This document shows, piece after piece, positions 1-64,000 of a stretch of 64,000 nt of DNA; the stretch's first letter is position 1; every line of letters starts with the position of its first letter. The DNA comes from Mariniflexile fucanivorans (GTDB lineage Bacteria > Bacteroidota > Bacteroidia > Flavobacteriales > Flavobacteriaceae). The notes beneath the pieces were generated by a model. It had not been told where the DNA came from and ran no database searches. It worked only from the letters and a program-made list of their open reading frames with translations. Location of the stretch: the NCBI RefSeq assembly GCF_004341235.1, contig NZ_SLUP01000001.1:558001-622000 (forward strand), given 5' to 3'. A program made the position numbers and the translations under genes.

Positions 1-2196
1 TTAGACGAGGCTAAAAGATGTCTTGAAGCTATGCCAAGTGAAGATTATAGATGGCTGGCTTATTTAAACAATGTTTATGGTGAGGCTTATTATATAAACG
101 CAGCGTATGATAAAGCCATTGAATACTATAAAAAAAGTGATTTTTATTATGAAAAATCGAATCCCGGAAAATATGATGGAAACAGACTTTATGCCGCAAT
201 GAACATGGCTATTGTTTATAGCGAGCTGCAAAAAAAAGATGAAGCCATTAAAACCGCCACTAAATTATACAATTATGTAAAATCCAGCAATGGCGAAACC
301 GATTACTTAATTAATGATATTATTTTAACACTTGCAAGAATAAATTATAACGTTGGTGACTTTGAAAAATGTGTTTATTGGAGTTCGAAGGTTTTAGATT
401 CTTATAAAAACTATAGTGGCAGTAAAAATAGTTTTGATAAAAGGCATTTTGAAGCAGACAAAGCCGAATTCATAATCTTAAACGCCAAGGCTAAATATGC
501 ATTAGAAGAAGTAAAAACGCAACAGTTTATTGAAGATTTACTGCTTCAGGTAAATGAGGCTATTATAATTTTGGAGCAACAAAGAGAGGTTATATCTACT
601 TTAGAAAGTGTAAACACGTTAATAGAAAGTAACAAGGATGTTTTTGATTTTGCCAAAAAATTAAACTTGGAACTCTATAATAAAACGGGCAAACCAAAAT
701 ATCTTGAAAACCTTACTAGTTTACATGAGTCTTCTATTTACAACAAACTTAGGGTGCGGTTAAACCTAAATCACGACATTTCCTTTTTGGAAGTCCCAAA
801 GCACTTAAAAGATAGAGAAAACGCACTTCGCAAAAAATTAGATGTCGATATTGACCAAGAAGAAGATGACATTGAATTTATTCAAAATTTTCAGAAATCC
901 AATTTAGCGTGGAATAATTTTCTTGACACTTTAAAGCAAACACATCCCAAATATTACAAAATGCGTTATGGAACCATTTCAGAATCTTTGGAAAATCTTC
1001 AGAAAAACCTTCCTAAAAACACATCCATAGTTCGATACTTTTTTATTGATGGTGAACTGTACGCCGTAATTGTTGATAAAAAAACTAAAAACATTTATAA
1101 GTTAGACTTTAAGGATGTAGCTGGATCTGTTGCCCAATTAACTAAAGATCAATCTGATATTTCTAAAACAAGCGATTTGCTTCACAAACTTTATATAAAA
1201 CTTTGGCAACCTTTTGAAAATAAAATTACAAATGAAAAAGTAGTGATTATTCCAGATAGAGAACTTTTCAACCTAAGTTTTGAAACTTTAACGCCCAAGA
1301 AAATAAAATCGTTTAAAGAACTTGCCACAAACAGTCTTTTGGCAAAACATACTATATCCTATAATTACAGCCTCTTTTTGCTAGATGATACCAAAAAACA
1401 ACCCATCTACAAGAATAATTTTGTAGCCTTTGCACCAGAGTTTAATAAGGACATGAAGCAAAAATATAAGCTTGCCATAACAGATTCTATTGGACTAGAT
1501 AAAACCTATTTATCACTTCTACAACAACCGTTTAGTGTTAATCTAGCCAAAACCTATTCTAATGTGTTTGATGGCAGTTGCTTTTTAAATGAAAATTCAA
1601 CAGAACAAGTTTTTAAAAACAATGCCAGCGAACATAAAATTATTCATATTGGCACCCATGCAGAATCCAACAATATAAGCCCCGAACTTTCGCGTTTAAT
1701 CTTTGCTAAGGACATTTCTATCTCCAATGATGACAACTCGCTATATACCTATGAAATTTATAATTGTAGCTTAAACTCTAATTTGGCCATATTAACAGCC
1801 TGCGAAACAGGAAAACCAACCTATCAATCTGGTGAAGGCATGATTTCATTGGCACATGCCTTTAATTATGCAGGTAGTGAAAGTATTTTAACCAGTTTAT
1901 GGAAAATAGATGAACAGTCTAGTGCTATAATCATCGAACAATTTTACAAGAATATAGAAGCGGGTCAAAGTAAAGATTTAGCCTTAAAAAATGCTAAATT
2001 ATATTTTATTACTAATCATGACGGCAGAGCTTTGAGCCCACAGTTTTGGGCAGGTTTGGTTTTAATGGGAGATACCAATCCTATTGAAATGTATTCAAAC
2101 AATAATTGGTGGTGGTTAGGGATTTCTATGTTTTTATTAATTGCTTTTTTAGGTTTCTACTTTTATAAAAACAAAAAAGTCTTTCAGATTTACTGA
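1..2196 (+). CDS. TPR-CHAT domain protein with C-terminal membrane anchor (5' partial)
   Basis: The reading frame is open from base 1, so the gene begins upstream; the first internal Met is at 31. Residues counted from that Met: the first ~330 are helical with tetratricopeptide-like character (repeated Tyr/Ala/Leu spacing such as AIEYYKKSDFYYEKS), followed by a CHAT domain over the last ~350. The caspase-like dyad is visible as His543 in IHIGTHAES and Cys591 in LTACETGKP. Residues ~693-712 form one membrane helix with a short Lys-rich tail. CHAT proteins are caspase/separase-fold proteases. TPR-CHAT proteins are common in Bacteroidetes and some act as CRISPR-linked proteases, but no CRISPR gene is present here, so the target is unknown. 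It could also be a large signalling protein whose missing N-terminus changes the picture. Confidence 0.85.
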   Translation, partial: LDEAKRCLEAMPSEDYRWLAYLNNVYGEAYYINAAYDKAIEYYKKSDFYYEKSNPGKYDGNRLYAAMNMAIVYSELQKKDEAIKTATKLYNYVKSSNGETDYLINDIILTLARINYNVGDFEKCVYWSSKVLDSYKNYSGSKNSFDKRHFEADKAEFIILNAKAKYALEEVKTQQFIEDLLLQVNEAIIILEQQREVISTLESVNTLIESNKDVFDFAKKLNLELYNKTGKPKYLENLTSLHESSIYNKLRVRLNLNHDISFLEVPKHLKDRENALRKKLDVDIDQEEDDIEFIQNFQKSNLAWNNFLDTLKQTHPKYYKMRYGTISESLENLQKNLPKNTSIVRYFFIDGELYAVIVDKKTKNIYKLDFKDVAGSVAQLTKDQSDISKTSDLLHKLYIKLWQPFENKITNEKVVIIPDRELFNLSFETLTPKKIKSFKELATNSLLAKHTISYNYSLFLLDDTKKQPIYKNNFVAFAPEFNKDMKQKYKLAITDSIGLDKTYLSLLQQPFSVNLAKTYSNVFDGSCFLNENSTEQVFKNNASEHKIIHIGTHAESNNISPELSRLIFAKDISISNDDNSLYTYEIYNCSLNSNLAILTACETGKPTYQSGEGMISLAHAFNYAGSESILTSLWKIDEQSSAIIIEQFYKNIEAGQSKDLALKNAKLYFITNHDGRALSPQFWAGLVLMGDTNPIEMYSNNNWWWLGISMFLLIAFLGFYFYKNKKVFQIY

Positions 2197-2206
2197 AAGA
2201 CTTTTT
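2174..2206. terminator. bidirectional intrinsic terminator between CHAT gene and tRNA-Gln
   Basis: A perfect inverted repeat with 14-base arms (AAAAGTCTTTCAG with CTGAAAGACTTTT, loop ATTTA) has T-runs on both strands. It contains the CHAT stop codon and sits just past the 3' end of the convergent tRNA, so it can end both transcripts. Confidence 0.85.
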
Positions 2207-2207
2207 G

Positions 2208-2280
2208 TTGGCTTACTAGGGCTCGAACCTAGACTCTTCTGGACCAAAACCAGACGTGTTGCCAGTTACACCATAAGCCA
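2208..2280 (-). tRNA. tRNA-Gln (anticodon TTG)
   Basis: Read on the minus strand, the acceptor stem TGGCTTA pairs with TAAGCCA and a discriminator A follows. The anticodon stem TCTGG/CCAGA encloses loop TTTTGGT, giving anticodon TTG, which reads CAA/CAG as glutamine. The T-arm carries the GGTTCGA-type loop. CCA is not encoded, so it would be added after transcription. It is the only tRNA I find in the window. Confidence 0.95.
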
Positions 2281-2297
2281 GTGTGTAATTGAGGGTG

Positions 2298-2327
2298 CAA
2301 ATTTAATACAAAGTTTTATTTCCACAA
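2298..2327 (-). promoter_or_regulatory. promoter of tRNA-Gln
   Basis: On the minus strand TTG (2327-2325) is followed after 19 bases by TAAATTTG (2305-2298), matching the Bacteroidetes -33/-7 pattern with ideal spacing. The start point would fall about 10 bases before the mature tRNA 5' end. Confidence 0.75.
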
Positions 2328-2432
2328 GTATTTTTTTGAAAAATAATTTCTAATACTTAACGTTTACTTAAAAACATTCCGAATACCATATTTATTGTTA
2401 AATTCGCCACAGTTAATAAATATACCTTTTTT

Positions 2433-5400
2433 ATGACCAATTTCAATTTTAAAAAATGGAATACCATTTTAGGATGGTTCACTTTTTTAATAGCGTTTAT
2501 CACTTATGGATTAACAGTAGAGCCTACTGTAAGTTTCTGGGATGCTGGCGAATACATTTTAACTTCGGCAAAATTACAAGTAGGCCATCCACCAGGAGCA
2601 CCGTTATTTCAAATGCTTGGAGCATTTTTCTCGATGTTTGCTTTAGAGCCTTCGCAAGTTGGTTTTATGATGAACATGATGAGTGCTATATCTAGCGCAT
2701 TCACCATTCTTTTTATGTTTTGGACCATTACGTTGCTTTTAAAAAAGTTGGTTGGCAATAAAAAAGAAATTACAAATGAGAAAGCCATCGCTATTTTAGG
2801 CAGTGGTGTTGTAGGCAGTTTAGCTTTTACATTTACCGATTCGTTTTGGTTTAACGCCGTAGAAACCGAGGTTTATGCCATGGCCACCTTAATTATGGCT
2901 GCTATGTTTTGGCTTGGGTTACGTTGGGAACAAGATATGCACAAACCTCGTGGGAACCGTTGGCTTATTTTAATTTCGTTTATTATTGGGCTTTCTTTTG
3001 GTGTCCATTTTATGGGTTTATTGACCATTCCCGCCATCGGGCTTATTTATTATTTTAAAAATTATAAAACCATCACTATTAAAAACTTCATTATCGCTAA
3101 TGTGGTTTCGGTGGCCATTTTACTTTTTATATTTAAACTATTAGCACCTAACATTCTTAAAATTTTTAGTATTTCTGAAATTTTCTTTGTGAATTCCATT
3201 GGGCTTCCTTTTAACTCAGGGTCTATTATTGCAGGTATTCTACTGGTTGCTATTATCTATTACGCACTAAATTACACGTATAAAAAAGGCATGGTTCATC
3301 TTAATACAGGTGTATTATGCGTCACTTTTATTATTATTGGGTTTTCAACATGGTTAATGCTTCCTATTCGCGCCAATGCAAATGTAGTGGTCAATGAAAA
3401 TAACCCATCGAGTGCCAGAGAATTATTGGCTTATTATAATTTAGAGCAGTATCCTGAAACACACTTGTTTTATGGACCACAGTTTACCGACCAATATGCT
3501 TATTTAGATGAAAACGATCCGTATGTCGATGATAAGCCTAAATATGAAAAAGACGAAGCTAAAGGCGAATATGTAATAGTGAACGATTATAAGAACGCAA
3601 AGCAAAACTACAACCATAAGCATGCATCTATTTTACCACGTATGTGGAGTGCGGAACACGCCGAAAATTACATGATGTTTTCTGGGTTTTTAGATTTTAA
3701 ACTAAAACCAGAATACCAAATGGAAAACGAATTGCGAACTACCATTACTAACTTTAAAAATGATGTCGCCAAAGGATCTGTTGATTATGAAGATTATAAT
3801 AACTTCTTAAAACGTTTTAAAAATTATATTGATATTGATACGCCTTCTTTTGCCAGTAATGTTAAATATATGTTTGAATACCAATTAGGATATATGTATT
3901 GGCGTTATTTTATGTGGAATTTCTCTGGCAGACAAGATGATATTCAAGGAAAATATGACAACCACGGTAATTGGATAACTGGTATTAAACCGCTAGATGA
4001 AAAACTTTTAGGTTTATCACAAGACAATTTACCAAGTGATGTAATTAATAATAAAGCAAGAAACACTTATTATATGCTGCCTCTTATTTTAGGTTTGATA
4101 GGTTTCTTTTTCTTATTCAATAAAAATAAAAACGTCTTTTGGATTTTATTGGTGTTTTTCCTTTTCACGGGAATAGCCATACAAGTTTACACCAATGTGC
4201 GCCCTTTTGAACCGCGTGAACGCGATTACTCGGTTGTAGGCTCATTTTATGTGTTCGCCATTTGGATAGGTTTTGGGGTATATGCCTTGTTCGATGCTTT
4301 GAAAAAGTACATGTCGCCTAAAATTTTAGCTCCTGCATTATCCATTTTATGTTTAATATTAGTACCCGGTATTTTAGCTGCTAATAATTGGGATGACCAT
4401 GACCGTTCAGATAAATACACTGCCAAATCTATGGCTAAAATGTATTTAGATTCCTGTGCCGAAGATGGTATTTTATTCACTATTGGTGATAATGATACGT
4501 TTGCACTTTGGTATGCCCAAGAAATTGAAGGTTATAGAACCGATGTGCGTGTAGTAAACACCAGTTTATTTCAAACGGATTGGTATATAGACCAGATGAA
4601 GCGTAAAGCCTATGAAAGTGATCCCATTCCGTCTCAATTAACCCACGATTTATATAAATATGGTACTAACGACTATATTATTATAGAACCTGTTGTTAAA
4701 GATACATTGCTAGTAAAACAGTTTTTAGATTTTATTGCTAGTAATAACCCCAAAACCAAGTATCGATATATCTTAGAACAAAAAGGGGTTGATATTTCAC
4801 AGGTTAGATCACAAGATTTAAATGCCACTTATTTGCCTACGGAGTTTTTAAGAATTCCAGTAAATAAAGAGAATGCTTTAAAATATGGTATTGTAAGCCC
4901 TAAAGATGCCGATAAAATTGTGCCTTATATAGACATAAATGTAACTGGCGGTGCTCTATACAAAAACAGATTATTAATGCTTGATATTGTTGCTAATAAT
5001 GATTGGAAACGTCCTATTTACTTTACTGGCGGAAGCTTTGGTGACGACGATTACATTTGGATGAAAGACTATTTGCAACTAGATGGCATGTGCTACAAAT
5101 TAGTACCAATAAAAACACCTATTGACAGAGCAAACCCCTTTGATATGGGACGTGTAGATAGCGAACTTATGTACAACAAAGTTAAAAAATGGGATTGGGG
5201 TAATAGTGGAAGTCCAGATATATATCACGATCCTGAAACACGTAAAAACTCTATTTCTTACAGAGGTAATTTAGCCCGATTAATTGAACAGCTACTTACC
5301 GAGAAAAAACTAGGTAAAGCCGAAGAAATTGCAGACATCGCCATGACTAACATGCCTGTAGATTATTTTGGATACTATACCCTTTTAGAACCTTATATTA

Positions 5401-5741
5401 GTGCTTATTATGAAGTAGGCAATAAAGAAAAGGCACGAAATTTATTTAAAGAAGTCGCTAAAAAGTATCAAGAAAATTTGAACTACTACAGCAAATTAAA
5501 AAAGGATAATCAAGAACGCTTGTTTGAAGAGATTTATACAGATATTGAACGTTACAAAGGCTTAATAAATGTTTTAGTGAAATACGACCTTGATTTTGCT
5601 GAAACAGAAGGTGATGTTTTCAATAATAACTTAATGTTATTTAAACACTTTTACGGAGGTAATTCTAAAGAACAGGATTCTATGCCGAATACAGAAATAG
5701 ATTTATCAACATCAGATAGTATCGATTTAATAACGGAGTAA
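2433..5741 (+). CDS. DUF2723 family membrane protein, protein O-mannosyltransferase-like
   Basis: 1102 residues. The N-terminal half is polytopic, with many hydrophobic segments from about residue 13 to 330 and again around 550-660. It carries the DUF2723 signature near residues 30-60: WDAGEYIL, then VGHPPGAPLF. The acidic residue in the first luminal/periplasmic loop is typical of GT-C glycosyltransferases. The C-terminal ~450 residues are soluble and end in TPR-like helices. DUF2723 proteins are related to TMEM260, a protein O-mannosyltransferase, and Bacteroidetes have general protein O-glycosylation, so transfer of a sugar to exported proteins is a reasonable inference. The substrate is not visible here. 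Only 3 bases separate it from the deacetylase gene, so they are co-transcribed. Confidence 0.85.
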   Translation: MTNFNFKKWNTILGWFTFLIAFITYGLTVEPTVSFWDAGEYILTSAKLQVGHPPGAPLFQMLGAFFSMFALEPSQVGFMMNMMSAISSAFTILFMFWTITLLLKKLVGNKKEITNEKAIAILGSGVVGSLAFTFTDSFWFNAVETEVYAMATLIMAAMFWLGLRWEQDMHKPRGNRWLILISFIIGLSFGVHFMGLLTIPAIGLIYYFKNYKTITIKNFIIANVVSVAILLFIFKLLAPNILKIFSISEIFFVNSIGLPFNSGSIIAGILLVAIIYYALNYTYKKGMVHLNTGVLCVTFIIIGFSTWLMLPIRANANVVVNENNPSSARELLAYYNLEQYPETHLFYGPQFTDQYAYLDENDPYVDDKPKYEKDEAKGEYVIVNDYKNAKQNYNHKHASILPRMWSAEHAENYMMFSGFLDFKLKPEYQMENELRTTITNFKNDVAKGSVDYEDYNNFLKRFKNYIDIDTPSFASNVKYMFEYQLGYMYWRYFMWNFSGRQDDIQGKYDNHGNWITGIKPLDEKLLGLSQDNLPSDVINNKARNTYYMLPLILGLIGFFFLFNKNKNVFWILLVFFLFTGIAIQVYTNVRPFEPRERDYSVVGSFYVFAIWIGFGVYALFDALKKYMSPKILAPALSILCLILVPGILAANNWDDHDRSDKYTAKSMAKMYLDSCAEDGILFTIGDNDTFALWYAQEIEGYRTDVRVVNTSLFQTDWYIDQMKRKAYESDPIPSQLTHDLYKYGTNDYIIIEPVVKDTLLVKQFLDFIASNNPKTKYRYILEQKGVDISQVRSQDLNATYLPTEFLRIPVNKENALKYGIVSPKDADKIVPYIDINVTGGALYKNRLLMLDIVANNDWKRPIYFTGGSFGDDDYIWMKDYLQLDGMCYKLVPIKTPIDRANPFDMGRVDSELMYNKVKKWDWGNSGSPDIYHDPETRKNSISYRGNLARLIEQLLTEKKLGKAEEIADIAMTNMPVDYFGYYTLLEPYISAYYEVGNKEKARNLFKEVAKKYQENLNYYSKLKKDNQERLFEEIYTDIERYKGLINVLVKYDLDFAETEGDVFNNNLMLFKHFYGGNSKEQDSMPNTEIDLSTSDSIDLITE

Positions 5742-5744
5742 GGC

Positions 5745-6392
5745 ATGACCTTAGTACCAGTAAAAACACCATTAGTTGCAAAAAAGATGTTCCCAAACTT
5801 TGTTTGGAACATCGCAACTGATGATAAAGTAATCTATCTAACTTTTGATGATGGACCAACGCCTGAAATCACAAATTGGACGTTACATACTTTAAAAAAA
5901 TTCAACGCAAAAGCCACTTTTTTTTGCATTGGTAATAATGTTGAAAAGCATCCTGAGATATTTCAAAATATCCTAGCTGAAGGACACGCCATTGGGAACC
6001 ACACCCATAACCATATTAAGGGATGGAAAACGAAGCTACAAGACTATTTAGATAATATAGCTGAAGCTGAAAAGGTAATCAACAATCAAATTTCAAGTTC
6101 ATCAATCGTTAACCTTTTTAGGCCTCCTTACGGACTCATTACACCCATGCAAGGCAATAAACTTATAGAGTTAAACTATAAAGTAATTATGTGGGATGTC
6201 CTGTCGTTTGATTGGGAAAAAGACGTATCAAAAGAAACTTGCACAAATAATGTTATTTCCAACACAACTAACGGCAGTATTGTGGTATTTCATGATAGTG
6301 TAAAAGCCTCGAAAAACATGCAATATGCATTACCTAAGGTGTTAGAATATTTTAGTAAAGAAGGATTTTCTTTTAAATCTTTAAATTTTTGA
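5745..6392 (+). CDS. polysaccharide deacetylase family protein (NodB homology domain)
   Basis: 215 residues forming essentially one NodB domain (carbohydrate esterase family 4). Motif 1 is TFDDGP at residues 33-38, where the second Asp is a metal ligand and the first the catalytic base. Motif 2 is NHTHNH at 85-90, giving the two His ligands. Motif 3 is RPPYG at 126-130. The later FHDS supplies the final catalytic His. The family removes N-acetyl groups from peptidoglycan, chitin or exopolysaccharide using a divalent metal. There is no clear signal peptide, so it may be cytoplasmic or use an atypical route. It follows the DUF2723 gene by three bases, hinting at a shared glycan pathway; the substrate cannot be told. 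Confidence 0.9.
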   Translation: MTLVPVKTPLVAKKMFPNFVWNIATDDKVIYLTFDDGPTPEITNWTLHTLKKFNAKATFFCIGNNVEKHPEIFQNILAEGHAIGNHTHNHIKGWKTKLQDYLDNIAEAEKVINNQISSSSIVNLFRPPYGLITPMQGNKLIELNYKVIMWDVLSFDWEKDVSKETCTNNVISNTTNGSIVVFHDSVKASKNMQYALPKVLEYFSKEGFSFKSLNF

Positions 6393-6547
6393 TTAATAAA
6401 AAAACGAAATTTAAAAACCATAACTAACTTCTTGTTAAACTCATGTTAAGGGTTACTCATTCCTTCTATTTTAAAATTAAAATCGTGATGAATCCGCATT
6501 TACAATGGAACACACAAAATACTATTTCTTATTTCATTACGTTTTAT

Positions 6548-6555
6548 TAACTTTG
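6548..6555 (+). promoter_or_regulatory. -7 element of cupin-like gene
   Basis: TAACTTTG fits TAnnTTTG. The start point would be near 6562, about 15 bases before the TTG codon at 6577, which supports that unusual start. No clear -33 box. Confidence 0.5.
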
Positions 6556-6576
6556 GTTTACTAAATTAAATACGCC

Positions 6577-7437
6577 TTGTCTTTAAACTTAAAAGATATT
6601 CCTCGAGTAAAAACAATTACAAAAGAGGACTTTTTAAAGCACTATTTTAAACCGCAAAAACCTGTGGTTATTGAGCATTTTATTGACCATTGGCCAGCGT
6701 ACAAAAAGTGGAATTTAGACTATATGAAAACTGCTGGCAGTGAAATTACCGTACCACTTTACGACGACCGCCCAGTAGATTACAAAGATGGTTTTAACCA
6801 ACCACACGCTAAAATGAAATTGGGCGATTACATCGATTTGCTAAAACACGAACCCACCAAATACCGTATTTTTTTATGGAATGCCATTAAAGAAATCCCG
6901 CAATTACAACAAGATTTTTCGTTTCCAAATTTTGGCTTGCGCCTTATGAAAGGCATCCCCATGTTATTTTTTGGTGGTCGCGATTCATACACCTTTATGC
7001 ATTATGATATTGATTTGGCAAATATTTTCCATTTTCATTTTGAAGGTAAAAAACAAATTATTTTGTTCGACCAAAAGCAGAGTAAATACTTATATAAAAT
7101 ACCACATTCTTTAATTACCCGAGAAGATATAGACTTTGCAAACCCCGATTTTGACAAATGGCCCATGCTTAAAAATGCCGTAGGTTATCAAACTGAACTA
7201 AACCATGGTGAGGTTTTATACATGCCCGAAGGTTACTGGCACTACATGCGCTACATAACGCCTGGTTTTTCCATGAGTTTGCGTGCCATTGCCCGAAACC
7301 CAAAAAATTTTAGTAAAGCGCTTTACAACTTGGTTATAATGCGTCATTTTGATAATACCATGCGGCGTATAAAGGGACAAAAATGGATAGACTGGAAAAA
7401 CCAACAAGCCATTACAAAAACCCACAAGAACTTATAA
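6577..7437 (+). CDS. cupin-like (JmjC/Cupin_8) domain protein
   Basis: 286 residues if translation begins at TTG 6577; the next in-frame ATG would remove ~50 conserved-looking residues, including the PVVIEHFIDHWPA segment typical of the family start, so TTG is preferred. The fold is a double-stranded beta helix of the Fe(II)/2-oxoglutarate oxygenase type. Candidate metal ligands are His142 and Asp144 in MHYDID and His222 in GYWHYM. Relatives hydroxylate proteins or tRNA, but the substrate of bacterial members is usually unknown. It has its own -7 element and is apparently monocistronic. It could instead be a metal-binding cupin without hydroxylase activity, though the intact HxD...H triad argues against that. 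Confidence 0.85.
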   Translation: MSLNLKDIPRVKTITKEDFLKHYFKPQKPVVIEHFIDHWPAYKKWNLDYMKTAGSEITVPLYDDRPVDYKDGFNQPHAKMKLGDYIDLLKHEPTKYRIFLWNAIKEIPQLQQDFSFPNFGLRLMKGIPMLFFGGRDSYTFMHYDIDLANIFHFHFEGKKQIILFDQKQSKYLYKIPHSLITREDIDFANPDFDKWPMLKNAVGYQTELNHGEVLYMPEGYWHYMRYITPGFSMSLRAIARNPKNFSKALYNLVIMRHFDNTMRRIKGQKWIDWKNQQAITKTHKNL

Positions 7438-7466
7438 ATAACAAGCCTTTTTAAAATAAGTTATAA

Positions 7467-7474
7467 TATATTTG
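7467..7474 (+). promoter_or_regulatory. -7 element of the 7501 gene
   Basis: TATATTTG followed by C is a perfect TAnnTTTG, 27 bases before the ATG at 7501. Confidence 0.6.
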
Positions 7475-7500
7475 CAGTACTTAAAATTTAAATAAAAATC

Positions 7501-7992
7501 ATGCGAAAAATAATTTTATTAGTAACTATCCTTAGTGCAACACTGGGCTATTCACAAGCTTATACAGGCACTAACGATAACAAACTTCAATTAGGGGCTA
7601 ATTTTCAAAACAATGCAACAGGCGTAAATATAAGCTACGATTATGGTTTGGGCGAGAACATCTCCGTTGGTGTGTCATCATCATACGCTTTAGGAATTAG
7701 CGATGAAGTTTCTAAAAATTTTGGAGACCGTTTTGATCTAAAAGCACGTTTTAACGCCCACATAGGAAACGTTATAAATGTAGACGAAAATTTTGATGTG
7801 TACCCCGGTTTAAATCTTAGCCTTAAAAACTTTGGTGGCCATTTAGGAATGCGTTACTTTTTCTCGGATGGATTTGGACTTTACACCGAATTCAACGTGC
7901 CTTTTGCAAAATACAATACCGATACACTAGATCCTGGAGAAAAATTACACAACCAGTTTACACTTAATATAGGTGCTGCTTTCAATTTATAG
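7501..7992 (+). CDS. secreted DUF6646-like beta-barrel-type protein
   Basis: 163 residues with a signal peptide (MRKIILLVTILSATLGYSQA, cleavage near residue 20). The mature part alternates short Gly/aromatic-rich strands, such as LGANFQNNATGVNISYDYGLGENISVGVSSSYALG, and ends LNIGAAFNL with a terminal hydrophobic residue after a strand, as outer-membrane barrels do. From memory of flavobacterial annotations it matches the DUF6646 family; its function is unknown. It is monocistronic, between its own -7 element and a strong terminator. Eight or fewer strands would fit, so it is at most a small barrel and not a porin of the usual size. Confidence 0.7.
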   Translation: MRKIILLVTILSATLGYSQAYTGTNDNKLQLGANFQNNATGVNISYDYGLGENISVGVSSSYALGISDEVSKNFGDRFDLKARFNAHIGNVINVDENFDVYPGLNLSLKNFGGHLGMRYFFSDGFGLYTEFNVPFAKYNTDTLDPGEKLHNQFTLNIGAAFNL

Positions 7993-8013
7993 TAATACCT
8001 TTTGTAATATTTG

Positions 8014-8044
8014 AAAAGCGGAAAAATTTATTTTTTCCGCTTTT
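8014..8044 (+). terminator. intrinsic terminator after the 7501 gene
   Basis: AAAAGCGGAAAAA and TTTTTTCCGCTTTT form a hairpin followed by a T-rich run, 22 bases after the stop codon. Confidence 0.85.
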
Positions 8045-8163
8045 TGTTTTTGTAGGTACTTCAATATATGAACTATTATGATGGGCGAAGCAATCTGTTT
8101 GCTTAAACTTTTCTTAATTTCAAAAGATGAGATTATTTCATTTGTTATCTTCTCATAATAACC

Positions 8164-10575
8164 TTACAATCTATATTTTAAAGATAAAATGAAGTTTCTT
8201 CCAGCAGCAGCAATACCTGATGAATAGGTTTTATAACGCTGGTCTGTTATATTCTCTAAACTGGCGGTTATGGTAGTCGATTCGCTTATTTGGTATTGAC
8301 CTCTAAAATTAAGCGTGTACCACGATGGGCTGTATGGGTTACCATTGGCATCTTTAGCATATATATAATCTTTTTCAATTTCAGAAGGTGCTAATTGATA
8401 AAAAGAAAGTTCGTTGTTATAAACTGCAAAAGCATCGAATTTCAAATTATTATGCATCCAAACTAAATGAGTGTTTCCAAAATTGGGAGCTGCATGTCTA
8501 ACAGGCATTTCAACACCATCTTCTTCTTCTGATCCACCTATTACGCTGTATTGCGAAGTTAAGTTTAATTGATTAGTTATAGTTAATTTTAAACCCATTT
8601 CAAACCCATAAATCCAAGCTTTTGACGCATTTTGTATGGCCTGTACGTTGCTTAGTTCTCCATCGTATATAATTTGGGTTTCACCATTTAAAGTGAAATC
8701 GCGTCGTACCAAGGCATTATCTAAATAGGTATAATAACTACTTAAATCTAAAACAAGTTTTTCATCAAAATTAAGTTTTAAACCCAATTCGCCACCATAA
8801 GCATACTCCGATTTTAAGTTGTTGTTTGGCACTACCACAGACCCCGGCTCCGAGTCGAATACCTTACCTATATCATCTATATTTGGCGCTCTAAACGCAG
8901 ATGATGCATTTAATTTCCATTGTAAAATAGCATTTGGCGACCAACGGATTCCTGCCGTTCCTGTAAGTGCAGAAGCCTCTGTTTTTGCAGTGTTGAATGG
9001 CAAATTTAAATATTGGTTGTTTTCTGAAAAATCGGCATTTGAAACGATATAATTAAACCTTAATCCCGACTGAAATACAAATTTCAAATTAGGTTTGTAC
9101 TTAATACTTGTATAAGCCGCGGCAGATTGCCAACTGGATCCATTAGGATATCTGGAAACGGTTGGAATGACAGTGTTGGTACTAATATTTTCTTCTTCAC
9201 CATTGGACCTTATTTTGTTATAAACGTATTCAACTCCATAAAAAAGTTGGGTTTTAAGAGCTAGGTTTTTTTCGAAATCTAAATTAAAGGAATACGCATC
9301 AACCGCTTCATCTCTTAAATTTCTGATGGAAGATTGAAAATCTCTATCCATGCGGCTTTCTTGAAAATTTTGGTAAGCTATGGTTGCTTTTATTTTATCG
9401 TATAAACTGGAATGGCTACTTAATTTGGTAATCTGTAAATTTGACATGAACCAGTTTTGTGGCCCATAATTCCATTCTGCAGAACGTAATGTGGTGTTTT
9501 TGTAGCGAATAAGCCGGTCGTATCTTGAATAATCTGAAGTTGTGGTGTAAAACAACCCTAAATCGAAGCTTAAATTATCTTGAGGTTTATAATGCACTTT
9601 TTGCATCATATTTAATTGTTGATAGCCTGTTGGTTTTTGCACTAACGGATTGTTGTTTTGTATAATAACGTCTCCAGTACTAGTAGTTTGGGCAAATTCG
9701 GTTCTTAAATATTCGGTTGGGCCATGTTTGCCCATACGTAAATCGCCAAAATCGGAATAACTCACATTGGTTAAAAACGCCCATTTTTTGTAACCCAAGT
9801 TAAAATCGATATGGGCAGTTTTTTCATCGCTTGCTGTAGCATATCGCAAGATGGTATTTGCTTTAAAAAATAACGAATCGGATAGAGATGTTTGGGGTTG
9901 TTGGGTGTAAAAACTCATCACGCCACCTATGGCATCACTTCCATAAATTACCGAACCAGAACCTAAGGTAACTTCCGTATTTTGTATTGAAAATGGGTCG
10001 ATGGATATAACATTTTGCAGATTTCCACCTCTAAAAATGGCATTGTTCATTCTAACACCATCTACAGTTATTAACAATCGGTTGGTTGAAAACCCTCTAA
10101 TCATTGGGCTTCCACCACCTAACTGGCTTTTCTGCATATAAACTTGTCCAGTACTTTCTAGCAAATCGGCACTTGTTTGCGGATTTGTAAATTGTATAGC
10201 TTCCGCATTAATATTTATTATTTTTTGGGGAATGTCGCGTTTGTTCTGTTCAAACTTAGAAGCAGATATTATAATTTCATCCAAGCCTTCGGTATTCGAG
10301 ACTAAATAAACTCGGTTTGACAACCCCACTTGTTGCTTGGTTATTTCTTTAAGAACATGCGATAAATGCTTAAAATAAATAATTTCGTTATTAGAAAATG
10401 CATTTAAAGATGCTTCGCCCAAAAAGTTTGTAACCGTACTTTTAGATTTATCTACATTATAGATGGCCACCCCGAAAATAGGCTCTCTAGTAAGACTATT
10501 TAGAACCTTAATATTTTGAGCCTTTAATTGTAATGAAACTACTAAAAGGACTGAAAGGGCAAAGAAAAACTTCAT
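8164..10575 (-). CDS. TonB-dependent outer membrane receptor, heme-receptor-like
   Basis: 803 residues. It has a signal peptide (about residues 1-19), then a carboxypeptidase-regulatory-like/STN-type N-terminal region, a plug domain from ~100 to 225, and a 22-strand-type barrel ending FILSLKYRL with a terminal Leu. The plug shows IRGFSTNRLLITVDGVRMNN and GSDAIGGVMSFYT, which resemble heme/hemoglobin receptors such as HmuR, so heme or another iron compound is a plausible ligand. No hmuY-like partner is next to it, so this is only inference. The gene starts 3 bases after recO ends and is the last gene of a porZ-recO-receptor transcript. It imports its ligand across the outer membrane using TonB-ExbBD energy. 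Confidence 0.85.
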   Translation of the reverse strand: MKFFFALSVLLVVSLQLKAQNIKVLNSLTREPIFGVAIYNVDKSKSTVTNFLGEASLNAFSNNEIIYFKHLSHVLKEITKQQVGLSNRVYLVSNTEGLDEIIISASKFEQNKRDIPQKIININAEAIQFTNPQTSADLLESTGQVYMQKSQLGGGSPMIRGFSTNRLLITVDGVRMNNAIFRGGNLQNVISIDPFSIQNTEVTLGSGSVIYGSDAIGGVMSFYTQQPQTSLSDSLFFKANTILRYATASDEKTAHIDFNLGYKKWAFLTNVSYSDFGDLRMGKHGPTEYLRTEFAQTTSTGDVIIQNNNPLVQKPTGYQQLNMMQKVHYKPQDNLSFDLGLFYTTTSDYSRYDRLIRYKNTTLRSAEWNYGPQNWFMSNLQITKLSSHSSLYDKIKATIAYQNFQESRMDRDFQSSIRNLRDEAVDAYSFNLDFEKNLALKTQLFYGVEYVYNKIRSNGEEENISTNTVIPTVSRYPNGSSWQSAAAYTSIKYKPNLKFVFQSGLRFNYIVSNADFSENNQYLNLPFNTAKTEASALTGTAGIRWSPNAILQWKLNASSAFRAPNIDDIGKVFDSEPGSVVVPNNNLKSEYAYGGELGLKLNFDEKLVLDLSSYYTYLDNALVRRDFTLNGETQIIYDGELSNVQAIQNASKAWIYGFEMGLKLTITNQLNLTSQYSVIGGSEEEDGVEMPVRHAAPNFGNTHLVWMHNNLKFDAFAVYNNELSFYQLAPSEIEKDYIYAKDANGNPYSPSWYTLNFRGQYQISESTTITASLENITDQRYKTYSSGIAAAGRNFILSLKYRL

Positions 10576-10578
10576 GTT

Positions 10579-11298
10579 TTAATTAAAAACTTGATTAAAT
10601 ATTTGCAGTGATTTGGGCGGTTTAAAACTGCCCAAATGTAATTCAAAATACAGTAACATCATACTTAAAAATGATTGGCGTTGTTTTGAATTTATCTTAA
10701 CTGCTGGTAAGGCATCAAATGTTGTGCCTAACAACTGCCTTAACAGTGTTAAATTTTCACCTGAAATGGTATAATTATCATGGTGATGGCTTTCAAATTT
10801 ACCTTCTTTCAAACTAAAATAGTTATATTCTTGATGTTTTGTATCGGGGTAAAAACCTAGATATTTAGATAAATTAAGAAGAAATAATAAATGGAAATTT
10901 GAATATTCAGATTGTTCATCCAACCATAACAACGTAGTTTCTATATAGCTGAACAAGGTTTCGTTTGGCTCTTCCTCTTTTAAAGTGCTCGATAATATTT
11001 CAGATAAAAACATAACAATAGCGCTTTTTAAAACATGTGTATGCAAACTATTATAAACATGGTTCATTTTAGTATCACTAACACTTTGCAAGGATCTGTT
11101 TTCCTTGTAACTAATACTTAGCTGAACTTGTGAAAGTGGTTGGAAATATGCCGCTTTAGTATTTGCTTTTTTGCTTTTTAAAATGCCTCGGAGCAAAAAA
11201 CTAACAACGCCCAAGTTTTGGGTATAGCATTTTACAATTAAATCGTTATCCTTATATTTTAATTTTGAAAGTACAATCGCATTTGTAGTAATAAGCAT
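10579..11298 (-). CDS. recO: DNA repair protein RecO
   Basis: 239 residues, the usual RecO length. The N-terminal OB-fold is recognisable (TNAIVLSKLKYKDNDLIVKCYTQ, then SFLLRGILKSKK), followed by the all-helical C-terminal domain. RecO anneals single strands and loads RecA onto SSB-coated DNA together with RecR in the RecF pathway. The start codon overlaps the porZ stop by one base (TAATG arrangement), so translation of the two is coupled. The C-terminal zinc-binding cysteines of some RecO proteins are not evident here. Confidence 0.93.
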   Translation of the reverse strand: MLITTNAIVLSKLKYKDNDLIVKCYTQNLGVVSFLLRGILKSKKANTKAAYFQPLSQVQLSISYKENRSLQSVSDTKMNHVYNSLHTHVLKSAIVMFLSEILSSTLKEEEPNETLFSYIETTLLWLDEQSEYSNFHLLFLLNLSKYLGFYPDTKHQEYNYFSLKEGKFESHHHDNYTISGENLTLLRQLLGTTFDALPAVKINSKQRQSFLSMMLLYFELHLGSFKPPKSLQIFNQVFN

Positions 11299-13634
11299 TA
11301 TCTAACGACCATTAATTTTAAAACTTTGGTTTCGTAGGTATCTAAATCTGATAGCATAACTAAATACACTCCAGAAGCGACGATATTATTTGCTAAGTTT
11401 TTACCGTTCCAATAAGCGGTTCCGCCATCAATCTCAAGGTTATACCCACTGTAACGTTTGTTGGTTGTAGATTGGGCTTCGGCTACCAAATTACCTTCAA
11501 TATCGGTTATTTTTATATTAACATTTTCTGAAATGTCTTTAATTTTTACTTTTTGATCAACAATATTAAAAGTAGGCCTTACAGGGTTTGGATAGGCATA
11601 AGCCCTGTCCAAAGTATCAAAAGCGCTTGAACTACCCGATTGAAAAGACACCAAGCCTTTGCTAGTCGCTATATAAACGATCCCATTGGTGCCATCTATT
11701 GAAATATCGTTTATGATGTTTGATGGTAAGGGTGAATTATCGTTTGTGAAATGGTAGATGGTTTCTTGTCCATCTGAAGATAAATAAAAAACACCCGAAT
11801 CGGCAGTAGCAATCCACTTGTTATTAGAGCCATCTACTTCGATATCTGTAATAAATTGTTGAAATAATAGTTCCTTGGCGATGCCGTCTTCTAAAATAAT
11901 GATTTCATCTACATTTATATCATCTTCAAAAAAGCTTGAAGTATTATAAAGAACCCTTAAACCTGACACCGTACCAATCCAAAGTTGGTTTCTGTTATCT
12001 AATCCCAAAGCTGTAACATATATGGAGGGCATATTATCTTCTTCAGTTTTTACGTTTTTTATTGAAAAGCTATTGCCGTTTTCTTTAAACCCTATAAAAC
12101 CATGCTCATAACTAGCTATCCATTTTGTTCCGTCTTGACCTATTACCATATCGCCATAACCTAAGTTTCTACTCTGAATAATATCACTAAAACTATAGGA
12201 TTTCCATGTGTTATTGGAAGGGTTAAACGATTTTAAAGGCTTATCTACCAAACTTGTAACCGTCCATAACAAACCGTTGTCATCAAAAGCCGTTGGACCT
12301 ACCCTAATATCAACATAATTTGGATTGTCAGCAAGAATTAAAGATTCCAATCCACTGTTTTTTTCATTGTATAGTTTAGTGGGTATTTCACTATTAACTT
12401 CCAATAAACCATTAAAAAACGAACTGATAAAAACTTGATTATTATTAGAAGGATTCACCGTAATTGTATTCAAGCATTTTGCATCTAAAACATCACTAAA
12501 AGGTGTATTAACCCATTTATTATCGTTTAAATGACTAATGCCACGACTGTTTAAACCATAAGGATTAAAAAAAATATCATAATCACCAAAAGTAACCCAA
12601 ACACCATTAGGTTCTGCCTCAACAGAAAACGGAATGTTTAGCAAAGGACCTTCGGGATGTATTTCTTCAAAGGTCGTAGGGTTTGTAAGTGATGTTTTTA
12701 AAACACCAAAATCTGTTGTGCCTAAATAAATAAAATTAGCATCTGTAGTGGTAGAAACATACTGTGTTGAAAAATCTGGGCTTATTGCCACTTGAGATAG
12801 AAGTGTAAAACTACTATTATAAACAAATACATTATTTGAAGTCGTTACAACTAAATTACCAAATACATTTTTAACCTCTAAAGGGGTCGTATTATATTGA
12901 AATAAAGAGTTTAACACATCGTTTGTTACCTGAAATATTTGCCTATTTGTGTTTAATGCATAAAGTTTATCTTCAACCGTTTCGATAGCTGTGAAATCTC
13001 CCGTAGTAACCGTTTGCCAATTTTGGTAATCAACTAAATTAGGACTGTTAACTAAGGCCTTTTTTAATCCATTTCCTCCAGAACAAGCAGCGTAAATATA
13101 ATTTCCAAAAATAGCGGTTTGGTTTATTTGTATCTGGCCACCTCCATTACCAATAAAATAGGTGTCACCAAACTCTAAACGTTCTAAATTAAAGACTGAA
13201 ATTCCGTAATTTGTTGCTATATAAACTAAATTACCATAAGGATTAAAGTGATTAATCTTTTTTTGTACAGCAGGAATAGTTGGTTTTTCAACAATATCAA
13301 CAACAGTTAAAATTTCATCATCATTATCAAATGCGATTTCTATAAGCCCGTTTTCATAGCCAATAATTAAAAGCTCATAAGTGTCACTGTAATAAATGGT
13401 TGAAATTGATTCACCCGACAATCCATTCACTGTATTTAACTGTTTTATTTCGTTTGAAATTAAATCGATGCTAAACACTGCATTTTCACCAGCGGCATAA
13501 ATTTTATTGTTGCCCTGTACAACTTCCTTTATGCTGTTATATGAAAAATGACCTTTCCAAAGTGCTGAAAAATCTTGTGCATATTGAAGTAATGGTGTTA
13601 AACAAATTATAAATACAATGAGTCTTTTAATCAT
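11298..13634 (-). CDS. porZ: PorZ-like two-propeller T9SS protein with type A sorting domain
   Basis: About 778 residues. I start at the Met of MIKRLIVFIICLTPLLQYAQ (13634) because it gives a clean signal peptide; an upstream ATG at 13655 adds seven unlikely residues. The mature N-terminus (FSALWKGHFSYNSIKEVVQG) and the repeated beta-propeller blades, including two-component-regulator-type blades, match PorZ, the surface T9SS factor that helps attach cargo to anionic LPS in Porphyromonas. The last ~90 residues form a T9SS type A sorting domain (YPNPVRP ... GNLVAE ... GVYLVMLS ... KLMVVR). It leads the porZ-recO-receptor operon. Assignment rests on architecture and N-terminal resemblance; a generic propeller cargo protein is the alternative. 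Confidence 0.75.
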   Translation of the reverse strand: MIKRLIVFIICLTPLLQYAQDFSALWKGHFSYNSIKEVVQGNNKIYAAGENAVFSIDLISNEIKQLNTVNGLSGESISTIYYSDTYELLIIGYENGLIEIAFDNDDEILTVVDIVEKPTIPAVQKKINHFNPYGNLVYIATNYGISVFNLERLEFGDTYFIGNGGGQIQINQTAIFGNYIYAACSGGNGLKKALVNSPNLVDYQNWQTVTTGDFTAIETVEDKLYALNTNRQIFQVTNDVLNSLFQYNTTPLEVKNVFGNLVVTTSNNVFVYNSSFTLLSQVAISPDFSTQYVSTTTDANFIYLGTTDFGVLKTSLTNPTTFEEIHPEGPLLNIPFSVEAEPNGVWVTFGDYDIFFNPYGLNSRGISHLNDNKWVNTPFSDVLDAKCLNTITVNPSNNNQVFISSFFNGLLEVNSEIPTKLYNEKNSGLESLILADNPNYVDIRVGPTAFDDNGLLWTVTSLVDKPLKSFNPSNNTWKSYSFSDIIQSRNLGYGDMVIGQDGTKWIASYEHGFIGFKENGNSFSIKNVKTEEDNMPSIYVTALGLDNRNQLWIGTVSGLRVLYNTSSFFEDDINVDEIIILEDGIAKELLFQQFITDIEVDGSNNKWIATADSGVFYLSSDGQETIYHFTNDNSPLPSNIINDISIDGTNGIVYIATSKGLVSFQSGSSSAFDTLDRAYAYPNPVRPTFNIVDQKVKIKDISENVNIKITDIEGNLVAEAQSTTNKRYSGYNLEIDGGTAYWNGKNLANNIVASGVYLVMLSDLDTYETKVLKLMVVR

Positions 13635-13706
13635 TTTTAAATTTTCAATATTCAAATATATTTATAAGTAACGAGTTTTGCTTTAAAATAATATATTATA
13701 AAACAA

Positions 13707-13738
13707 AAAAGCTTCCTATGGGTATATAGAAAGCTTTT
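13707..13738 (-). terminator. intrinsic terminator of gdhA
   Basis: On the minus strand AAAAGCTTTCTAT and ATAGGAAGCTTTT pair (one wobble) around ATACCC and run into TTTT, 20 bases after the gdhA stop. Confidence 0.8.
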
Positions 13739-13757
13739 CATTTTATTGTTTTAGTAT

Positions 13758-15101
13758 TTAAACAATACCTTGAGCCAACATAGCATCGGCTACTTTAACA
13801 AATCCTGCAATGTTAGCACCTTTAACATAATCGATATAACCATCTTCTTGTTTACCATATTTAGTACAAGAATCGTGGATGTTAGACATAATTTCTTTTA
13901 GTTTTATATCAACCTCTTCTCTGGTCCAATTTAAACGTAATGAATTTTGGGTCATTTCTAAACCAGACGTGGCAACACCCCCTGCATTTGACGCTTTTCC
14001 TGGTGCGTATAATATTTTAGCTTTTTGAAATTCGCGAATCGCATTAATGGTAGATGGCATATTGGCACCTTCGCTTACACAAATACAACCATTTTTTAAA
14101 AGCATTTTAGCGTCATCTTCATTAAGTTCATTTTGGGTTGCACATGGCAATGCCATATCACATTTTACTTCCCAAGGCGTTTTACCTTCAATAAACTTAG
14201 CCTTAGGGTATGCTTTTAAATACTCGTTTATTCTGGCACGTTTTACATTTTTAAGATCCATAATATGAGCTAATTTTCCAGCATCAATACCTTCAGGATC
14301 ATGAATATACCCTGAAGAATCGGACATGGTTAAAACTTTAGCACCTAATTGAATACATTTTTCAACCGCATACTGTGCTACATTACCTGAACCCGAAACT
14401 ACTACATGTTTCCCTTTGATAACCTCTCCTTTGGTTTCTAACATTTTTTGCGCAAAATACACGTTACCATAACCTGTTGCTTCTGGACGAATTAAAGAGC
14501 CTCCCCAAGACAAGCCCTTGCCTGTTAGCACACCTGTAAATTCATTTTTTAGTTTTTTGTACATGCCAAACAAGAAACCTACTTCTCTAGCACCCACACC
14601 AATATCACCAGCAGGCACATCGGTATTTGCACCAATATGCCTATACAATTCACTCATAAAAGCGTGGCAAAAACGCATAATTTCAGCATCACTTTTTCCT
14701 TTAGGATCAAAATCGCTACCACCTTTTCCACCACCCATTGGCAATGTGGTTAGACTATTTTTTAATACCTGCTCAAATGCTAAAAACTTTAAAATACTCA
14801 TGTTAACGGTAGGATGAAATCGTAAACCGCCTTTGTAAGGTCCTATAGCCGAATTCATTTGAATTCTATAACCTCTGTTAACCTGTATTGCGCCAGAATC
14901 ATCTACCCAACAAACACGAAATGAAATAGTACGCTCTGGTTCTACCATTCTTAATAAAATGCTTTTACCAGAATATATCTCGTGTTTATCTATGTATGGA
15001 ATTATGGTTTCTGCAACCTCCTCTACGGCTTGTAAAAACTCTGGTTCGTTACCATTTCGTTCTTTTACAAGATTTAAAAAAACTTCAACATTACGTTTCA
15101 T
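13758..15101 (-). CDS. gdhA: NADP-specific glutamate dehydrogenase
   Basis: 447 residues, the typical length of the hexameric small GDH family. The substrate-binding lysine lies in PMGGGKGG (residues 121-128) and the catalytic aspartate in PAGDIGVG (Asp166). The Rossmann domain begins near residue 230 with HVVVSGSGNVAQYA; the GSGNVA fingerprint is usual for NADP-linked family members. The enzyme aminates 2-oxoglutarate to glutamate and is a main ammonium assimilation route in Bacteroidetes. It is monocistronic with its own terminator. The nearest good -7 element leaves a ~200-base untranslated leader, long for this genome. Confidence 0.96.
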   Translation of the reverse strand: MKRNVEVFLNLVKERNGNEPEFLQAVEEVAETIIPYIDKHEIYSGKSILLRMVEPERTISFRVCWVDDSGAIQVNRGYRIQMNSAIGPYKGGLRFHPTVNMSILKFLAFEQVLKNSLTTLPMGGGKGGSDFDPKGKSDAEIMRFCHAFMSELYRHIGANTDVPAGDIGVGAREVGFLFGMYKKLKNEFTGVLTGKGLSWGGSLIRPEATGYGNVYFAQKMLETKGEVIKGKHVVVSGSGNVAQYAVEKCIQLGAKVLTMSDSSGYIHDPEGIDAGKLAHIMDLKNVKRARINEYLKAYPKAKFIEGKTPWEVKCDMALPCATQNELNEDDAKMLLKNGCICVSEGANMPSTINAIREFQKAKILYAPGKASNAGGVATSGLEMTQNSLRLNWTREEVDIKLKEIMSNIHDSCTKYGKQEDGYIDYVKGANIAGFVKVADAMLAQGIV

Positions 15102-15311
15102 TAATTTTTATTTTTAATTTGTTATAATTCACAAACAATCTGCCTCTTAAATTTTTGATTTTTGTTGCGAATCTTTTTTATTTTTATAATTATTGCTTTA
15201 ATCGCTTTTTATAACATATACATTCTTAAATTAGTACGATAATTCTTGGATTACGATAAACGGCTAAATTTAAAATTGCATTATATTTATTGAAAAAACA
15301 ATTTATAAGCA

Positions 15312-15319
15312 CAAATATA
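15312..15319 (-). promoter_or_regulatory. candidate -7 element of gdhA
   Basis: CAAATATA reads TATATTTG on the minus strand. If used, the gdhA leader is about 200 bases of very A+T-rich DNA in which I see no riboswitch-like structure. No good -33 box is visible. Confidence 0.4.
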
Positions 15320-15399
15320 CGTTATCTTTAAAAATAACACTATTTTATTTTTAAATTCGCAATTAATAATTTCACGCTTAAAGCACCAAATTATAATTA

Positions 15400-15430
15400 T
15401 TTGTTTCTTTATCGAGTTTTTATATATTTG
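15400..15430 (+). promoter_or_regulatory. promoter of the 15465 gene
   Basis: TTTG (15400-15403), 19 bases, then TATATTTG (15423-15430): a full match to the Bacteroidetes promoter. The rest of the 15102-15464 gap holds only this and the gdhA promoter. Confidence 0.8.
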
Positions 15431-15464
15431 TTATTATTAATGCCTCAAAAAACAGAATCTTATT

Positions 15465-16271
15465 ATGCTTAACTTTAAACGTTTAGCTTTTTCTTTATGT
15501 TTTATAGCATGCTTTCAAGTAGCATTCTCCCAAATAGGATTTTCTAATGAAATTGGCATTGTTGCAGGTCCCGTTCAATTTAGGTCTGATTATGGAGTTA
15601 GAGAAAACGCAACAACAAATTTTGGTAATACCGGAATTGGGATTGGAATAGTTCATTACATAAACTTCTCTTATAAACGTAATTATAATTTTAGACGTCC
15701 TAATACCTATTTTGAAGAGCACTTTAAATTTCGAAATGAAATTTCTTGGAACAAAACCAAATTAGAGCATTTTGGCAGATGGGTAGATGCAAGCAAAACA
15801 TCTGAAGATGCCAAACGACTTAGAGCACATAAGGGATTTGCTAAAAATTTAGATTTAGGAACCGAACTTGAGTTTTTTCCTCTAGAAATTCATGATTTTG
15901 AAGCATTTGGTCATGCCCTTGCTCCTTTTGTAAGCTTAGGAATACATTATACTATTTATAGCCCTGAAGTTAGTACCACTTATGCAAATTCAGACCCAAC
16001 TGCTGTTGGGAATATTTCAGATCCAAGTAACTTTTATTCGTTGTGGGCGCCACATTCAGTAGATGTATCTGGAGGAGATACTTTTTCTTTAATAAGCAGT
16101 ATAGGTGTTAGATACAAACTGGATAAGATGTCCGATTTAATGTTAAATTTAAGGGGACAATACTATTTAACAAATGATTTTGTTGATGGCCTTAACCACC
16201 AACTGTCTTCCAATAAATATAACGATTGGCTTATATGGCTTAATGTAGGCTACATTTATTATTTAAATTAA
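15465..16271 (+). CDS. secreted protein of unknown function (THC0290_0291-like family)
   Basis: 268 residues with a signal peptide ending VAFSQ (about residue 22). The mature start IGFSNEIGIVAGPVQFRSDYGVR is a pattern I associate with a conserved flavobacterial family (THC0290_0291), by memory only. Alternating strands rich in Tyr/Phe/Asn and the ending WLIWLNVGYIYYLN suggest an outer-membrane or periplasmic beta barrel. No enzymatic motif is visible. It has an excellent promoter of its own and is divergent from gdhA. A lipoprotein gene follows 66 bases later and may share the transcript. Confidence 0.7.
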   Translation: MLNFKRLAFSLCFIACFQVAFSQIGFSNEIGIVAGPVQFRSDYGVRENATTNFGNTGIGIGIVHYINFSYKRNYNFRRPNTYFEEHFKFRNEISWNKTKLEHFGRWVDASKTSEDAKRLRAHKGFAKNLDLGTELEFFPLEIHDFEAFGHALAPFVSLGIHYTIYSPEVSTTYANSDPTAVGNISDPSNFYSLWAPHSVDVSGGDTFSLISSIGVRYKLDKMSDLMLNLRGQYYLTNDFVDGLNHQLSSNKYNDWLIWLNVGYIYYLN

Positions 16272-16337
16272 ACTTCGCTTTTTATTCGGTGTATTCAAAT
16301 TCAATAATTACCTTTAAACAAGGTTAATAATTTACGC

Positions 16338-17057
16338 ATGCATTACACAAAAAAAATTTTATCTGTTGGTTTATTATGCTTCATGTTATCTTGTAATGAA
16401 GACTTGAAAACAACATTTTTAGATACTAAAATTACTACAGCAAACAACAAATTGGTTGAAATAAACGTGCCTAAAGCCATTGAAAACAATCAAATTACTA
16501 CCCAAATAAATAACGAAATAAACAACACGGTTATCGCTGCACTACAAACTGGCGAAGAAGATACTGCAACATCTTCAACTATTGAAGAAAGTATTACAAC
16601 ATTTAATAACGAGTACACTGCTTTTAATAAAGATTTCCCTGATGTTTCACAGCCTTGGGAAGCTCAAATTGATGGTGAAGTTATGTTTCAATCGCCAAAA
16701 ATTATAAGTATTGCCATAACTTCTTATGTAAATACTGGTGGCGCACACGGCATTACCCATATTTCATTTTTGAATTTTGAATCGTCTACTGGGAAACGTA
16801 TTGAAAACACTAACTTAATTAAAAACAAAAAAGCCTTTGAAAATGTAGCACAAACGTATTTTAAAGATGCGATTACAGAAGAAGATGTGATTTTTGAACC
16901 CAATACCTTCAAGTTACCAGCCAACATTGGTTTTAATGACGAAGGTGTTATTTTGCTTTACAATCAATATGAAATTGCACCTTATTCAACAGGAATTATA
17001 GAGTTCACAATCCCTATTGAAAAAGTGACTAAATATTTAGCTTTTGATGGCTCGTAA
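16338..17057 (+). CDS. DUF3298/DUF4163-type lipoprotein
   Basis: 239 residues. The N-terminus is a lipoprotein signal (lipobox MLSC, acylated Cys19). The C-terminal half shows VNTGGAHGITHISFLNFESSTGKRI, the hallmark of DUF3298 (RsiV-like) domains, preceded by a DUF4163-like region. Such domains occur in RsiV anti-sigma factors, where they bind lysozyme, and in the peptidoglycan deacetylase PdaC, so a cell-wall related or ligand-binding role at the envelope is possible but unproven. Its last 21 bases overlap the end of the convergent DinB-like gene. Confidence 0.8.
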   Translation: MHYTKKILSVGLLCFMLSCNEDLKTTFLDTKITTANNKLVEINVPKAIENNQITTQINNEINNTVIAALQTGEEDTATSSTIEESITTFNNEYTAFNKDFPDVSQPWEAQIDGEVMFQSPKIISIAITSYVNTGGAHGITHISFLNFESSTGKRIENTNLIKNKKAFENVAQTYFKDAITEEDVIFEPNTFKLPANIGFNDEGVILLYNQYEIAPYSTGIIEFTIPIEKVTKYLAFDGS

Positions 17058-17501
17058 TAAAGCCATCACGTAACCTAAATGCAAACCTTCATGAAATAAC
17101 GCAAACTGAAACGCTTCATCTATATTTCTTAACGTGTTTCCTGTGGTTGAAACCGTATATTCAGTATAATTTTTAAATAGGCCGTTACCATAATCTTCCT
17201 TTGTTTTTTCAATGGTTGAAAAAAGCAAAGCTTTGATGCTGTTAACCTCATCTTGTGTTAAGTCACTTTCTGGCTTGGTACCTTTTTGGTATTTCTCAAC
17301 CAGCGTATCACTTATCATCATAGGTAAACCAGATAATTTATAAGCTAACAGTTGTTGAGTGACTACCGTATGCCCAATATTCCAAACAATATTGTTGTTA
17401 AAGCCATCCGGAATAACGTTTAAAACTTCTAACGACTCATTTTCCAAACACTTTTTAAAAAATTGTCTGGTATTTGGTAATACTTCTAATGTAAAATGCA
17501 T
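17037..17501 (-). CDS. DinB superfamily protein
   Basis: 154 residues from the Met of MHFTLEVLPNTRQFF (17501); an upstream ATG at 17567 would add a Lys-rich stretch unlike the family. DinB-like four-helix proteins bind a metal with three histidines; candidates are the His of NIGHTV and the two in FALFHEGLHLGYV near the C-terminus, where the HxxxH pattern is typical. Members act as thiol-dependent S-transferases or hydrolases for low-molecular-weight thiols, but the substrate is unknown here. Convergent overlap with the lipoprotein gene is 21 bases. Confidence 0.85.
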   Translation of the reverse strand: MHFTLEVLPNTRQFFKKCLENESLEVLNVIPDGFNNNIVWNIGHTVVTQQLLAYKLSGLPMMISDTLVEKYQKGTKPESDLTQDEVNSIKALLFSTIEKTKEDYGNGLFKNYTEYTVSTTGNTLRNIDEAFQFALFHEGLHLGYVMALLRAIKS

Positions 17502-17539
17502 ATTTAATTTTTTTATAAATATAGTTTTTAAGCAATAAA

Positions 17540-17547
17540 TACTTTTG
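17540..17547 (+). promoter_or_regulatory. -7 element of the ArsC-like gene
   Basis: TACTTTTG matches TAnnTTTG and lies 60 bases before the ATG at 17608. No clear -33 box. Confidence 0.45.
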
Positions 17548-17607
17548 TTTTTCTTCTTAAAATCCATTAGATTTCCCTCCTCAAGAAAACAACAAAGTCA
17601 TTAAAAC

Positions 17608-17958
17608 ATGAAAAAAGTATATTATTTAAAAACCTGCAGTACCTGCGTTCGGATTTTAAAGGAACTGAATTTACCTTCTGAATTTATTTTACAGGATATT
17701 AAAACTGAAGAAATAACCGTAAAACAGCTAGAAGAAATGAAAGCCTTGGCAGTAAGCTATGAGTCACTTTTTAGCAAACGATCCAAACTTTACAAGGAAA
17801 TGGATTTAAAAAACCAAAAATTAGAGGAGCGCGACTATAAAAACTACATTTTGGAGCATTATACCTTTTTAAGCAGACCTGTAATTATTATTGATAATAA
17901 AATATTTATAGGAAACTCTAAAAGTGTAGTTGAAGCTGTTAAGGATACTTTACGATAA
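17608..17958 (+). CDS. ArsC/Spx family thioredoxin-fold protein
   Basis: 116 residues. A thioredoxin-like fold begins YYLKTCSTC, with Cys10 and Cys13 as a CxxC, and ends with RPVIIIDNKIFIGNS, the cis-Pro-containing strand of ArsC/Spx/YffB proteins. The expected ArsC arginine is replaced by a helical KRSKLY segment. Members include arsenate reductases and Spx-type RNA polymerase regulators; there is no arsenic gene nearby, so arsenate reduction should not be assumed. It is monocistronic and divergent from the DinB-like gene. Confidence 0.8.
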   Translation: MKKVYYLKTCSTCVRILKELNLPSEFILQDIKTEEITVKQLEEMKALAVSYESLFSKRSKLYKEMDLKNQKLEERDYKNYILEHYTFLSRPVIIIDNKIFIGNSKSVVEAVKDTLR

Positions 17959-18006
17959 AAAATAAACTTATAAATTTCAACAAAAAACTATAGATTAAAC
18001 TAGGGC

Positions 18007-18037
18007 AAAAAAAAAGTGAGCCACCACAGCTCACTTT
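18007..18037 (-). terminator. minus-strand intrinsic terminator of an orphan transcript
   Basis: GTGAGC (18016-18021) pairs with GCTCAC (18029-18034) around a 7-base loop. On the minus strand the hairpin is followed by nine T; on the plus strand there is no T-tract. No minus-strand protein gene lies upstream, so it most likely ends the RNA proposed at 18007-18176. Confidence 0.8.
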
Positions 18038-18176
18038 ACCAACTAAACTAAATAAGACATTAAACTAATTATTAATGAATTTCTGTACACTCTTTATTAT
18101 CAGAGTTATATGATATAGTATTTAACTTTTCTAATTTTAGGTTGCCGTATTAACAATATTATTTGCTAACCTTCAA
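18007..18176 (-). ncRNA. candidate small RNA gene
   Basis: A minus-strand TATCTTTG (18189-18182) and a minus-strand terminator (18037-18007) define a transcript of ~170 bases. It contains no ORF longer than five codons (one ATG at the 3' part followed by TAG). Near the 5' end AGGTT and AACCT can pair across ~25 bases. It sits in a 397-base gap between an ArsC-like gene and an AraC regulator, both on the plus strand, so it is not the leader or tail of either. Which RNA family it belongs to (for example 6S or an unknown flavobacterial RNA) cannot be told from sequence alone. Confidence 0.55.
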
Positions 18177-18181
18177 CACGA

Positions 18182-18189
18182 CAAAGATA
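18182..18189 (-). promoter_or_regulatory. -7 element of the candidate small RNA
   Basis: CAAAGATA reads TATCTTTG on the minus strand, a perfect -7 element with no protein gene downstream. A TTG lies 23 bases further upstream, slightly beyond ideal spacing. Confidence 0.55.
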
Positions 18190-18307
18190 GGATAGATGTA
18201 TAATTTTAAAAACAACACATTTGACCAATTTATATGCTATATTAACTGTTAACTAAATGTTAAATGCCTCTAATGTTAATATAACACACAATAGAGGTAA
18301 TTAACGT

Positions 18308-18338
18308 TATATTTGCAAAATAATATATTGTAATTTTG
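18308..18338 (+). promoter_or_regulatory. tandem -7 elements upstream of the AraC-family gene
   Basis: TATATTTG (18308-18315) and TAATTTTG (18331-18338) both fit TAnnTTTG; either could start the transcript. The second is only 18 bases from the ATG, giving a near-leaderless message. Confidence 0.5.
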
Positions 18339-18355
18339 CTTTAAATAAATTTTGT

Positions 18356-19228
18356 ATGATTAATAAAAAACCAACTTTTAGAAAACTTACCCCAAGTTTC
18401 GGAAGTTCTATATTAGTTAAACAGCATGTAGAAACTATAGATAAAGACGGCGCTTACTGGCATTTTCATCCAGAATTAGAGCTTATTTATATAAATAAAG
18501 GGCAAGGAAAAACACATATAGGAAATCATTTATCCTATTTTAATAATAGTCAATTAATACTTATTGGATCTAACTTACCGCACAATGGCTTTACCGATAG
18601 GTTAACTGCCAATGGTACGGAAACGGCCATACAGTTTAAATCCAATTTTTTAGGAGACGATTTTCTTAATGTACCAGAAATGGCCAACATATTATCGTTG
18701 TTTGAAAGAGCTAAAAAAGGTATAAGATTTAAAGTTGAAACCAAACAGAAAATTGGTCCAAAAATTGAAAAATTACTAGAGCACGGCGGATTAAAACGTG
18801 TTTTAAAGTTTTTGGAAATTTTAGACTATTTAGCTACAACAGATGATTATACATTGTTAAATGCCGATGGTTTTGCTTTTGAAGCTGAAGCACAAGACAG
18901 TTCTAAAATTGATGTTATTTTTAAATATGTTAATAAGAACTTTCAAAACCACATTACTTTAGATGAAATAGCAGATGAAGTAAGCATGACGGTACCAGCT
19001 TTTTGTAGATACTTTAAAAAATCAACAGGTAAAACATTTACGCAATTAGTTAATGAATATCGTGTTGTGCATGCCACCAAGTTGCTTAACGAAAGTCAAA
19101 AAAGTATTGCAGATGTTTGTTTTGAATGCGGATTTAATAATTTCTCGCATTTTAATAAACAGTTTAACGAGATTACAGGTAAAAGTGCCTCAAATTATAG
19201 AAAGGAAATTAAGCTAATTATTCAATAG
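18356..19228 (+). CDS. AraC family transcriptional regulator with cupin sensor domain
   Basis: 290 residues. The N-terminal ~110 residues are a cupin (YWHFHPELELIYINKGQGKTHIGNH), which in such proteins binds a small sugar or aromatic ligand. The C-terminal ~100 residues contain two helix-turn-helix motifs; the first is LDEIADEVSMTVPAFCRYFKK and the second CFECGFNNFSHFNKQFNEITG. The family activates genes for carbohydrate or aromatic use, commonly a neighbour, but neither neighbour here is an obvious target: the small RNA candidate is divergent and a convergent HD hydrolase follows. The ligand is unknown. Confidence 0.92.
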   Translation: MINKKPTFRKLTPSFGSSILVKQHVETIDKDGAYWHFHPELELIYINKGQGKTHIGNHLSYFNNSQLILIGSNLPHNGFTDRLTANGTETAIQFKSNFLGDDFLNVPEMANILSLFERAKKGIRFKVETKQKIGPKIEKLLEHGGLKRVLKFLEILDYLATTDDYTLLNADGFAFEAEAQDSSKIDVIFKYVNKNFQNHITLDEIADEVSMTVPAFCRYFKKSTGKTFTQLVNEYRVVHATKLLNESQKSIADVCFECGFNNFSHFNKQFNEITGKSASNYRKEIKLIIQ

Positions 19229-19299
19229 GTAATTTTAGCGAGATTGTCGGGCTAAGTCTTTCGTCTTCGCTTAAGATAAAATAAGCCGAAACCTATTTT

Positions 19300-19953
19300 T
19301 TAAACGTTTCCATTCCATTCGTTATAAAACTGGTCAAGATATAGTTCCATAAAAGCATGTCTTTTAGAAGCTATATCTTTTCCTGTTTTTGTATTCATTT
19401 TATCTTTTAGAAGCAGTAATTTTTCATAAAAATGATTGATTGTTGGCGCTGTTGATGTTTTATACTCCTCTTTTGTCATATTCAGGTCTGGCTTAATATC
19501 AGGATTGTATATTTCCCGATTTTTAAATCCGCCATAATTAAAAGTACGCGCAATACCGATAGCACCAAGAGCATCTAACCTATCGGCATCTTGAATGACA
19601 TCGAGTTCAGCCGATTTAAACTTTTGTGTGTCATTTCCGCCCTTAAAAGAGATGTTTTCAATAACATGTACAACATGCTCAATAACTTTAGAATCTACAT
19701 TTAGGTTAAACAAAAATTCGCGTGCCTTATTAGGACCAACTGTTTCGTCGCCATTGTAAAATTTACTATCTGCAATATCATGAAGTAAAGCACCTAATTG
19801 TACAATAAATACATCTACCTTTTCATTTTTAGCAATGAGCAACGCATTATTATAAACACGTTCTATATGAAACCAATCGTGTCCACCCTCTGCGCCAGCA
19901 AGGGTTTCTTTTACAAAGTCGATGGTTTTATTAATTATTTCTTGTGAAGTCAT
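19300..19953 (-). CDS. HD domain phosphohydrolase
   Basis: 217 residues. An HD domain has its metal ligands at His24/His28 region (GGHDWFHIERV), His58-Asp59 (LLHDIADSKF) and a later Asp (VIQDADRLDALGAIGIAR). The architecture matches the YedJ/YpgQ group of single-domain HD hydrolases, some of which hydrolyse nucleoside triphosphates or pyrophosphates. No substrate-defining partner is present. It is convergent with the AraC-type gene and is transcribed alone or as the last gene after the desaturase group, 70 bases downstream. Confidence 0.88.
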   Translation of the reverse strand: MTSQEIINKTIDFVKETLAGAEGGHDWFHIERVYNNALLIAKNEKVDVFIVQLGALLHDIADSKFYNGDETVGPNKAREFLFNLNVDSKVIEHVVHVIENISFKGGNDTQKFKSAELDVIQDADRLDALGAIGIARTFNYGGFKNREIYNPDIKPDLNMTKEEYKTSTAPTINHFYEKLLLLKDKMNTKTGKDIASKRHAFMELYLDQFYNEWNGNV

Positions 19954-20023
19954 AGGTGTATAAAAGTAAAAATTCCTTTCTGAACCGAAAGGAATTTAAT
20001 ATTAATATATAATGGTGTTGCTT

Positions 20024-21013
20024 TTATCTAATTACAGCAGGTTCTACCCATTTAAATTGAAAAGAATTTTGAGGTATTTTCATGCGTTCCGATAAACGAT
20101 ACATTCTTGCGGGAAGTTTCATTAAATAATCTCGGGCTTTTTCAGCTTCATCGGTAAGTCCGGTAATTTTATCAATTTCCCAACGTTTGATTAATTTATC
20201 TAAAATATCAACATAATCGGTCGATGTGTAAACGCCTATACGCTGCGCGGTATTAGAAAACTCTTCAAAAGCTGTACTAATTTGGTTGCCCGATTCTCTT
20301 AAAAAATGTGCAGGCATGGTTATTTTAAGCTTCATCATATCGTGAAATGCCATCATCATTTGGCTTGGATCTACTTTAAAAATACGCTCAACAAACTCAG
20401 AATAAGCATGGTGGTGTCTCATTTCATCACCAGAAATAATCTGGCACATTTTAGCCAATTGTTTGTTGCCATTTTTCTTTGCTATTTTAGCAACACGGTT
20501 ATGCGAAACATAGGTTGCCAACTCTTGAAAACTGGTATAAACAAAGTTTTTATATGGGTCTCTATCGGTACCAATATCAAAACCATCTGCAATTAAATAT
20601 TGTGTTGTTTTCTCAATTTCTTTCATGTTTACACGTCCAGAAAGATATAGGTATTTATTTAGCACATCGCCATGGCGATTCTCTTCACCAGTCCAGTGGC
20701 GCATCCATTTGGACCAACCGTTGCGTTCTACTTGCCCAACACCTTCAACATCCATTAACCAAGATTCGTAGGTTGGCAAAGCTTCTTCGGTAATCATATC
20801 ACCAACCAAAACCACCCAAAAATCATAAGGTAATTCTTTTGAAAGCTCTCTTATTTCACGCACTTCATCAAAAAAGGAATCACTTTCAGAATTTGGCAAA
20901 AAATCTGTTGGTTGCCATATAGTTTCAATAGGGATTAAATATTTCTGTATTAAAGATTCAACGTCCTTTTCCAAAAAATCCATTACTTCTAGTCTTACAT
21001 TTTTTAACGACAT
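20024..21013 (-). CDS. acyl-ACP desaturase (ferritin-like diiron)
   Basis: 329 residues, close to plant stearoyl-ACP desaturases. Two diiron motifs are visible: EENRHG in the first half and DEMRHH in the second, each EExxH-like, with the partner Glu residues in the surrounding helices. The enzyme inserts a cis double bond into a saturated acyl chain on acyl carrier protein using O2 and reduced ferredoxin, adjusting membrane fluidity. It lies 12 bases after the PlsC-type acyltransferase gene on the same strand, so newly desaturated chains could be passed to lipid synthesis. Position specificity cannot be predicted. Confidence 0.93.
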   Translation of the reverse strand: MSLKNVRLEVMDFLEKDVESLIQKYLIPIETIWQPTDFLPNSESDSFFDEVREIRELSKELPYDFWVVLVGDMITEEALPTYESWLMDVEGVGQVERNGWSKWMRHWTGEENRHGDVLNKYLYLSGRVNMKEIEKTTQYLIADGFDIGTDRDPYKNFVYTSFQELATYVSHNRVAKIAKKNGNKQLAKMCQIISGDEMRHHHAYSEFVERIFKVDPSQMMMAFHDMMKLKITMPAHFLRESGNQISTAFEEFSNTAQRIGVYTSTDYVDILDKLIKRWEIDKITGLTDEAEKARDYLMKLPARMYRLSERMKIPQNSFQFKWVEPAVIR

Positions 21014-21025
21014 CGTTGTAGTTTT

Positions 21026-21763
21026 TTAATTATTTATATTAATTGCAATAATAGTTTCAATACTATTAAGTAGCTCTTCTTTGTTTACAAAGGTACTAAC
21101 TTTTAAAGGCTTATGCACAGTAAAAGTGATATGAGTGCCCAAACCCATAGGGAATTTACCGTATTTTAACATTTTCCATGAATTATTGATAGTTATGGGC
21201 ACTACCGTTGCAGATGGTATTTTTTTTAATAATATCTCTAATCCTTTAGTTTGAAAAGGTTTGGGCACACCATTTTTACTTCTTGTACCTTCTGGAAAAA
21301 TAACAGCTGCTCGTTTGTTGGTTTCTATGTATTCACCAAATTTCATAAGTGCAGGTAGTGACTGTCTGGGGTTTTTTCTATCAATTAATGCAGCCCCACC
21401 ATGACGTAAATTGTAAGACACACTGGGTATGCCTTTTCCTAATTCAATTTTGCTAATAAATTTTGGGTGGTGTTTACGCATGTACCACGTAATGGGGTAA
21501 ATATCATGTAAACTCTGGTGGTTTGCCACAATTATTAAAGGTTGATTGGTGTCTATTTGATACGGATTTGTAAACGTAAAACGAGTGCCCAAAATGTTGG
21601 CACAACGCATGAGACAAAATTGTAAAGCATCAACGCTTTTTTTATGTGCCTGATAACCAAATACATTAAAACAAAACCATTGAATGGGGTGAAATATAAC
21701 CAGTGTTATAAAAAAACACAGATAATAAATAACACTTAAGGGGTATGATACTATTTTTTGCAT
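21026..21763 (-). CDS. 1-acyl-sn-glycerol-3-phosphate acyltransferase (PlsC family)
   Basis: 245 residues. The catalytic NHxxxxD box is NHQSLHD at residues 81-87 and the glycerol-phosphate-binding box is FPEGTRS at 156-162. One or two N-terminal membrane helices (about residues 5-38) anchor it to the inner membrane. The enzyme acylates the sn-2 position of lysophosphatidic acid to make phosphatidic acid. It is co-directional with the desaturase 12 bases downstream and the lipoprotein gene 26 bases upstream, forming a probable three-gene operon. Confidence 0.92.
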   Translation of the reverse strand: MQKIVSYPLSVIYYLCFFITLVIFHPIQWFCFNVFGYQAHKKSVDALQFCLMRCANILGTRFTFTNPYQIDTNQPLIIVANHQSLHDIYPITWYMRKHHPKFISKIELGKGIPSVSYNLRHGGAALIDRKNPRQSLPALMKFGEYIETNKRAAVIFPEGTRSKNGVPKPFQTKGLEILLKKIPSATVVPITINNSWKMLKYGKFPMGLGTHITFTVHKPLKVSTFVNKEELLNSIETIIAININN

Positions 21764-21789
21764 ATTTCAAAAATAAACAAAAAGTAGTT

Positions 21790-22179
21790 TTAATAAACAG
21801 CTACGCAGATGTTATTTTCACATTTTAAACTGGTTGGTGGCATGGCATAAGCACAATCGGAAAAAACATCCCATTTATTATTATATTCGGCTTCTTTTTT
21901 ATTGTAAGCCGCTACCATATTTTCTAGTTTCTCAATATTTATAGAGGTTGAGTATATTAAATAACCCCAAGGGCCACCACAAGGCTTACTTCCTAAAGCA
22001 ATAAATTTACAAGTAAAACTATCGTTGCATACAGAAGTTGCCGCTAAATCTTCAATGGCTTTTTTTGAAACCAATAAATCTTGTTGTTCAGTTTCTTGAG
22101 TTGAAACCGCATCGTCTTCACATTGAAATGCCATTAAGAATAAGCAGGTAATAAATAGAAGGAGATATAATTTTCTCAT
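21790..22179 (-). CDS. small Cys-rich lipoprotein of unknown function
   Basis: 129 residues with a lipoprotein signal; the lipobox reads LMAFQC, with Cys20 as the acylation site, followed by acidic residues that often keep or export Bacteroidetes lipoproteins to the outer membrane. The mature part has several further cysteines (SVCNDSFTC, KPCGGPWGY, SDCAYAM, LKCENNICV) that could form three disulfides. The CGGPWGYLIYS segment suggests a compact secreted domain, but I do not recognise the family. It is first in a likely operon with the acyltransferase and desaturase genes. Confidence 0.75.
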   Translation of the reverse strand: MRKLYLLLFITCLFLMAFQCEDDAVSTQETEQQDLLVSKKAIEDLAATSVCNDSFTCKFIALGSKPCGGPWGYLIYSTSINIEKLENMVAAYNKKEAEYNNKWDVFSDCAYAMPPTSLKCENNICVAVY

Positions 22180-22230
22180 AATCTTTACTTTTTAGATGCT
22201 TTATCATGTAAAAGGTTGCGTAATTAACGA

Positions 22231-22260
22231 AAAAAACCACGACATAATCGTGGTTTTTTT
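22231..22260 (-). terminator. intrinsic terminator of the bacilliredoxin gene
   Basis: AAAAAACCACGA and TCGTGGTTTTTT form a near-perfect hairpin with a CATAA loop. T-runs exist on both strands, so it may also insulate the 22179 transcript start region. Confidence 0.88.
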
Positions 22261-22285
22261 GGTTTAATAAGATATTCCGTCTTAT

Positions 22286-22696
22286 TTAACAATACTCATT
22301 ATAAGCATCACTAAGGTTTTCTGCAATTAACTGTGCGGGTCTGCCTTCAATGTGGTGGCGCTCTAACATGTGCACCAATTCACCATCTTTAAACAAAGCC
22401 ATACTTGGGGAACTTGGAGGAAACGGCACCATATGGCCACGAGCCGCATCAACAGCTGCTTTATCAACACCTGCGAAAACCGTTACTATATGGTCTGGAC
22501 GTTTTGCGTTTTGCAAACTCATTCTAGCACCTGGGCGCGCATTTGCTGCTGCACAACCACAAACCGAATTAACCACAACCAATGTAGTTCCTTCTTTAGC
22601 TAAAGCCGCATCAACTGCCTCGGCAGTATGTAATTCTTCAAAACCAAGGTTGGTTAAATCTTCACGCATTGGTTTTATTAATTCTGCTGGATACAT
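22286..22696 (-). CDS. BrxA/BrxB family bacilliredoxin
   Basis: 136 residues, the full length of the YphP/YqiW family. The active site is VCGCAA with Cys46 and Cys48 in the CGC arrangement unique to the family, followed by ARPGARM and the conserved VPFPPSSPSMALF. In Firmicutes the enzyme removes bacillithiol from thiolated proteins. Bacteroidetes homologues are widespread, so the partner thiol here is an inference. A perfect minus-strand -7 element lies ~38 bases upstream, and a strong terminator follows. Confidence 0.93.
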   Translation of the reverse strand: MYPAELIKPMREDLTNLGFEELHTAEAVDAALAKEGTTLVVVNSVCGCAAANARPGARMSLQNAKRPDHIVTVFAGVDKAAVDAARGHMVPFPPSSPSMALFKDGELVHMLERHHIEGRPAQLIAENLSDAYNEYC

Positions 22697-22733
22697 ATTT
22701 TTTAAATTTTAATAATTAACAATTTTAAGACTG

Positions 22734-22741
22734 CAAAGATA
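22734..22741 (-). promoter_or_regulatory. -7 element of the bacilliredoxin gene
   Basis: CAAAGATA reads TATCTTTG on the minus strand; the start codon at 22696 follows about 38 bases later. Confidence 0.6.
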
Positions 22742-22857
22742 CAGAAAAGTATTTAGTAACTAGTCGTATTAAACAGCTCCTGCTTACAAATCAACAATAA
22801 ACGACTCGACAATAAACTTCAACGTAACAAATCATTAAAAAACTCGACTAACAGTAG

Positions 22858-22865
22858 TATATTTG
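22858..22865 (+). promoter_or_regulatory. -7 element of the TerB-DnaJ gene
   Basis: TATATTTG matches TAnnTTTG, 27 bases before the ATG at 22893. Confidence 0.6.
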
Positions 22866-22892
22866 AAACCTATTTAAAATAAAGAAGATTAC

Positions 22893-23627
22893 ATGAGTTT
22901 TTCAAAGTGGATTGGTGCAGCCTTAGGGTGGTCGTTTGGTGGACCCATTGGTGCTATTTTAGGTTTGGCACTGGGTAGTGTTATAGATGGTATGTCTAAA
23001 GGAACGGTGGTTTATACAAATAACCCAAAACAACGCCCACAAACGCAACCTGGCGATTTCGAAGTAAGTTTACTCATTTTAGCCTCTATAGTTATAAAAG
23101 CCGATGGTAAACAAGACCAACGAGAACTGGACTTTGTACGACTTCAGTTTGTTAGTATGTATGGTAAGGAACGGGCTAATAATGCCTTTAAGTTATTTAA
23201 AGAAATAAACAAACAACAAGATATTTCAACGAGGCAAGTGTGTTTGCAAATAAGACAAATGATGCAACATGCTTCACGCTTGCAACTTATACACTTTTTA
23301 TTTGGAATATCGAATGCCGATGGCGCAGTAACCGAAGATGAAGTTGCCCAAATTTACACTATGGCAGGTTATTTAGGAATTAGCCATAACGATTACGAGA
23401 GCATCAAAGCCATGTTTTATAAAAGCACCGATAGTGCTTACAGAATATTGGAAATTGATAAAACGGCAACTAACGATGCCATTAAAAAAGCCTACCGTAC
23501 TATGGCGAAAAAATACCATCCAGATAAGGTGATTCACTTAGGAAAAGAACATCAAAAAGGCGCTGAAGAAAAGTTTAAGCAAGTACAAGATGCCTATGAT
23601 CAATTGCAGAAAGAGCGAGGGTTTTAA
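22893..23627 (+). CDS. DjlA-like TerB plus J-domain co-chaperone
   Basis: 244 residues. An N-terminal Gly-rich hydrophobic segment ([20 protein letters not shown]) may be a membrane hairpin like that of DjlA. A TerB-type helical domain follows (about 50-165; [19 protein letters not shown] with an acidic cluster). A C-terminal J domain (about 183-244) carries the HPD triad at residues 209-211. J proteins stimulate DnaK ATPase. DjlA is a membrane J protein that signals through envelope stress in E. coli, so a similar role is plausible but unproven. It is monocistronic with a perfect -7 element. Confidence 0.88.
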
Positions 23628-23734
23628 AATTTCTGCCTTAGCTGAAATCTCATTCAATTAACTTAAAATTTATTTTTTTGAAATAATTTAGGAGACCTTT
23701 TTGAAATTTGACCATTAAGTAATAAACCAGTTTT

Positions 23735-24274
23735 ATGAATGATAAACAAATTTTAGAACTTTTTCAAAATGGTCAACGTGAAAAAGCTTTTTCAAAACTA
23801 TATGGTTTATACCCGAAAATTGAAGCTTTAATTCTATCAAAAGGCGGAAAAAAACAAGATGCTCACGATGTTTTTCAAGAAGCCTTAATTATATTGAACA
23901 GAAATCTGGAGAAATCAGATTTCAAACTAACGGCTTCATTTTATACCTATTTATATTCTGTATCCCGATTTATTTGGAAGGATACACAAAAAAAATTTTC
24001 AAAAGAAGAATTAAATAATTTCGAAACAACTGAAATTGAATATTTCCATAGTGTTTTAGAAGAAAAAAAATACCAACTCGCCGAACGTGCATTTCTCGAA
24101 TTAGGAGCACGATGTCAACAACTTTTACAACTGTTTTACAGCAAAGCCATGCCTTTTAAAGGCATTGCCGAAGTGATGCAATTTAAATCTGAAAAAATTG
24201 CAAAAAACCAGAAGTACAAATGCTTAGAAAAAGCTAAAGACATCTATCAAACTATTAAAACAGTTCAATCTTAA
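23735..24274 (+). CDS. RNA polymerase sigma factor, sigma70/ECF-like
   Basis: 179 residues. Region 2 is recognisable around QDAHDVFQEALIILNRNLEK and FYTYLYSVSRFIWKD, and region 4 near CQQLLQLFYSKAMPFKGIAEVM, which corresponds to the helix-turn-helix that reads the -35/-33 element. The gene is followed 11 bases later by a membrane protein with an anti-sigma-like N-terminus, the usual sigma/anti-sigma order. Its target genes are unknown; the two genes probably regulate each other. Confidence 0.88.
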   Translation: MNDKQILELFQNGQREKAFSKLYGLYPKIEALILSKGGKKQDAHDVFQEALIILNRNLEKSDFKLTASFYTYLYSVSRFIWKDTQKKFSKEELNNFETTEIEYFHSVLEEKKYQLAERAFLELGARCQQLLQLFYSKAMPFKGIAEVMQFKSEKIAKNQKYKCLEKAKDIYQTIKTVQS

Positions 24275-24285
24275 TTCGGAAAATC

Positions 24286-26022
24286 ATGGAAAATCATATT
24301 CAAAATATAGAGTCAATTAATAATTATTTAAATAAAACGCTTTCAGAAACTGAAGTTATAGATTTTGAAATCCGTTTAGAAAATGATTCAGAATTCAAAG
24401 ATCTTTATGAAAACCATATTGTTTTTTTAGAAGGATTAAAACGCCAAAGTTTAAAAGGTGAAATAATAAAAGGGAAACAGCGGTATATTAGAAATAAATG
24501 GTTTCGATATTTAGGGATTTTGATAGCTGTTTTGGTAATTCCAATAGTAATTTATAGTAGTTTGAAAACTTCTAATGTTGAAGAAACTGATGTTCAGCCA
24601 GAAGAAAATACCAATATAGTTTTAGATACTATTTTTCCTAAAAACGATTTGCATGAGGAAATAATAATAGATACTTCAAAAGCAACTATTGAAACAGCTG
24701 TAGATGAAGTTGCCTCAAAAAAAGATATCACTAAAGTTGAAATTCCTAAAAAAGCAGCTCAAAAATTCACTATTGATACTTCAAAAGATATAACTCTAAC
24801 ATGTAAAGAAGGTACTAAACTGGTTATTAAAGCCAATTCATTTAGTGATCAAAATAATAAAAATGTTACTGGAAACGTAGATTTAGAGGTTACCGAATAT
24901 TATAAGGTTTCCGATATTCTTTTTGCCAATTTAACTACAAAATCTGATGACAAACTTTTAGAAACTGGAGGTATGCTTTTTATTAAAGCTAAAAAGGATA
25001 ATTTAGATTTAAAACTAAAAGAAAACACAAGTATTGAAATGTCTTTTCCAACGGCTAACAAAAAAGAAGGCATGCAGCTTTTTTCTGGAGTATGGAAAAA
25101 CGATGAAATAAACTGGCAACTTCAAAATGAGTTAATTGAAAAAGTTGTGACACCAATAGAAGAAGATGTTGAGGTGCCTTTTGCCGTTATAGAACAAGTT
25201 CCCATCTACCCAGGTTGTGAAAATTTAACTAATTCAGAGGCAAAAAAATGCACAACAGAAGCTATTAGTAAATACGTTCAATCAAATTTTAATACTGAAA
25301 TAGCCAAAAACCTAGGTTTAACAGGTAGGCAACGAATTAATGTAATTTTTAGAATCAATCAAAATGGAAATGTTATTGATGTGAGATCAAGGGCTTCCGA
25401 TCCTGACTTAGAAGATGAAGCCAATAGAGTTATTACATCGTTACCAAAAATGCAACCTGGAAAACAAAGAGGTAGAGTTGTTACGGTACCTTATTCATTA
25501 CCAATTATTTTTGAGGTTGAAGGTGGACCACAGTTAACAGCTAAAGTTGGCGGTGATTTAAGAAAGGATAAACAAATTCTAGATTCCTTAAATAACAAAA
25601 GGTTTGAAGATAGATTAACAGGTTTGGATCGCAAAAATGTTACGGCATCGGAAGTAAATAGATATATCTTAAGAACATCAAACTTAGGTTGGATAAATTG
25701 TGATAGATTCAATAGTAGCCGTCAACGGATAAAATATAAACTCAAAATTAAAAATGATACTGACGTACGTATTGATATGGTTTTTAAGTCTATAAATTCG
25801 GTATTGACGAGTTACAGAAGCGGCAATATTTTTGATTTTGATATGATTCCGAAAAATGAAGATGTTGTATTAATTGCTGTAAAAAAAGATAATAATAAGT
25901 TCTATTTAGACGTTGTTGAAACCACTATTTCCGAAAATCCAAATATAGAATTAAGCTTTAAAGAAGTAACGCTTACTGAATTGAAAGAGCAAATAAAAAA
26001 ACTTGATAAATTATTCAAATAG
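24286..26022 (+). CDS. anti-sigma-like membrane protein with TonB C-terminal domain
   Basis: 578 residues. The cytoplasmic N-terminus (about 1-70; IESINNYLNKTLSETEVIDFEIRLENDSEF) resembles the zinc-free anti-sigma segment of Bacteroidetes. One membrane helix lies at 74-91. The periplasmic part begins with an Asp/Glu-rich linker, then a beta-rich domain containing the repeated motif IDTSKDITLTCKEGTKLVIKANSF, and at about 298-412 a TonB C-terminal domain (VPIYPGCENL ... INVIFRINQNGNVIDVRSRAS ... LPIIFEVEGG). A ~165-residue tail of unknown fold follows. It starts 11 bases after the sigma gene. TonB C-domains bind TonB boxes of receptors, so it might sense receptor state directly; a role as a plain TonB is less likely because of the N-terminus. 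Confidence 0.78.
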   Translation: MENHIQNIESINNYLNKTLSETEVIDFEIRLENDSEFKDLYENHIVFLEGLKRQSLKGEIIKGKQRYIRNKWFRYLGILIAVLVIPIVIYSSLKTSNVEETDVQPEENTNIVLDTIFPKNDLHEEIIIDTSKATIETAVDEVASKKDITKVEIPKKAAQKFTIDTSKDITLTCKEGTKLVIKANSFSDQNNKNVTGNVDLEVTEYYKVSDILFANLTTKSDDKLLETGGMLFIKAKKDNLDLKLKENTSIEMSFPTANKKEGMQLFSGVWKNDEINWQLQNELIEKVVTPIEEDVEVPFAVIEQVPIYPGCENLTNSEAKKCTTEAISKYVQSNFNTEIAKNLGLTGRQRINVIFRINQNGNVIDVRSRASDPDLEDEANRVITSLPKMQPGKQRGRVVTVPYSLPIIFEVEGGPQLTAKVGGDLRKDKQILDSLNNKRFEDRLTGLDRKNVTASEVNRYILRTSNLGWINCDRFNSSRQRIKYKLKIKNDTDVRIDMVFKSINSVLTSYRSGNIFDFDMIPKNEDVVLIAVKKDNNKFYLDVVETTISENPNIELSFKEVTLTELKEQIKKLDKLFK

Positions 26023-26083
26023 TAAAAGTTAATTTAAACAAATAGAAGTTGCCCATTAGGAATTTTAAAAAAAATTTGTGATT

Positions 26084-26290
26084 TTAATGGTTGCCAATGG
26101 ATGAAAAATAAAAAAACACACCAGAAAGTATTACGGCAACAATTAATAGTACCAATACTATAATTACAAATACCCCAGTTTTTTTAGTAATGCCATCTTT
26201 TTGGAAAATGTAATTCTTTTTCTTGCTTTCTGGATCTTTTACTAATTCAAAATCTTCTTTATCTTTTTTCATGGCCTCTTTTTTAATCAT
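26084..26290 (-). CDS. small single-pass membrane protein, unknown
   Basis: 68 residues: a charged N-terminal half rich in Lys/Glu (KKDKEDFELVKDPESKKKNYIFQKDG) followed by one membrane helix (about residues 40-62) and a short polar end. The start may be the first Met or Met7. Codon use and the clear topology suggest a real gene, and similar tiny proteins occur in flavobacteria, but I cannot assign a function. It is convergent with the anti-sigma/TonB gene, with no terminator in the 61-base gap. Confidence 0.6.
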   Translation of the reverse strand: MIKKEAMKKDKEDFELVKDPESKKKNYIFQKDGITKKTGVFVIIVLVLLIVAVILSGVFFYFSSIGNH

Positions 26291-26471
26291 TTAATACAAA
26301 GATGGAACGCTTATCGCCTATTTGCTTTACACTATTTCTTGTTTTTTTTACAAAACTTTCACTTGTAATACACTAAACTCAATTTAAAACCTAAATATTT
26401 AGTATTTAAGAAGTTTCAAACTAAGATTAAAATAAATAAATTGCAGCTCGTTTAAAACTAAAACATTTATT

Positions 26472-26924
26472 ATGATAAACATTTTCGACATTAACGAAGC
26501 CAATACCGTTATTCAACGAATAAACAATCTTAAACCAGATGCATCACCATTATGGGGCAAAATGAGTGTTGATAAAATGTTGGCGCATTGTAACGTTACT
26601 TACGAAATGGCGTTTGAAGATGTTCACCCTAAACCAACTGGTTTTAAAAAAACCTTGCTAAAACTATTTGTAAAGCCTATTGTTGTAAGTAAAAAACCAT
26701 ATAAGCGAAATAGTAGAACTGCTCCAGAATTTATAATTCACGATTCTAAAAATTTTGAATTGGAAAAAGTAAGACTCATTAATTATATTCTGAAAGCGAT
26801 AAGTTTAGGTGAAGATTATTTTGACAACCGTGAATCTCTTTCTTTTGGAAAACTTACTAAAAACGAATGGAACACCATGTTTTACAAACATTTAGACCAT
26901 CATTTAAATCAATTTGGTGCTTAA
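26472..26924 (+). CDS. DUF1569 family protein (DinB-like fold)
   Basis: 150 residues. DUF1569 proteins are DinB-like helical bundles; the visible marks are PLWGKMSVDKMLAHCNVTYEMAF at residues 25-47 and the closing NEWNTMFYKHLDHHLNQFG, whose histidines may bind a metal. The role is unknown. It is the second DinB-superfamily gene in the window but shares no obvious sequence with the first. The next gene begins 43 bases downstream on the same strand and could be co-transcribed. Confidence 0.85.
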   Translation: MINIFDINEANTVIQRINNLKPDASPLWGKMSVDKMLAHCNVTYEMAFEDVHPKPTGFKKTLLKLFVKPIVVSKKPYKRNSRTAPEFIIHDSKNFELEKVRLINYILKAISLGEDYFDNRESLSFGKLTKNEWNTMFYKHLDHHLNQFGA

Positions 26925-26967
26925 ATATTAAGTTTTTAAGTACTTATAAACTCTAACATTTTATTAA

Positions 26968-28377
26968 ATGGCTAAATGTGCTTTGTTTTTTGCATTAGTA
27001 ACGCTCTTTATTCTTAATACTTCCTGCGCTACCAAACAACAGTTAATCACTTTAAAACCAGAGCCTGAAGAAACAGCTCCTTTGGTATTGGAGCATGTAC
27101 CATCGTTTATAAATGTTCCGGTAAGCGTGAATTTGAAAGATATTGAATATCAAATAAATACCATTTTAAAAGGTTTGATTTATGAAGATAAAGTCATAGA
27201 AGATGATGACATTGAAATAAAGGTTTGGAAACAAGCCCCCATTACCATTCAGAATAATCGTGCTTCAAACAACGAACGCATTAAAACAATGCTCCCTTTA
27301 AAAGCTATTGTAAAATACAGAATTGGCACCCAAACTATGGGTGTAGATCTTTATAAAACCAGCGAATTCAATTTAAATGGGGTTGTTACCTTAGTTAGCG
27401 ATATTGGTCTGTCCAACTGGAAATTAAAATCAAAAACACGTATAACCAATTTAGAATGGACTGAAAGCCCATCGATGGTGGTGTATGGTAAAAATATACC
27501 TGTGACTTATTTGATAAATCCAGCCATAAAAATTTTTAGAACAAATATTGAAGAAAGCATAGACGATGCCATTGAAGCATCTATGGATTTTAAACCAAAT
27601 GTGCTTGAAGCCATCGAAAAATTAACCGTCCCTTTTAAAATGAACGATGATTACGAAAGTTGGCTAAGAATAGTGCCCATAGAAATTTATAGTACCGATG
27701 CACAGTTAAAAAACGATAAAGTACTACTTCAAATGGGTATGAAATGTAATATGGAAACCGTAATTGGTCAAGAACCTGAGCCAAAATTTGATGCTAAAAA
27801 TATTGTATTGAAACCAGTTACTAAAATGCCAAATCATGTTACTTCAAATATCATTGCCATATCCACATATGAAGATGCATCAAAAGTTATGACCAAAAAT
27901 TTTGCAGGTGAAGAATTTAGTTCTGGCTCTAAAAAAGTAACTGTAAAAAAAGTAGATATTTGGCACAAAGAAGGCCATATGGTTATTGCGCTCGATTTAC
28001 AAGGTTCGATAAACGGCACCATCTATTTGGAAGGTATGCCACAATACGATGCCTTAAAGAAAGAAATTTATTTTAATGATTTAGATTATGTTTTGGACAC
28101 CAAAAGTAAATTGTTGCGTACTGCAAATTGGTTGGCAAAAGGCTTAATACTTAGTAAAATTCAAGAAAATTGCCGCTATTCCATTCAGCCTAATTTAGAT
28201 GAAGGCAAGCAAACCATGTTAAATTATCTTAGTAATTATTCGCCAATTCCAGGTGTTTTTGTAAATGGAACTATGGAAGACATCAATTTTCAAAAAGTAG
28301 AATTAACCAACAGCGCCATTTTAGCTTTTTTAAAGGTGAAGGGTAACATAAGTGTTACCGTTGATGGTTTGAAGTAA
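26968..28377 (+). CDS. DUF4403 family lipoprotein
   Basis: 469 residues with a lipoprotein signal (lipobox NTSC, Cys21). The mature protein starts in the manner of DUF4403: VPSFINVPVSVNLKDIEYQINTILKGLIYED, with repeated beta-alpha units that recall tubular lipid-binding (TULIP-like) proteins. The function is unknown; outer-membrane lipid or lipoprotein transport is a reasonable guess only. It follows the DUF1569 gene by 43 bases. Confidence 0.85.
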   Translation: MAKCALFFALVTLFILNTSCATKQQLITLKPEPEETAPLVLEHVPSFINVPVSVNLKDIEYQINTILKGLIYEDKVIEDDDIEIKVWKQAPITIQNNRASNNERIKTMLPLKAIVKYRIGTQTMGVDLYKTSEFNLNGVVTLVSDIGLSNWKLKSKTRITNLEWTESPSMVVYGKNIPVTYLINPAIKIFRTNIEESIDDAIEASMDFKPNVLEAIEKLTVPFKMNDDYESWLRIVPIEIYSTDAQLKNDKVLLQMGMKCNMETVIGQEPEPKFDAKNIVLKPVTKMPNHVTSNIIAISTYEDASKVMTKNFAGEEFSSGSKKVTVKKVDIWHKEGHMVIALDLQGSINGTIYLEGMPQYDALKKEIYFNDLDYVLDTKSKLLRTANWLAKGLILSKIQENCRYSIQPNLDEGKQTMLNYLSNYSPIPGVFVNGTMEDINFQKVELTNSAILAFLKVKGNISVTVDGLK

Positions 28378-28383
28378 CTATAA

Positions 28384-28419
28384 TAAAAAAGCAAATGCCC
28401 GTCAAAACGAGCACTTGCC
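28384..28419 (-). terminator. intrinsic terminator of the 28446 gene
   Basis: GCAAATGCCCGT (28392-28403) and ACGAGCACTTGC (28408-28419) pair with two mismatches; on the minus strand a T-run follows. It probably serves mainly the minus gene. Confidence 0.7.
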
Positions 28420-28445
28420 ATAATATTTTCTATGCTAAACCTAAT

Positions 28446-29090
28446 TTAGTTTAATTGCATGCTTAAATACAAACTAAGGTTGCTATTTTTCCCATCAGGA
28501 ATGGTGTAAGTTTGTCCAGCAACCGTTCTTTCTTTTCCAACGGTTGATAAACCATAATTATATCTTAATCCAATACCAAAATTGTTAAAATCGAAACCAA
28601 CACCTGCGGCTACACCAGCATCAAATTTATTAAAATCGTCGTTATCATAATTATCTTCAAAATCGAAACTTCCACTGTCCGATTCATTTGTTACCTGGGC
28701 GTCAACTAAATAAGCAAAATAAGGACCAGCATGTACACTAATATTTTTAGCTAAATTAACTTTTAGTAAAACCGGTATTTCAATATAATTTAGTTTAAAT
28801 TTCGCTGTACCCGAAAGAAATGCATTATCATAAACCAATTCCGAACCTTTTCGAGAATATAATAATTCGGGTTGAATGGCAATAAAATCGGTGATGGGAA
28901 ACGATGTGTAAATACCAGCATTGAAACTGGTTAGCACATTATTATCATCTACTTCATCGGTATATAAATTTGAAAAGTTAGCGCCACCTTTTATACCAAA
29001 TTGCGGCCCATCGTTAACTTGCGCATTCGATGTTGCTGTAAATCCGAATACTAAAAGAAGTGCTATTGAAATTTTTCCTATGTTTTTCAT
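28446..29090 (-). CDS. outer membrane beta-barrel protein (PorT/OMP_b-brl_2 type)
   Basis: 214 residues with a signal peptide ending SNAQ (about residue 23). The mature part is an eight-stranded-type barrel: FGIKGGANFSNLYTD at the start, YIEIPVLLKVNLAKNISVHAGPYFAYL in the middle and LSLYLSMQLN at the end. A long acidic loop (ESDSGSFDFEDNYDNDDF) lies between strands and could face outside. The family is common in Bacteroidetes and rarely has a known function. A near-consensus -7 element precedes it and a terminator follows, so it is monocistronic. Confidence 0.85.
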   Translation of the reverse strand: MKNIGKISIALLLVFGFTATSNAQVNDGPQFGIKGGANFSNLYTDEVDDNNVLTSFNAGIYTSFPITDFIAIQPELLYSRKGSELVYDNAFLSGTAKFKLNYIEIPVLLKVNLAKNISVHAGPYFAYLVDAQVTNESDSGSFDFEDNYDNDDFNKFDAGVAAGVGFDFNNFGIGLRYNYGLSTVGKERTVAGQTYTIPDGKNSNLSLYLSMQLN

Positions 29091-29116
29091 AATTGTATGT
29101 TTAAAATTTTACCATA

Positions 29117-29124
29117 CAAAGATG
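29117..29124 (-). promoter_or_regulatory. -7 element of the 28446 gene
   Basis: CAAAGATG reads CATCTTTG on the minus strand, one mismatch from TAnnTTTG, 27 bases before the start codon. Confidence 0.45.
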
Positions 29125-29295
29125 AGGTAGTTAGAATTTTTCAGCGTTACAACTTTTTATTGATGTCTTATAGAATTTCCATTTTATAAGTGCCAATGGT
29201 AATGAAATTATAAAATTGTTTAAATTGCATTAAATTGATACTATATTTATTTTGAATGTAAAAAAAAATAGTCCCATACTTAACCACCTATAATA

Positions 29296-30405
29296 ATGAA
29301 AGGATACATAATTTTATTATCACTAATCCTTTTTTTAAAAGTAAATTCTCAAGAAAGACCTTTTTATATTGGTCATAGTTTGGTGAATAGCAATATGCCA
29401 AAAATGGTAAACGATTTAGCCGTTGATGCTGGCCTTACTACAAATTATGGTATTCAAATAATAAATGGTTCGCCTTTACAATGGAATTACAATAATGCCG
29501 CTAGTGCAGAAGGCACCCCTTATACAACTGCTTTTCCTAATGGAAATTTCAATAATTTGGTAGTTACAGAAGCTGTGCCTTTGCAAAACCATTTAACATG
29601 GAGTGATACATATCTATATGCAAATAATTTTTACAATTATGCCAAAAACAACAACAATAATAATCCTGTAAAATTCTTTATTTATGAAACTTGGCATTGC
29701 ATAAATACAGGGTTAACTGGCTGTGAATACGACAATTCAGCCAATAGCAACACGCTTTGGCACCCAAGGCTTCAAGCCGATTTTTCTTTATGGACAGGCA
29801 TTGTAGATTATGTTAAAAACGAAAATCCTACCGATACAGATATTTGGATGGTTCCTGCAGGACAAGCGTTTTACAATTTAACCACTCAAATAAATAATGG
29901 TAACGTTTCAGGAATTACAAGTTTTACAGATTTGTTTGTGGATGATATTCATTTAAATAACAAAGGAAATTATTTCATTGCATGTGTTATGTACGCCACT
30001 ATTTTTAAACAATCGCCTTTTGGTTTAACAACAAATATAAATAATACTTATGGCTCAGCATTTACAGATATGCCAACTCAGGCACAAGCAGAGATAATGC
30101 AACAAGTAGCATGGAATACAGTTAGTACTTTAAGCACATGGACGGGTGTTTCAACGTTGTCAAACAATTCATTCCATAAATCTACAATTTCTGTTTATCC
30201 AAGCCCTTCAAATCATTTTATAACCATTGAATTGCCTAATGTTTTGAAAAACGAAAAGGTGAAAATATACAATACTTTAGGTCAGCTTATTGAAGAAATT
30301 CCATTGAAAAGTCCTTCAGAAGAATTAAATATTTCCCATTTAGCTGGTGGGTTGTATTATTTAGTAATTAATAATTATGAAGTTGTTAAGTTTGTAAAAA
30401 ACTAA
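29296..30405 (+). CDS. T9SS-exported SGNH-hydrolase-like protein
   Basis: 369 residues. A signal peptide (about 1-18) is followed by an SGNH-like domain: the nucleophile motif is IGHSLVNS with Ser28, and the distal Asp/His pair is DDIHLNNKG with Asp216 and His219, the DxxH pattern of block V. The last ~75 residues form a T9SS type A sorting domain (ISVYPSPSNHFITIELP ... KVKIYNTLGQLIEE ... GLYYLVINN), so the enzyme is probably released or bound at the cell surface. SGNH enzymes are esterases or lipases of glycans and lipids; the substrate is unknown. Confidence 0.82.
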   Translation: MKGYIILLSLILFLKVNSQERPFYIGHSLVNSNMPKMVNDLAVDAGLTTNYGIQIINGSPLQWNYNNAASAEGTPYTTAFPNGNFNNLVVTEAVPLQNHLTWSDTYLYANNFYNYAKNNNNNNPVKFFIYETWHCINTGLTGCEYDNSANSNTLWHPRLQADFSLWTGIVDYVKNENPTDTDIWMVPAGQAFYNLTTQINNGNVSGITSFTDLFVDDIHLNNKGNYFIACVMYATIFKQSPFGLTTNINNTYGSAFTDMPTQAQAEIMQQVAWNTVSTLSTWTGVSTLSNNSFHKSTISVYPSPSNHFITIELPNVLKNEKVKIYNTLGQLIEEIPLKSPSEELNISHLAGGLYYLVINNYEVVKFVKN

Positions 30406-30424
30406 GATATTTATGAAATCTATT

Positions 30425-31438
30425 TTAATTTTGAAAAATAACTTTAGATTTCTCTTTTTCAACAACTAATTCAACCATTCTCCCCAAAATCAAAGCACGA
30501 TTATCTTTTTCATGGCCTGCAGGCATATTAAAAGCAATTGGGAAATTGTATTCAGCCAAAACATCTAAAATAAGTTGTTGTACCGGTACGCCCCATGCGG
30601 TCGTATTTCTTCTAACTTTAGTGATATCGCCTACCAAAACGCCTTTACAATTTTCAAAATAACCAGCACGTTTTAGGCTTTGGAGCATGCGGTCTATATG
30701 GTATTCATATTCGCCAATTTCTTCAATAAATAATATTTTACCAGAAGTTTCAATACTGGTTTTCGAGCCTAACATGGTGTGTAGTATGGTTAAATTGCCA
30801 CCAACCAATTGTCCTGAAGTGGTGCCTGTTTTATTGTATTTAGAACCTTCCAAAGTATAGGCTAAAGGTTTGCCAAAAAGGGCGTCTTTAAAGGTTGAAA
30901 TAGTTTCTGAAATAGTACTATTGTCGTCTTGTAAACTAGTACACATCATGGCATGCAAGCTTTCAAAACCTTCATTATGAACTTGGTTATGAAGCGCTGT
31001 AATATCAGAATACCCTATAACCCATTTCGGGTTTTTCTTAAACTTTGAATAATTTAATTTATCTAAAATCCGAACGGTTCCGTATCCACCACGAGCGCAC
31101 CAAATAGCACTAATTTTAGAGTCGTCCATAGCTTTTTGTAAATCTTCAGCACGTTCGGCATCTGTTCCAGCAAAATGATTATTTTGGTTAAACACATTTT
31201 TTCCAACAACAGCATGCAAACCCCAACTTTTAAGTAAGTTTTTAGCTTGTTCAACTTCCGAAGTTCTATTTCTTAAAACGCCCGAAGGCGCAACAATGGC
31301 AACCGTGTCGCCAGCTTTTAAATATGGTGGACGCATTAATGTAGTGGTTTTAGTTGTATTGTTTTGTGCTGTAATCGTTATGTTTCCACAGAAAAAATTA
31401 GCACAAAGTAGAATTGTAAATAAAGTGATTTTAGACAT
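30425..31438 (-). CDS. LD-carboxypeptidase, peptidase family S66
   Basis: About 337 residues from the Met of MSKITLFTILL (31438); a Met five codons upstream is possible but lengthens the signal peptide awkwardly. After the signal the protein shows S66 marks: PPYLKAGDTVAIVAPSG, CARGGYGTVRILDKL and the nucleophile strand GYSDITALH, with later LVGGNLTILHTMLGS and the Glu/His residues of the catalytic triad. LdcA cleaves the terminal D-Ala from tetrapeptides in murein recycling. An exported copy is typical of Bacteroidetes, whereas E. coli LdcA is cytoplasmic. It is divergent from metG. Confidence 0.9.
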   Translation of the reverse strand: MSKITLFTILLCANFFCGNITITAQNNTTKTTTLMRPPYLKAGDTVAIVAPSGVLRNRTSEVEQAKNLLKSWGLHAVVGKNVFNQNNHFAGTDAERAEDLQKAMDDSKISAIWCARGGYGTVRILDKLNYSKFKKNPKWVIGYSDITALHNQVHNEGFESLHAMMCTSLQDDNSTISETISTFKDALFGKPLAYTLEGSKYNKTGTTSGQLVGGNLTILHTMLGSKTSIETSGKILFIEEIGEYEYHIDRMLQSLKRAGYFENCKGVLVGDITKVRRNTTAWGVPVQQLILDVLAEYNFPIAFNMPAGHEKDNRALILGRMVELVVEKEKSKVIFQN

Positions 31439-31505
31439 GATGTAAATGTACATTTTTTTTCAATATAGCAGTCAAAATGTGTACTTTTACGGCTTCAAAA
31501 TGATA

Positions 31506-31590
31506 CGTCATTCCGAGTAAAGCATGGGAATCTGTTTGTTAGGAGTTTCAATTAATGAGATTGCTTCGTCGCATACTCCTCGCAATGACG
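31506..31590. repeat. REP-like palindromic element in the metG leader
   Basis: A left arm CGTCATTCCGAG...GGGAATCTG is followed after a spacer by AGATTGCTTCGTCGCATACT and CCTCGCAATGACG in inverted orientation. The same palindrome recurs in the 43.5-44.6 kb array, at 45.7 kb and inside mfd. This copy ends 23 bases before the metG ATG. Confidence 0.8.
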
Positions 31591-31612
31591 GTAACATATA
31601 ATTTTTAGATTG

Positions 31613-33712
31613 ATGAACAAACCGAAAAGATACACCATAACTTCTGCATTACCGTACACAAACGGCCCTATTCATATTGGACATTTAGCAGGTGTTTATG
31701 TGCCAGCAGATATTTACGCACGCTACTTACGCTTAACAGGAAACGATGTGGTTTTTATTGGCGGAAGTGATGAACATGGTGTGCCCATTACCATTAAAGC
31801 AAAAAATGAAGGTGTGTCTCCGCAAGATGTGGTTGATAAATACCATGCGATTATAAAAAAATCGTTTGAAGAATTCGGTATTTCGTTTGATAATTACTCA
31901 CGAACTTCGGCCAAAATTCATCATGATACCGCTTCAGAATTTTTTAAAACACTTTACGATAAAGGTGATTTTATTGAAGAAGTTACCGAACAACTATACG
32001 ATGAAAAAGCAAATCAGTTTTTAGCTGATCGATTTGTAACGGGAACTTGCCCAAAATGTGGCAATGAAGAAGCTTATGGCGACCAATGTGAAAAATGCGG
32101 TACCAGTTTAAATGCCACCGATTTAATCAATCCAAAATCGGCATTAACAGGTAATGTACCTACTTTAAAAGAAACAAAACACTGGTTTTTACCTTTAGAT
32201 AGATATGAAGCTTTTTTAAGAGAATGGATTTTAGAAGGCCACAAAAAAGATTGGAAACCGAATGTGTACGGACAAGTAAAATCGTGGATTGATGATGGTT
32301 TACGTCCACGTGCTGTAACCCGCGATTTAGATTGGGGAATTCCCGTACCAGTGCCAGGTGGTGAAGGCAAAGTGCTTTACGTTTGGTTTGATGCACCTAT
32401 TGGCTATATTTCTTCTACCAAAGAATGGGCAGAACGTGAAGGTAAAGATTGGGAGCCATATTGGAAAAGTGACGATACCAAATTGGTTCACTTTATAGGA
32501 AAAGACAATATTGTTTTCCATTGCATCATTTTTCCAGCGATGTTAAAAGCGGAAGGAAGTTTCATTTTACCAGAAAATGTGCCAGCTAATGAATTTTTAA
32601 ATCTAGAAGGCAACAAATTGTCAACCTCTAAAAATTGGGCGGTTTGGTTACCAGATTATTTAAAAGAATTTCCTGGTCAGCAAGATGTGTTGCGCTATGC
32701 CTTAACAGCTAATGCACCAGAAACTAAGGATAACGATTTTACTTGGAAAGATTTTCAGGCAAGAAATAACAATGAATTGGTTGCTATTTTTGGAAATTTC
32801 ATTAATCGTGTTGTTGTTTTAACTCAAAAATATTATGATGGCATTGTACCTGCGCCTAATGAATTTTCACAGGTAGATGAAGAAACTTTGGCTGCCGTAA
32901 AAGCATATCCAGAAGTTATTTCAAGTTCTATTGAGCGTTACCGTTTTAGAGAAGCACAAACAGAACTTATGAATTTGGCACGACTTGGAAACAAATATCT
33001 TGCTGATGAAGAACCTTGGAAAATGATAAAAGTTGATGAAGCACGTACAGAAACCATCATGTATGTGGCACTTCAAATAGCAGCAGCTTTAGCAACGTTA
33101 AGTGAACCATTTTTACCATTTACTTCTGCAAAATTAAAAGGTATTCTTAATTTGAAATCGAAAGAAAATAATGGAAACGTTAGTCATGCTGAGCTTGTTG
33201 AAGCATCTCAATGGAGCGATGTTTCAATTAAGGAAGTATTACTTCCAATAGGTCACAAAATAGGCGAAGCAGAATTACTATTTTCTAAAATTGAAGATGA
33301 AACCATTCAGTTTCAATTAGATAAATTAGAAGCCAGTAAAAAAGCAAACGAAGCTGCAAACAAAACAGTGGAGCCTCAAAAAGAGACCATTACGTTTGAT
33401 GATTTTACAAAACTTGATATTCGTATTGGTACCATTTTAGAAGCTGAAAAAATGCCAAAAGCTAAAAAATTATTGGTTTTAAAAGTAGATACGGGTATTG
33501 ATGTACGCACCATCGTTTCTGGTATTGCCGAAAGTTTTACACCAGAAGAAGTGGTTGGTAAAAAAGTAACCGTTTTGGTAAATCTTGCTCCCAGAGAGTT
33601 AAGAGGTGTAGAAAGCCAAGGCATGATTTTAATGACTGAAAATGCAGAAGGTAAATTGGTGTTTGTAAATCCAGACGACCCAAATGTTTCAAATGGTTTG
33701 CAAATAAGTTAA
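31613..33712 (+). CDS. metG: methionyl-tRNA synthetase with C-terminal tRNA-binding domain
   Basis: 699 residues from ATG 31613 (a TTG just before it is not needed). The class I signatures are HIGH at residues 21-24 (PIHIGHLAG) and KLSTSK at 335-340. A zinc knuckle has Cys146, 149, 159 and 162. The C-terminal ~110 residues form a Trbp111-type OB-fold ([18 protein letters not shown]) that improves tRNA binding. The enzyme charges initiator and elongator tRNA-Met. Between the anticodon bundle and this domain sits SHAELVEAS (about 524-533), the translation of a dispersed DNA repeat. A REP-like element occupies the leader. Confidence 0.97.
33183..33209 (+). repeat. dispersed repeat translated inside metG
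   Basis: GTCATGCTGAGCTTGTTGAA and following GCATCTC match a very common Bacteroidetes intergenic repeat (consensus GTCATGCTGAGCTTGTCGAA). Here it is in frame as SHAELVEAS, in the linker before the tRNA-binding domain. Confidence 0.7.
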
Positions 33713-33773
33713 TGTACCGGTTTAATTTTAATTAAAACTGAAGTTTTATAACATTATTATTACTTTTTTGATA

Positions 33774-33804
33774 CTTGAATACGCTAAGAAATTTATTAAC
33801 TTTA
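33774..33804 (+). promoter_or_regulatory. promoter of the ferritin gene
   Basis: CTTG (33774-33777), 19 bases, then TAACTTTA (33797-33804): good -33 and near-consensus -7. Confidence 0.6.
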
Positions 33805-33820
33805 CAAAAAACGTATAATT

Positions 33821-34339
33821 ATGTTATCAAAAAATATTGAAAAAGCGCTAAACAATCAAATTAAAATTGAGGCTGAATCTTCTCAAATTTATTTAGCCAT
33901 GGCCTGTTGGGCAGAAGTGAAAGGTTTAGAAGGTGTTGCTGGTTTTATGTACAAGCAATCGCAAGAAGAACGCGACCACATGCTTAAATTAGTTAAATAT
34001 GTGAACGAACGTGGTGGACACGCCCAAGTTTCGGCGCTTGCTGCACCTAATGTTACCTTCAAATCGTTTAAAGAAATGTTTGAAGAATTGTATAAGCATG
34101 AAGTTTTTGTTTCAGAAAGCATCAACGAGTTAGTGCATATCAGTTTACAAGAAAAAGATTATTCTACCCATAACTTTTTACAATGGTACGTTGCCGAACA
34201 GATTGAAGAAGAAGCAATGGCACGCACCATTTTAGATAAAATAAATTTAATTGGTGACGATAAAGGTGGCCTGTATCTTTTTGATAGAGATATATTAAAC
34301 TTAACTGTTAGTACAGCAGCTACCGTACCAGCACAATAA
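33821..34339 (+). CDS. non-heme ferritin
   Basis: 172 residues, the bacterial FtnA length. Ferroxidase ligands fall at the canonical numbers: Glu17 (IKIEAESSQIY), Glu50 and His53 (QEERDHM), with Glu in KHEVFVSESINEL near 94 and in AEQIEEEAMAR near 126-130. The protein assembles 24-mers that oxidise Fe(II) with O2 or peroxide and store iron. It is monocistronic with its own promoter; no DtxR-type or Fur-type box is apparent, so its control is unclear. Confidence 0.95.
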   Translation: MLSKNIEKALNNQIKIEAESSQIYLAMACWAEVKGLEGVAGFMYKQSQEERDHMLKLVKYVNERGGHAQVSALAAPNVTFKSFKEMFEELYKHEVFVSESINELVHISLQEKDYSTHNFLQWYVAEQIEEEAMARTILDKINLIGDDKGGLYLFDRDILNLTVSTAATVPAQ

Positions 34340-34379
34340 TTTTAACATTTAATCTTATTTAGATTCAATAAAAATAGCA

Positions 34380-34387
34380 TACATTTG
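34380..34387 (+). promoter_or_regulatory. -7 element of the small Cys-rich gene
   Basis: TACATTTG matches TAnnTTTG. The start point would fall near 34394, about 20 bases before the TTG start at 34416. Confidence 0.6.
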
Positions 34388-34415
34388 CCCATGTAATTTA
34401 TTTACTCATAATCTC

Positions 34416-34577
34416 TTGGGCAAAAAGAAGCAAAAAAAAGCACTAAAAAAACTTAAAAAGGCAGGAATAATACTTCCTAACAAAGTTAAAAGTAGTTGCT
34501 GTGAAAAATACAAAAAGAAGGAAGATAAGCGTTGTGGAAAATGCCCTTGCTTCGATTTAGTTAAAAAAGTAGCCTAG
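34416..34577 (+). CDS. small basic Cys-rich protein (TTG start)
   Basis: 53 residues beginning at TTG; no in-frame ATG is available. The N-terminal half is almost all Lys/Leu/Ala (GKKKQKKALKKLKKAG). The C-terminal half has five cysteines: Cys28-Cys29 in SSCCEKYKKK and Cys40, 43, 45 in RCGKCPCFDL. This could bind a metal such as zinc or an Fe-S cluster. A perfect -7 element lies upstream and a strong terminator downstream, which together with the ordered cysteines supports a real gene. I recall similar tiny proteins in flavobacteria but know no function. It lies next to ferritin but has its own promoter. Confidence 0.7.
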   Translation: MGKKKQKKALKKLKKAGIILPNKVKSSCCEKYKKKEDKRCGKCPCFDLVKKVA

Positions 34578-34607
34578 TTTATTCAAAGACTATCATTAAT
34601 ATAATTT

Positions 34608-34643
34608 AAAAAACAGACTTTCTTCATGAAGGATCTGTTTTTT
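34608..34643 (+). terminator. intrinsic terminator of the small Cys-rich gene
   Basis: AAAAAACAGA and TCTGTTTTTT pair around an inner TTTCTTCATGAAGG that can itself fold; a T-rich run follows, 31 bases after the TAG. Confidence 0.8.
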
Positions 34644-34740
34644 CTTTTTAGAACAAATCTGTTTTGTCGTCCAAATACAAAAATGAAAATTTTATAATCA
34701 AATTGGATAATAATGTAATAGAAAACTAAAAACTCTGTCG

Positions 34741-34748
34741 CATCTTTG
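34741..34748 (+). promoter_or_regulatory. -7 element of the lipocalin-like gene
   Basis: CATCTTTG is one mismatch from TAnnTTTG and lies 22 bases before the ATG. Confidence 0.45.
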
Positions 34749-34770
34749 TATCATTAAAAATCTAATATTT

Positions 34771-35241
34771 ATGAAAAAATTAATTCTATTGTGCGTTGCA
34801 ATAACTATTTTAAGTTGTGGAGCTTCTAAAACTGTTAGGGTTTCAAAAAAAGTTATTAAGGGCGATTGGGTGTTAAATTCAATTACATACAATCAATCAG
34901 GAACATTTAACGCAACCTTGTTAAACGATGCTTCTAAAGCCTGTTTTGAAGGTAGTACTTGGCAATTTGTTCCAAATAATAATACAGGAGTTTACTCTAT
35001 TAATGATGCCACTTGTGCTACAGGAGAGAGATATTTTGTATTTACCATTCAAGAAGTGGATGCAGAAACGGGTTTGTATGACTTCTTGTTAAAACCTACG
35101 GATGAAAAACACAAATCGGAAACCAATCAAGGGTTTAGATTGAAACTTTCAGCATTGTCTGATACCGATATGCAGTGGCAACAATCAGTAAATGTGGGCG
35201 GTAGTCCACTAACTATTAACATGAATTTTTCTAAAAACTAA
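34771..35241 (+). CDS. lipocalin-like lipoprotein
   Basis: 156 residues with a lipoprotein signal (lipobox ILSC, Cys16). The mature part begins with a lipocalin-like first strand, KGDWVLNSITYNQSG, followed by alternating strands (STWQFVPNNNTGVYSIND, RYFVFTIQEV, FRLKLSALSDTDMQWQQ) and no cysteine-rich or catalytic motif. Lipocalin-type barrels bind small hydrophobic ligands; the ligand is unknown. An OmpA-family lipoprotein gene starts six bases after the stop, so the two form one transcript ending at the hairpin at 35976. Confidence 0.82.
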   Translation: MKKLILLCVAITILSCGASKTVRVSKKVIKGDWVLNSITYNQSGTFNATLLNDASKACFEGSTWQFVPNNNTGVYSINDATCATGERYFVFTIQEVDAETGLYDFLLKPTDEKHKSETNQGFRLKLSALSDTDMQWQQSVNVGGSPLTINMNFSKN

Positions 35242-35247
35242 AAAGAA

Positions 35248-35952
35248 ATGAAAACAATTATAAATAAAGCAGGAATATTATTTTTTACAGTGGCAATAGC
35301 CATAAGTTTAACTAACTGTAAATCGGTACAAAACGCAAATAATAAACAAAAAGGAGCCGTTATAGGCGCTACTGGTGGCGCTTTATTAGGAGCCATTTTA
35401 GGCAATAATTTAGGTAAAGGTGGTAATGGCGAACTAGGTGCTGTTATTGGCGGTGTAGTAGGTGGTGGAGCAGGTGTTCTTATTGGAAACAAGATGGATA
35501 AACAAGCCCAAAAAATTGAAGAAGAAATACCTGGCGCACAAGTAGAACGTGTTGATGATGGTATTGTTGTAACTTTTGATGAAACTAGCGGTGTGTATTT
35601 TGATACGGCAAAATATAACATTAACGCAGCATCTCAAACCACTTTAAATAAGTTAATAGGGGTATTTCAAGAATATCCAGACACCAATTTATTAGTAGTT
35701 GGTCATACAGATAGCGTAGGGTCTGAAGAATCAAATATGACGCTTTCTAAAAACAGAGCCAATGCTGTTACTAATTATTTAACTTCAAAAGGCATTTCTA
35801 GTGGAAGATTAACAACCAATTGGTTTGGAGAAACACAACCCATCCATGATAATGCTACTGCAGAAGGACGTGCAAAAAACAGACGTGTTAACATCGCCAT
35901 TTTACCAAATGAAAAAATGATTCAAGATGCGGAAACACAAGCTGGAAAATAA
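35248..35952 (+). CDS. OmpA family lipoprotein with glycine zipper
   Basis: 234 residues. After a lipoprotein signal (lipobox LTNC, Cys24) comes a glycine zipper (about 36-85; AVIGATGGALLGAILGNNLGK and GAVIGGVVGGGAGVLIGNKMD) that can insert into or span membrane. Residues ~115-220 form an OmpA C-terminal domain (VYFDTAKYNIN ... LLVVGHTDSVGSEESNMTLSKNRANAV ... GRAKNRRVNIAI), whose conserved Asp and Arg bind the meso-diaminopimelate of peptidoglycan. It likely tethers the outer membrane to the cell wall. It follows the lipocalin-like gene by six bases. Confidence 0.92.
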   Translation: MKTIINKAGILFFTVAIAISLTNCKSVQNANNKQKGAVIGATGGALLGAILGNNLGKGGNGELGAVIGGVVGGGAGVLIGNKMDKQAQKIEEEIPGAQVERVDDGIVVTFDETSGVYFDTAKYNINAASQTTLNKLIGVFQEYPDTNLLVVGHTDSVGSEESNMTLSKNRANAVTNYLTSKGISSGRLTTNWFGETQPIHDNATAEGRAKNRRVNIAILPNEKMIQDAETQAGK

Positions 35953-35975
35953 TTATTTTTCAATATAAATTTTAC

Positions 35976-36017
35976 AAAACTCGTTTTCAGACTAAGTTTG
36001 AAAACGAGTTTTTTTTT
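35976..36017 (+). terminator. intrinsic terminator after the OmpA-family gene
   Basis: AAAACTCGTTTTCA and TGAAAACGAGTTTT pair perfectly around nine bases and are followed by a T-run. Confidence 0.92.
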
Positions 36018-36057
36018 GCATCTGTAATGTTTAGAAATATAATTAGACAAATTACAA

Positions 36058-36900
36058 ATGCAAGAAATATTTACAGAGTTCTCCACCAATGCCACTTTAA
36101 AAATAGGCAACGAATCACTTTTAGAATCTTACAAAGTACCAACACAAACGGGTTTATATACGTTTATAAAAGTCAATCAACACAAAGCTGAAATTCTAGT
36201 AGATAATATTCCTTATTCTATAAGCCCAAATAGTGTTTTAGCCTTAACGCCTATTCAATATTTTAAATTTGTAGAAGGTAAAGATTTAACTGTGTATCAA
36301 TTTAACCGTGAGTTTTATTGCATTAAAGACCACGACCAAGAAGTTAGTTGTGCCGGACTTTTGTTTTTTGGAAACCTACACATCCCTATTATAGAGTTAA
36401 ATATAGAAGAACAACGAAAATTTAAAACGCTCCACGAAGTTTTTATTGATGAATTTGAAACCAAAGACACCATTCAAGCAGAAATGCTTCGTATGCTCAT
36501 GGCGCGCTTTATTATTATGAGTACGCGTTTATTAAAGGCTAAAGAAGGTTATCTTGAAATTTCAAAAGACAAAAAACTAGATTTATTACGTGAATTCAAT
36601 TTATTGGTAGAATCGCATTTTAAAACACAACACAGTGTTTCTTTTTATGCAGATTCACTTTATAAATCTCCTAAAACCCTATCAAATAATTTCGCTAAAT
36701 TAAACACAACGCCGTTACAAATAATTCACGAACGCATTGTACTTGAAGCAAAGCGGTTATTAATGTATACCGATAAAACCGCAAAAGAAATAGCCTACGA
36801 AGTTGGTTTTGATGATGCTTCACATTTAAGCCGATTATTCAAAAAAAATACCTCTTTAACACCTTCCGACTTTAAAAAAACATTAAAAACAACACTTTAG
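36058..36900 (+). CDS. AraC family transcriptional regulator
   Basis: 280 residues. The C-terminal ~95 residues hold the two AraC helix-turn-helix motifs (VSFYADSLYKSPKTLSNNFAKL and AKEIAYEVGFDDASHLSRLFKK). The N-terminal ~170 residues form a sensor without a clear HPE-type cupin motif, and have a cysteine in EVSCAGLLFFGN that could be redox-active. The stop codon lies within the first of two identical operator-like repeats that precede the next two promoters, so it very probably controls the 36992 ORF and the AhpD-like operon. An N-terminal sensor of unknown ligand plus a peroxidase-like target suggests a stress or aromatic-compound response. Confidence 0.9.
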   Translation: MQEIFTEFSTNATLKIGNESLLESYKVPTQTGLYTFIKVNQHKAEILVDNIPYSISPNSVLALTPIQYFKFVEGKDLTVYQFNREFYCIKDHDQEVSCAGLLFFGNLHIPIIELNIEEQRKFKTLHEVFIDEFETKDTIQAEMLRMLMARFIIMSTRLLKAKEGYLEISKDKKLDLLREFNLLVESHFKTQHSVSFYADSLYKSPKTLSNNFAKLNTTPLQIIHERIVLEAKRLLMYTDKTAKEIAYEVGFDDASHLSRLFKKNTSLTPSDFKKTLKTTL

Positions 36901-36925
36901 GGAAAAATTGACAACACCTAGGGAA
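36896..36925 (+). promoter_or_regulatory. AraC-type operator, copy 1
   Basis: The 19-base TTTAGGGAAAAATTGACAA (36896-36914) recurs at 37164. Inside it TAGGGAA (36898) is repeated at 36919, exactly 21 bases on, as AraC direct-repeat half-sites are. It ends 43 bases before the -7 element at 36958. Confidence 0.7.
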
Positions 36926-36957
36926 TTCTATCCATTTTATACCCTTCCCTTTTAGTA

Positions 36958-36965
36958 CATCTTTG
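36958..36965 (+). promoter_or_regulatory. -7 element of the 36992 ORF
   Basis: CATCTTTG followed by C, preceded by TA; 27 bases before the ATG. No TTTG -33 box is present, as expected for an activator-dependent promoter. Confidence 0.55.
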
Positions 36966-36991
36966 CATTGTATAATTAAAACAACAAAATT

Positions 36992-37153
36992 ATGAATGTA
37001 AAACATGTATCCATATTCAATTTAATTGAAATATTTAGAGGAAGTAGAAAGGTTGCACTTAAAACCATTACTGAAAAAACACATTGCGAACAAAATCACT
37101 TAACCGATTTTTATTGCGATGCAGAAACTCCTTATGTGTCATTAAAAATATAA
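36992..37153 (+). CDS. 53-residue ORF under the AraC-type operator
   Basis: The ORF starts ATG at 36992 and ends TAA at 37151-37153. The product (MNVKHVSIFNLIEIFRGSR, then KVALKTITEKTHCEQNHLT and a C-terminal CDAETPYVSLKI) has two cysteines, no signal peptide and no membrane helix. It resembles nothing I recognise. Its case rests on position: it follows an operator and -7 element with the same layout as those of the AhpD-like gene. It might be a small regulator or a leader peptide; a non-coding RNA at this locus is the alternative. Confidence 0.5.
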   Translation: MNVKHVSIFNLIEIFRGSRKVALKTITEKTHCEQNHLTDFYCDAETPYVSLKI

Positions 37154-37163
37154 CTTAAAGTTA

Positions 37164-37193
37164 TTTAGGGAAAAATTGACAAGCTAAAAGGAA
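37164..37193 (+). promoter_or_regulatory. AraC-type operator, copy 2
   Basis: An identical 19-base copy of the 36896 repeat (37164-37182), with a weaker second half-site AAAGGAA 21 bases after TAGGGAA. It ends 43 bases before the -7 element at 37226, the same spacing as copy 1. Confidence 0.7.
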
Positions 37194-37225
37194 ATAATTA
37201 CATGGTGTCACTTTAATAACCGTCG

Positions 37226-37233
37226 CACCTTTG
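37226..37233 (+). promoter_or_regulatory. -7 element of the AhpD-like operon
   Basis: CACCTTTG followed by TA; the ATG at 37269 is 36 bases downstream. Confidence 0.5.
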
Positions 37234-37268
37234 TACCAAGAAAATTAATAATAAAAACAAATAAAACA

Positions 37269-37817
37269 ATGAGCACATTTAATGTACCAACAAGAGAAGA
37301 AGTAAGCGAAAATAATCAAGCAATTTTCGATAACTTAAGTAAAGCAGTAGGCTTTGTACCAAATTTATATGCAACCTATGCACATAGTGAAACCGCTTTA
37401 GAAAATTATTTAAATTTTGCAAATGCTAAAACATCCTTATCTGCTAAAGAAAAAGAAGTGGTGAATTTAGCTGTAAGTCAAGTTAATAACTGTGTGTATT
37501 GTTTATCTGCACATACAGCCATTGGAAAAATGAATGGTTTTACCGATGAACAAATACTAGAATTAAGAGCTGGTAACGCTTCTTTCAACACAAAACTAGA
37601 TGCTTTAGCACAGTTAGCTAAAAATGTAACGGTTAACCGAGGAAGAACCGATGCTAGTGTTTTGGAAAACTTTTTTAACGCTGGGTATTCAAAAGGTAAT
37701 TTAGTGGATGTTATTTCATTAGTAGGAGACAAAACCATTTCAAATTACCTACACAGCACCACACAAGTACCAGTAGATTTTCCAGTAGTTGAAGAATTAT
37801 TAGTGGCTACAGTTTAA
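37269..37817 (+). CDS. carboxymuconolactone decarboxylase / AhpD-like peroxidase
   Basis: 182 residues in one AhpD-fold domain. The active-site pattern ExxxxxxCxxCxxxH is visible: Glu61/63, Cys75 and Cys78 in NNCVYCLSAH, and His82. This supports a thiol peroxidase or reductase of the alkylhydroperoxidase type rather than a decarboxylase, which lacks the CxxC. It is the first gene of a two-gene unit; the next gene follows after 51 bases. The AraC-type operator lies 43 bases upstream of its -7 element. The physiological peroxide or electron donor is unknown. Confidence 0.88.
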   Translation: MSTFNVPTREEVSENNQAIFDNLSKAVGFVPNLYATYAHSETALENYLNFANAKTSLSAKEKEVVNLAVSQVNNCVYCLSAHTAIGKMNGFTDEQILELRAGNASFNTKLDALAQLAKNVTVNRGRTDASVLENFFNAGYSKGNLVDVISLVGDKTISNYLHSTTQVPVDFPVVEELLVATV

Positions 37818-37868
37818 TAATAAAAACAATAATAAACCAGAGTAAAAATCTCTTAAAAACAAAAACAC

Positions 37869-38255
37869 ATGAAAAAAATAATTTCAATTTTAGTATTAGC
37901 ATTAGTTTTCACATTAAACACGAATGCACAAGATAAAATGATGGATAAAGCAGTAAAAACAGTTGCTTTAGAACAAACAAAAGGTGAGTTTAAACAAAAA
38001 TCTTTAACATTAAATGAAGGTGTTTATATTTTTGAAGTGACAAACAATCATGCAGCTAAAGAGGTAGGTTTAGTTTTAGTTCCTAAAGGTAAAGATGCCA
38101 GCAATCCTGAAAACCATATAAAAACGGCTTACGTAACCACAACGGTTAAAGATGGTAAAACCGAGAAAACAAATGCAACAACATTAACAAAAGGGGAATA
38201 TGTGTATTTCTGCCCGTTAAATCCAACGCCACAATACACACTTACAGTTAAGTAG
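37869..38255 (+). CDS. periplasmic cupredoxin-like small protein
   Basis: 128 residues with a signal peptide ending TNAQ (about residue 20). The body has a beta-sandwich pattern with LNEGVYIFEVTNNHAAKEVGLVLVPKG and near the end LTKGEYVYFCPLNPTPQYTLTVK. The latter resembles the metal loop of cupredoxins (YxFxCP...H/M), with one Cys but no clear C-terminal His or Met, so copper binding is doubtful. It shares a transcript with the AhpD-like gene and ends at a strong hairpin. A role in periplasmic redox or stress defence under the AraC regulator is an inference from position. Confidence 0.72.
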   Translation: MKKIISILVLALVFTLNTNAQDKMMDKAVKTVALEQTKGEFKQKSLTLNEGVYIFEVTNNHAAKEVGLVLVPKGKDASNPENHIKTAYVTTTVKDGKTEKTNATTLTKGEYVYFCPLNPTPQYTLTVK

Positions 38256-38275
38256 TTTTTTAATTTGATTAATAG

Positions 38276-38309
38276 CAAAAAGGTTGCCTATAAAAGGGTA
38301 ACCTTTTTT
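38276..38309 (+). terminator. intrinsic terminator of the AhpD-like operon
   Basis: AAAAAGGTTGCC and GGTAACCTTTTTT pair with one mismatch, 20 bases after the stop, followed by T-rich DNA. Confidence 0.88.
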
Positions 38310-38366
38310 GTTTTATGATCATTTTAAGTGGAACTTTATTAAATTCGCAGCAACTATTTATAAACA

Positions 38367-40493
38367 ATGAAAGCACTTACTACTTATATTATTTCCCAAA
38401 CGAAACTTCCTGAAGTTTCAGTAAAAAACACCATTGAATTATTAAATGAAGACTGCACCATCCCCTTCATTTCCCGCTACAGAAAAGAGCGCACCGGTAA
38501 TTTAGATGAGGTTCAAATAGGTGATATAGTAAAGTTTAAAGAGCAATTTGAAGCTTTAGAAAAACGAAAAATAGCCATTTTAAAAGCTTTAGAAGAACAA
38601 GGTGTTTTAACGCCTGAATTAAAACAAAAAATTGAAGCTACTCTAGACTTAACAACCCTTGAAGATTTATATTTACCCTATAAAAAAAGCAGAAAAACCA
38701 AAGCAGAAACGGCGAGACAACATGGTTTGGAACCGTTGGCAAAAATAATCATGTCTCAAAATGCGAACGATGTCGAATCGATAGCTTTTAAGTATGTAAA
38801 AGGTGAAATCGCTTCGGTTGAAGATGCTTTGGAAGGCGCACGCCATATTATTTCAGAATGGATTAACGAGCGCACCGATATCAGAAACAACATCCGTCAA
38901 CAACTAGAACGTTTTGCTATGATTTCCACGAAAGTGGTAAAAACAAAAGCGGACGATGAAAATGCACAAAAATTCAGAGATTATTTTGATTGGGAAGAAT
39001 CGTTAAGCAGAATTCCATCGCACAGATTACTCGCTATTTTAAGAGCCGAAAGCGAAGGTTTTATAAAAACAAAAATTCAAATAGATGATGATAAAGCTCT
39101 AGATAAAATTGAAAGCCGAATCATTCGTTCAAATAACGAGTGTTCCGAGCAAATTCAAATCGCTATTCAAGATGCTTACAAGCGTTTGCTATTGCCTTCG
39201 TTAAGTAATGAAGCGCTTCAAATAGCAAAAACAAAAGCCGATGAATCTGCTATTTCGGTATTCGCTAAAAACTTAAAACAGTTATTATTGGGTTCGCCAT
39301 TAGGTGAAAAACGCATTTTAGCCATCGATCCTGGGTTTCGTTCGGGTTGTAAACTGGTTTGTTTAGATGCGCAAGGTGGTTTGTTGTATAATGAAACTAT
39401 TTACCCGCATCCACCACAAAACGATAGTATGGGTGCCATAAAAAAAATAAGTTCGTTAACCGAAGCTTATAAAATTGAAGCCATTGCTATTGGAAACGGT
39501 ACAGCATCACGTGAAACCGAAGCCATTATAAGAAAAATTCATTTTAAAAATGAGATTCAAGTATTTGTAGTAAGCGAAGCGGGTGCGAGTATTTATTCAG
39601 CTTCAAAAATTGCTCGTGATGAATTTCCTAATTACGATGTGACGGTGCGAGGTTCGGTTTCTATTGGTCGACGTTTGCAAGATCCGTTGGCAGAATTGGT
39701 TAAAATTGATGCTAAATCCATCGGCGTTGGCCAGTATCAACACGATGTGGATCAAACCAAACTTAAAAAAGAGTTGGATGTGGTGGTTGAAAGTTGTGTA
39801 AATGCCGTTGGCGTAAACATCAATACAGCGAGTGCAAGTTTATTAAGTTATGTATCGGGTATTGGCCCAAAACTAGCAGAAAATATGGTGTCTTATAGAG
39901 ATGAAAATGGCGCATTCACTTCTAGAAATGATATTAAAAAAGTACCACGCTTGGGCGGAAAAGCTTTTGAACAAGGCGCCGCTTTTTTAAGAATAAAAGA
40001 AGCTAAAAATCCGCTGGATGATTCGGCAGTACATCCTGAACGTTACGATTTGGTTAAACAAATGGCAAAAGATTTAGGCAAAAGCGTTCAAGATTTAATA
40101 GGAAACGCTGAAACACTTAAAAAAATAGATTTAAAAAAATATTGTACAGAATCTGTTGGCTTGCCAACGCTTCAAGATATTATTAAAGAACTTGAAAAAC
40201 CAGGATTGGATATTCGAGAACAAGCTAAAGTGTTCACCTTCAATCAAAATATAAAAAAAATTAACGATTTGCACGAAGGACAATTACTCCCGGGTATTGT
40301 AAATAACATTACCAATTTTGGCTGTTTTGTAGATGTTGGAATAAAAGAAAGTGGCCTCATTCACGTATCGAATTTATCGGATGGTTTTGTTAAAGATGTG
40401 AACGAACATGTAAGCCTTCACCAACAAATTATTGTAAAGGTTTTGGAGGTTGATGTTCCGCGAAAGCGCATTCAATTAAAATTACATACATAG
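38367..40493 (+). CDS. tex: Tex family RNA-binding transcription accessory protein
   Basis: 708 residues, the usual Tex length. In order: an N-terminal helical domain (PFISRYRKERTGNLDEVQIG), a YqgF/RNase H-like domain (~310-450; ILAIDPGFRSGCKLVCLDAQG), two helix-hairpin-helix motifs (NTASASLLSYVSGIGPKLAENMV), and a C-terminal S1 domain (~632-705; GIVNNITNFGCFVDVGIKESGL). Tex binds nucleic acid and associates with transcription in bacteria; it is essential in some and dispensable in others. It is convergent with recX and ends at a small hairpin. Confidence 0.95.
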   Translation: MKALTTYIISQTKLPEVSVKNTIELLNEDCTIPFISRYRKERTGNLDEVQIGDIVKFKEQFEALEKRKIAILKALEEQGVLTPELKQKIEATLDLTTLEDLYLPYKKSRKTKAETARQHGLEPLAKIIMSQNANDVESIAFKYVKGEIASVEDALEGARHIISEWINERTDIRNNIRQQLERFAMISTKVVKTKADDENAQKFRDYFDWEESLSRIPSHRLLAILRAESEGFIKTKIQIDDDKALDKIESRIIRSNNECSEQIQIAIQDAYKRLLLPSLSNEALQIAKTKADESAISVFAKNLKQLLLGSPLGEKRILAIDPGFRSGCKLVCLDAQGGLLYNETIYPHPPQNDSMGAIKKISSLTEAYKIEAIAIGNGTASRETEAIIRKIHFKNEIQVFVVSEAGASIYSASKIARDEFPNYDVTVRGSVSIGRRLQDPLAELVKIDAKSIGVGQYQHDVDQTKLKKELDVVVESCVNAVGVNINTASASLLSYVSGIGPKLAENMVSYRDENGAFTSRNDIKKVPRLGGKAFEQGAAFLRIKEAKNPLDDSAVHPERYDLVKQMAKDLGKSVQDLIGNAETLKKIDLKKYCTESVGLPTLQDIIKELEKPGLDIREQAKVFTFNQNIKKINDLHEGQLLPGIVNNITNFGCFVDVGIKESGLIHVSNLSDGFVKDVNEHVSLHQQIIVKVLEVDVPRKRIQLKLHT

Positions 40494-40499
40494 ATCATT

Positions 40500-40520
40500 A
40501 ACAACCAAATAGTTGTTTTT
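40500..40520 (+). terminator. small intrinsic terminator after tex
   Basis: AACAAC and GTTGTT pair around CAAATA and are followed by TTT; weak but well placed between convergent tex and recX. Confidence 0.5.
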
Positions 40521-40529
40521 AAGCACGGT

Positions 40530-41006
40530 TTATTTTATAAGTTCGTTCGCCTTGTCGTACACCAAAAAACTTTCCCAACCACGGTATAAAAAGTAGTCAA
40601 CAAATTTCTTCTTTTTCTTAAAAACATTGGGTTCTTTTATGGAATTCGCTTTTTTTTCGGCAATAGTATTAAAAACGCCGATATACTCCTCGTCCGAAAT
40701 ATCTTCAAGTGCCTGATTTATATTAACTTTGCTAATGTCTTTTTTCTTTAATTCAAAAGATAAACGGCGTTTGCCCCAGTTCTTAATTTTGAACTTGCCA
40801 CTAACAAATGTTTTGGCAAAACGTTCTTCATTTAGAAAGTTATGCTCAATTAGGTGTACAATAATAACATCTATCGCTTCGGGTATCATGTACATACCTT
40901 CAAGTTTTTGCGCAACTTCTTTATGGCAACGTTCTTGGTATGCGCAATAATGCTCCAGTTTTTTGGTAGCTTCTTGTAGTGTATATGTTTTTTTGGTTTG
41001 CTGCAT
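40530..41006 (-). CDS. recX: regulatory protein RecX
   Basis: 158 residues from the Met of MQQTKKTYTLQEATKKLEHYC (41006); the frame is open further upstream to 41141 but that stretch is hydrophobic and unlike the family. RecX signatures are seen in the three-helix repeats: CAYQERCHKEVAQKL, FLNEERFAKTFVSGKFKIKNWGKRRLSFELKKKDI and a final three-helix unit. RecX binds RecA filaments and restrains recombination. It is convergent with tex and divergent from a T9SS protein, so it is not co-transcribed with recA, which is absent here. Confidence 0.92.
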   Translation of the reverse strand: MQQTKKTYTLQEATKKLEHYCAYQERCHKEVAQKLEGMYMIPEAIDVIIVHLIEHNFLNEERFAKTFVSGKFKIKNWGKRRLSFELKKKDISKVNINQALEDISDEEYIGVFNTIAEKKANSIKEPNVFKKKKKFVDYFLYRGWESFLVYDKANELIK

Positions 41007-41114
41007 GGTACCCCAAAAATAACAATTGAAACAGAAACTAGTAGTATAAAAAAATATAAAAACCAAATCTGACTGTACTAGGTAAACAGAAGTACACCTT
41101 TTAAACTTAACAAC

Positions 41115-43520
41115 ATGAAAAAAACTACCCTTATAAAGCAATTCTCTTTTTTCATTACCCTTTTTTGTGCGATGAATTTTGGGTTTGGGCAGACGACTTT
41201 AGCTCCTGGTGATATTGCTATTACTGGATTTAACTCAAGCTCTCCATACCAATTAACATTCGTACTATTAAAGGATGTTTCGAATACTACACAAATAAGT
41301 TTTACAGATAATGGTTGGAATTCAACTGATGGTTTACGCGATTCTGAAGGAACATTAACATGGCAAGCAGATTCTGATTTGCCATGTGGGACTGAAATAT
41401 CACTATCGCGCGTAATCAACTCAAACCTTACAGTTTCTCATGGCTCTCTAGTTGCTAAAGGTAGTTTTGTTTTAAGCACAATTGGCGACCAAATTTTAGC
41501 ATATCAAGGATCATTTTCATCTCCATTTTTTATATACACAATCCATTATGGCCCAAGTGGTTGGTCTGATGTAGACGGAAACTCTAATTTAACAAATATT
41601 CCTCCAGGATTAACTGATGGCTTAAATGCCGTTTATCTCGGAAATAATTCTAATGGTAATTATTTATGTTCTGTTACTACTAATCAATCTTTAATTCTAG
41701 CAGCAGTATCTAATGCTACTAATTGGGCTACAGGCAATACCCGATACACAACATTAGGTGGTTGTTCTTTTTCTTGTGATCCATGTCCAACAAGTACAAC
41801 CTACACAGCATTAGGTGGCTGGTCAAATGGCACACCAAATAGCTTATCAAAAGCTGTAGTTATTGCTGATGATTATTACACAAGTTCTGGTGATATTACA
41901 GCTTGTAGTTTAACAGTTAAAGCTGGCGCCACTTTAACAGTTTCCAATGGTACTTATGTAGAAGTTGAACATGATGTTGAAGGGGCTGGCAATATTTATG
42001 TAGAAACAACAGGAGCATTTGTTCAAAAGGATGATGCTGGTGAATTTAAATTAACTGGCACGGCTTCCGTTAATAAACAAACACCAAATAAAGCAAACTG
42101 GTATTATTACACCTATTGGAGCTCGCCAGTTAAAGATGAAACCATAGGAAATGTGTTCCCCGATGTAGATGGGGATAGACGTTTTTGGTACAATGCAGCA
42201 AACTTTAAAGATGAACATACCGTTGGCACTACTGATGGTAATCCAGATGATGTTGATGACAATAACAATGATTGGCAATATGCTTCTGCAGGAACAATTA
42301 TGGAGCCTGGTGTTGGATATGCAGTTACCGAAGCTCGAACTTTTTTATCTGGGGGTACTGGTACTGCTAACTTTGCAGGTGAATTTAATACAGGTAATAT
42401 ACCTGTTACTATTACGTTTGACCCAACCAACCCTGGTGAAAAATGGAATTTTATTGGAAACCCCTACCCTTGTGCCGTCGACTTTGACGCATTTTATGCG
42501 GCAAACATTGGTGAAATAGACGGTTTTGCAAATTATTGGTCCCAAGGTTCACCAGCGTTATCAAGTAATCCTGGAAACCAGCAAGTAAACTTTAACGCTG
42601 GTGATTATGCTATATATGCAGCTGCCTTTGATGGTAATGCGGGTGGTGCAGGTATTAAACCAACACAATATATTCCATCTGGCCAAGGCTTTTTTGTTAA
42701 AGCTAATCCTGCTGGAACTGGAACTGTAACGTTTACAAATGCGATGCGTGTAAAGGGAGATACCGATAATAGTCAGTTTTTCAAAAACACCAATACAAAA
42801 GCTAAAACGAATGCAACAGATGCCAATAAATTATGGGTTAACTTAACATCTGATAATGGTGTATTTGGTCAAATTTTAGTAGGCTATGTTGACGGAGCAA
42901 CCGATGGTTATGATGTAACCGCTTATGATGCCCCTAGAACTGCTTCTGAAATACCTGCAACTTTATCTTGGATTATTGAAGGCTCAAACAAAAAGTTTGT
43001 GATTCAAGGTAAAGACGCCAATAGTATTAATGAAAATGAAGTTATTAAACTTTCGTTTAAAACCTCTATAAACGTTGCAACACTTTACACCATATCGATA
43101 GACCAATTGAAAGGTGATTTTTTAAATAGCAACACCATATTTTTAAAAGATAACTTACTTAATAAAACGCATAATTTATCGGCTTCAGATTACACATTTA
43201 CATCGGCCGTTGGTGAGTTTAACAGCCGTTTTGAAATTACGTTTAGCAACCAAGCCTTATCGGTTGAAGATATTATTTCAAGTAAACACACGCTTAAAAT
43301 TGTGGAGTTAGATAACGATAACGTACAGTTTAATACGTCAAACAATTTAAGTATTAAATCGGTTCACATTTTTGATATGTTAGGCAGACAGCTATATAGT
43401 TTTAAAGGTGATTCAACCTCAGAAACCTACAAACTTTCAAACTTAAACAACAGTGTGTTTATTGCAAAAGTTGAATTATCTAACGGTGCTGTAATTACTA
43501 AAAAGGCATTTAAGAAATAA
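41115..43520 (+). CDS. secreted multidomain protein with T9SS type C sorting domain
   Basis: 801 residues. A signal peptide (about 1-25) precedes an N-terminal domain TLAPGDIAITGFNSSSPYQLTFVLLKDV with a pair of Cys-containing segments, then a Cys-Pro linker (CDPCPTS) and repeated beta domains rich in Asp/Asn/Gly with likely Ca-binding runs (DVDGDRRFW, NPDDVDDNNNDW). The last ~240 residues form a T9SS sorting signal type C domain, beginning LWVNLTSDNGVFGQILVGYVDGATDGYD and ending SVFIAKVELSNGAVITKKAFKK. The protein is thus exported by the T9SS and probably surface-bound, as an adhesin or structural protein. A paralogue of its C-terminus lies beyond the repeat array. Confidence 0.85.
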   Translation: MKKTTLIKQFSFFITLFCAMNFGFGQTTLAPGDIAITGFNSSSPYQLTFVLLKDVSNTTQISFTDNGWNSTDGLRDSEGTLTWQADSDLPCGTEISLSRVINSNLTVSHGSLVAKGSFVLSTIGDQILAYQGSFSSPFFIYTIHYGPSGWSDVDGNSNLTNIPPGLTDGLNAVYLGNNSNGNYLCSVTTNQSLILAAVSNATNWATGNTRYTTLGGCSFSCDPCPTSTTYTALGGWSNGTPNSLSKAVVIADDYYTSSGDITACSLTVKAGATLTVSNGTYVEVEHDVEGAGNIYVETTGAFVQKDDAGEFKLTGTASVNKQTPNKANWYYYTYWSSPVKDETIGNVFPDVDGDRRFWYNAANFKDEHTVGTTDGNPDDVDDNNNDWQYASAGTIMEPGVGYAVTEARTFLSGGTGTANFAGEFNTGNIPVTITFDPTNPGEKWNFIGNPYPCAVDFDAFYAANIGEIDGFANYWSQGSPALSSNPGNQQVNFNAGDYAIYAAAFDGNAGGAGIKPTQYIPSGQGFFVKANPAGTGTVTFTNAMRVKGDTDNSQFFKNTNTKAKTNATDANKLWVNLTSDNGVFGQILVGYVDGATDGYDVTAYDAPRTASEIPATLSWIIEGSNKKFVIQGKDANSINENEVIKLSFKTSINVATLYTISIDQLKGDFLNSNTIFLKDNLLNKTHNLSASDYTFTSAVGEFNSRFEITFSNQALSVEDIISSKHTLKIVELDNDNVQFNTSNNLSIKSVHIFDMLGRQLYSFKGDSTSETYKLSNLNNSVFIAKVELSNGAVITKKAFKK

Positions 43521-44572
43521 CATACAACTTCAAACAATAAGATTACTTCGTCGTACCTCCTCGTAATGACGTAAATACTATAAGGAAACGTCATGGCGAG
43601 GCACGAAGCCATCTGTTTATCGCAATACATCATGGCGAGGCACGAAGCTATCTGTTGTTGGGTTTAGTTTATAACATACAACTTCAAATAATAAGATTAC
43701 TTCGTCGTACCTCCTCGTAATGACGTAAATACCATAAGGAAACGTCATGGCGAGGCACGAAGCCATCTGCTTATCGTAATACGTCATGGCGAGGCAAGTA
43801 GCTATCTGTTGTTGGGTTTAGTTTATAACATAGAACTTCAAACAATAAGATTACTTCGTCGTACCTCCTCGTAATGACGTAAATACTATAAGGAAACGTC
43901 ATGGCGAGGCACGAAGCCATCTGCTTATCGTAATACGTCATGGCGAGGCAAGTAGCTATCTGTTGTTGGGTTTAGTTTATAACATAGAACTTCAAACAAT
44001 AAGATTACTTCGTCGTACCTCCTCGTAATGACGTAAATACTATAAGGAAACGTCATGGCGAGGCACGAAGCCATCTGTTGTTGGGTTTAGTTTATAACTC
44101 ACAACTTCAAATAATAAGATTACTTCGTCGTACCTCCTCGTAATGACGTAAATACTATAAGGAAACGTCATGGCGAGGCACGAAGCCATCTGTTTATCGT
44201 AATACGTCATGGCGAGGCACGAAACCATCTGTTAATGGTTTTAGTTTATAACATACAACTTCAAATAATAAGATTACTTCGTCGTACCTCCTCGTAATGA
44301 CGTAAATACTATAAGGAAACGTCATGGCGAGGCACGAAGCCATCTGCTTATCGTAATACGTCATGGCGAGGCACGAAGCCATCTGTTAATGGTTTTAGTT
44401 TATAACATACAACTTCAAATAATAAGATTACTTCGTCGTACCTCCTCGTAATGACGTAAATACTATAACGAAACGTCATGGCGAGGTACGAAGCCATCTG
44501 TTAATGGTTTTAGTTTATAACATACAACTTCAAACAATAAGATTACTTCGTCGTACCTCCTCGTAATGACGA
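43521..44572 (+). repeat. tandem array of a 154/115-base repeat built from a REP-like palindrome
   Basis: Seven full units and a partial eighth start at 43521, 43675, 43829, 43983, 44098, 44252, 44406 and 44521. Lengths are 154, 154, 154, 115, 154, 154 and 115; the short units lack one 39-base repeat of the right arm. Each unit has a left arm AGATTACTTCGTCGTACCTC and CTCGTAATGACG, then one or two inverted right arms CGTCATGGCGAGGCACGAAG and CCATCTG. The arms can pair, so each unit can form a hairpin. The array begins right after the stop codon of the 41115 gene and contains no gene; short ORFs within it are translations of the repeat. Confidence 0.95.
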
Positions 44573-44647
44573 TCAGCCATAAAAAATTAGACAAAATACA
44601 TTTTTATGTATATTTAAGATTACAATTACAACATTTAAACGATATTT

Positions 44648-44680
44648 TTTGTTCTTTAAACTTGTTTTTTTCTATTTTTG
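44648..44680 (+). promoter_or_regulatory. promoter of the second type C gene
   Basis: TTTG (44648-44651), 21 bases, then TATTTTTG (44673-44680): a good -33/-7 pair, about 110 bases before the ATG at 44789. This places an independent promoter after the array. Confidence 0.65.
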
Positions 44681-44788
44681 AATAAAATTAATACACCACG
44701 TATTACTTTTTTTTAATTATGATTTTGCCCCAAAATTCCCTCCAAATTCATAATGTCTCTCACACACAAATATTTAAAACCAGACATT

Positions 44789-45703
44789 ATGCGCAAAACT
44801 ACCCTACTAAAAAAAACGATTTTCCTATTATTCGTATTTACAAGTGCTTTAAGTTTTTCTAAAAGCATGTTAAATAACCCTACAATAAGTACAAAATCAA
44901 GTACATCCCAATCTAGTATCACAGTTCAGGCAAATGACACTTTGAACAGTAATTTAGTTTATAAAAACTTAAATAACAGTAACAAAGAAAGCACCGTAAT
45001 TTCTAATAAATTATGGTTCAATTTAACATCAAACAGCGGTATATTCAATCAAATATTGATTGGCTATGTAGAAGGAGCTACAGATGGTTTGGACGGCCCC
45101 ACTTATGATGCGCCAAAAAACATTGGTAGTAATTATACGGCTTCGTTATACTCATGCATTCCTAATTCTACCAAAAAGTTTATTATTCAAGGAAAATCTC
45201 CTAACAGCATTCACAAAGGTGAAGTTATTAAATTAGGTTTTGGTAAAAAAACAGACCCTGCTTCGTTATACAAATTATCTATATCAAAATTACAAGGCGA
45301 TTTTTTAAGCAGTAGTCCTATTTATATAAAAGATAATTTACTTAATACATGGCACGATTTAACAATTGGTGATTATACATTTACTTCGGTTGTTGGTGAA
45401 TTTAACGACCGTTTTGAAATAAGGTTTGAAGCACCACTTTTAGCCACGAAGAATGAAACTTTACAACCTAAATCTCTTAAAATTGTTGAGTTAACTAACG
45501 ACAATGTGCAATTTATTACATCAAACCATTTAAGTATTAAATCGGTCCAAATATTTGATGTATTAGGAAAACAGGTATATAATTTTAAAGGCAAAACAAA
45601 TTCGGAAACCTACCACCTTTCAAACTTAAAGCATAGTATTTTTATTGCTAAAGTAGAACTATCAAACGGTACTGTAATTACTAAAAAGGCCTTTAAGAAA
45701 TAA
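44789..45703 (+). CDS. T9SS type C sorting domain protein with almost no cargo
   Basis: 304 residues from the Met of MRKTTLLKKTIFLLFVFTSALSFS (44789), which gives a clean signal peptide; a Met 12 codons earlier is in frame but unneeded. After ~55 residues of Ser/Thr/Asn-rich linker the rest is a T9SS type C domain, closely matching the end of the 41115 product (LWFNLTSNSGIFNQILIGYVEGATDGLD ... SIFIAKVELSNGTVITKKAFKK). So this is a sorting domain with little or no cargo. It could be a decayed paralogue, a surface-attachment module, or a cell-surface filler. Good promoter upstream; hairpin repeat downstream. Confidence 0.82.
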   Translation: MRKTTLLKKTIFLLFVFTSALSFSKSMLNNPTISTKSSTSQSSITVQANDTLNSNLVYKNLNNSNKESTVISNKLWFNLTSNSGIFNQILIGYVEGATDGLDGPTYDAPKNIGSNYTASLYSCIPNSTKKFIIQGKSPNSIHKGEVIKLGFGKKTDPASLYKLSISKLQGDFLSSSPIYIKDNLLNTWHDLTIGDYTFTSVVGEFNDRFEIRFEAPLLATKNETLQPKSLKIVELTNDNVQFITSNHLSIKSVQIFDVLGKQVYNFKGKTNSETYHLSNLKHSIFIAKVELSNGTVITKKAFKK

Positions 45704-45706
45704 AGC

Positions 45707-45784
45707 CATCATCACGAAGCACGAAGCAATCTTTTAACTTTAATATTTATTAAAAGATTGCTTCGCAGAACTTCCTCGTAATGA
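45707..45784. repeat. REP-like palindrome downstream of the type C gene
   Basis: CGAAGCAATCTTTTAA (45722-45737) and TTAAAAGATTGCTTCG (45750-45765) are perfect inverted arms; the outer parts CATCATCACGAAGC and CCTCGTAATGA belong to the same family as the array. Lying four bases after the stop codon, it may also serve as a terminator-like hairpin. Confidence 0.85.
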
Positions 45785-45804
45785 ATGCTTTTATAATTAT
45801 TTAT

Positions 45805-46308
45805 TTAAGAAGCTAACTTTAAATTAGGTTGTGCTATAATAGCATTTTTAATTAATGCTTGCCATTTTTCGATGCGTTGTAATTCAAAATCTTCGGTTAA
45901 ATCATCGTCTACATCAAAAAAGGAAACTATTGTATTTGGTTTGCCAGACGTTTTGTAAATAAATTCTAAGGCTAAGCTTTTTAGCGATTGCGATTTATTA
46001 GCACCATTTTGATAGCTTTTAATAATGTTACATGCTTTAACCTCAATTAAGTTAATATCGTTAATGGTTTTAGATTTATCTGAATTAAATTTTATGTGAG
46101 TTATCGCTTTATTATCAGTACTAATACCAATAAAATTTTTGCGCCAAACTTCTTTTAGGCTATAAACCAACCCGTTACCTTTTATTATAGCTTCCGCTTG
46201 TTTTTTTACGCTCACTGTGTTTTTTGCACCGTTGTAAACAAATAAAAGAAAAGGAAGTACAACGCTTAAAACTAAAATGGTTGAAATAAATATTAATGAA
46301 ATTTTCAT
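45805..46308 (-). CDS. membrane-anchored protein of unknown function
   Basis: 167 residues. A signal anchor or single membrane helix (about 5-27; LIFISTILVLSVVLPFLLFVYNG) is followed by a soluble alpha/beta domain with Lys-rich start (KNTVSVKKQAEAIIKGNG), a segment WRKNFIGISTDNKAITHIKF and a C-terminal basic/aromatic part (ELQRIEKWQALIKNAI). I recognise no family. It is likely a periplasmic domain tethered to the inner membrane, or a protein of secreted repeats. The gene is transcribed away from the type C gene and is convergent with its repeat. It has no close partner. Confidence 0.6.
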   Translation of the reverse strand: MKISLIFISTILVLSVVLPFLLFVYNGAKNTVSVKKQAEAIIKGNGLVYSLKEVWRKNFIGISTDNKAITHIKFNSDKSKTINDINLIEVKACNIIKSYQNGANKSQSLKSLALEFIYKTSGKPNTIVSFFDVDDDLTEDFELQRIEKWQALIKNAIIAQPNLKLAS

Positions 46309-46401
46309 CTTGTATGTTTTTTAAAATTAATTTTTTTTGAATAGATAGAGTAACCACTAATCGATTTAATGGTTATTTGGGTTCATAAAAAAAATTAATT
46401 T

Positions 46402-46746
46402 CTACAAGAAGGAATGAAACGGATATATAATACTTTGAGTCGTTAAGTTTAAATCGATAAAATCACAAACCTTTAAATATTGCGACTCATTTTCAAAAAC
46501 CACAAGTTTTAAAATGTTTTTAGCGTAAAACTGGTTTTGGAAATTTGGTTCTTTCTCTGCGTTAAAGCTTACTAATTCTGGAAAAGAATTATTGGTAGTA
46601 ATGGCTAAAGCATTAAAAGAATGATCGATTTTAACATCGTGGGTAGGCGTAGTTTTCTTTAAAGCCAGATCACCTTCAGTTTCACACAGAAACAAGGTAA
46701 ATAAACTTAACGCAAGCGTTAAAAGTAAACTGTTAATCTTTAGCAT
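46402..46746 (-). CDS. small exported protein of unknown function
   Basis: 114 residues with a signal peptide (about 1-20; INSLLLTLALSLFTLFLC). The Cys at the end of the hydrophobic stretch could be a lipobox-like acylation site (LFLC), though it lacks the usual small residue before Cys. The mature part has no known motif; KNILKLVVFENESQYLKVCDFIDLNL is a beta-alpha segment. It is on the same strand as the 45805 gene, 93 bases upstream, so co-transcription is possible. Confidence 0.55.
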   Translation of the reverse strand: MLKINSLLLTLALSLFTLFLCETEGDLALKKTTPTHDVKIDHSFNALAITTNNSFPELVSFNAEKEPNFQNQFYAKNILKLVVFENESQYLKVCDFIDLNLTTQSIIYPFHSFL

Positions 46747-46813
46747 TTAATAAAAAATTACAAAGTGTAAATGTATAAATAATGAATGTTAAAAAAATAA
46801 TAAATTTTAATAA

Positions 46814-46845
46814 AACAAAAAATGCGAACCAAATGGTTCGCATTT
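46814..46845 (-). terminator. intrinsic terminator of the TerB-like gene
   Basis: AAATGCGAACC (46820-46830) and GGTTCGCATTT (46835-46845) pair perfectly; on the minus strand a T-run follows, 23 bases after the stop codon at 46868. Confidence 0.88.
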
Positions 46846-46867
46846 AATATTATAAATGAACTATTTA

Positions 46868-47299
46868 CTATCTGTGCATGTTTTTTATTTCGTTAATAAA
46901 AGTATCCAAATCAACACCATTCCTTACCAAGGTTAAAGCTTTATCTACAATATATTTTACGTTTACCGCATGAAAACCAAGGCCAACACCAATTTTATTT
47001 AATAGTTTATGTTCCGTGTCTCCTTTAATTTGATCTACATGTACCATACGCACCAAATCGTACAAACGCTCCAAGCGTCTATCGTACTCAATTGGTGGAT
47101 TTATGGGGTGCGATTTGTAATTTTTTAAAATTAGTTTATAATCTTCTTGATTAACTTCTAAATTAGTGGCTAATCGGTCTAAAAATGCTTTTTCATCATC
47201 AGTAATCACACCATCATCCATGGCGACACGCACTATAGCAGCAAAATGGTCTTCATTACGCTTTTTAAATCCACTATCAAATAAATCTGAAAACGACAT
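46868..47299 (-). CDS. TerB-like domain protein
   Basis: 143 residues, all in one TerB-like helical domain. The acidic loop is AMDDGVITDDEKAFLDRLA (about 25-43), typical of metal-binding TerB domains, with a second helix pair around DLVRMVHVDQIKGDTEHKLL. TerB proteins appear in tellurite-resistance and phage-defence-related operons but also stand alone; no ter gene is nearby, so a stress role is unproven. It is monocistronic with a strong terminator and divergent from mfd. Confidence 0.8.
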   Translation of the reverse strand: MSFSDLFDSGFKKRNEDHFAAIVRVAMDDGVITDDEKAFLDRLATNLEVNQEDYKLILKNYKSHPINPPIEYDRRLERLYDLVRMVHVDQIKGDTEHKLLNKIGVGLGFHAVNVKYIVDKALTLVRNGVDLDTFINEIKNMHR

Positions 47300-47539
47300 A
47301 TATTTTTTGTTTTAAGTCTACAAACCTACATATTTTTTTCGTTTTTTTTTACTTGTTAAAATGAAATAAATATTTTAGATTCTTCTCCTTACACAAGTTA
47401 GTCAATAAAAATCATTTTTAAAAAAGTAATAAAATATTTTTTTTTTGGCATTACCGCTTTTAAGCTTGGTAGTCTTTCCTGTTTATCTTGAGCAGATTCG
47501 AAATGTGACATCTATTTTGCTTTTAATGGCAAAAAACAT

Positions 47540-47607
47540 GCCGCTCTAAATATGAAATATGACGATTTAAATTTAATATAAATCGTAAGAGCAATCGTTA
47601 ATGCGGC
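47540..47607. other. nested stem structure in the 422-base gap before mfd
   Basis: The 47300-47721 gap has no gene. It holds three nested inverted repeats: GCCGC (47540) with GCGGC (47603), GCTCT (47543) with AGAGC (47588), and CGATTTA (47563) with TAAATCG (47579), the last with a nine-base loop. The stems overlap by two bases, so they cannot all form at once. It lies upstream of the mfd promoter, so it is not in the mfd leader. It may be an RNA element or a worn palindromic repeat; a degenerate TTGAGCAGATTCGAA nearby resembles the metG-type repeat. Confidence 0.35.
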
Positions 47608-47690
47608 TTTCGATTAAGTCGGCGCTATAACATTAAAACAAAAATACTTATGAAATTCAATCAAAACATTTTTAAAATAATTCTAAACTG

Positions 47691-47698
47691 TATCTTTG
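47691..47698 (+). promoter_or_regulatory. -7 element of mfd
   Basis: TATCTTTG followed by C is a perfect match, 24 bases before the GTG start at 47722. Confidence 0.65.
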
Positions 47699-47721
47699 CA
47701 ATCTTAAAACCCGAATGTTAG

Positions 47722-50700
47722 GTGAGTAAAACCATAGTATCTCAAACCTATTTACAGACTTTGCAAACGCAAAATCTGCAAAATGCTATTGCCCAAACTA
47801 AAAGTAAAACACATTTAAAAGGACTTACAGGTTCTTCTTTTTCCTTCGTTATTTCAACTGTTTTCAATCAAAGTGAACTCCCTTTTTTATTGGTTTTTAA
47901 CGATAAAGAAGAAGCCGCTTTTTACCTAAACGATTTGGAACAACTTTGTAACGATAAAGATGTGCTGTTTTACCCAGGCAGTTACCGCAGGCCATATCAA
48001 ATAGAAGAAACTGATAATGCTAATGTGTTGTTACGTGCCGAGGTTTTGAACCGCATCAATTCGCGAAAAAAACCGGCCATCATCGTAACGTATCCCGATG
48101 CGCTTTTTGAGCAAGTAGTTACCAGAAAAGAATTGGAACGAAACACTTTAAAAGTATCGGTAAATGATAAATTATCCATCGATTTTGTAAACGAAGTTTT
48201 GTTTGAATATCAATTCAAACGGGTCGATTTTGTTACAGAACCTGGTGAATTTTCAGTGCGTGGTGGTATTGTAGATGTGTTTTCATTCGCCAACGACACA
48301 CCTTACCGCATCGAGTTTTTTGGTGATGAGGTTGATAGCATTCGAACGTTTGATGTAGAAACACAACTTTCCATCGAGCAAACCAATAAAATTAATATCA
48401 TCCCCAATGTTGCTAATAAACTATTGCAAGAAAGCAGACAAAGTTTCCTGCAATACATGGCGCAAAAAACGGTGGTGTGTTTTAAAAATGTTGATTTATT
48501 CTTTTCAAGAATAGACGATTTTTATTCGAAAGCCGAGGAAGCTTTTAAAACCCTGTCTTCTGATATTAAACATGCTCAACCAGAAGAATTGTTCTGTAAT
48601 TCAACCCAATTAAAAAGGCAATTATTAGATTTTACAATTATTGAATTTGGTTCAACGGCTTTTTTCAAAAGTAACGTCATTGCGAGAGAAACGAAGCAAT
48701 CTGTTCCATTGGATGAGATTGCTTCGTCAAAAACGACTCGCAATGACGACATCGTTTTTAACACAACCCCTCAACCTTCTTTCAACAAACAATTCGATTT
48801 GTTAATTGAAGATTTAAATACCAATTACGATAAAGGTTATACCAATTATATTGCTTGCGTAAGTGAACAACAAGCAAAACGTTTCCACGATATTTTTGAT
48901 GATTCACATCTGGAAGTGAAGCCTTATAAAGCCATCGTACTTTCGTTGCATCAAGGGTTTGTAGACCACGATAACCAAATTGTTTGCTATACCGACCACC
49001 AAATTTTTGAACGTTACCATAAGTTTCATGTAAAAAATGGCTATGCTAAAAAGCAAGCCATCACTTTAAAAGAGCTTACCAATTTAGATATTGGCGATTA
49101 TGTAACCCACATCGACCATGGTATTGGGCGTTTTGGCGGACTTCAAAAAATTGATGTTGAAGGCAAAAAACAAGAAGCTATTAAATTGGTTTATGGCGAG
49201 CGCGACGTCTTGTATTTAAGCATTCATTCTTTACATAAAATTACCAAGTTTAATGGAAAAGACGGAAAGCCACCCAAAATTTACAAGTTAGGAAGTGCTG
49301 CTTGGAAAACGCTTAAAGAAAAAACAAAATCGCGTGTTAAACATGTGGCGTTTAACCTTATAAAACTTTACGCCAAACGTAAAACAGAAAAAGGCTATCA
49401 ATACAATCCAGATAGTTATATGCAACACGAGTTGGAAGCGTCTTTTATTTATGAAGACACACCCGACCAAAGTACAGCCACCGCCGATATAAAAGCAGAT
49501 ATGGAAAGCGAACGCCCTATGGACCGTTTAGTTTGTGGTGATGTAGGTTTCGGAAAAACGGAAGTTGCTATTCGAGCTGCATTTAAGGCGGTAGATAATG
49601 GCAAGCAAGTGGCGGTTTTAGTGCCAACCACTATTTTAGCCTATCAACATTCCAGAACCTTTGCAGAACGTTTAAAAGATTTCCCGGTAACGGTCGATTA
49701 TGTAAACCGTTTTAGAACCGCTAAAGAAAAACGAGAAACCCTCGAAAATTTAGAAAATGGTAAAGTTGATATCATTATAGGTACACATCAACTGGTAAAT
49801 AAATCGGTGAAATTTAAAGATTTAGGTTTGCTTATTGTAGATGAGGAGCAAAAATTCGGCGTTGCAGTAAAAGAAAAACTTAAAACCTTGAAAGATAATG
49901 TGGATGTGTTGACCTTAACCGCAACACCCATCCCTAGAACGCTTCAGTTTAGCTTGATGGCGGCACGCGATTTATCAGTTATCACCACGGCACCACCAAA
50001 CCGCTATCCTATTGAAAGTCATGTGATTCGTTTTAATGAAGAAACCATACGCGATGCGGTGAGTTATGAAATTGAACGTGGCGGACAAATTTTCTTCATT
50101 CATAATCGTATTGAAAATATTAAGGAAGTAGCAGGTTTAATTCAGCGTTTGGTACCCGACGCTAAAATAGGGATTGGTCATGGGCAGTTGGATGGTAAAA
50201 AACTTGAAGAACTCATGTTATCTTTTATGAATGGTGCTTTTGATGTGCTGGTAAGTACCACCATTATTGAAAGCGGATTGGACGTTCCTAACGCAAACAC
50301 CATATTCATTAACAATGCGAATAATTTCGGATTGAGTGATTTACACCAAATGCGAGGTCGTGTTGGGCGAAGCAATAAAAAAGCTTTTTGTTATTTTATC
50401 ACTCCTGAATATTCGGCAATGACCGATGATGCCAGAAAACGTATCACCGCTTTAGAACAATTTACCGAGTTGGGAAGTGGTTTCAACATTGCTATGAAAG
50501 ATTTGGAAATTCGTGGTGCTGGTGATTTATTAGGTGGTGAACAAAGTGGTTTTATAAATGAAATAGGTTTCGATACCTATCAAAAAATATTAAATGAAGC
50601 CATTGAAGAACTCAAGGAAAACGAGTTTAAAGATTTATATGAAGATGACGGTGTTGAAAAAGTGTATGTGAAAGATGTAACGATTGATTCCGATTTTGAA

Positions 50701-51132
50701 CTATTGTTTCCAGATGATTACGTCAATAATATTGCCGAACGATTAAGTCTATACACGAAGTTAAACGATATAAAAACCGAAGCCGAATTACAAAAATTTG
50801 AAACCGAATTAATAGACCGTTTTGGTGAATTGCCTAAACAAGTAAACGATTTGCTAGATAGTGTTAAAATAAAATGGATTGCCACCAAAGCTGGCTTTGA
50901 AAAAATCGTAATGAAACAAGGTAAACTTATTGGTTATTTTATAAACGACCAACAAAGTAGTTTTTACCAAAGTAGTAATTTTACACGTGTTTTGCAGTTT
51001 GTACAATCAAATCCAAGCAGTTGTAAAATGAAAGAAAAACAAACCCGTAATGGTTTACGCCTTATGTTAACTTTTGAAAATATTAAATCGGTAAAACAAG
51101 CATTAAAAGCACTACAACCTATTGTGGTGTAA
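47722..51132 (+). CDS. mfd: transcription-repair coupling factor Mfd
   Basis: 1136 residues starting at GTG. The order of domains is UvrB-like D1a/D2/D1b (to about 320), a linker, the CarD-like RNA polymerase interaction domain (~455-530; IGDYVTHIDHGIGRF), the RecG-like translocase (Walker A GDVGFGKTE at 606-614, DEEQ box at 707-710, HQMRGRVGRS motif VI), and a C-terminal D7 domain. Mfd removes RNA polymerase stalled at DNA damage and recruits UvrA. Residues 318-343 are encoded by a dispersed palindromic DNA repeat and sit at the D1b/linker boundary. Start chosen because the -7 element is 24 bases upstream and no ATG is near. Confidence 0.96.
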   Translation: MSKTIVSQTYLQTLQTQNLQNAIAQTKSKTHLKGLTGSSFSFVISTVFNQSELPFLLVFNDKEEAAFYLNDLEQLCNDKDVLFYPGSYRRPYQIEETDNANVLLRAEVLNRINSRKKPAIIVTYPDALFEQVVTRKELERNTLKVSVNDKLSIDFVNEVLFEYQFKRVDFVTEPGEFSVRGGIVDVFSFANDTPYRIEFFGDEVDSIRTFDVETQLSIEQTNKINIIPNVANKLLQESRQSFLQYMAQKTVVCFKNVDLFFSRIDDFYSKAEEAFKTLSSDIKHAQPEELFCNSTQLKRQLLDFTIIEFGSTAFFKSNVIARETKQSVPLDEIASSKTTRNDDIVFNTTPQPSFNKQFDLLIEDLNTNYDKGYTNYIACVSEQQAKRFHDIFDDSHLEVKPYKAIVLSLHQGFVDHDNQIVCYTDHQIFERYHKFHVKNGYAKKQAITLKELTNLDIGDYVTHIDHGIGRFGGLQKIDVEGKKQEAIKLVYGERDVLYLSIHSLHKITKFNGKDGKPPKIYKLGSAAWKTLKEKTKSRVKHVAFNLIKLYAKRKTEKGYQYNPDSYMQHELEASFIYEDTPDQSTATADIKADMESERPMDRLVCGDVGFGKTEVAIRAAFKAVDNGKQVAVLVPTTILAYQHSRTFAERLKDFPVTVDYVNRFRTAKEKRETLENLENGKVDIIIGTHQLVNKSVKFKDLGLLIVDEEQKFGVAVKEKLKTLKDNVDVLTLTATPIPRTLQFSLMAARDLSVITTAPPNRYPIESHVIRFNEETIRDAVSYEIERGGQIFFIHNRIENIKEVAGLIQRLVPDAKIGIGHGQLDGKKLEELMLSFMNGAFDVLVSTTIIESGLDVPNANTIFINNANNFGLSDLHQMRGRVGRSNKKAFCYFITPEYSAMTDDARKRITALEQFTELGSGFNIAMKDLEIRGAGDLLGGEQSGFINEIGFDTYQKILNEAIEELKENEFKDLYEDDGVEKVYVKDVTIDSDFELLFPDDYVNNIAERLSLYTKLNDIKTEAELQKFETELIDRFGELPKQVNDLLDSVKIKWIATKAGFEKIVMKQGKLIGYFINDQQSSFYQSSNFTRVLQFVQSNPSSCKMKEKQTRNGLRLMLTFENIKSVKQALKALQPIVV
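48675..48748. repeat. REP-like palindrome inserted in frame within mfd
   Basis: CGTCATTGCGAGAGAAACGA and AGCAATCT (48675-48702) face AGATTGCTTCGT and CGACTCGCAATGACG (48716-48748) across 13 bases, the same palindrome as the array. It is translated as VIARETKQS ... EIASSKTTRNDD, keeping the mfd frame open. Confidence 0.9.
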
Positions 51133-51212
51133 TTATTGTTGTTAAATAAATAACTGAGCATCAAATATTTAATAATTTTATGCTCTAAAACTTTTGAAAC
51201 TTATAAAAAACT

Positions 51213-52541
51213 ATGTTATCTAGAATTCTTGCTTTATTAATATGCTTACCGCAAATACTTTTGGCACAACATACCATTAAAGGTGTGTTCAGTCCTGCCT
51301 CAAATTATAAGGTGGTTTTATTATATAAAGTAACCCCAACTGTATCGGATTATATTACAAATGTAGATGTTCAAAAAGATGGTAGTTTTCAATTTCAATT
51401 AGATGCTTCAGCTGCTCCAGGCATATATCGCATCGTTTATGCCGTGCCACAAGAAGACTTTAATTTTGATGTTATTTACAACGGAAAAGAAGATATTCTG
51501 CTTACTTTTAATACAGAAACGGGCATTTCATTTAAATCATCCGTAGAAAACAAATTACTGGCGTCTTACACGAGCAGTATGTCTGCCATTACCCAAAGTA
51601 TTAGTAATTATTTTAGAGAAGGTAAAAAAGATACATTGGCTCTAAAAGCTATTTTTAGAACACAACGAGAAGCACAAACGCGTTACGAAAAACAAGCTGA
51701 AAATACCATTGCGTATAATTTTATAAAGGCAAATAAACCATACATTCCTAAAAAATATGAGGATGTTAAAACCTATGTGAAGAATTTAAAAATTCATTAT
51801 TTTGACAACATAGATTTTAATAATAAAACATTACAAAGTTCTAGTTTTTTACAGGAGCGCATGCTTAATTACGTATTTGGAGTCTCTGCTGATGGTAATG
51901 ACGACATGACTAATTACAAAAATAATATTGATGTATTTTGCAATGCCGTAAAAACAATTCCAGCTAATATAAAACGCATTTTGTTGGTTGATTTGTGGCA
52001 AGAAATGGTTGATCTAGATTTAGAACCCGTTGCAAACCATATTTCAAAAAACCATTTATTAGATGTTGCAAAGCTTTTAAAAGATAACGAACTTATTGAA
52101 ACCTTAACACGCTACAGCAGTTTATCTATTGGGAATAAAGCACCCGATTTTTCTTTTGTAACAGAAAAAGATAATCAAAAAGTAACCAAAAAGTTGAGCG
52201 AATTAAACAGTGCCGAAACCTATATTCTTGTGTTTTGGAGTAGCAGCTGTTCTCATTGTTTAGATGAAATTCCGCAGTTGCAAAACTTTATCAAATCAAA
52301 AGTGAAAAATAAATTAAAGGTGATTGCCATAGGTTTAGAAGATGATGATAAGAAGTGGAAAGAACAAATTAAAAATTATCCCGATTTTATAAACGTTTTG
52401 GGCTTAGGAAAATGGGATAATAAAATAGGAAACGATTATGGTGTCGATGAAACTCCAACATATTTTATACTAGATAAAGACAAAAAAATTGTTTCTAAGC
52501 CTGAAGATTTTGATGTTTTAAAAGCTTATCTAGGCAAATAA
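51213..52541 (+). CDS. TlpA-like thiol-disulfide oxidoreductase, exported
   Basis: 442 residues. A signal peptide (about 1-19) precedes a ~110-residue beta domain (HTIKGVFSPASNYKVVLLYK), a long helical middle, and a C-terminal thioredoxin domain (~305-442) with the redox motif SSCSHC, Cys346 and Cys349, and the cis-Pro in DETPTYFILD. Such Bacteroidetes proteins (with a DUF4369-like N-terminal domain) reduce or oxidise periplasmic disulfides. The exact partner is unknown. It stands alone after mfd, convergent with yraN. Confidence 0.85.
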   Translation: MLSRILALLICLPQILLAQHTIKGVFSPASNYKVVLLYKVTPTVSDYITNVDVQKDGSFQFQLDASAAPGIYRIVYAVPQEDFNFDVIYNGKEDILLTFNTETGISFKSSVENKLLASYTSSMSAITQSISNYFREGKKDTLALKAIFRTQREAQTRYEKQAENTIAYNFIKANKPYIPKKYEDVKTYVKNLKIHYFDNIDFNNKTLQSSSFLQERMLNYVFGVSADGNDDMTNYKNNIDVFCNAVKTIPANIKRILLVDLWQEMVDLDLEPVANHISKNHLLDVAKLLKDNELIETLTRYSSLSIGNKAPDFSFVTEKDNQKVTKKLSELNSAETYILVFWSSSCSHCLDEIPQLQNFIKSKVKNKLKVIAIGLEDDDKKWKEQIKNYPDFINVLGLGKWDNKIGNDYGVDETPTYFILDKDKKIVSKPEDFDVLKAYLGK

Positions 52542-52610
52542 AAAGTATTATTGAATATATCTCTTATAAGTTTTTAGACACTTATTGAGAAGCTCCTGTT
52601 TTTTTAGAAA

Positions 52611-52970
52611 TTAAAAATGGTAAAAAGCATTTTCCAAATGCTCTATGTTATAAACTTTTCCTTGTTTTACAATCGCAATAATATCAAAGCGCACTTCAAC
52701 ATCAAACCCATTTACCGTAACATATTCATCAACCGCTTTTACTAAGCGTTGTATTTGTTTTGGTTTTACAAAGTCTTGCGGGTTTCCAAAATCGACTGTC
52801 GATCGTGTTTTTACTTCAATAATGGCTAGTATATTGCTCTTTTGGGCAATAATATCGACTTCGGCCTTATCAAAACGGTAATTCTTTTCAATAATATCGT
52901 AGCCGTTTTTCAACAGAAAATCTTCTGCAAGTTGTTCGCCTTTTTTACCTAATTCGTTGTGTTTTGCCAT
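52611..52970 (-). CDS. YraN family (UPF0102) nuclease-fold protein
   Basis: 119 residues with the YraN signature: LGKKGEQLAEDFLLKNGYDI at the start, FDKAEVDIIAQ and IIEVKTRS, a restriction-endonuclease-like core with the E..D..ExK arrangement of catalytic residues. The biochemical role is unresolved; members have been linked to DNA or Holliday-junction processing. It is a single gene 54 bases from the TonB receptor gene upstream on the same strand. Confidence 0.92.
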   Translation of the reverse strand: MAKHNELGKKGEQLAEDFLLKNGYDIIEKNYRFDKAEVDIIAQKSNILAIIEVKTRSTVDFGNPQDFVKPKQIQRLVKAVDEYVTVNGFDVEVRFDIIAIVKQGKVYNIEHLENAFYHF

Positions 52971-53024
52971 TTACCATTCTTTATTTGAACTAAATATATT
53001 AATTAAAACAAAGAAACGCTTTCT

Positions 53025-55277
53025 TTATTTCAGCATATATCGCAATCCAAAAAACAAGCGTCTTCCTTGATTGGGTGCATAAATATAGCCAGGATCGAAG
53101 GTTAAAGCATACGGGTTATTGGCTGTTTGTGTCGCATTTCCGTTGCCATCAAAAACAACATCATTATCAAACGGGTCGTTCGCTCTTGCTATTATAAACG
53201 GATTTCCTTTATTTGGGGTCCAGTCTAACAGGTTTTTAACTCCGCCATAAAACTCAAAATTCTTTAAGCCATCATAGGTTATTTGTATGTTTTGAATGCT
53301 CCAAATGGGTGATTCTGGTAATCTAGGATCTAAATCACCTAAAATAGGCAATCTCATGGGGCCATAAATATTACCTGTATAATCAATTAAGAAATTATGA
53401 TTGAAGTTTTTATAAGAAACAGACCAAGTTCCAGAGTATTTTTCAGTTAAAATTTGCTGTTGCTTAATGCCATCTTCTTTTTGGGTTACTTCTTGAACTG
53501 TAAACCCTGCTAAAGCTTTAAAATTACTTGTTATTATGGCGTCTATATTAACACTAAAACCCAAACTTGAGGCGCCACCACTTAAATTATCATAAATAAC
53601 TTGATTCGGGTTGGTATCATAATCTGGTAAAATAGCATTGGTAAAGAAGGTGTACCAAGCAGAGGCATCAATCCCTATTATTTTTCCGCTTTTTGTATAT
53701 AACTTTTTAAGGTAATTTAAATTGACGTTATACGAGCGTTCTGGTTTTAATTCCTCTTCAATAATAACATCTCTTGCGCCATTTAATGCGGCATGCTCTT
53801 CGGTAAACAGATTTACAACTCGGAAACCAGTACCTGCGTTCAATCTAAAAATATCATGTTCTGTTGGTTTAAATTTATAGGCTATTCTAGGGGTGAAAAT
53901 ATTGCCATGGCGTTTATCGTAATCATATCTAGCACCAAGTAACACTTTATGTTTTTCATTTAATTTTATTTCATCTTGAAGGAATAGTGAAGGAATCACT
54001 ATTTCATCTTCTTGTTCAGTAACCGGCGTGTTATCATTATAATAATTGTAACGTCCTGAAACTCCCAAAAGCCAATCGTGATTCTGGTTTGAAATATCCC
54101 ATGTTAATTGACCAAAACCGATGCGTTGTTGCGCTAAATACAAGGTATTACCATAGGCTGAATTTTGGTCATGATCTGAATATGAAAACTGAAACATCAT
54201 TTTTTCCTGTATAGGTAATTGATACTTTCCAATTAATTCATAACGCGTTGTGTAGATACTTTCGCCATATACATCGCTACCACCTCTGTACTCTGGTGTC
54301 CATTGCATTTCGCCACCCCAGCGGTCTTCGTAAAAAAAGCGACCAGCTAACGAAAATGCTCTGTTGTTTTGCCTTTTGAAATCCCATTTTTGAAAAACAG
54401 AAATACGGTCTTGCAAGGTAACATCGGTAAAATTATCATTATTCGCATCAATAGGATTTGAATAATTAAAATAATTAGCTCCTAAAAGCATGGTCGCTTT
54501 TTTACCCACATTTGCTTTAAAACCTAAATCAACATTTAGTTCTTCCCAATCTGTGGTATAACTATCAACAAATACAAGTGGTGCATTTTCAGGAAGTTTT
54601 GTAATAACGTTAATTAATCCGCCCACAGCTTCACTTCCATAAAGTGATGACGCCGGTCCTTTAACTATTTCAACCTGTTCTATTAAAGAGCTTGGAATGC
54701 CTGAAAGTCCATATACGGTAGAGAGTCCACTTACTATAGGCATACCATCAATTAGCACTAATGTATAAGGCCCTTCTAATCCATTTATGTGAATATCACC
54801 CGTATTGCAAACGCTACAATTTATTTGAGGGCGCACCCCATTTACGGCTTGTAAAGATTCGAAAATATTAGGTGCTGGATTTTTTTTTAGGAATGTTGGA
54901 GAATACACTTCCACGGGAACAGGACTTTCTAATCTGGTTACAGGTTTAAGGGTTCCAGTTATAACAATTTCGTCTAGTAATTCATCTTCCACTAAATTTA
55001 TATCAAGATTAATATGCCCTCCTTTTAATGTTATAGGTTTTTGAATTGTTTTAAAACCTGTATAGGAAACGATTAATGTATAATTGCCTTCTTTAACATT
55101 TTCTATTATAAAACCGCCATCTTCCCTAGTTACAGCCCCTTTAGATGTGCCTTTTAAATACACGTTTACATAAGGAAGGGATTCATCATCAGTTGTTATT
55201 TTACCCGATATATTGTAAGTGTTATCTGCATTCAATACATTGGAAAGAAGCAAAAACAAGGCAATAAGGTTCTTCAT
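53025..55277 (-). CDS. TonB-dependent receptor with CxxC in the plug domain
   Basis: 750 residues: a signal peptide (about 1-17), a carboxypeptidase-regulatory-like domain (20-96; YNISGKITTDDESLPYVNVYLKG), a plug (~100-230) and a beta barrel ending LFFGLRYMLK. The plug contains NCSVCNTGDIHINGLEGPY with Cys154 and Cys157, close to the site where substrates dock, and VEIVKGPASSLYGSEAVGGLINV. It is divergent from two DtxR-type regulators and a feoB pair, across 171 bases that contain a DtxR-like operator, so it probably imports an iron or manganese compound. The cysteines could bind a metal directly. It could alternatively be a siderophore receptor. Confidence 0.85.
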   Translation of the reverse strand: MKNLIALFLLLSNVLNADNTYNISGKITTDDESLPYVNVYLKGTSKGAVTREDGGFIIENVKEGNYTLIVSYTGFKTIQKPITLKGGHINLDINLVEDELLDEIVITGTLKPVTRLESPVPVEVYSPTFLKKNPAPNIFESLQAVNGVRPQINCSVCNTGDIHINGLEGPYTLVLIDGMPIVSGLSTVYGLSGIPSSLIEQVEIVKGPASSLYGSEAVGGLINVITKLPENAPLVFVDSYTTDWEELNVDLGFKANVGKKATMLLGANYFNYSNPIDANNDNFTDVTLQDRISVFQKWDFKRQNNRAFSLAGRFFYEDRWGGEMQWTPEYRGGSDVYGESIYTTRYELIGKYQLPIQEKMMFQFSYSDHDQNSAYGNTLYLAQQRIGFGQLTWDISNQNHDWLLGVSGRYNYYNDNTPVTEQEDEIVIPSLFLQDEIKLNEKHKVLLGARYDYDKRHGNIFTPRIAYKFKPTEHDIFRLNAGTGFRVVNLFTEEHAALNGARDVIIEEELKPERSYNVNLNYLKKLYTKSGKIIGIDASAWYTFFTNAILPDYDTNPNQVIYDNLSGGASSLGFSVNIDAIITSNFKALAGFTVQEVTQKEDGIKQQQILTEKYSGTWSVSYKNFNHNFLIDYTGNIYGPMRLPILGDLDPRLPESPIWSIQNIQITYDGLKNFEFYGGVKNLLDWTPNKGNPFIIARANDPFDNDVVFDGNGNATQTANNPYALTFDPGYIYAPNQGRRLFFGLRYMLK

Positions 55278-55302
55278 TGGTTAGGTTTTAAATAATTTTT
55301 GG

Positions 55303-55310
55303 CAAACATA
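55303..55310 (-). promoter_or_regulatory. -7 element of the TonB receptor gene
   Basis: CAAACATA reads TATGTTTG on the minus strand, followed by CC, 26 bases before the start codon. No ideal -33 box is seen; TTTG lies 27 bases away. Confidence 0.5.
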
Positions 55311-55333
55311 GTTATTTTTATTAAGTCTAAATA

Positions 55334-55347
55334 ATGACAAAGGTCAT
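55334..55347. promoter_or_regulatory. short palindrome near the TonB receptor promoter
   Basis: ATGAC-AAAG-GTCAT is a perfect 5-base inverted repeat just upstream of the receptor -7 element, where a repressor or activator could act. Too short to name a regulator. Confidence 0.35.
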
Positions 55348-55364
55348 ATTTTTGAATATATTTA

Positions 55365-55384
55365 TTTTTAGTCTTGCCTAAAAA
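55365..55384. promoter_or_regulatory. DtxR/MntR-type operator
   Basis: TTTTTAG-TCTTGC-CTAAAAA is a perfect 7-base inverted repeat. Its core TTTAGTCTTGCCTAAA resembles the DtxR/IdeR/MntR consensus (TTAGG...CCTAA). It lies between the divergent receptor and dtxR promoters, 26 bases before the dtxR -7 element. Confidence 0.6.
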
Positions 55385-55410
55385 AATATTTAATTGAAAG
55401 TAAAATTTAG

Positions 55411-55418
55411 TATATTTG
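55411..55418 (+). promoter_or_regulatory. -7 element of the dtxR-feo operon
   Basis: TATATTTG matches TAnnTTTG; the start codon at 55449 is 31 bases downstream. Confidence 0.6.
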
Positions 55419-55435
55419 TAAACTAAAGTGAACGT

Positions 55436-55461
55436 ATGATTACATTATATGATTACATTAT
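55436..55461 (+). repeat. 13-base tandem duplication spanning the dtxR start codon
   Basis: ATGATTACATTAT occurs twice back to back (55436-55448 and 55449-55461). The second copy holds the real start. The first gives an out-of-frame ATG with a short decoy ORF of about 45 codons. Confidence 0.85.
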
Positions 55462-56102
55462 CAGAAGAAAATTATTTAAAAGCTATTTACCATTTAGGGA
55501 AGCAAGGTGTTGCAGCCGTAAGCACCAATGCTATTGCAGAAAAGATAGAATCGAAAGCTTCTTCGGTAACTGATATGGTTAAAAAACTAGCAGATAAAAA
55601 TTTAGCCAATTATGTAAAGTATCAAGGCGTAAGTTTAACGAACGAAGGGCGTTTAGCTGCTGCTTTAGTTATTAGAAAACACCGTCTTTGGGAAGTGTTT
55701 TTAGTTGAAAAACTTAACTTTTCTTGGGATGAAGTGCATGATGTTGCCGAACAATTAGAGCATATAAAATCATTAAAATTGGTAAATGAATTAGATGCTT
55801 TTTTAGGGTTTCCAACCCACGATCCCCATGGCGACCCCATTCCAGATAAAGATGGCAAATATGCGCCAAATAAAAGTGTTAATATTCTAGATTTAGAAAT
55901 TGGCAGTGAAGGTATTTTGTCTTTGGTTAAAGATTCTTCCGATGTGTTTTTAAAATACTTAAATAAAAACAATTTGGCTTTGGGAGATGTTATTAAGGTT
56001 TTAGAGTTCGAACCGTTTGATGATTCGGTAACTATTCAAACAAAAGAAAGGCAAATTATTATTTCTAAAGAAGTTGCCAAAAATTTATACTTAAGTCTAT
56101 AA
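55449..56102 (+). CDS. DtxR-family metal-dependent transcriptional regulator
   Basis: 217 residues. The winged helix is at 1-65 (ALKAIYHLGKQGVAAVSTNAIAEKI), the dimerisation/metal domain at ~65-140 (KHRLWEVFLVEKLNFSWDEVHDVAEQLEHI, then FLGFPTHDPHGDPIPD), and an SH3/FeoA-like domain at ~145-217. Metal ligands of this family (His, Glu, Asp) are present in the HDVAEQLEH and HDPHGDP segments. DtxR-type proteins repress iron or manganese uptake genes when the metal is bound. A palindromic operator lies in its own promoter region. It is followed two bases later by a second DtxR-like protein, with the FeoB genes after that. Confidence 0.92.
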   Translation: MITLSEENYLKAIYHLGKQGVAAVSTNAIAEKIESKASSVTDMVKKLADKNLANYVKYQGVSLTNEGRLAAALVIRKHRLWEVFLVEKLNFSWDEVHDVAEQLEHIKSLKLVNELDAFLGFPTHDPHGDPIPDKDGKYAPNKSVNILDLEIGSEGILSLVKDSSDVFLKYLNKNNLALGDVIKVLEFEPFDDSVTIQTKERQIIISKEVAKNLYLSL

Positions 56103-56104
56103 TT

Positions 56105-57124
56105 ATGAAGTACAATCCCACATACGCCCTCATTCTATTTTTTATCATATCGGGTGTTTTATATGTGCTATTTCGGCCTGCAAAAGGTTGGTTTTGGATT
56201 ATAAAAAACAACTTTAAAAGCAACGAAAAAATAGTCACTGAAGATATATTAAAACAACTATACCATTTTGAGAATTCGGGAAATAAGGTCGATACCAAAA
56301 CATTGCTTCAGGTATTAGACTTTAATAACAATCAAATTATAGAAGTTGTAAAAAAAATGACCATCAATGATTTAATTTATTTTGAATCGGATGTATTAAA
56401 ATTAACGAATGCTGGTAGAGATTATGCTTTACGAATTGTTAGAATTCACCGACTTTGGGAACGTTATTTAGCCGATAAAACAGGGTTTAGTAAAGAAGAA
56501 TGGCATGATAGAGCAGAAATGATGGAGCACAAATTAAACCATGATGAAACCAATACGTTGGCGGCTCATTTAGGAAATCCAAAATTTGACCCACATGGCG
56601 ACCCCATACCTACTAAAACAGGAAAAGTGGCGGAAGTTCATGGTGTAGAATTGCCTTTATTACCTGTAAATTCCATTGGAAGAATTACCCATATAGAAGA
56701 TGAACCCGAGATTATTTATAAGCAAATTTTAGCTGAAAACATTCACATGGGGTCGCTTATTAGAGTGGTTGAAAACAACGCAACGCGAATTGTTTTTCTT
56801 TCGGAAGGAGAAGAGTTTAGGTTAGCACCCATTGTGGCGGCTAATTTAACTGTAGCTCCTATTGAAAAAGAAATTATAATTGAGGATAATATTGCCAGAT
56901 TATCAAGCTTAAAAGAAGATGAGACGGCCATAATAACAGGCATTTCAAAAGAAAGTAGAGGGGAAAGCAGACGCCGTTTACTCGATTTAGGCTTTGTAAA
57001 AGGTGCCACTATCAAAATAGATTTAATAAATCCATTGGGCGAACCGAATGCTTACCTTATTAAAGGCACCTCCATTGCTTTACGAAAAGATCAAGCGGCA
57101 AAAATTCTTATTAAAAAAGATTAA
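56105..57124 (+). CDS. membrane-anchored DtxR-like protein fused to a FeoA domain
   Basis: 339 residues. An N-terminal membrane helix (about 7-24; YALILFFIISGVLYVLF) precedes a short basic linker, a winged helix (~40-100), a DtxR metal/dimer domain (~105-175; HRLWERYLADKTGFSKEEWHDRAEMMEHKL and FDPHGDPIP) and an SH3-like segment. The C-terminal ~75 residues are a FeoA domain (ETAIITGISKESRGESRRRLLDLGFVKGATIKI). The domain order of its neighbour is thus repeated and extended. FeoA partners FeoB, so this fusion may link metal sensing to FeoB at the membrane. Whether the winged helix still binds DNA is unknown. It starts two bases after the first regulator. Confidence 0.85.
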   Translation: MKYNPTYALILFFIISGVLYVLFRPAKGWFWIIKNNFKSNEKIVTEDILKQLYHFENSGNKVDTKTLLQVLDFNNNQIIEVVKKMTINDLIYFESDVLKLTNAGRDYALRIVRIHRLWERYLADKTGFSKEEWHDRAEMMEHKLNHDETNTLAAHLGNPKFDPHGDPIPTKTGKVAEVHGVELPLLPVNSIGRITHIEDEPEIIYKQILAENIHMGSLIRVVENNATRIVFLSEGEEFRLAPIVAANLTVAPIEKEIIIEDNIARLSSLKEDETAIITGISKESRGESRRRLLDLGFVKGATIKIDLINPLGEPNAYLIKGTSIALRKDQAAKILIKKD

Positions 57125-57127
57125 TTT

Positions 57128-57892
57128 ATGGATACTAAAGTAAAAAGTGCTTGCGAAACCTGTGCCCATTTTAATGCAGATGGTTTAAAAAAAATGGGCA
57201 TTCATACAGATAATGTCGATTTTGTAGTAGCACTCGCAGGAAATCCAAACACAGGAAAAAGTACCGTTTTTAATTCATTAACCGGTTTACGCCAGCACAC
57301 AGGCAATTGGCCAGGTAAAACAGTAACTAGGGCCGAAGGTGGTTTTGAGTATAACAAACAAAAATATAAGTTAGTCGATTTACCAGGCACCTATTCATTA
57401 CTTTCGACTTCGGAAGATGAAGCTGCGGCCAGAGATTTTATTCTTTTTGGAAAACCAGATGTCACAGTTATTGTAGCCGATGCGAATCGATTGGAACGTA
57501 ACTTAAACTTGGTGCTTCAAATTTTAGAAATTACCGATAAAGCTGTGTTATGTTTGAATTTAATGGATGAAGCCAAACGAAACCACATTATTATTGATGA
57601 AAGAACTTTGGCACGCGATTTAGGTATTCCTGTGGTTGCCACCAGCGCTAGGTTTAGTCAAGGAATTCCCGAATTGATACACACTATAAGTGAGATTGCT
57701 AATGGAAATATTATTTGTAAACCACACCGTATTAAAAACGTACCGAGTAATATTGAAAACGCTGTTAAAACACTTACTGCTGAGATTGAAAAAGAGTTTC
57801 CTAACATTCCGAATAGTCGATGGATTGCATTTAGACTGCTGGAAGGAGATACCGAGATTATTAAAGCTTTAAAATCGGGTGAATTAGTTTAA
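57128..57892 (+). CDS. FeoB G domain (split FeoB, N-terminal part)
   Basis: 254 residues. Cys9 and Cys12 form an N-terminal CxxC (CETCAHF). The G domain shows G1 GNPNTGKST (38-46), G2 TGNWPGKT (58-65), G3 DLPG (84-87), G4 NLMD (144-147) and G5 near ATSARF. A helical GDI-like region follows to the end. In ordinary FeoB this continues into the membrane domain. Here the ORF ends with TAA, three codons are passed and the membrane part begins with ATG in the same frame. It starts three bases after the FeoA-fusion gene, so all four genes form one operon. Confidence 0.9.
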
Positions 57893-57901
57893 AATAAAAT
57901 C

Positions 57902-59320
57902 ATGGCAAATAAAAATATAGATCACATATTAGAACTCTCAAATGAATTGCGTTGGCAAATTGGCGATGAATTTCATGATAATTTAACCGAAGGTATTTAT
58001 GCCGATGCCGCTCAAATTGTGAGTGATACCGTGCAAGTTGATGAGTCAAAAAAACGCTTCCGATTAGATAGACAAATCGATAAAATAGTGACGAGTAAGG
58101 TTTTTGGATTTCCCATCATGTTTTTAATCTTGGCAACGGTGCTTTGGTTAACAATTATTGGAGCCAATTATCCATCGTCGTTATTGGCACAATTATTATT
58201 AGATACCTTTCATCCCATTTTAAAAACGGGTGTGGCAGCTATTAATATGCCTTGGTGGCTTAGTGGTTTTTTAATTGATGGTGTGTATTTAGCCGTCGCT
58301 TGGGTAATTGCTGTTATGTTACCGCCTATGGCTATATTTTTTCCCATGTTTACACTTTTAGAAGATTTTGGTTATTTACCGCGTGTAGCATTTAATTTAG
58401 ACAATTTATTTAAAAAATCGGGCGCTCATGGTAAACAAGCATTGACTATGACAATGGGTTTTGGTTGTAATGCAGCAGGCGTCGTAGCTACGCGTATTAT
58501 TGACAGCCCCAGAGAACGCTTAATCGCTATTATTACCAATAATTTTTCTCTTTGTAATGGGCGTTGGCCTACACAAATACTAATTGCCACTATTTTTATT
58601 GGTGCTGTTGTTCCATCCACATTTTCTAGTCTAGCGTCTTTATTGGCAGTAATAGTTATAGCGGTTTTAGGGATGGCATTTATGTTTGGTACATCGTGGG
58701 CATTGTCAAAAACATTATTAAAAGGGCAAGTTTCTACATTTAATTTAGAATTGCCTCCGTACCGTCCACCACGTTTTTGGAAAACCATTTACACATCGTT
58801 AATTGACAGAACCATGATTGTTTTATGGCGCGCCATTGTATTTGCTGCGCCTGCAGGTGCTGTTATTTGGCTTATTTCAAATATTTATATTGGAAATGAA
58901 AGTATTGCTGCTTGGGCTATTGACTCCATGAATGGATTCGGGTTTCTTTTAGGTTTAAATGGCGTGATTTTGTTAGCTTATATCGTAGCCATTCCAGCTA
59001 ATGAAATAGTGATTCCTACCATATTAATGCTTACGGTTTTAGTAACGGGCATTGATGGAGGTGCAGGTGCAGGTGTTATGTTTGAACTTGATTCAGTAAA
59101 TGCTACAGGCGATATTTTAAAAGCAGGAGGTTGGACGTTATTAACCGCCATTAATTTGATGCTTTTTAGCTTGCTTCATAACCCATGTAGCACGACCATT
59201 TATACCATTTACAAAGAAACAAAAAGTGTAAAGTGGACGGTTTTTGCATCCATAATGCCTGTAATTTTAGGGTTTATAGTTACATTTTTAGTGGCTCAAA
59301 TTTGGCGAATTGTGTTTTAG
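57902..59320 (+). CDS. FeoB membrane domain (split FeoB, C-terminal part)
   Basis: 472 residues, polytopic with ~10 membrane helices from about residue 70. The two Gate (nucleoside-recognition) domains are present. The first carries [23 protein letters not shown] and a second Cys in [14 protein letters not shown]; the canonical FeoB 3 kb away has GTACAIPAIMATRNIESWKERLI and TTCSARLPVY at these places. Both Cys positions are kept but the neighbours differ strongly, suggesting another ligand or metal, perhaps manganese as reported for FeoB2 of Porphyromonas. It is last in the operon; no terminator hairpin is obvious. Confidence 0.88.
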
Positions 59321-59395
59321 TAACCCAAGCTTTTTTTTAAAAAACTCAAATTAGAAGTTGAAAGAATGAATTAAAAAAAGTAATTTTTTGAAAAT

Positions 59396-60280
59396 TTATT
59401 CTTTAAACTTCACCTGTTTCAAAATAACTTTAGGAAATTTTGTAATAGGTGTAATAGTTAGTTGTTTATAATAGCACTCCGCAGCTTCCGATTGTATTTG
59501 AATTTGCCCTTTGTTTAATATAGAACCATCAGGTTTTTTAGCGTTTTCAACCACCATAACCACTTCGCCATTTACAACATGTACTGAGTTGTTTCCTACT
59601 ACATAGATTTCTAAAGTATTCCATTCGCCATGTGGTGCATCTAGTTCTTTGCTCGCACTAGTGTAGCCTATTTTTTCTAAGTAAGAAGAACTATTTGGAT
59701 CGTAACTATTTCGTTTTTCACCCACAGTGCCTCGAATTTCTACAAGTGGTGCAGGGACTTTTGGTTCAGCAGCATTTCCTCCCAACGGAATAAAATCGCC
59801 TAAATCGGTTTCTTGAACTTGATACTCTAAAGAGGTTTTCCAAGTTTTCCAAAAACGACCATGCTCTCCATAACAATGGTAAAGGATACCGCTATCTCTT
59901 AACTCATCTAAACGTGGTTCCCATTTTTTATCGCCCCATTTAAACATGGTACTTAAGTGGTAATTTTCGAATTCCTCTTTAGTTGCTAAACACCCATAAA
60001 TTTCCCCAGTTATTTTTAAAATGGGTTCTTCATTTTCAACAAAAACAGTAAAAACATTTTTTATATCGTTGTTTAAACCAAGAGGTTCTCCTTTATAAAC
60101 ATTATCTGCTTGGTAAGTTCCTTCGGGTAAATCTTTAACGGAGCTATGCGGAATTCCAATCCATACATCAAAATGGCTTAAATCAACATCTAGCAAATTA
60201 AGAGATTTTGAATTGTTTTGAGCAAAACTATGTAAACTGAAAAAAGTGATAAGAAAAGCAAACTTTAACTGAAGTGTCAT
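59396..60280 (-). CDS. secreted DUF1080 (3-keto-disaccharide hydrolase-like) protein
   Basis: 294 residues with a signal peptide ending SFAQ (about residue 20). The body is a concanavalin-like DUF1080 domain: LSHFDVWIG at the start, [43 protein letters not shown], and the closing [20 protein letters not shown]. The domain has been described as a 3-keto-glycoside hydrolase and is common in Bacteroidetes carbohydrate use, but there is no sugar operon here. It sits between the two feo clusters and is convergent with the split feoB. Its role in a metal region is unexplained. Confidence 0.85.
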
Positions 60281-60328
60281 TTTTTGAATATTTATGAATT
60301 CCAGTTAAATATATAGAAAAATTTTCTT

Positions 60329-60466
60329 TTAATGGCAGCCGCAACCATCATCGCCACCACATACTTTTTTTGATTTCGATTTTTTCCAAATAAATTTTCT
60401 AATCAAAAAAATGAAAGCAAACGCAATGGCTACAAAAACTAATATATTTTGAATGATGGTGTTCAT
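60329..60466 (-). CDS. FeoB-associated Cys-rich membrane protein
   Basis: 45 residues, below the usual length cut-off. One membrane helix (about 3-22; IIQNILVFVAIAFAFIFLI) is followed by a basic stretch and a Cys-rich tail KKVCGGDDGCGCH, with Cys36, Cys42 and Cys44 and a C-terminal His. This architecture and its place directly after feoB match the FeoB-associated Cys-rich family. It probably helps iron handling at FeoB in a manner analogous to FeoC, though that is not proven. It begins 65 bases after the feoB stop and is the last gene of the feoA-feoB operon. Confidence 0.88.
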   Translation of the reverse strand: MNTIIQNILVFVAIAFAFIFLIRKFIWKKSKSKKVCGGDDGCGCH

Positions 60467-60531
60467 AGTTTATTTTGTCGCTGTTACTTTAGTTTCATTT
60501 CAAAAGATTGTTGCTTCCGCAGAGAAATATG

Positions 60532-62631
60532 TCACTTTAATAATTGATAAGCAATTAATGCCACTACGTATGCAAAACCACTCATAATAAACAATTGTAA
60601 TGTGGGCCATTTCCAACTATTGGTTTCCCGTTTCACAATGGCTAGTGTACTCATGCATTGCATGGCAAAAGCATAAAAAAGCAGTAATGAAATACCCGAA
60701 GCGAAGTTAAATAAAGGGCCTCCCAGAATTGGGTTAACCTCAGCAGCCATTCGGTTTTTGATGGTGGCTTCATCATCACTTCCAACGCTATAAATAGTTG
60801 CCAAAGTACCCACAAATACTTCTCGGGCAGCAAAACTACTTACTATGGCAATACCTATTTTCCAATCGTAACCTAAAGGTCTTATAGCGGGTTCAATAGC
60901 ATGACCAGCGATACCTATATAAGAATGTTCCAGTTTATAAGAAGCAATATGTTGGTTAATTTCGTCTTCCGATAATTGTTGTGATGCATATTCGGTATTA
61001 ATGATACTTTCGGCATTATTAAAGTTGTCACCAGGGCCATAAGATGCTAAAAACCATAAAATAATAGAAATAGCTAGAATAATCTTTCCAGCACCAAATA
61101 CAAAAGATTTTGTTTTTTCCAACACCGTTATGGCCACATTTTTAAACATAGGCAGCTTATAGTTTGGCATTTCAACAACAAAAAATGTTTTGCTTCTTAT
61201 TTTTAAAACCTTGTTTAATATGTAAGCCGAAAGAACAGCTATACCAAACCCAATAAAATATAAAAGCATTAATGTTAAAGCTTGATAACCTAAACCTAAA
61301 AATCGACCTTCAGGAATAATTAAAGATATAATGATTAAGTAAACCGGCAATCTGGCAGAACAGGTTGTAAAAGGCGTTACTAAAATGGTTATTAAACGCT
61401 CTTTCCAACTTTCAATATTTCTGGTAGCCATAATAGCAGGAATGGCACAAGCGGTACCTGAAATTAAAGGCACAACACTTTTTCCGCTTAACCCAAAGCG
61501 ACGCATGATTCTGTCCATTAAAAATACCACTCGACTCATGTAACCACTCTCTTCTAACACTGAAATAAACAGGAATAAAAAAGCAATTTGCGGAATAAAA
61601 ATAACAATACCACCAAGCCCGGGAATGATGCCCTCTGCCAACAAATCGGTAAAAGCACCTTGTGGCAACTGGATCTTGGTCCATTCGCTTAAGGATGCAA
61701 ATGCGCTATCTATAAAATCCATAGGAACACTAGACCAATCGTAAATAGCTTGAAAAATGGTTAATAAAATAACAAAGAAAATAAAATAGCCCCAAATTCT
61801 GTGCGTTAAAATTCGGTCTAATTTTGAACGTAAATCTTTGGCTTGCGAAGCATCAATAGTTTGCCCATGCTTAAGCGCATTATTGATAAACTGGTAACGT
61901 TTTATGGTTTCTTTTTGCTGTAATCGTTTTAAATCGGCTTTACTTTTGGTCTTAAAATTCGCAACAGCTTCAATTTCCTTTCGATCTGTTTTTCCGAAGT
62001 TAACATCCTGCGTTATAACTAACCATAATTTATATAAAAGTTGGTTAGGGAATGCTTTCTGTAAATTGTCAAAATATTCTTTATCAATATCAGAAGGGTT
62101 TATGCAAGGTGTTACAGAAAGCTCTTTATAATTTGCAATTAGATTTTTTAAATTGTCAATTCCTTCTTTTTTTCGGGTACTTATTAAAGCTATTTTTGTT
62201 TGAAGTTCAGCTTCTAAATAATCAATATCCAAAGAAATTCCTTTGTAGCGCATCCTATCGGCCATATTAATTACCAATAGCGTAGGGATTTCTAAATCTT
62301 TAATTTGGGTAAAAAGGAGCAGGTTCCGTTTTAAATTTTCAACATCACTTACCACAACAGCAATATCAGGAAAGTCTTTATCGTTTTTATTTAAAAGCAA
62401 TTCAATAACCACATTTTCATCTAAAGATGATGCGTTTAAACTGTAAGTTCCGGGCAAATCGATAATATGTGCCTTAATACCGCGAGATAATTTGCAAACC
62501 CCTTCCTTTTTTTCTACAGTAATACCAGGGTAGTTGCCCACTTGTTGGTTTAAACCGGTAAGCGCATTAAAAACCGAAGTTTTTCCTGTGTTAGGGTTCC
62601 CTATTAAAGCTACATTTATTTGCTTGCTCAT
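60532..62631 (-). CDS. feoB: ferrous iron transport protein B
   Basis: 699 residues, full length. The G domain has G1 GNPNTGKTS (11-19), G2 TGLNQQVGNYPG, G3 DLPGTYS and G4 NMAD, followed by a GDI region and a polytopic membrane domain with two Gate repeats. The first Gate carries GTACAIPAIMATRNIESWKERLI and TTCSARLPVYLI, the canonical iron-type motif with both Cys. FeoB imports Fe(II) across the inner membrane and hydrolyses GTP/ATP. The start codon overlaps the feoA stop by four bases. It is the intact counterpart of the split FeoB at 57-59 kb. Confidence 0.95.
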   Translation of the reverse strand: MSKQINVALIGNPNTGKTSVFNALTGLNQQVGNYPGITVEKKEGVCKLSRGIKAHIIDLPGTYSLNASSLDENVVIELLLNKNDKDFPDIAVVVSDVENLKRNLLLFTQIKDLEIPTLLVINMADRMRYKGISLDIDYLEAELQTKIALISTRKKEGIDNLKNLIANYKELSVTPCINPSDIDKEYFDNLQKAFPNQLLYKLWLVITQDVNFGKTDRKEIEAVANFKTKSKADLKRLQQKETIKRYQFINNALKHGQTIDASQAKDLRSKLDRILTHRIWGYFIFFVILLTIFQAIYDWSSVPMDFIDSAFASLSEWTKIQLPQGAFTDLLAEGIIPGLGGIVIFIPQIAFLFLFISVLEESGYMSRVVFLMDRIMRRFGLSGKSVVPLISGTACAIPAIMATRNIESWKERLITILVTPFTTCSARLPVYLIIISLIIPEGRFLGLGYQALTLMLLYFIGFGIAVLSAYILNKVLKIRSKTFFVVEMPNYKLPMFKNVAITVLEKTKSFVFGAGKIILAISIILWFLASYGPGDNFNNAESIINTEYASQQLSEDEINQHIASYKLEHSYIGIAGHAIEPAIRPLGYDWKIGIAIVSSFAAREVFVGTLATIYSVGSDDEATIKNRMAAEVNPILGGPLFNFASGISLLLFYAFAMQCMSTLAIVKRETNSWKWPTLQLFIMSGFAYVVALIAYQLLK

Positions 62632-62858
62632 CCTTGTTTTTCTATTAAAATATGAACAGCAGTTTCTTTCCGAATTGCCAAATGGGTACCATTTATGTTT
62701 AAATACATGGGGTCCTTAAATGGCGCCAATTGAACAAGTTCTACCAAATTACCAGGTAAACAACCCATTTCTAAGAGTTTTAATGGAATATGAATGGACG
62801 AAACATCTGTAATAATGGCGCGTTCTCCTCGTTTTAATTCGGCTAATGTGTATTGCAA
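62628..62858 (-). CDS. feoA: ferrous iron transport protein A
   Basis: 76 residues, a typical FeoA: the SH3-like fold is visible as LAELKRGERAIITDVSSIHIPLKLLEMGCLPGNLVELVQLAPFKDPMYLNINGTHLAIRKETAVHI. FeoA binds the FeoB G domain or membrane part and is needed for iron uptake. Its ATG is preceded by a minus-strand -7 element and its stop overlaps the feoB start (ATGA type), so the two are translationally coupled. Confidence 0.95.
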   Translation of the reverse strand: MQYTLAELKRGERAIITDVSSIHIPLKLLEMGCLPGNLVELVQLAPFKDPMYLNINGTHLAIRKETAVHILIEKQG

Positions 62859-62884
62859 ACTTATTTAGATTGATTTTAAAGAAG

Positions 62885-62892
62885 CAAAAATA
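62885..62892 (-). promoter_or_regulatory. -7 element of feoA-feoB
   Basis: CAAAAATA reads TATTTTTG on the minus strand, 27 bases before the feoA ATG. No DtxR-like palindrome as clear as that at 55365 is present. Confidence 0.5.
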
Positions 62893-63014
62893 ACTTAAAT
62901 AGTTTAAAGTTAAAAAGTTTAAGGTTTAAAAGTTTTGGTTATCTAAAGTTGAATGGTTAAGTCGATTTACAACTTAACGACTAACAACTTAACAACAAAC
63001 GAACATACAACAAA

Positions 63015-63683
63015 CTATTTTTCCTGTTTAAGAATCTCTATATCCTCAAGAAGTTCTTTTATAGCTTCAGGATCAGTACCATCATAAAAGCCCCGAATTT
63101 GACGCTTTTTATCTATAAGCATAAAGTTTTCAGTATGTATCATATCAAAATCGCCGCCATCACCATCATCTTTCACAGCTAAATAACTCTTTCTTGCTAG
63201 TTCGTAAATTTGTTTTTTGTCACCTGTAACCATGTTCCATTTCGCATCATTCACACCCTTTTCAATGGCATATCGTTTAAGTTGCGCCACAGTATCAATA
63301 TCTGGAGTAACGGTATGCGAAAGCAACATAACCTCATCATCATTTATAATTTCTTTTTGAATGTCTGCCATGTGGTTTGTCATAATTGGGCAAATGGTTT
63401 GGCAGGTAGTAAAAAAGAAATCGGCTACATAAATTTTATTCTTATAATCGTTTTGGGTAATGGTTTTCCCATTTTGGTTTATCAGTTTGAAGTCGGCTAT
63501 TTTATGGTATTTTTTTTGATATTGAATGGTGCTATCCACCAACTCTGTGCTTACCATAGCTGGTTGATAAATAGGCAGAGGTTGGTATACGTTTAAAGTG
63601 TTGTAAATAATGGAAACAATAATGATGGATAAAATCAAGAAAACAATTCCGAAAATTTTATAATCTTTAAAAAAGGAAAGCAT
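63015..63683 (-). CDS. SCO family protein (SCO1/SenC)
   Basis: 222 residues from the Met of MLSFFKDYKIFGIVF (63683); an earlier ATG at 63731 adds a stretch of little promise. One N-terminal membrane helix (about 10-27) is followed by a thioredoxin-like domain with the copper-binding CxxxCP in TTCQTICP (Cys94, Cys98) and the later His in MIHTENFMLID. SCO proteins deliver copper to the CuA site of cytochrome c oxidase or act as thiol reductases. No oxidase gene is in the window. It is divergent from a peptidase gene at the right edge. Confidence 0.93.
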   Translation of the reverse strand: MLSFFKDYKIFGIVFLILSIIIVSIIYNTLNVYQPLPIYQPAMVSTELVDSTIQYQKKYHKIADFKLINQNGKTITQNDYKNKIYVADFFFTTCQTICPIMTNHMADIQKEIINDDEVMLLSHTVTPDIDTVAQLKRYAIEKGVNDAKWNMVTGDKKQIYELARKSYLAVKDDGDGGDFDMIHTENFMLIDKKRQIRGFYDGTDPEAIKELLEDIEILKQEK

Positions 63684-63720
63684 AATGTGCAGTTTAAAGG
63701 TAAACAATGTATAATAGGTG

Positions 63721-63728
63721 CAAAAATA
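63721..63728 (-). promoter_or_regulatory. -7 element of the SCO gene
   Basis: CAAAAATA reads TATTTTTG on the minus strand, 38 bases before the start codon. Confidence 0.5.
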
Positions 63729-63809
63729 CAATACATTAATAATAAAAATAGTAATTTAACACCTTAAAGTGCTTTGAATTATTCCAAATAATTATAAAAA
63801 AACATTTTC

Positions 63810-64000
63810 ATGAAAACAGGTTTCTTATCCGTTTTTTATCTAGTCTCCCTAAGTTTATTTGCGCAGGATTTCAATAAAAATTTCAATGCCATACAGAAAA
63901 CAGAAGCCAAAGCGGCATTAAGTAAAATGCTTTTTAAAGCGAATATCAATACGGGGAATTATGATGTGAAATATCACCGTTTAAAGTTTAATGTAGACCC
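63810..64000 (+). CDS. N-terminus of an M1-family-like metallopeptidase (3' partial)
   Basis: The ORF starts at ATG 63810 and runs off the window. A signal peptide (MKTGFLSVFYLVSLSLFAQ) precedes a Lys/Ala-rich segment and NYDVKYHRLKFNVDP, which is the characteristic opening strand of aminopeptidase N (M1) family proteins of Bacteroidetes. Zinc and catalytic motifs (HExxH) would lie outside the window, so the call rests on this opening alone. The gene is divergent from the SCO gene. Confidence 0.65.
   Translation, partial: MKTGFLSVFYLVSLSLFAQDFNKNFNAIQKTEAKAALSKMLFKANINTGNYDVKYHRLKFNVD

Follow-up and report, generated by a model that had tools for sequence, protein, structure and literature searches.

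A DtxR-FeoA protein with a predicted membrane anchor and a decayed DNA-binding surface, encoded beside FeoB, as a candidate metal-sensing FeoA subunit

Described DtxR-FeoA proteins and the build of the locus

The closest described relative of the protein considered here is PgMntR (PG1044) of Porphyromonas gingivalis, a characterised soluble DtxR protein with twin FeoA domains, whose authors put forward a two-FeoA subfamily of DtxR proteins. According to their report, the PgMntR operon includes the FeoB protein FB2, a manganese transporter; each PgMntR monomer binds three Mn(II) or two Fe (overall Kd 2e-11 M), and the protein requires its last FeoA domain for both manganese and DNA binding and binds the promoter DNA of its own operon at 700-1000 nM even when metal-free (PMC4805248). 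For FeoA, interaction with the G-domain stabilises GTP-bound FeoB, and in BfFeoAB of Bacteroides fragilis a FeoA domain fused straight to FeoB, without a metal sensor, acts on that G-domain (PMC8980893). The survey in the same source took out DtxR-FeoA fusions by hand, which may explain why the anchored population described below was passed over. Finally, MntR, ScaR, SloR and DtxR (5zr6, 3hrs, 5cvi, 1c0w) share with our protein the DtxR fold, the first SH3-like fold and the pattern of metal ligands, but they have an intact DNA-binding helix and lack both a membrane helix and a second FeoA domain.

We analysed 64,000 nucleotides of the Mariniflexile fucanivorans genome, hereafter the window. 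Four genes follow one another on its plus strand: a soluble DtxR (55449-56102), the protein under study (56105-57124, 339 aa), a FeoB G-domain protein with an N-terminal CxxC (57128-57892; Pfam and clade comparison) and a FeoB membrane, or Gate, protein (57902-59320; Pfam). The original prediction had named these neighbours correctly as an ordinary DtxR, here 217 aa long, and a split FeoB. The frame of interest opens with an ATG at 56105, 2 bp past the dtxR stop, and its own stop ends at 57124; a chance open reading frame is ruled out, as the entire architecture recurs across homologous loci. From the N-terminus the protein comprises a predicted membrane helix (residues 5-22, 56117-56170), a long helix leading into DtxR helix 1 (29-58, 56189-56278), a winged-helix domain whose recognition helix and wing are decayed (44-101, 56234-56407), a DtxR metal-binding and dimerisation domain (101-170, 56405-56614), a first SH3-like domain bearing an invariant D199 (about 184-252, 56654-56860) and a C-terminal FeoA domain (265-337, 56897-57115).

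Pfam recognises the metal domain (Fe_dep_repr_C, PF02742, residues 101-170; E 4e-25, 88 bits against a cut-off of 27) and the FeoA domain (PF04023, residues 265-337; E 8e-20, 71 bits against 23), and both models match at E<=0.01 in all 101 aligned homologues. No NCBIfam model reached its cut-off with the window protein. An AlphaFold2 model built from 101 sequences (pLDDT 92, pTM 0.83) gives the same order of parts, helices 5-22 and 29-58, winged helix, metal domain and then two SH3-like barrels (191-252 and 274-338), only the second of which is matched by Pfam. Foldseek places the DtxR and first SH3-like part on the MntR-type structure 5zr6 (E 3e-16), and in a phmmer search the FeoA domain finds FeoA structures, the best being 7r7b (labelled FeoB, 76 aa). 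The architecture read originally from the letters, an N-terminal helix, winged helix, DtxR metal domain and FeoA, is thus borne out by the frame, Pfam and AlphaFold2, with the amendment that the SH3-like domains number two and not one. Its further remark that no clearly membrane-bound DtxR-FeoA protein had been characterised agrees with our literature search, in which the titles and abstract openings covered, drawn from a collection with few subscription journals, described neither a membrane-bound DtxR-FeoA protein nor a permease-DtxR fusion.

PgMntR has the same winged helix, DtxR metal domain and two FeoA/SH3 domains, and likewise a feoB in its operon; it differs in having been studied as a DNA-binding repressor and in lacking the anchor, since its published DNA-binding domain begins at residue 13 and leaves no room for a membrane helix. 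As PgMntR already defines the two-FeoA DtxRs, the present protein is a variant of that class, membrane-anchored and, judged by its sequence, not a DNA reader.

Homologues were collected by scanning genome contigs with a 17-row alignment, which returned at least 594 stretches, at least 588 of them encoding relatives. The best 80 loci were retained, a choice biased towards full-length relatives, and together with loci from family and class samples and one record from a plasmid collection they make 112 loci, or 106 distinct ones, window included, after removal of six contig repeats. Record titles name Bacteroidota, Chloroflexota (Anaerolineae), Ignavibacteria, Calditrichota, Gemmatimonadota, Verrucomicrobiota, Planctomycetota, Acidobacteria, KSB1 and Balneolales, about ten phyla in all, although many loci are metagenome bins and single phylum assignments may be wrong. 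A near full-length match was found in 3 of 295 class-sample genomes, and the phylum sample contained the protein in 34 of 296 genomes (HMM E<=1e-55).

The N-terminal helix is kept in 103 of the 106 distinct loci; these loci were the top hits of full-length anchored queries, and the share is therefore no census. It is absent in three (L062, L107 and L140), the first being a Prevotella homologue that is helix-less like PgMntR, and by eye it lies in frame behind a non-ATG start in L102 and L128; these five rows stand outside the alignment of 101 proteins. Every aligned protein reaches a peak 17-residue Kyte-Doolittle value of at least 1.6, against none of 74 DtxRs encoded at the same loci. Furthermore, lysine and arginine are more frequent past the helix than ahead of it in 101/101, and the remainder of the protein is therefore expected in the cytoplasm, with the helix running N-out/C-in by the positive-inside rule. 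A mis-called start, which the original prediction had named as a possible refutation, is ruled out by the conservation of the helix and of its P-x-x-G border. The protein is almost certainly anchored in the membrane.

Linkage to FeoB and the metal sites

In 105 of the 106 distinct loci, the anchored frame is followed within 133 bp by a FeoB G-domain frame of a single clade, and in the remaining one (L098) the contig ends 138 bp past that frame. The FeoB of this clade is split in 90 loci and unsplit in 11, and in 4 the G-domain part alone was seen. Among 299 genomes of the family sample, the clade's FeoB membrane protein occurs in 34 (E<=1e-60) and the anchored protein in 32 (E<=1e-45), all 32 lying within the 34. 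Conservation across Flavobacteriaceae, which had been proposed as a check, is accordingly patchy at 32/299, and where the protein is present it comes with this FeoB clade. One genome (G310) counts against tight linkage, its FeoB membrane protein sitting on a different contig, and none of the 112 loci was flagged as having the anchored protein naturally fused to FeoB.

Two genomes that have the clade FeoB without the anchored protein (G317 and G588) carry a plain FeoA directly ahead of an unsplit FeoB. These FeoAs match the anchored protein at 65 and 55 bits, as against 22-23 bits for the FeoA of the second Feo system that L063 and L150 carry; being the nearer relatives of its FeoA domain, they indicate that the anchored protein stands in for FeoA. 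Additionally, positions 292, 295, 324 and 326 of its FeoA domain are hydrophobic in all 101 aligned proteins. These match residues 27, 30, 59 and 61 of 7r7b, which agree in turn with the hydrophobic clamp described for FeoA in the B. fragilis study (PMC8980893). Taken as a whole, the anchored protein is very probably the FeoA subunit of this FeoB importer, and we predict that it binds the G-domain.

Several features of the FeoB genes were seen alongside. The CxxC at 57152-57163 (residues 9-12 of the G-domain protein) is a possible metal or redox site; together with a conserved stretch ahead of the G1 loop it occurs in 101 of 105 FeoB G-domain frames of the clade, and it is also present in the two FeoBs that follow a plain FeoA. 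A conventional second Feo system follows 1.2 kb further downstream on the minus strand (60532-62849) and comprises an unsplit FeoB of 699 aa (60532-62631), which begins at the G1 region without a CxxC, and a small FeoA (62637-62849); the presence of both systems suggests two metals or two conditions. In L058 (2507-4012) an unsplit FeoB apparently lacks the part past residue 152 of the G-domain protein, ahead of the membrane part, for which a real deletion and an assembly error are both possible.

The putative metal sites of the anchored protein are conserved throughout its range. H115, E119, H134, E141, H142, D162, H164 and D199 are identical in 101/101 proteins, D47 is kept in 99, and at position 138 there are 88 proteins with Glu and 10 with Asp. 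Alignment to DtxR, MntR and ScaR predicts a primary site formed by positions 47, 138, 141 and 142, joined by 115, and an ancillary one of 119, 162, 164 and 199 that would bridge the metal domain and the first SH3-like domain. The Asp at 47 is MntR-like, DtxR having Met there. This assignment of residue roles follows in part the PgMntR report (PMC4805248). We have good confidence that the anchored protein binds metal, which is presumably Mn or Fe.

The same conservation bears on a purely structural role, in which a DtxR relic would just tether and dimerise FeoA, with structural metals and no sensing. The replacement of the whole protein by free FeoA in two genomes speaks for such a role, as does the conservation of the FeoA domain, which is close to that of the metal domain (mean column entropy 1.46 and 1.21 bits). 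The ligands of both predicted sites, including D199, are however near-invariant at deep divergence, which exceeds the needs of a tether, and we consider this explanation unlikely.

The DNA-reading surface and the soluble regulator

The regulator encoded directly upstream is a canonical soluble DtxR/MntR-type protein of 217 aa with an intact DNA-binding domain (PF01325, E 2.7e-14). With the same Pfam model (Fe_dep_repress) the anchored protein of the window scores 13.7 bits, short of the cut-off of 26, whereas the neighbouring DtxR scores 53.6. Across the loci, the model matches 24 of 101 anchored proteins at E<=0.01 (best E 6e-6) compared with all 74 same-locus DtxRs (best 3e-20), the latter having been chosen by likeness to the window DtxR (>100 bits; 70 adjacent on the same strand, four farther away or on the other strand), a choice that favours intact ones. 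These soluble DtxRs carry Asn (58/74) or Asp (16/74) at the position of MntR Asp8 and DtxR Met10, which makes for an unusual primary-site ligand.

In the 70 loci where the two genes lie side by side, mean pairwise identity is 0.23 among anchored proteins versus 0.62 among DtxRs for the recognition helix, 0.35 versus 0.56 for the wing and 0.25 versus 0.42 for the turn and helix 2; for helix 1 it is 0.63 in both, and for the metal domain 0.66 versus 0.63. Within the family (28 loci), recognition-helix identity is 0.40 versus 0.84. Charge has shifted as well: the winged helix carries a mean net charge of -3.0 in anchored proteins and +2.1 in DtxRs and is lower in 63 of the 70 pairs, although for the recognition helix alone the anchored charge falls below that of the paired DtxR in just 46/70.

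An HMM of the DtxR winged helix gives anchored proteins a mean of 16.6 bits where a dtxR is adjacent (70 proteins) and 12.2 bits where none is (27), four rows having been set aside for too short an upstream sequence. Retention of DNA reading at loci that have no dtxR next door is thus not seen in these two values. The DtxRs that trained the model average 94.7 bits, and 27 other DtxRs average 80.0 bits with the lowest near zero. The winged-helix fold itself is kept at high confidence (AlphaFold2, Foldseek). We consider it likely, from these comparisons, that the anchored protein no longer reads DNA.

A predicted operator, the palindrome TTTAGN6CTAAA, lies ahead of the soluble dtxR at 55367-55382. 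It emerged from an exact-dyad search of 72 DtxR upstream regions, in which the top dyad occurred in 24 regions, compared with at most 3 in 20 shuffled sets. The palindrome is present ahead of the adjacent soluble dtxR in 50/69 regions, against 0, 0, 0 and 3/69 for spacing and letter controls, a count that is no independent test because the motif was defined on the counted regions. Of 31 anchored genes that lack a neighbouring dtxR, 7 likewise carry it upstream. The copy at 55367-55382 is the sole exact one in the window, where loose matches mean little (16 with up to one mismatch, 8.6 expected); the M. fucanivorans genome has 22 matches on both strands, against 11 for a reversed control pattern.

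Across the palindrome from dtxR lies a divergent TonB-dependent receptor gene (53025-55277, minus strand). Six of the 80 loci L063-L142 have a related receptor frame in this position (L065, L072, L080, L081, L082 and L105; two of them weak), and this recurrence suggests that an outer-membrane receptor may share the operator.

The original prediction had offered, as one of two options, that metal flux is coupled directly to gene control. A protein of this kind would be a membrane-bound one-component transcription factor, comparable in logic to CadC or ToxR, that reads DNA at the membrane and sets its operon by the metal flux through FeoB. Its winged-helix fold and its DtxR ancestry would suit such a function, and further points in favour are the weak Pfam matches of the minority noted above, the palindromes upstream of those seven anchored genes, and the binding of DNA in vitro by PgMntR (PMC4805248). 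Nonetheless, the recognition helix and wing have decayed, the winged helix is acidic relative to the paired DtxR, helix-turn-helix scores fall far below those of DtxRs whether or not a DtxR gene is adjacent, and the palindrome belongs mostly to the soluble regulator. We therefore regard DNA reading at the membrane as improbable.

A proposed metal valve and its permease-linked relatives

We are now able to propose that the anchored protein serves as a metal-sensing FeoA and gates FeoB post-translationally, and that gene control is handled by the soluble DtxR; we put the probability of this reading at roughly 60%. The protein would act as a FeoA subunit of FeoB with a built-in DtxR-type sensor, held by one helix in the inner membrane with its domains in the cytoplasm. 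Cytoplasmic Mn2+ or Fe2+ would fill the DtxR-type sites and cause the DtxR/SH3 part to repack, and the repacked part would shift the FeoA domain on the FeoB G-domain so that transport is damped or stopped. The soluble upstream DtxR would provide the slow, transcriptional arm through the predicted operator.

The computation supports anchoring, FeoB linkage, the replacement of free FeoA, kept ligands, a decayed DNA surface and a conserved palindrome; we infer physical binding to FeoB and gating, and take the direction of the effect, feedback inhibition instead of activation, from homeostatic logic alone. The other option of the original prediction, a FeoB gate that has lost DNA binding, has thereby gained a genomic fit in its linkage to FeoB, its replacement of free FeoA and its invariant metal sites, the gating itself standing as a proposal. 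A metal chaperone or store, receiving metal at the FeoB exit and handing it on without gating, would suit a cytoplasmic mouth with several predicted metal sites and the three Mn(II) that each PgMntR monomer holds tightly, but it is the least probable alternative, as the affinity reported for PgMntR is high for hand-over (PMC4805248) and the ligands follow the pattern of DtxR/MntR sensors.

A comparable arrangement is found in an unrelated importer. ABC-3 metal permeases (Mn/Zn/Fe-type) with a C-terminal DtxR domain occur in L119 (12940-14439), L147, L148 and L151-L180, and the L119 protein is matched in 30 of 295 class-sample genomes (E<=1e-70); 25 of these 30 loci passed a filter for the DtxR core. 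Aligned by hhalign, the last permease helix and its linker match the anchor and linker of our protein end-to-end over 43 columns (probability 96.4, P 1.4e-9), compared with probabilities of 0.2-26 for six other segments of the same permeases. Both kinds of protein share this last helix, an 'FxPxxG' motif and a basic linker, and the tether at the long helix 29-58 resembles those of the permeases. The eight metal-domain ligands tested are kept in 25/25 permease-fusion DtxR domains, of which 12 have Asn, 11 Asp and 2 His at position 47, and the DNA-binding signature is absent (mean 6.1 bits).

The two groups differ in that one has a whole permease and the other a single helix, and in belonging to an ABC and a Feo system, respectively. 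A single FeoA-type domain was found in the two permease fusions that were scanned, and other fusions leave no room for one. Conversely, PF00950 (ABC-3 permease) has no match in the anchored protein of the window and is not among the 25 families listed for the 101 anchored proteins. In a quick tree of 227 DtxR cores the anchored proteins form one group (support 96) and the permease fusions another (89), although with 130 columns and midpoint rooting the tree gives no direction for the origin of the tether.

We tentatively suggest that tethering a DtxR module to an importer is a general way of building a metal feedback valve that works post-translationally, an idea that we hold to be possible and somewhat short of even odds. 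FeoB and the ABC-3 permeases are unrelated, and in both a DtxR sensor would sit on a homologous helix and linker. The tethered sensor, having kept its metal sites and lost DNA reading, would throttle transport, and the soluble DtxR would set expression. The Feo version may have arisen when such a permease-DtxR fusion was trimmed to its last helix and became linked to FeoA.

These observations bear on two open questions, the function of FeoA and the switching of FeoB. In bacteria of about ten phyla by record title, FeoA has a known metal-sensor module built into it and is fixed beside FeoB. If the proposed reading is true, a repurposed gene regulator would shut a metal importer as a protein valve, the contact between FeoA and FeoB would become testable through a natural metal switch, and some annotated metal-dependent transcriptional regulators would not be transcription factors.
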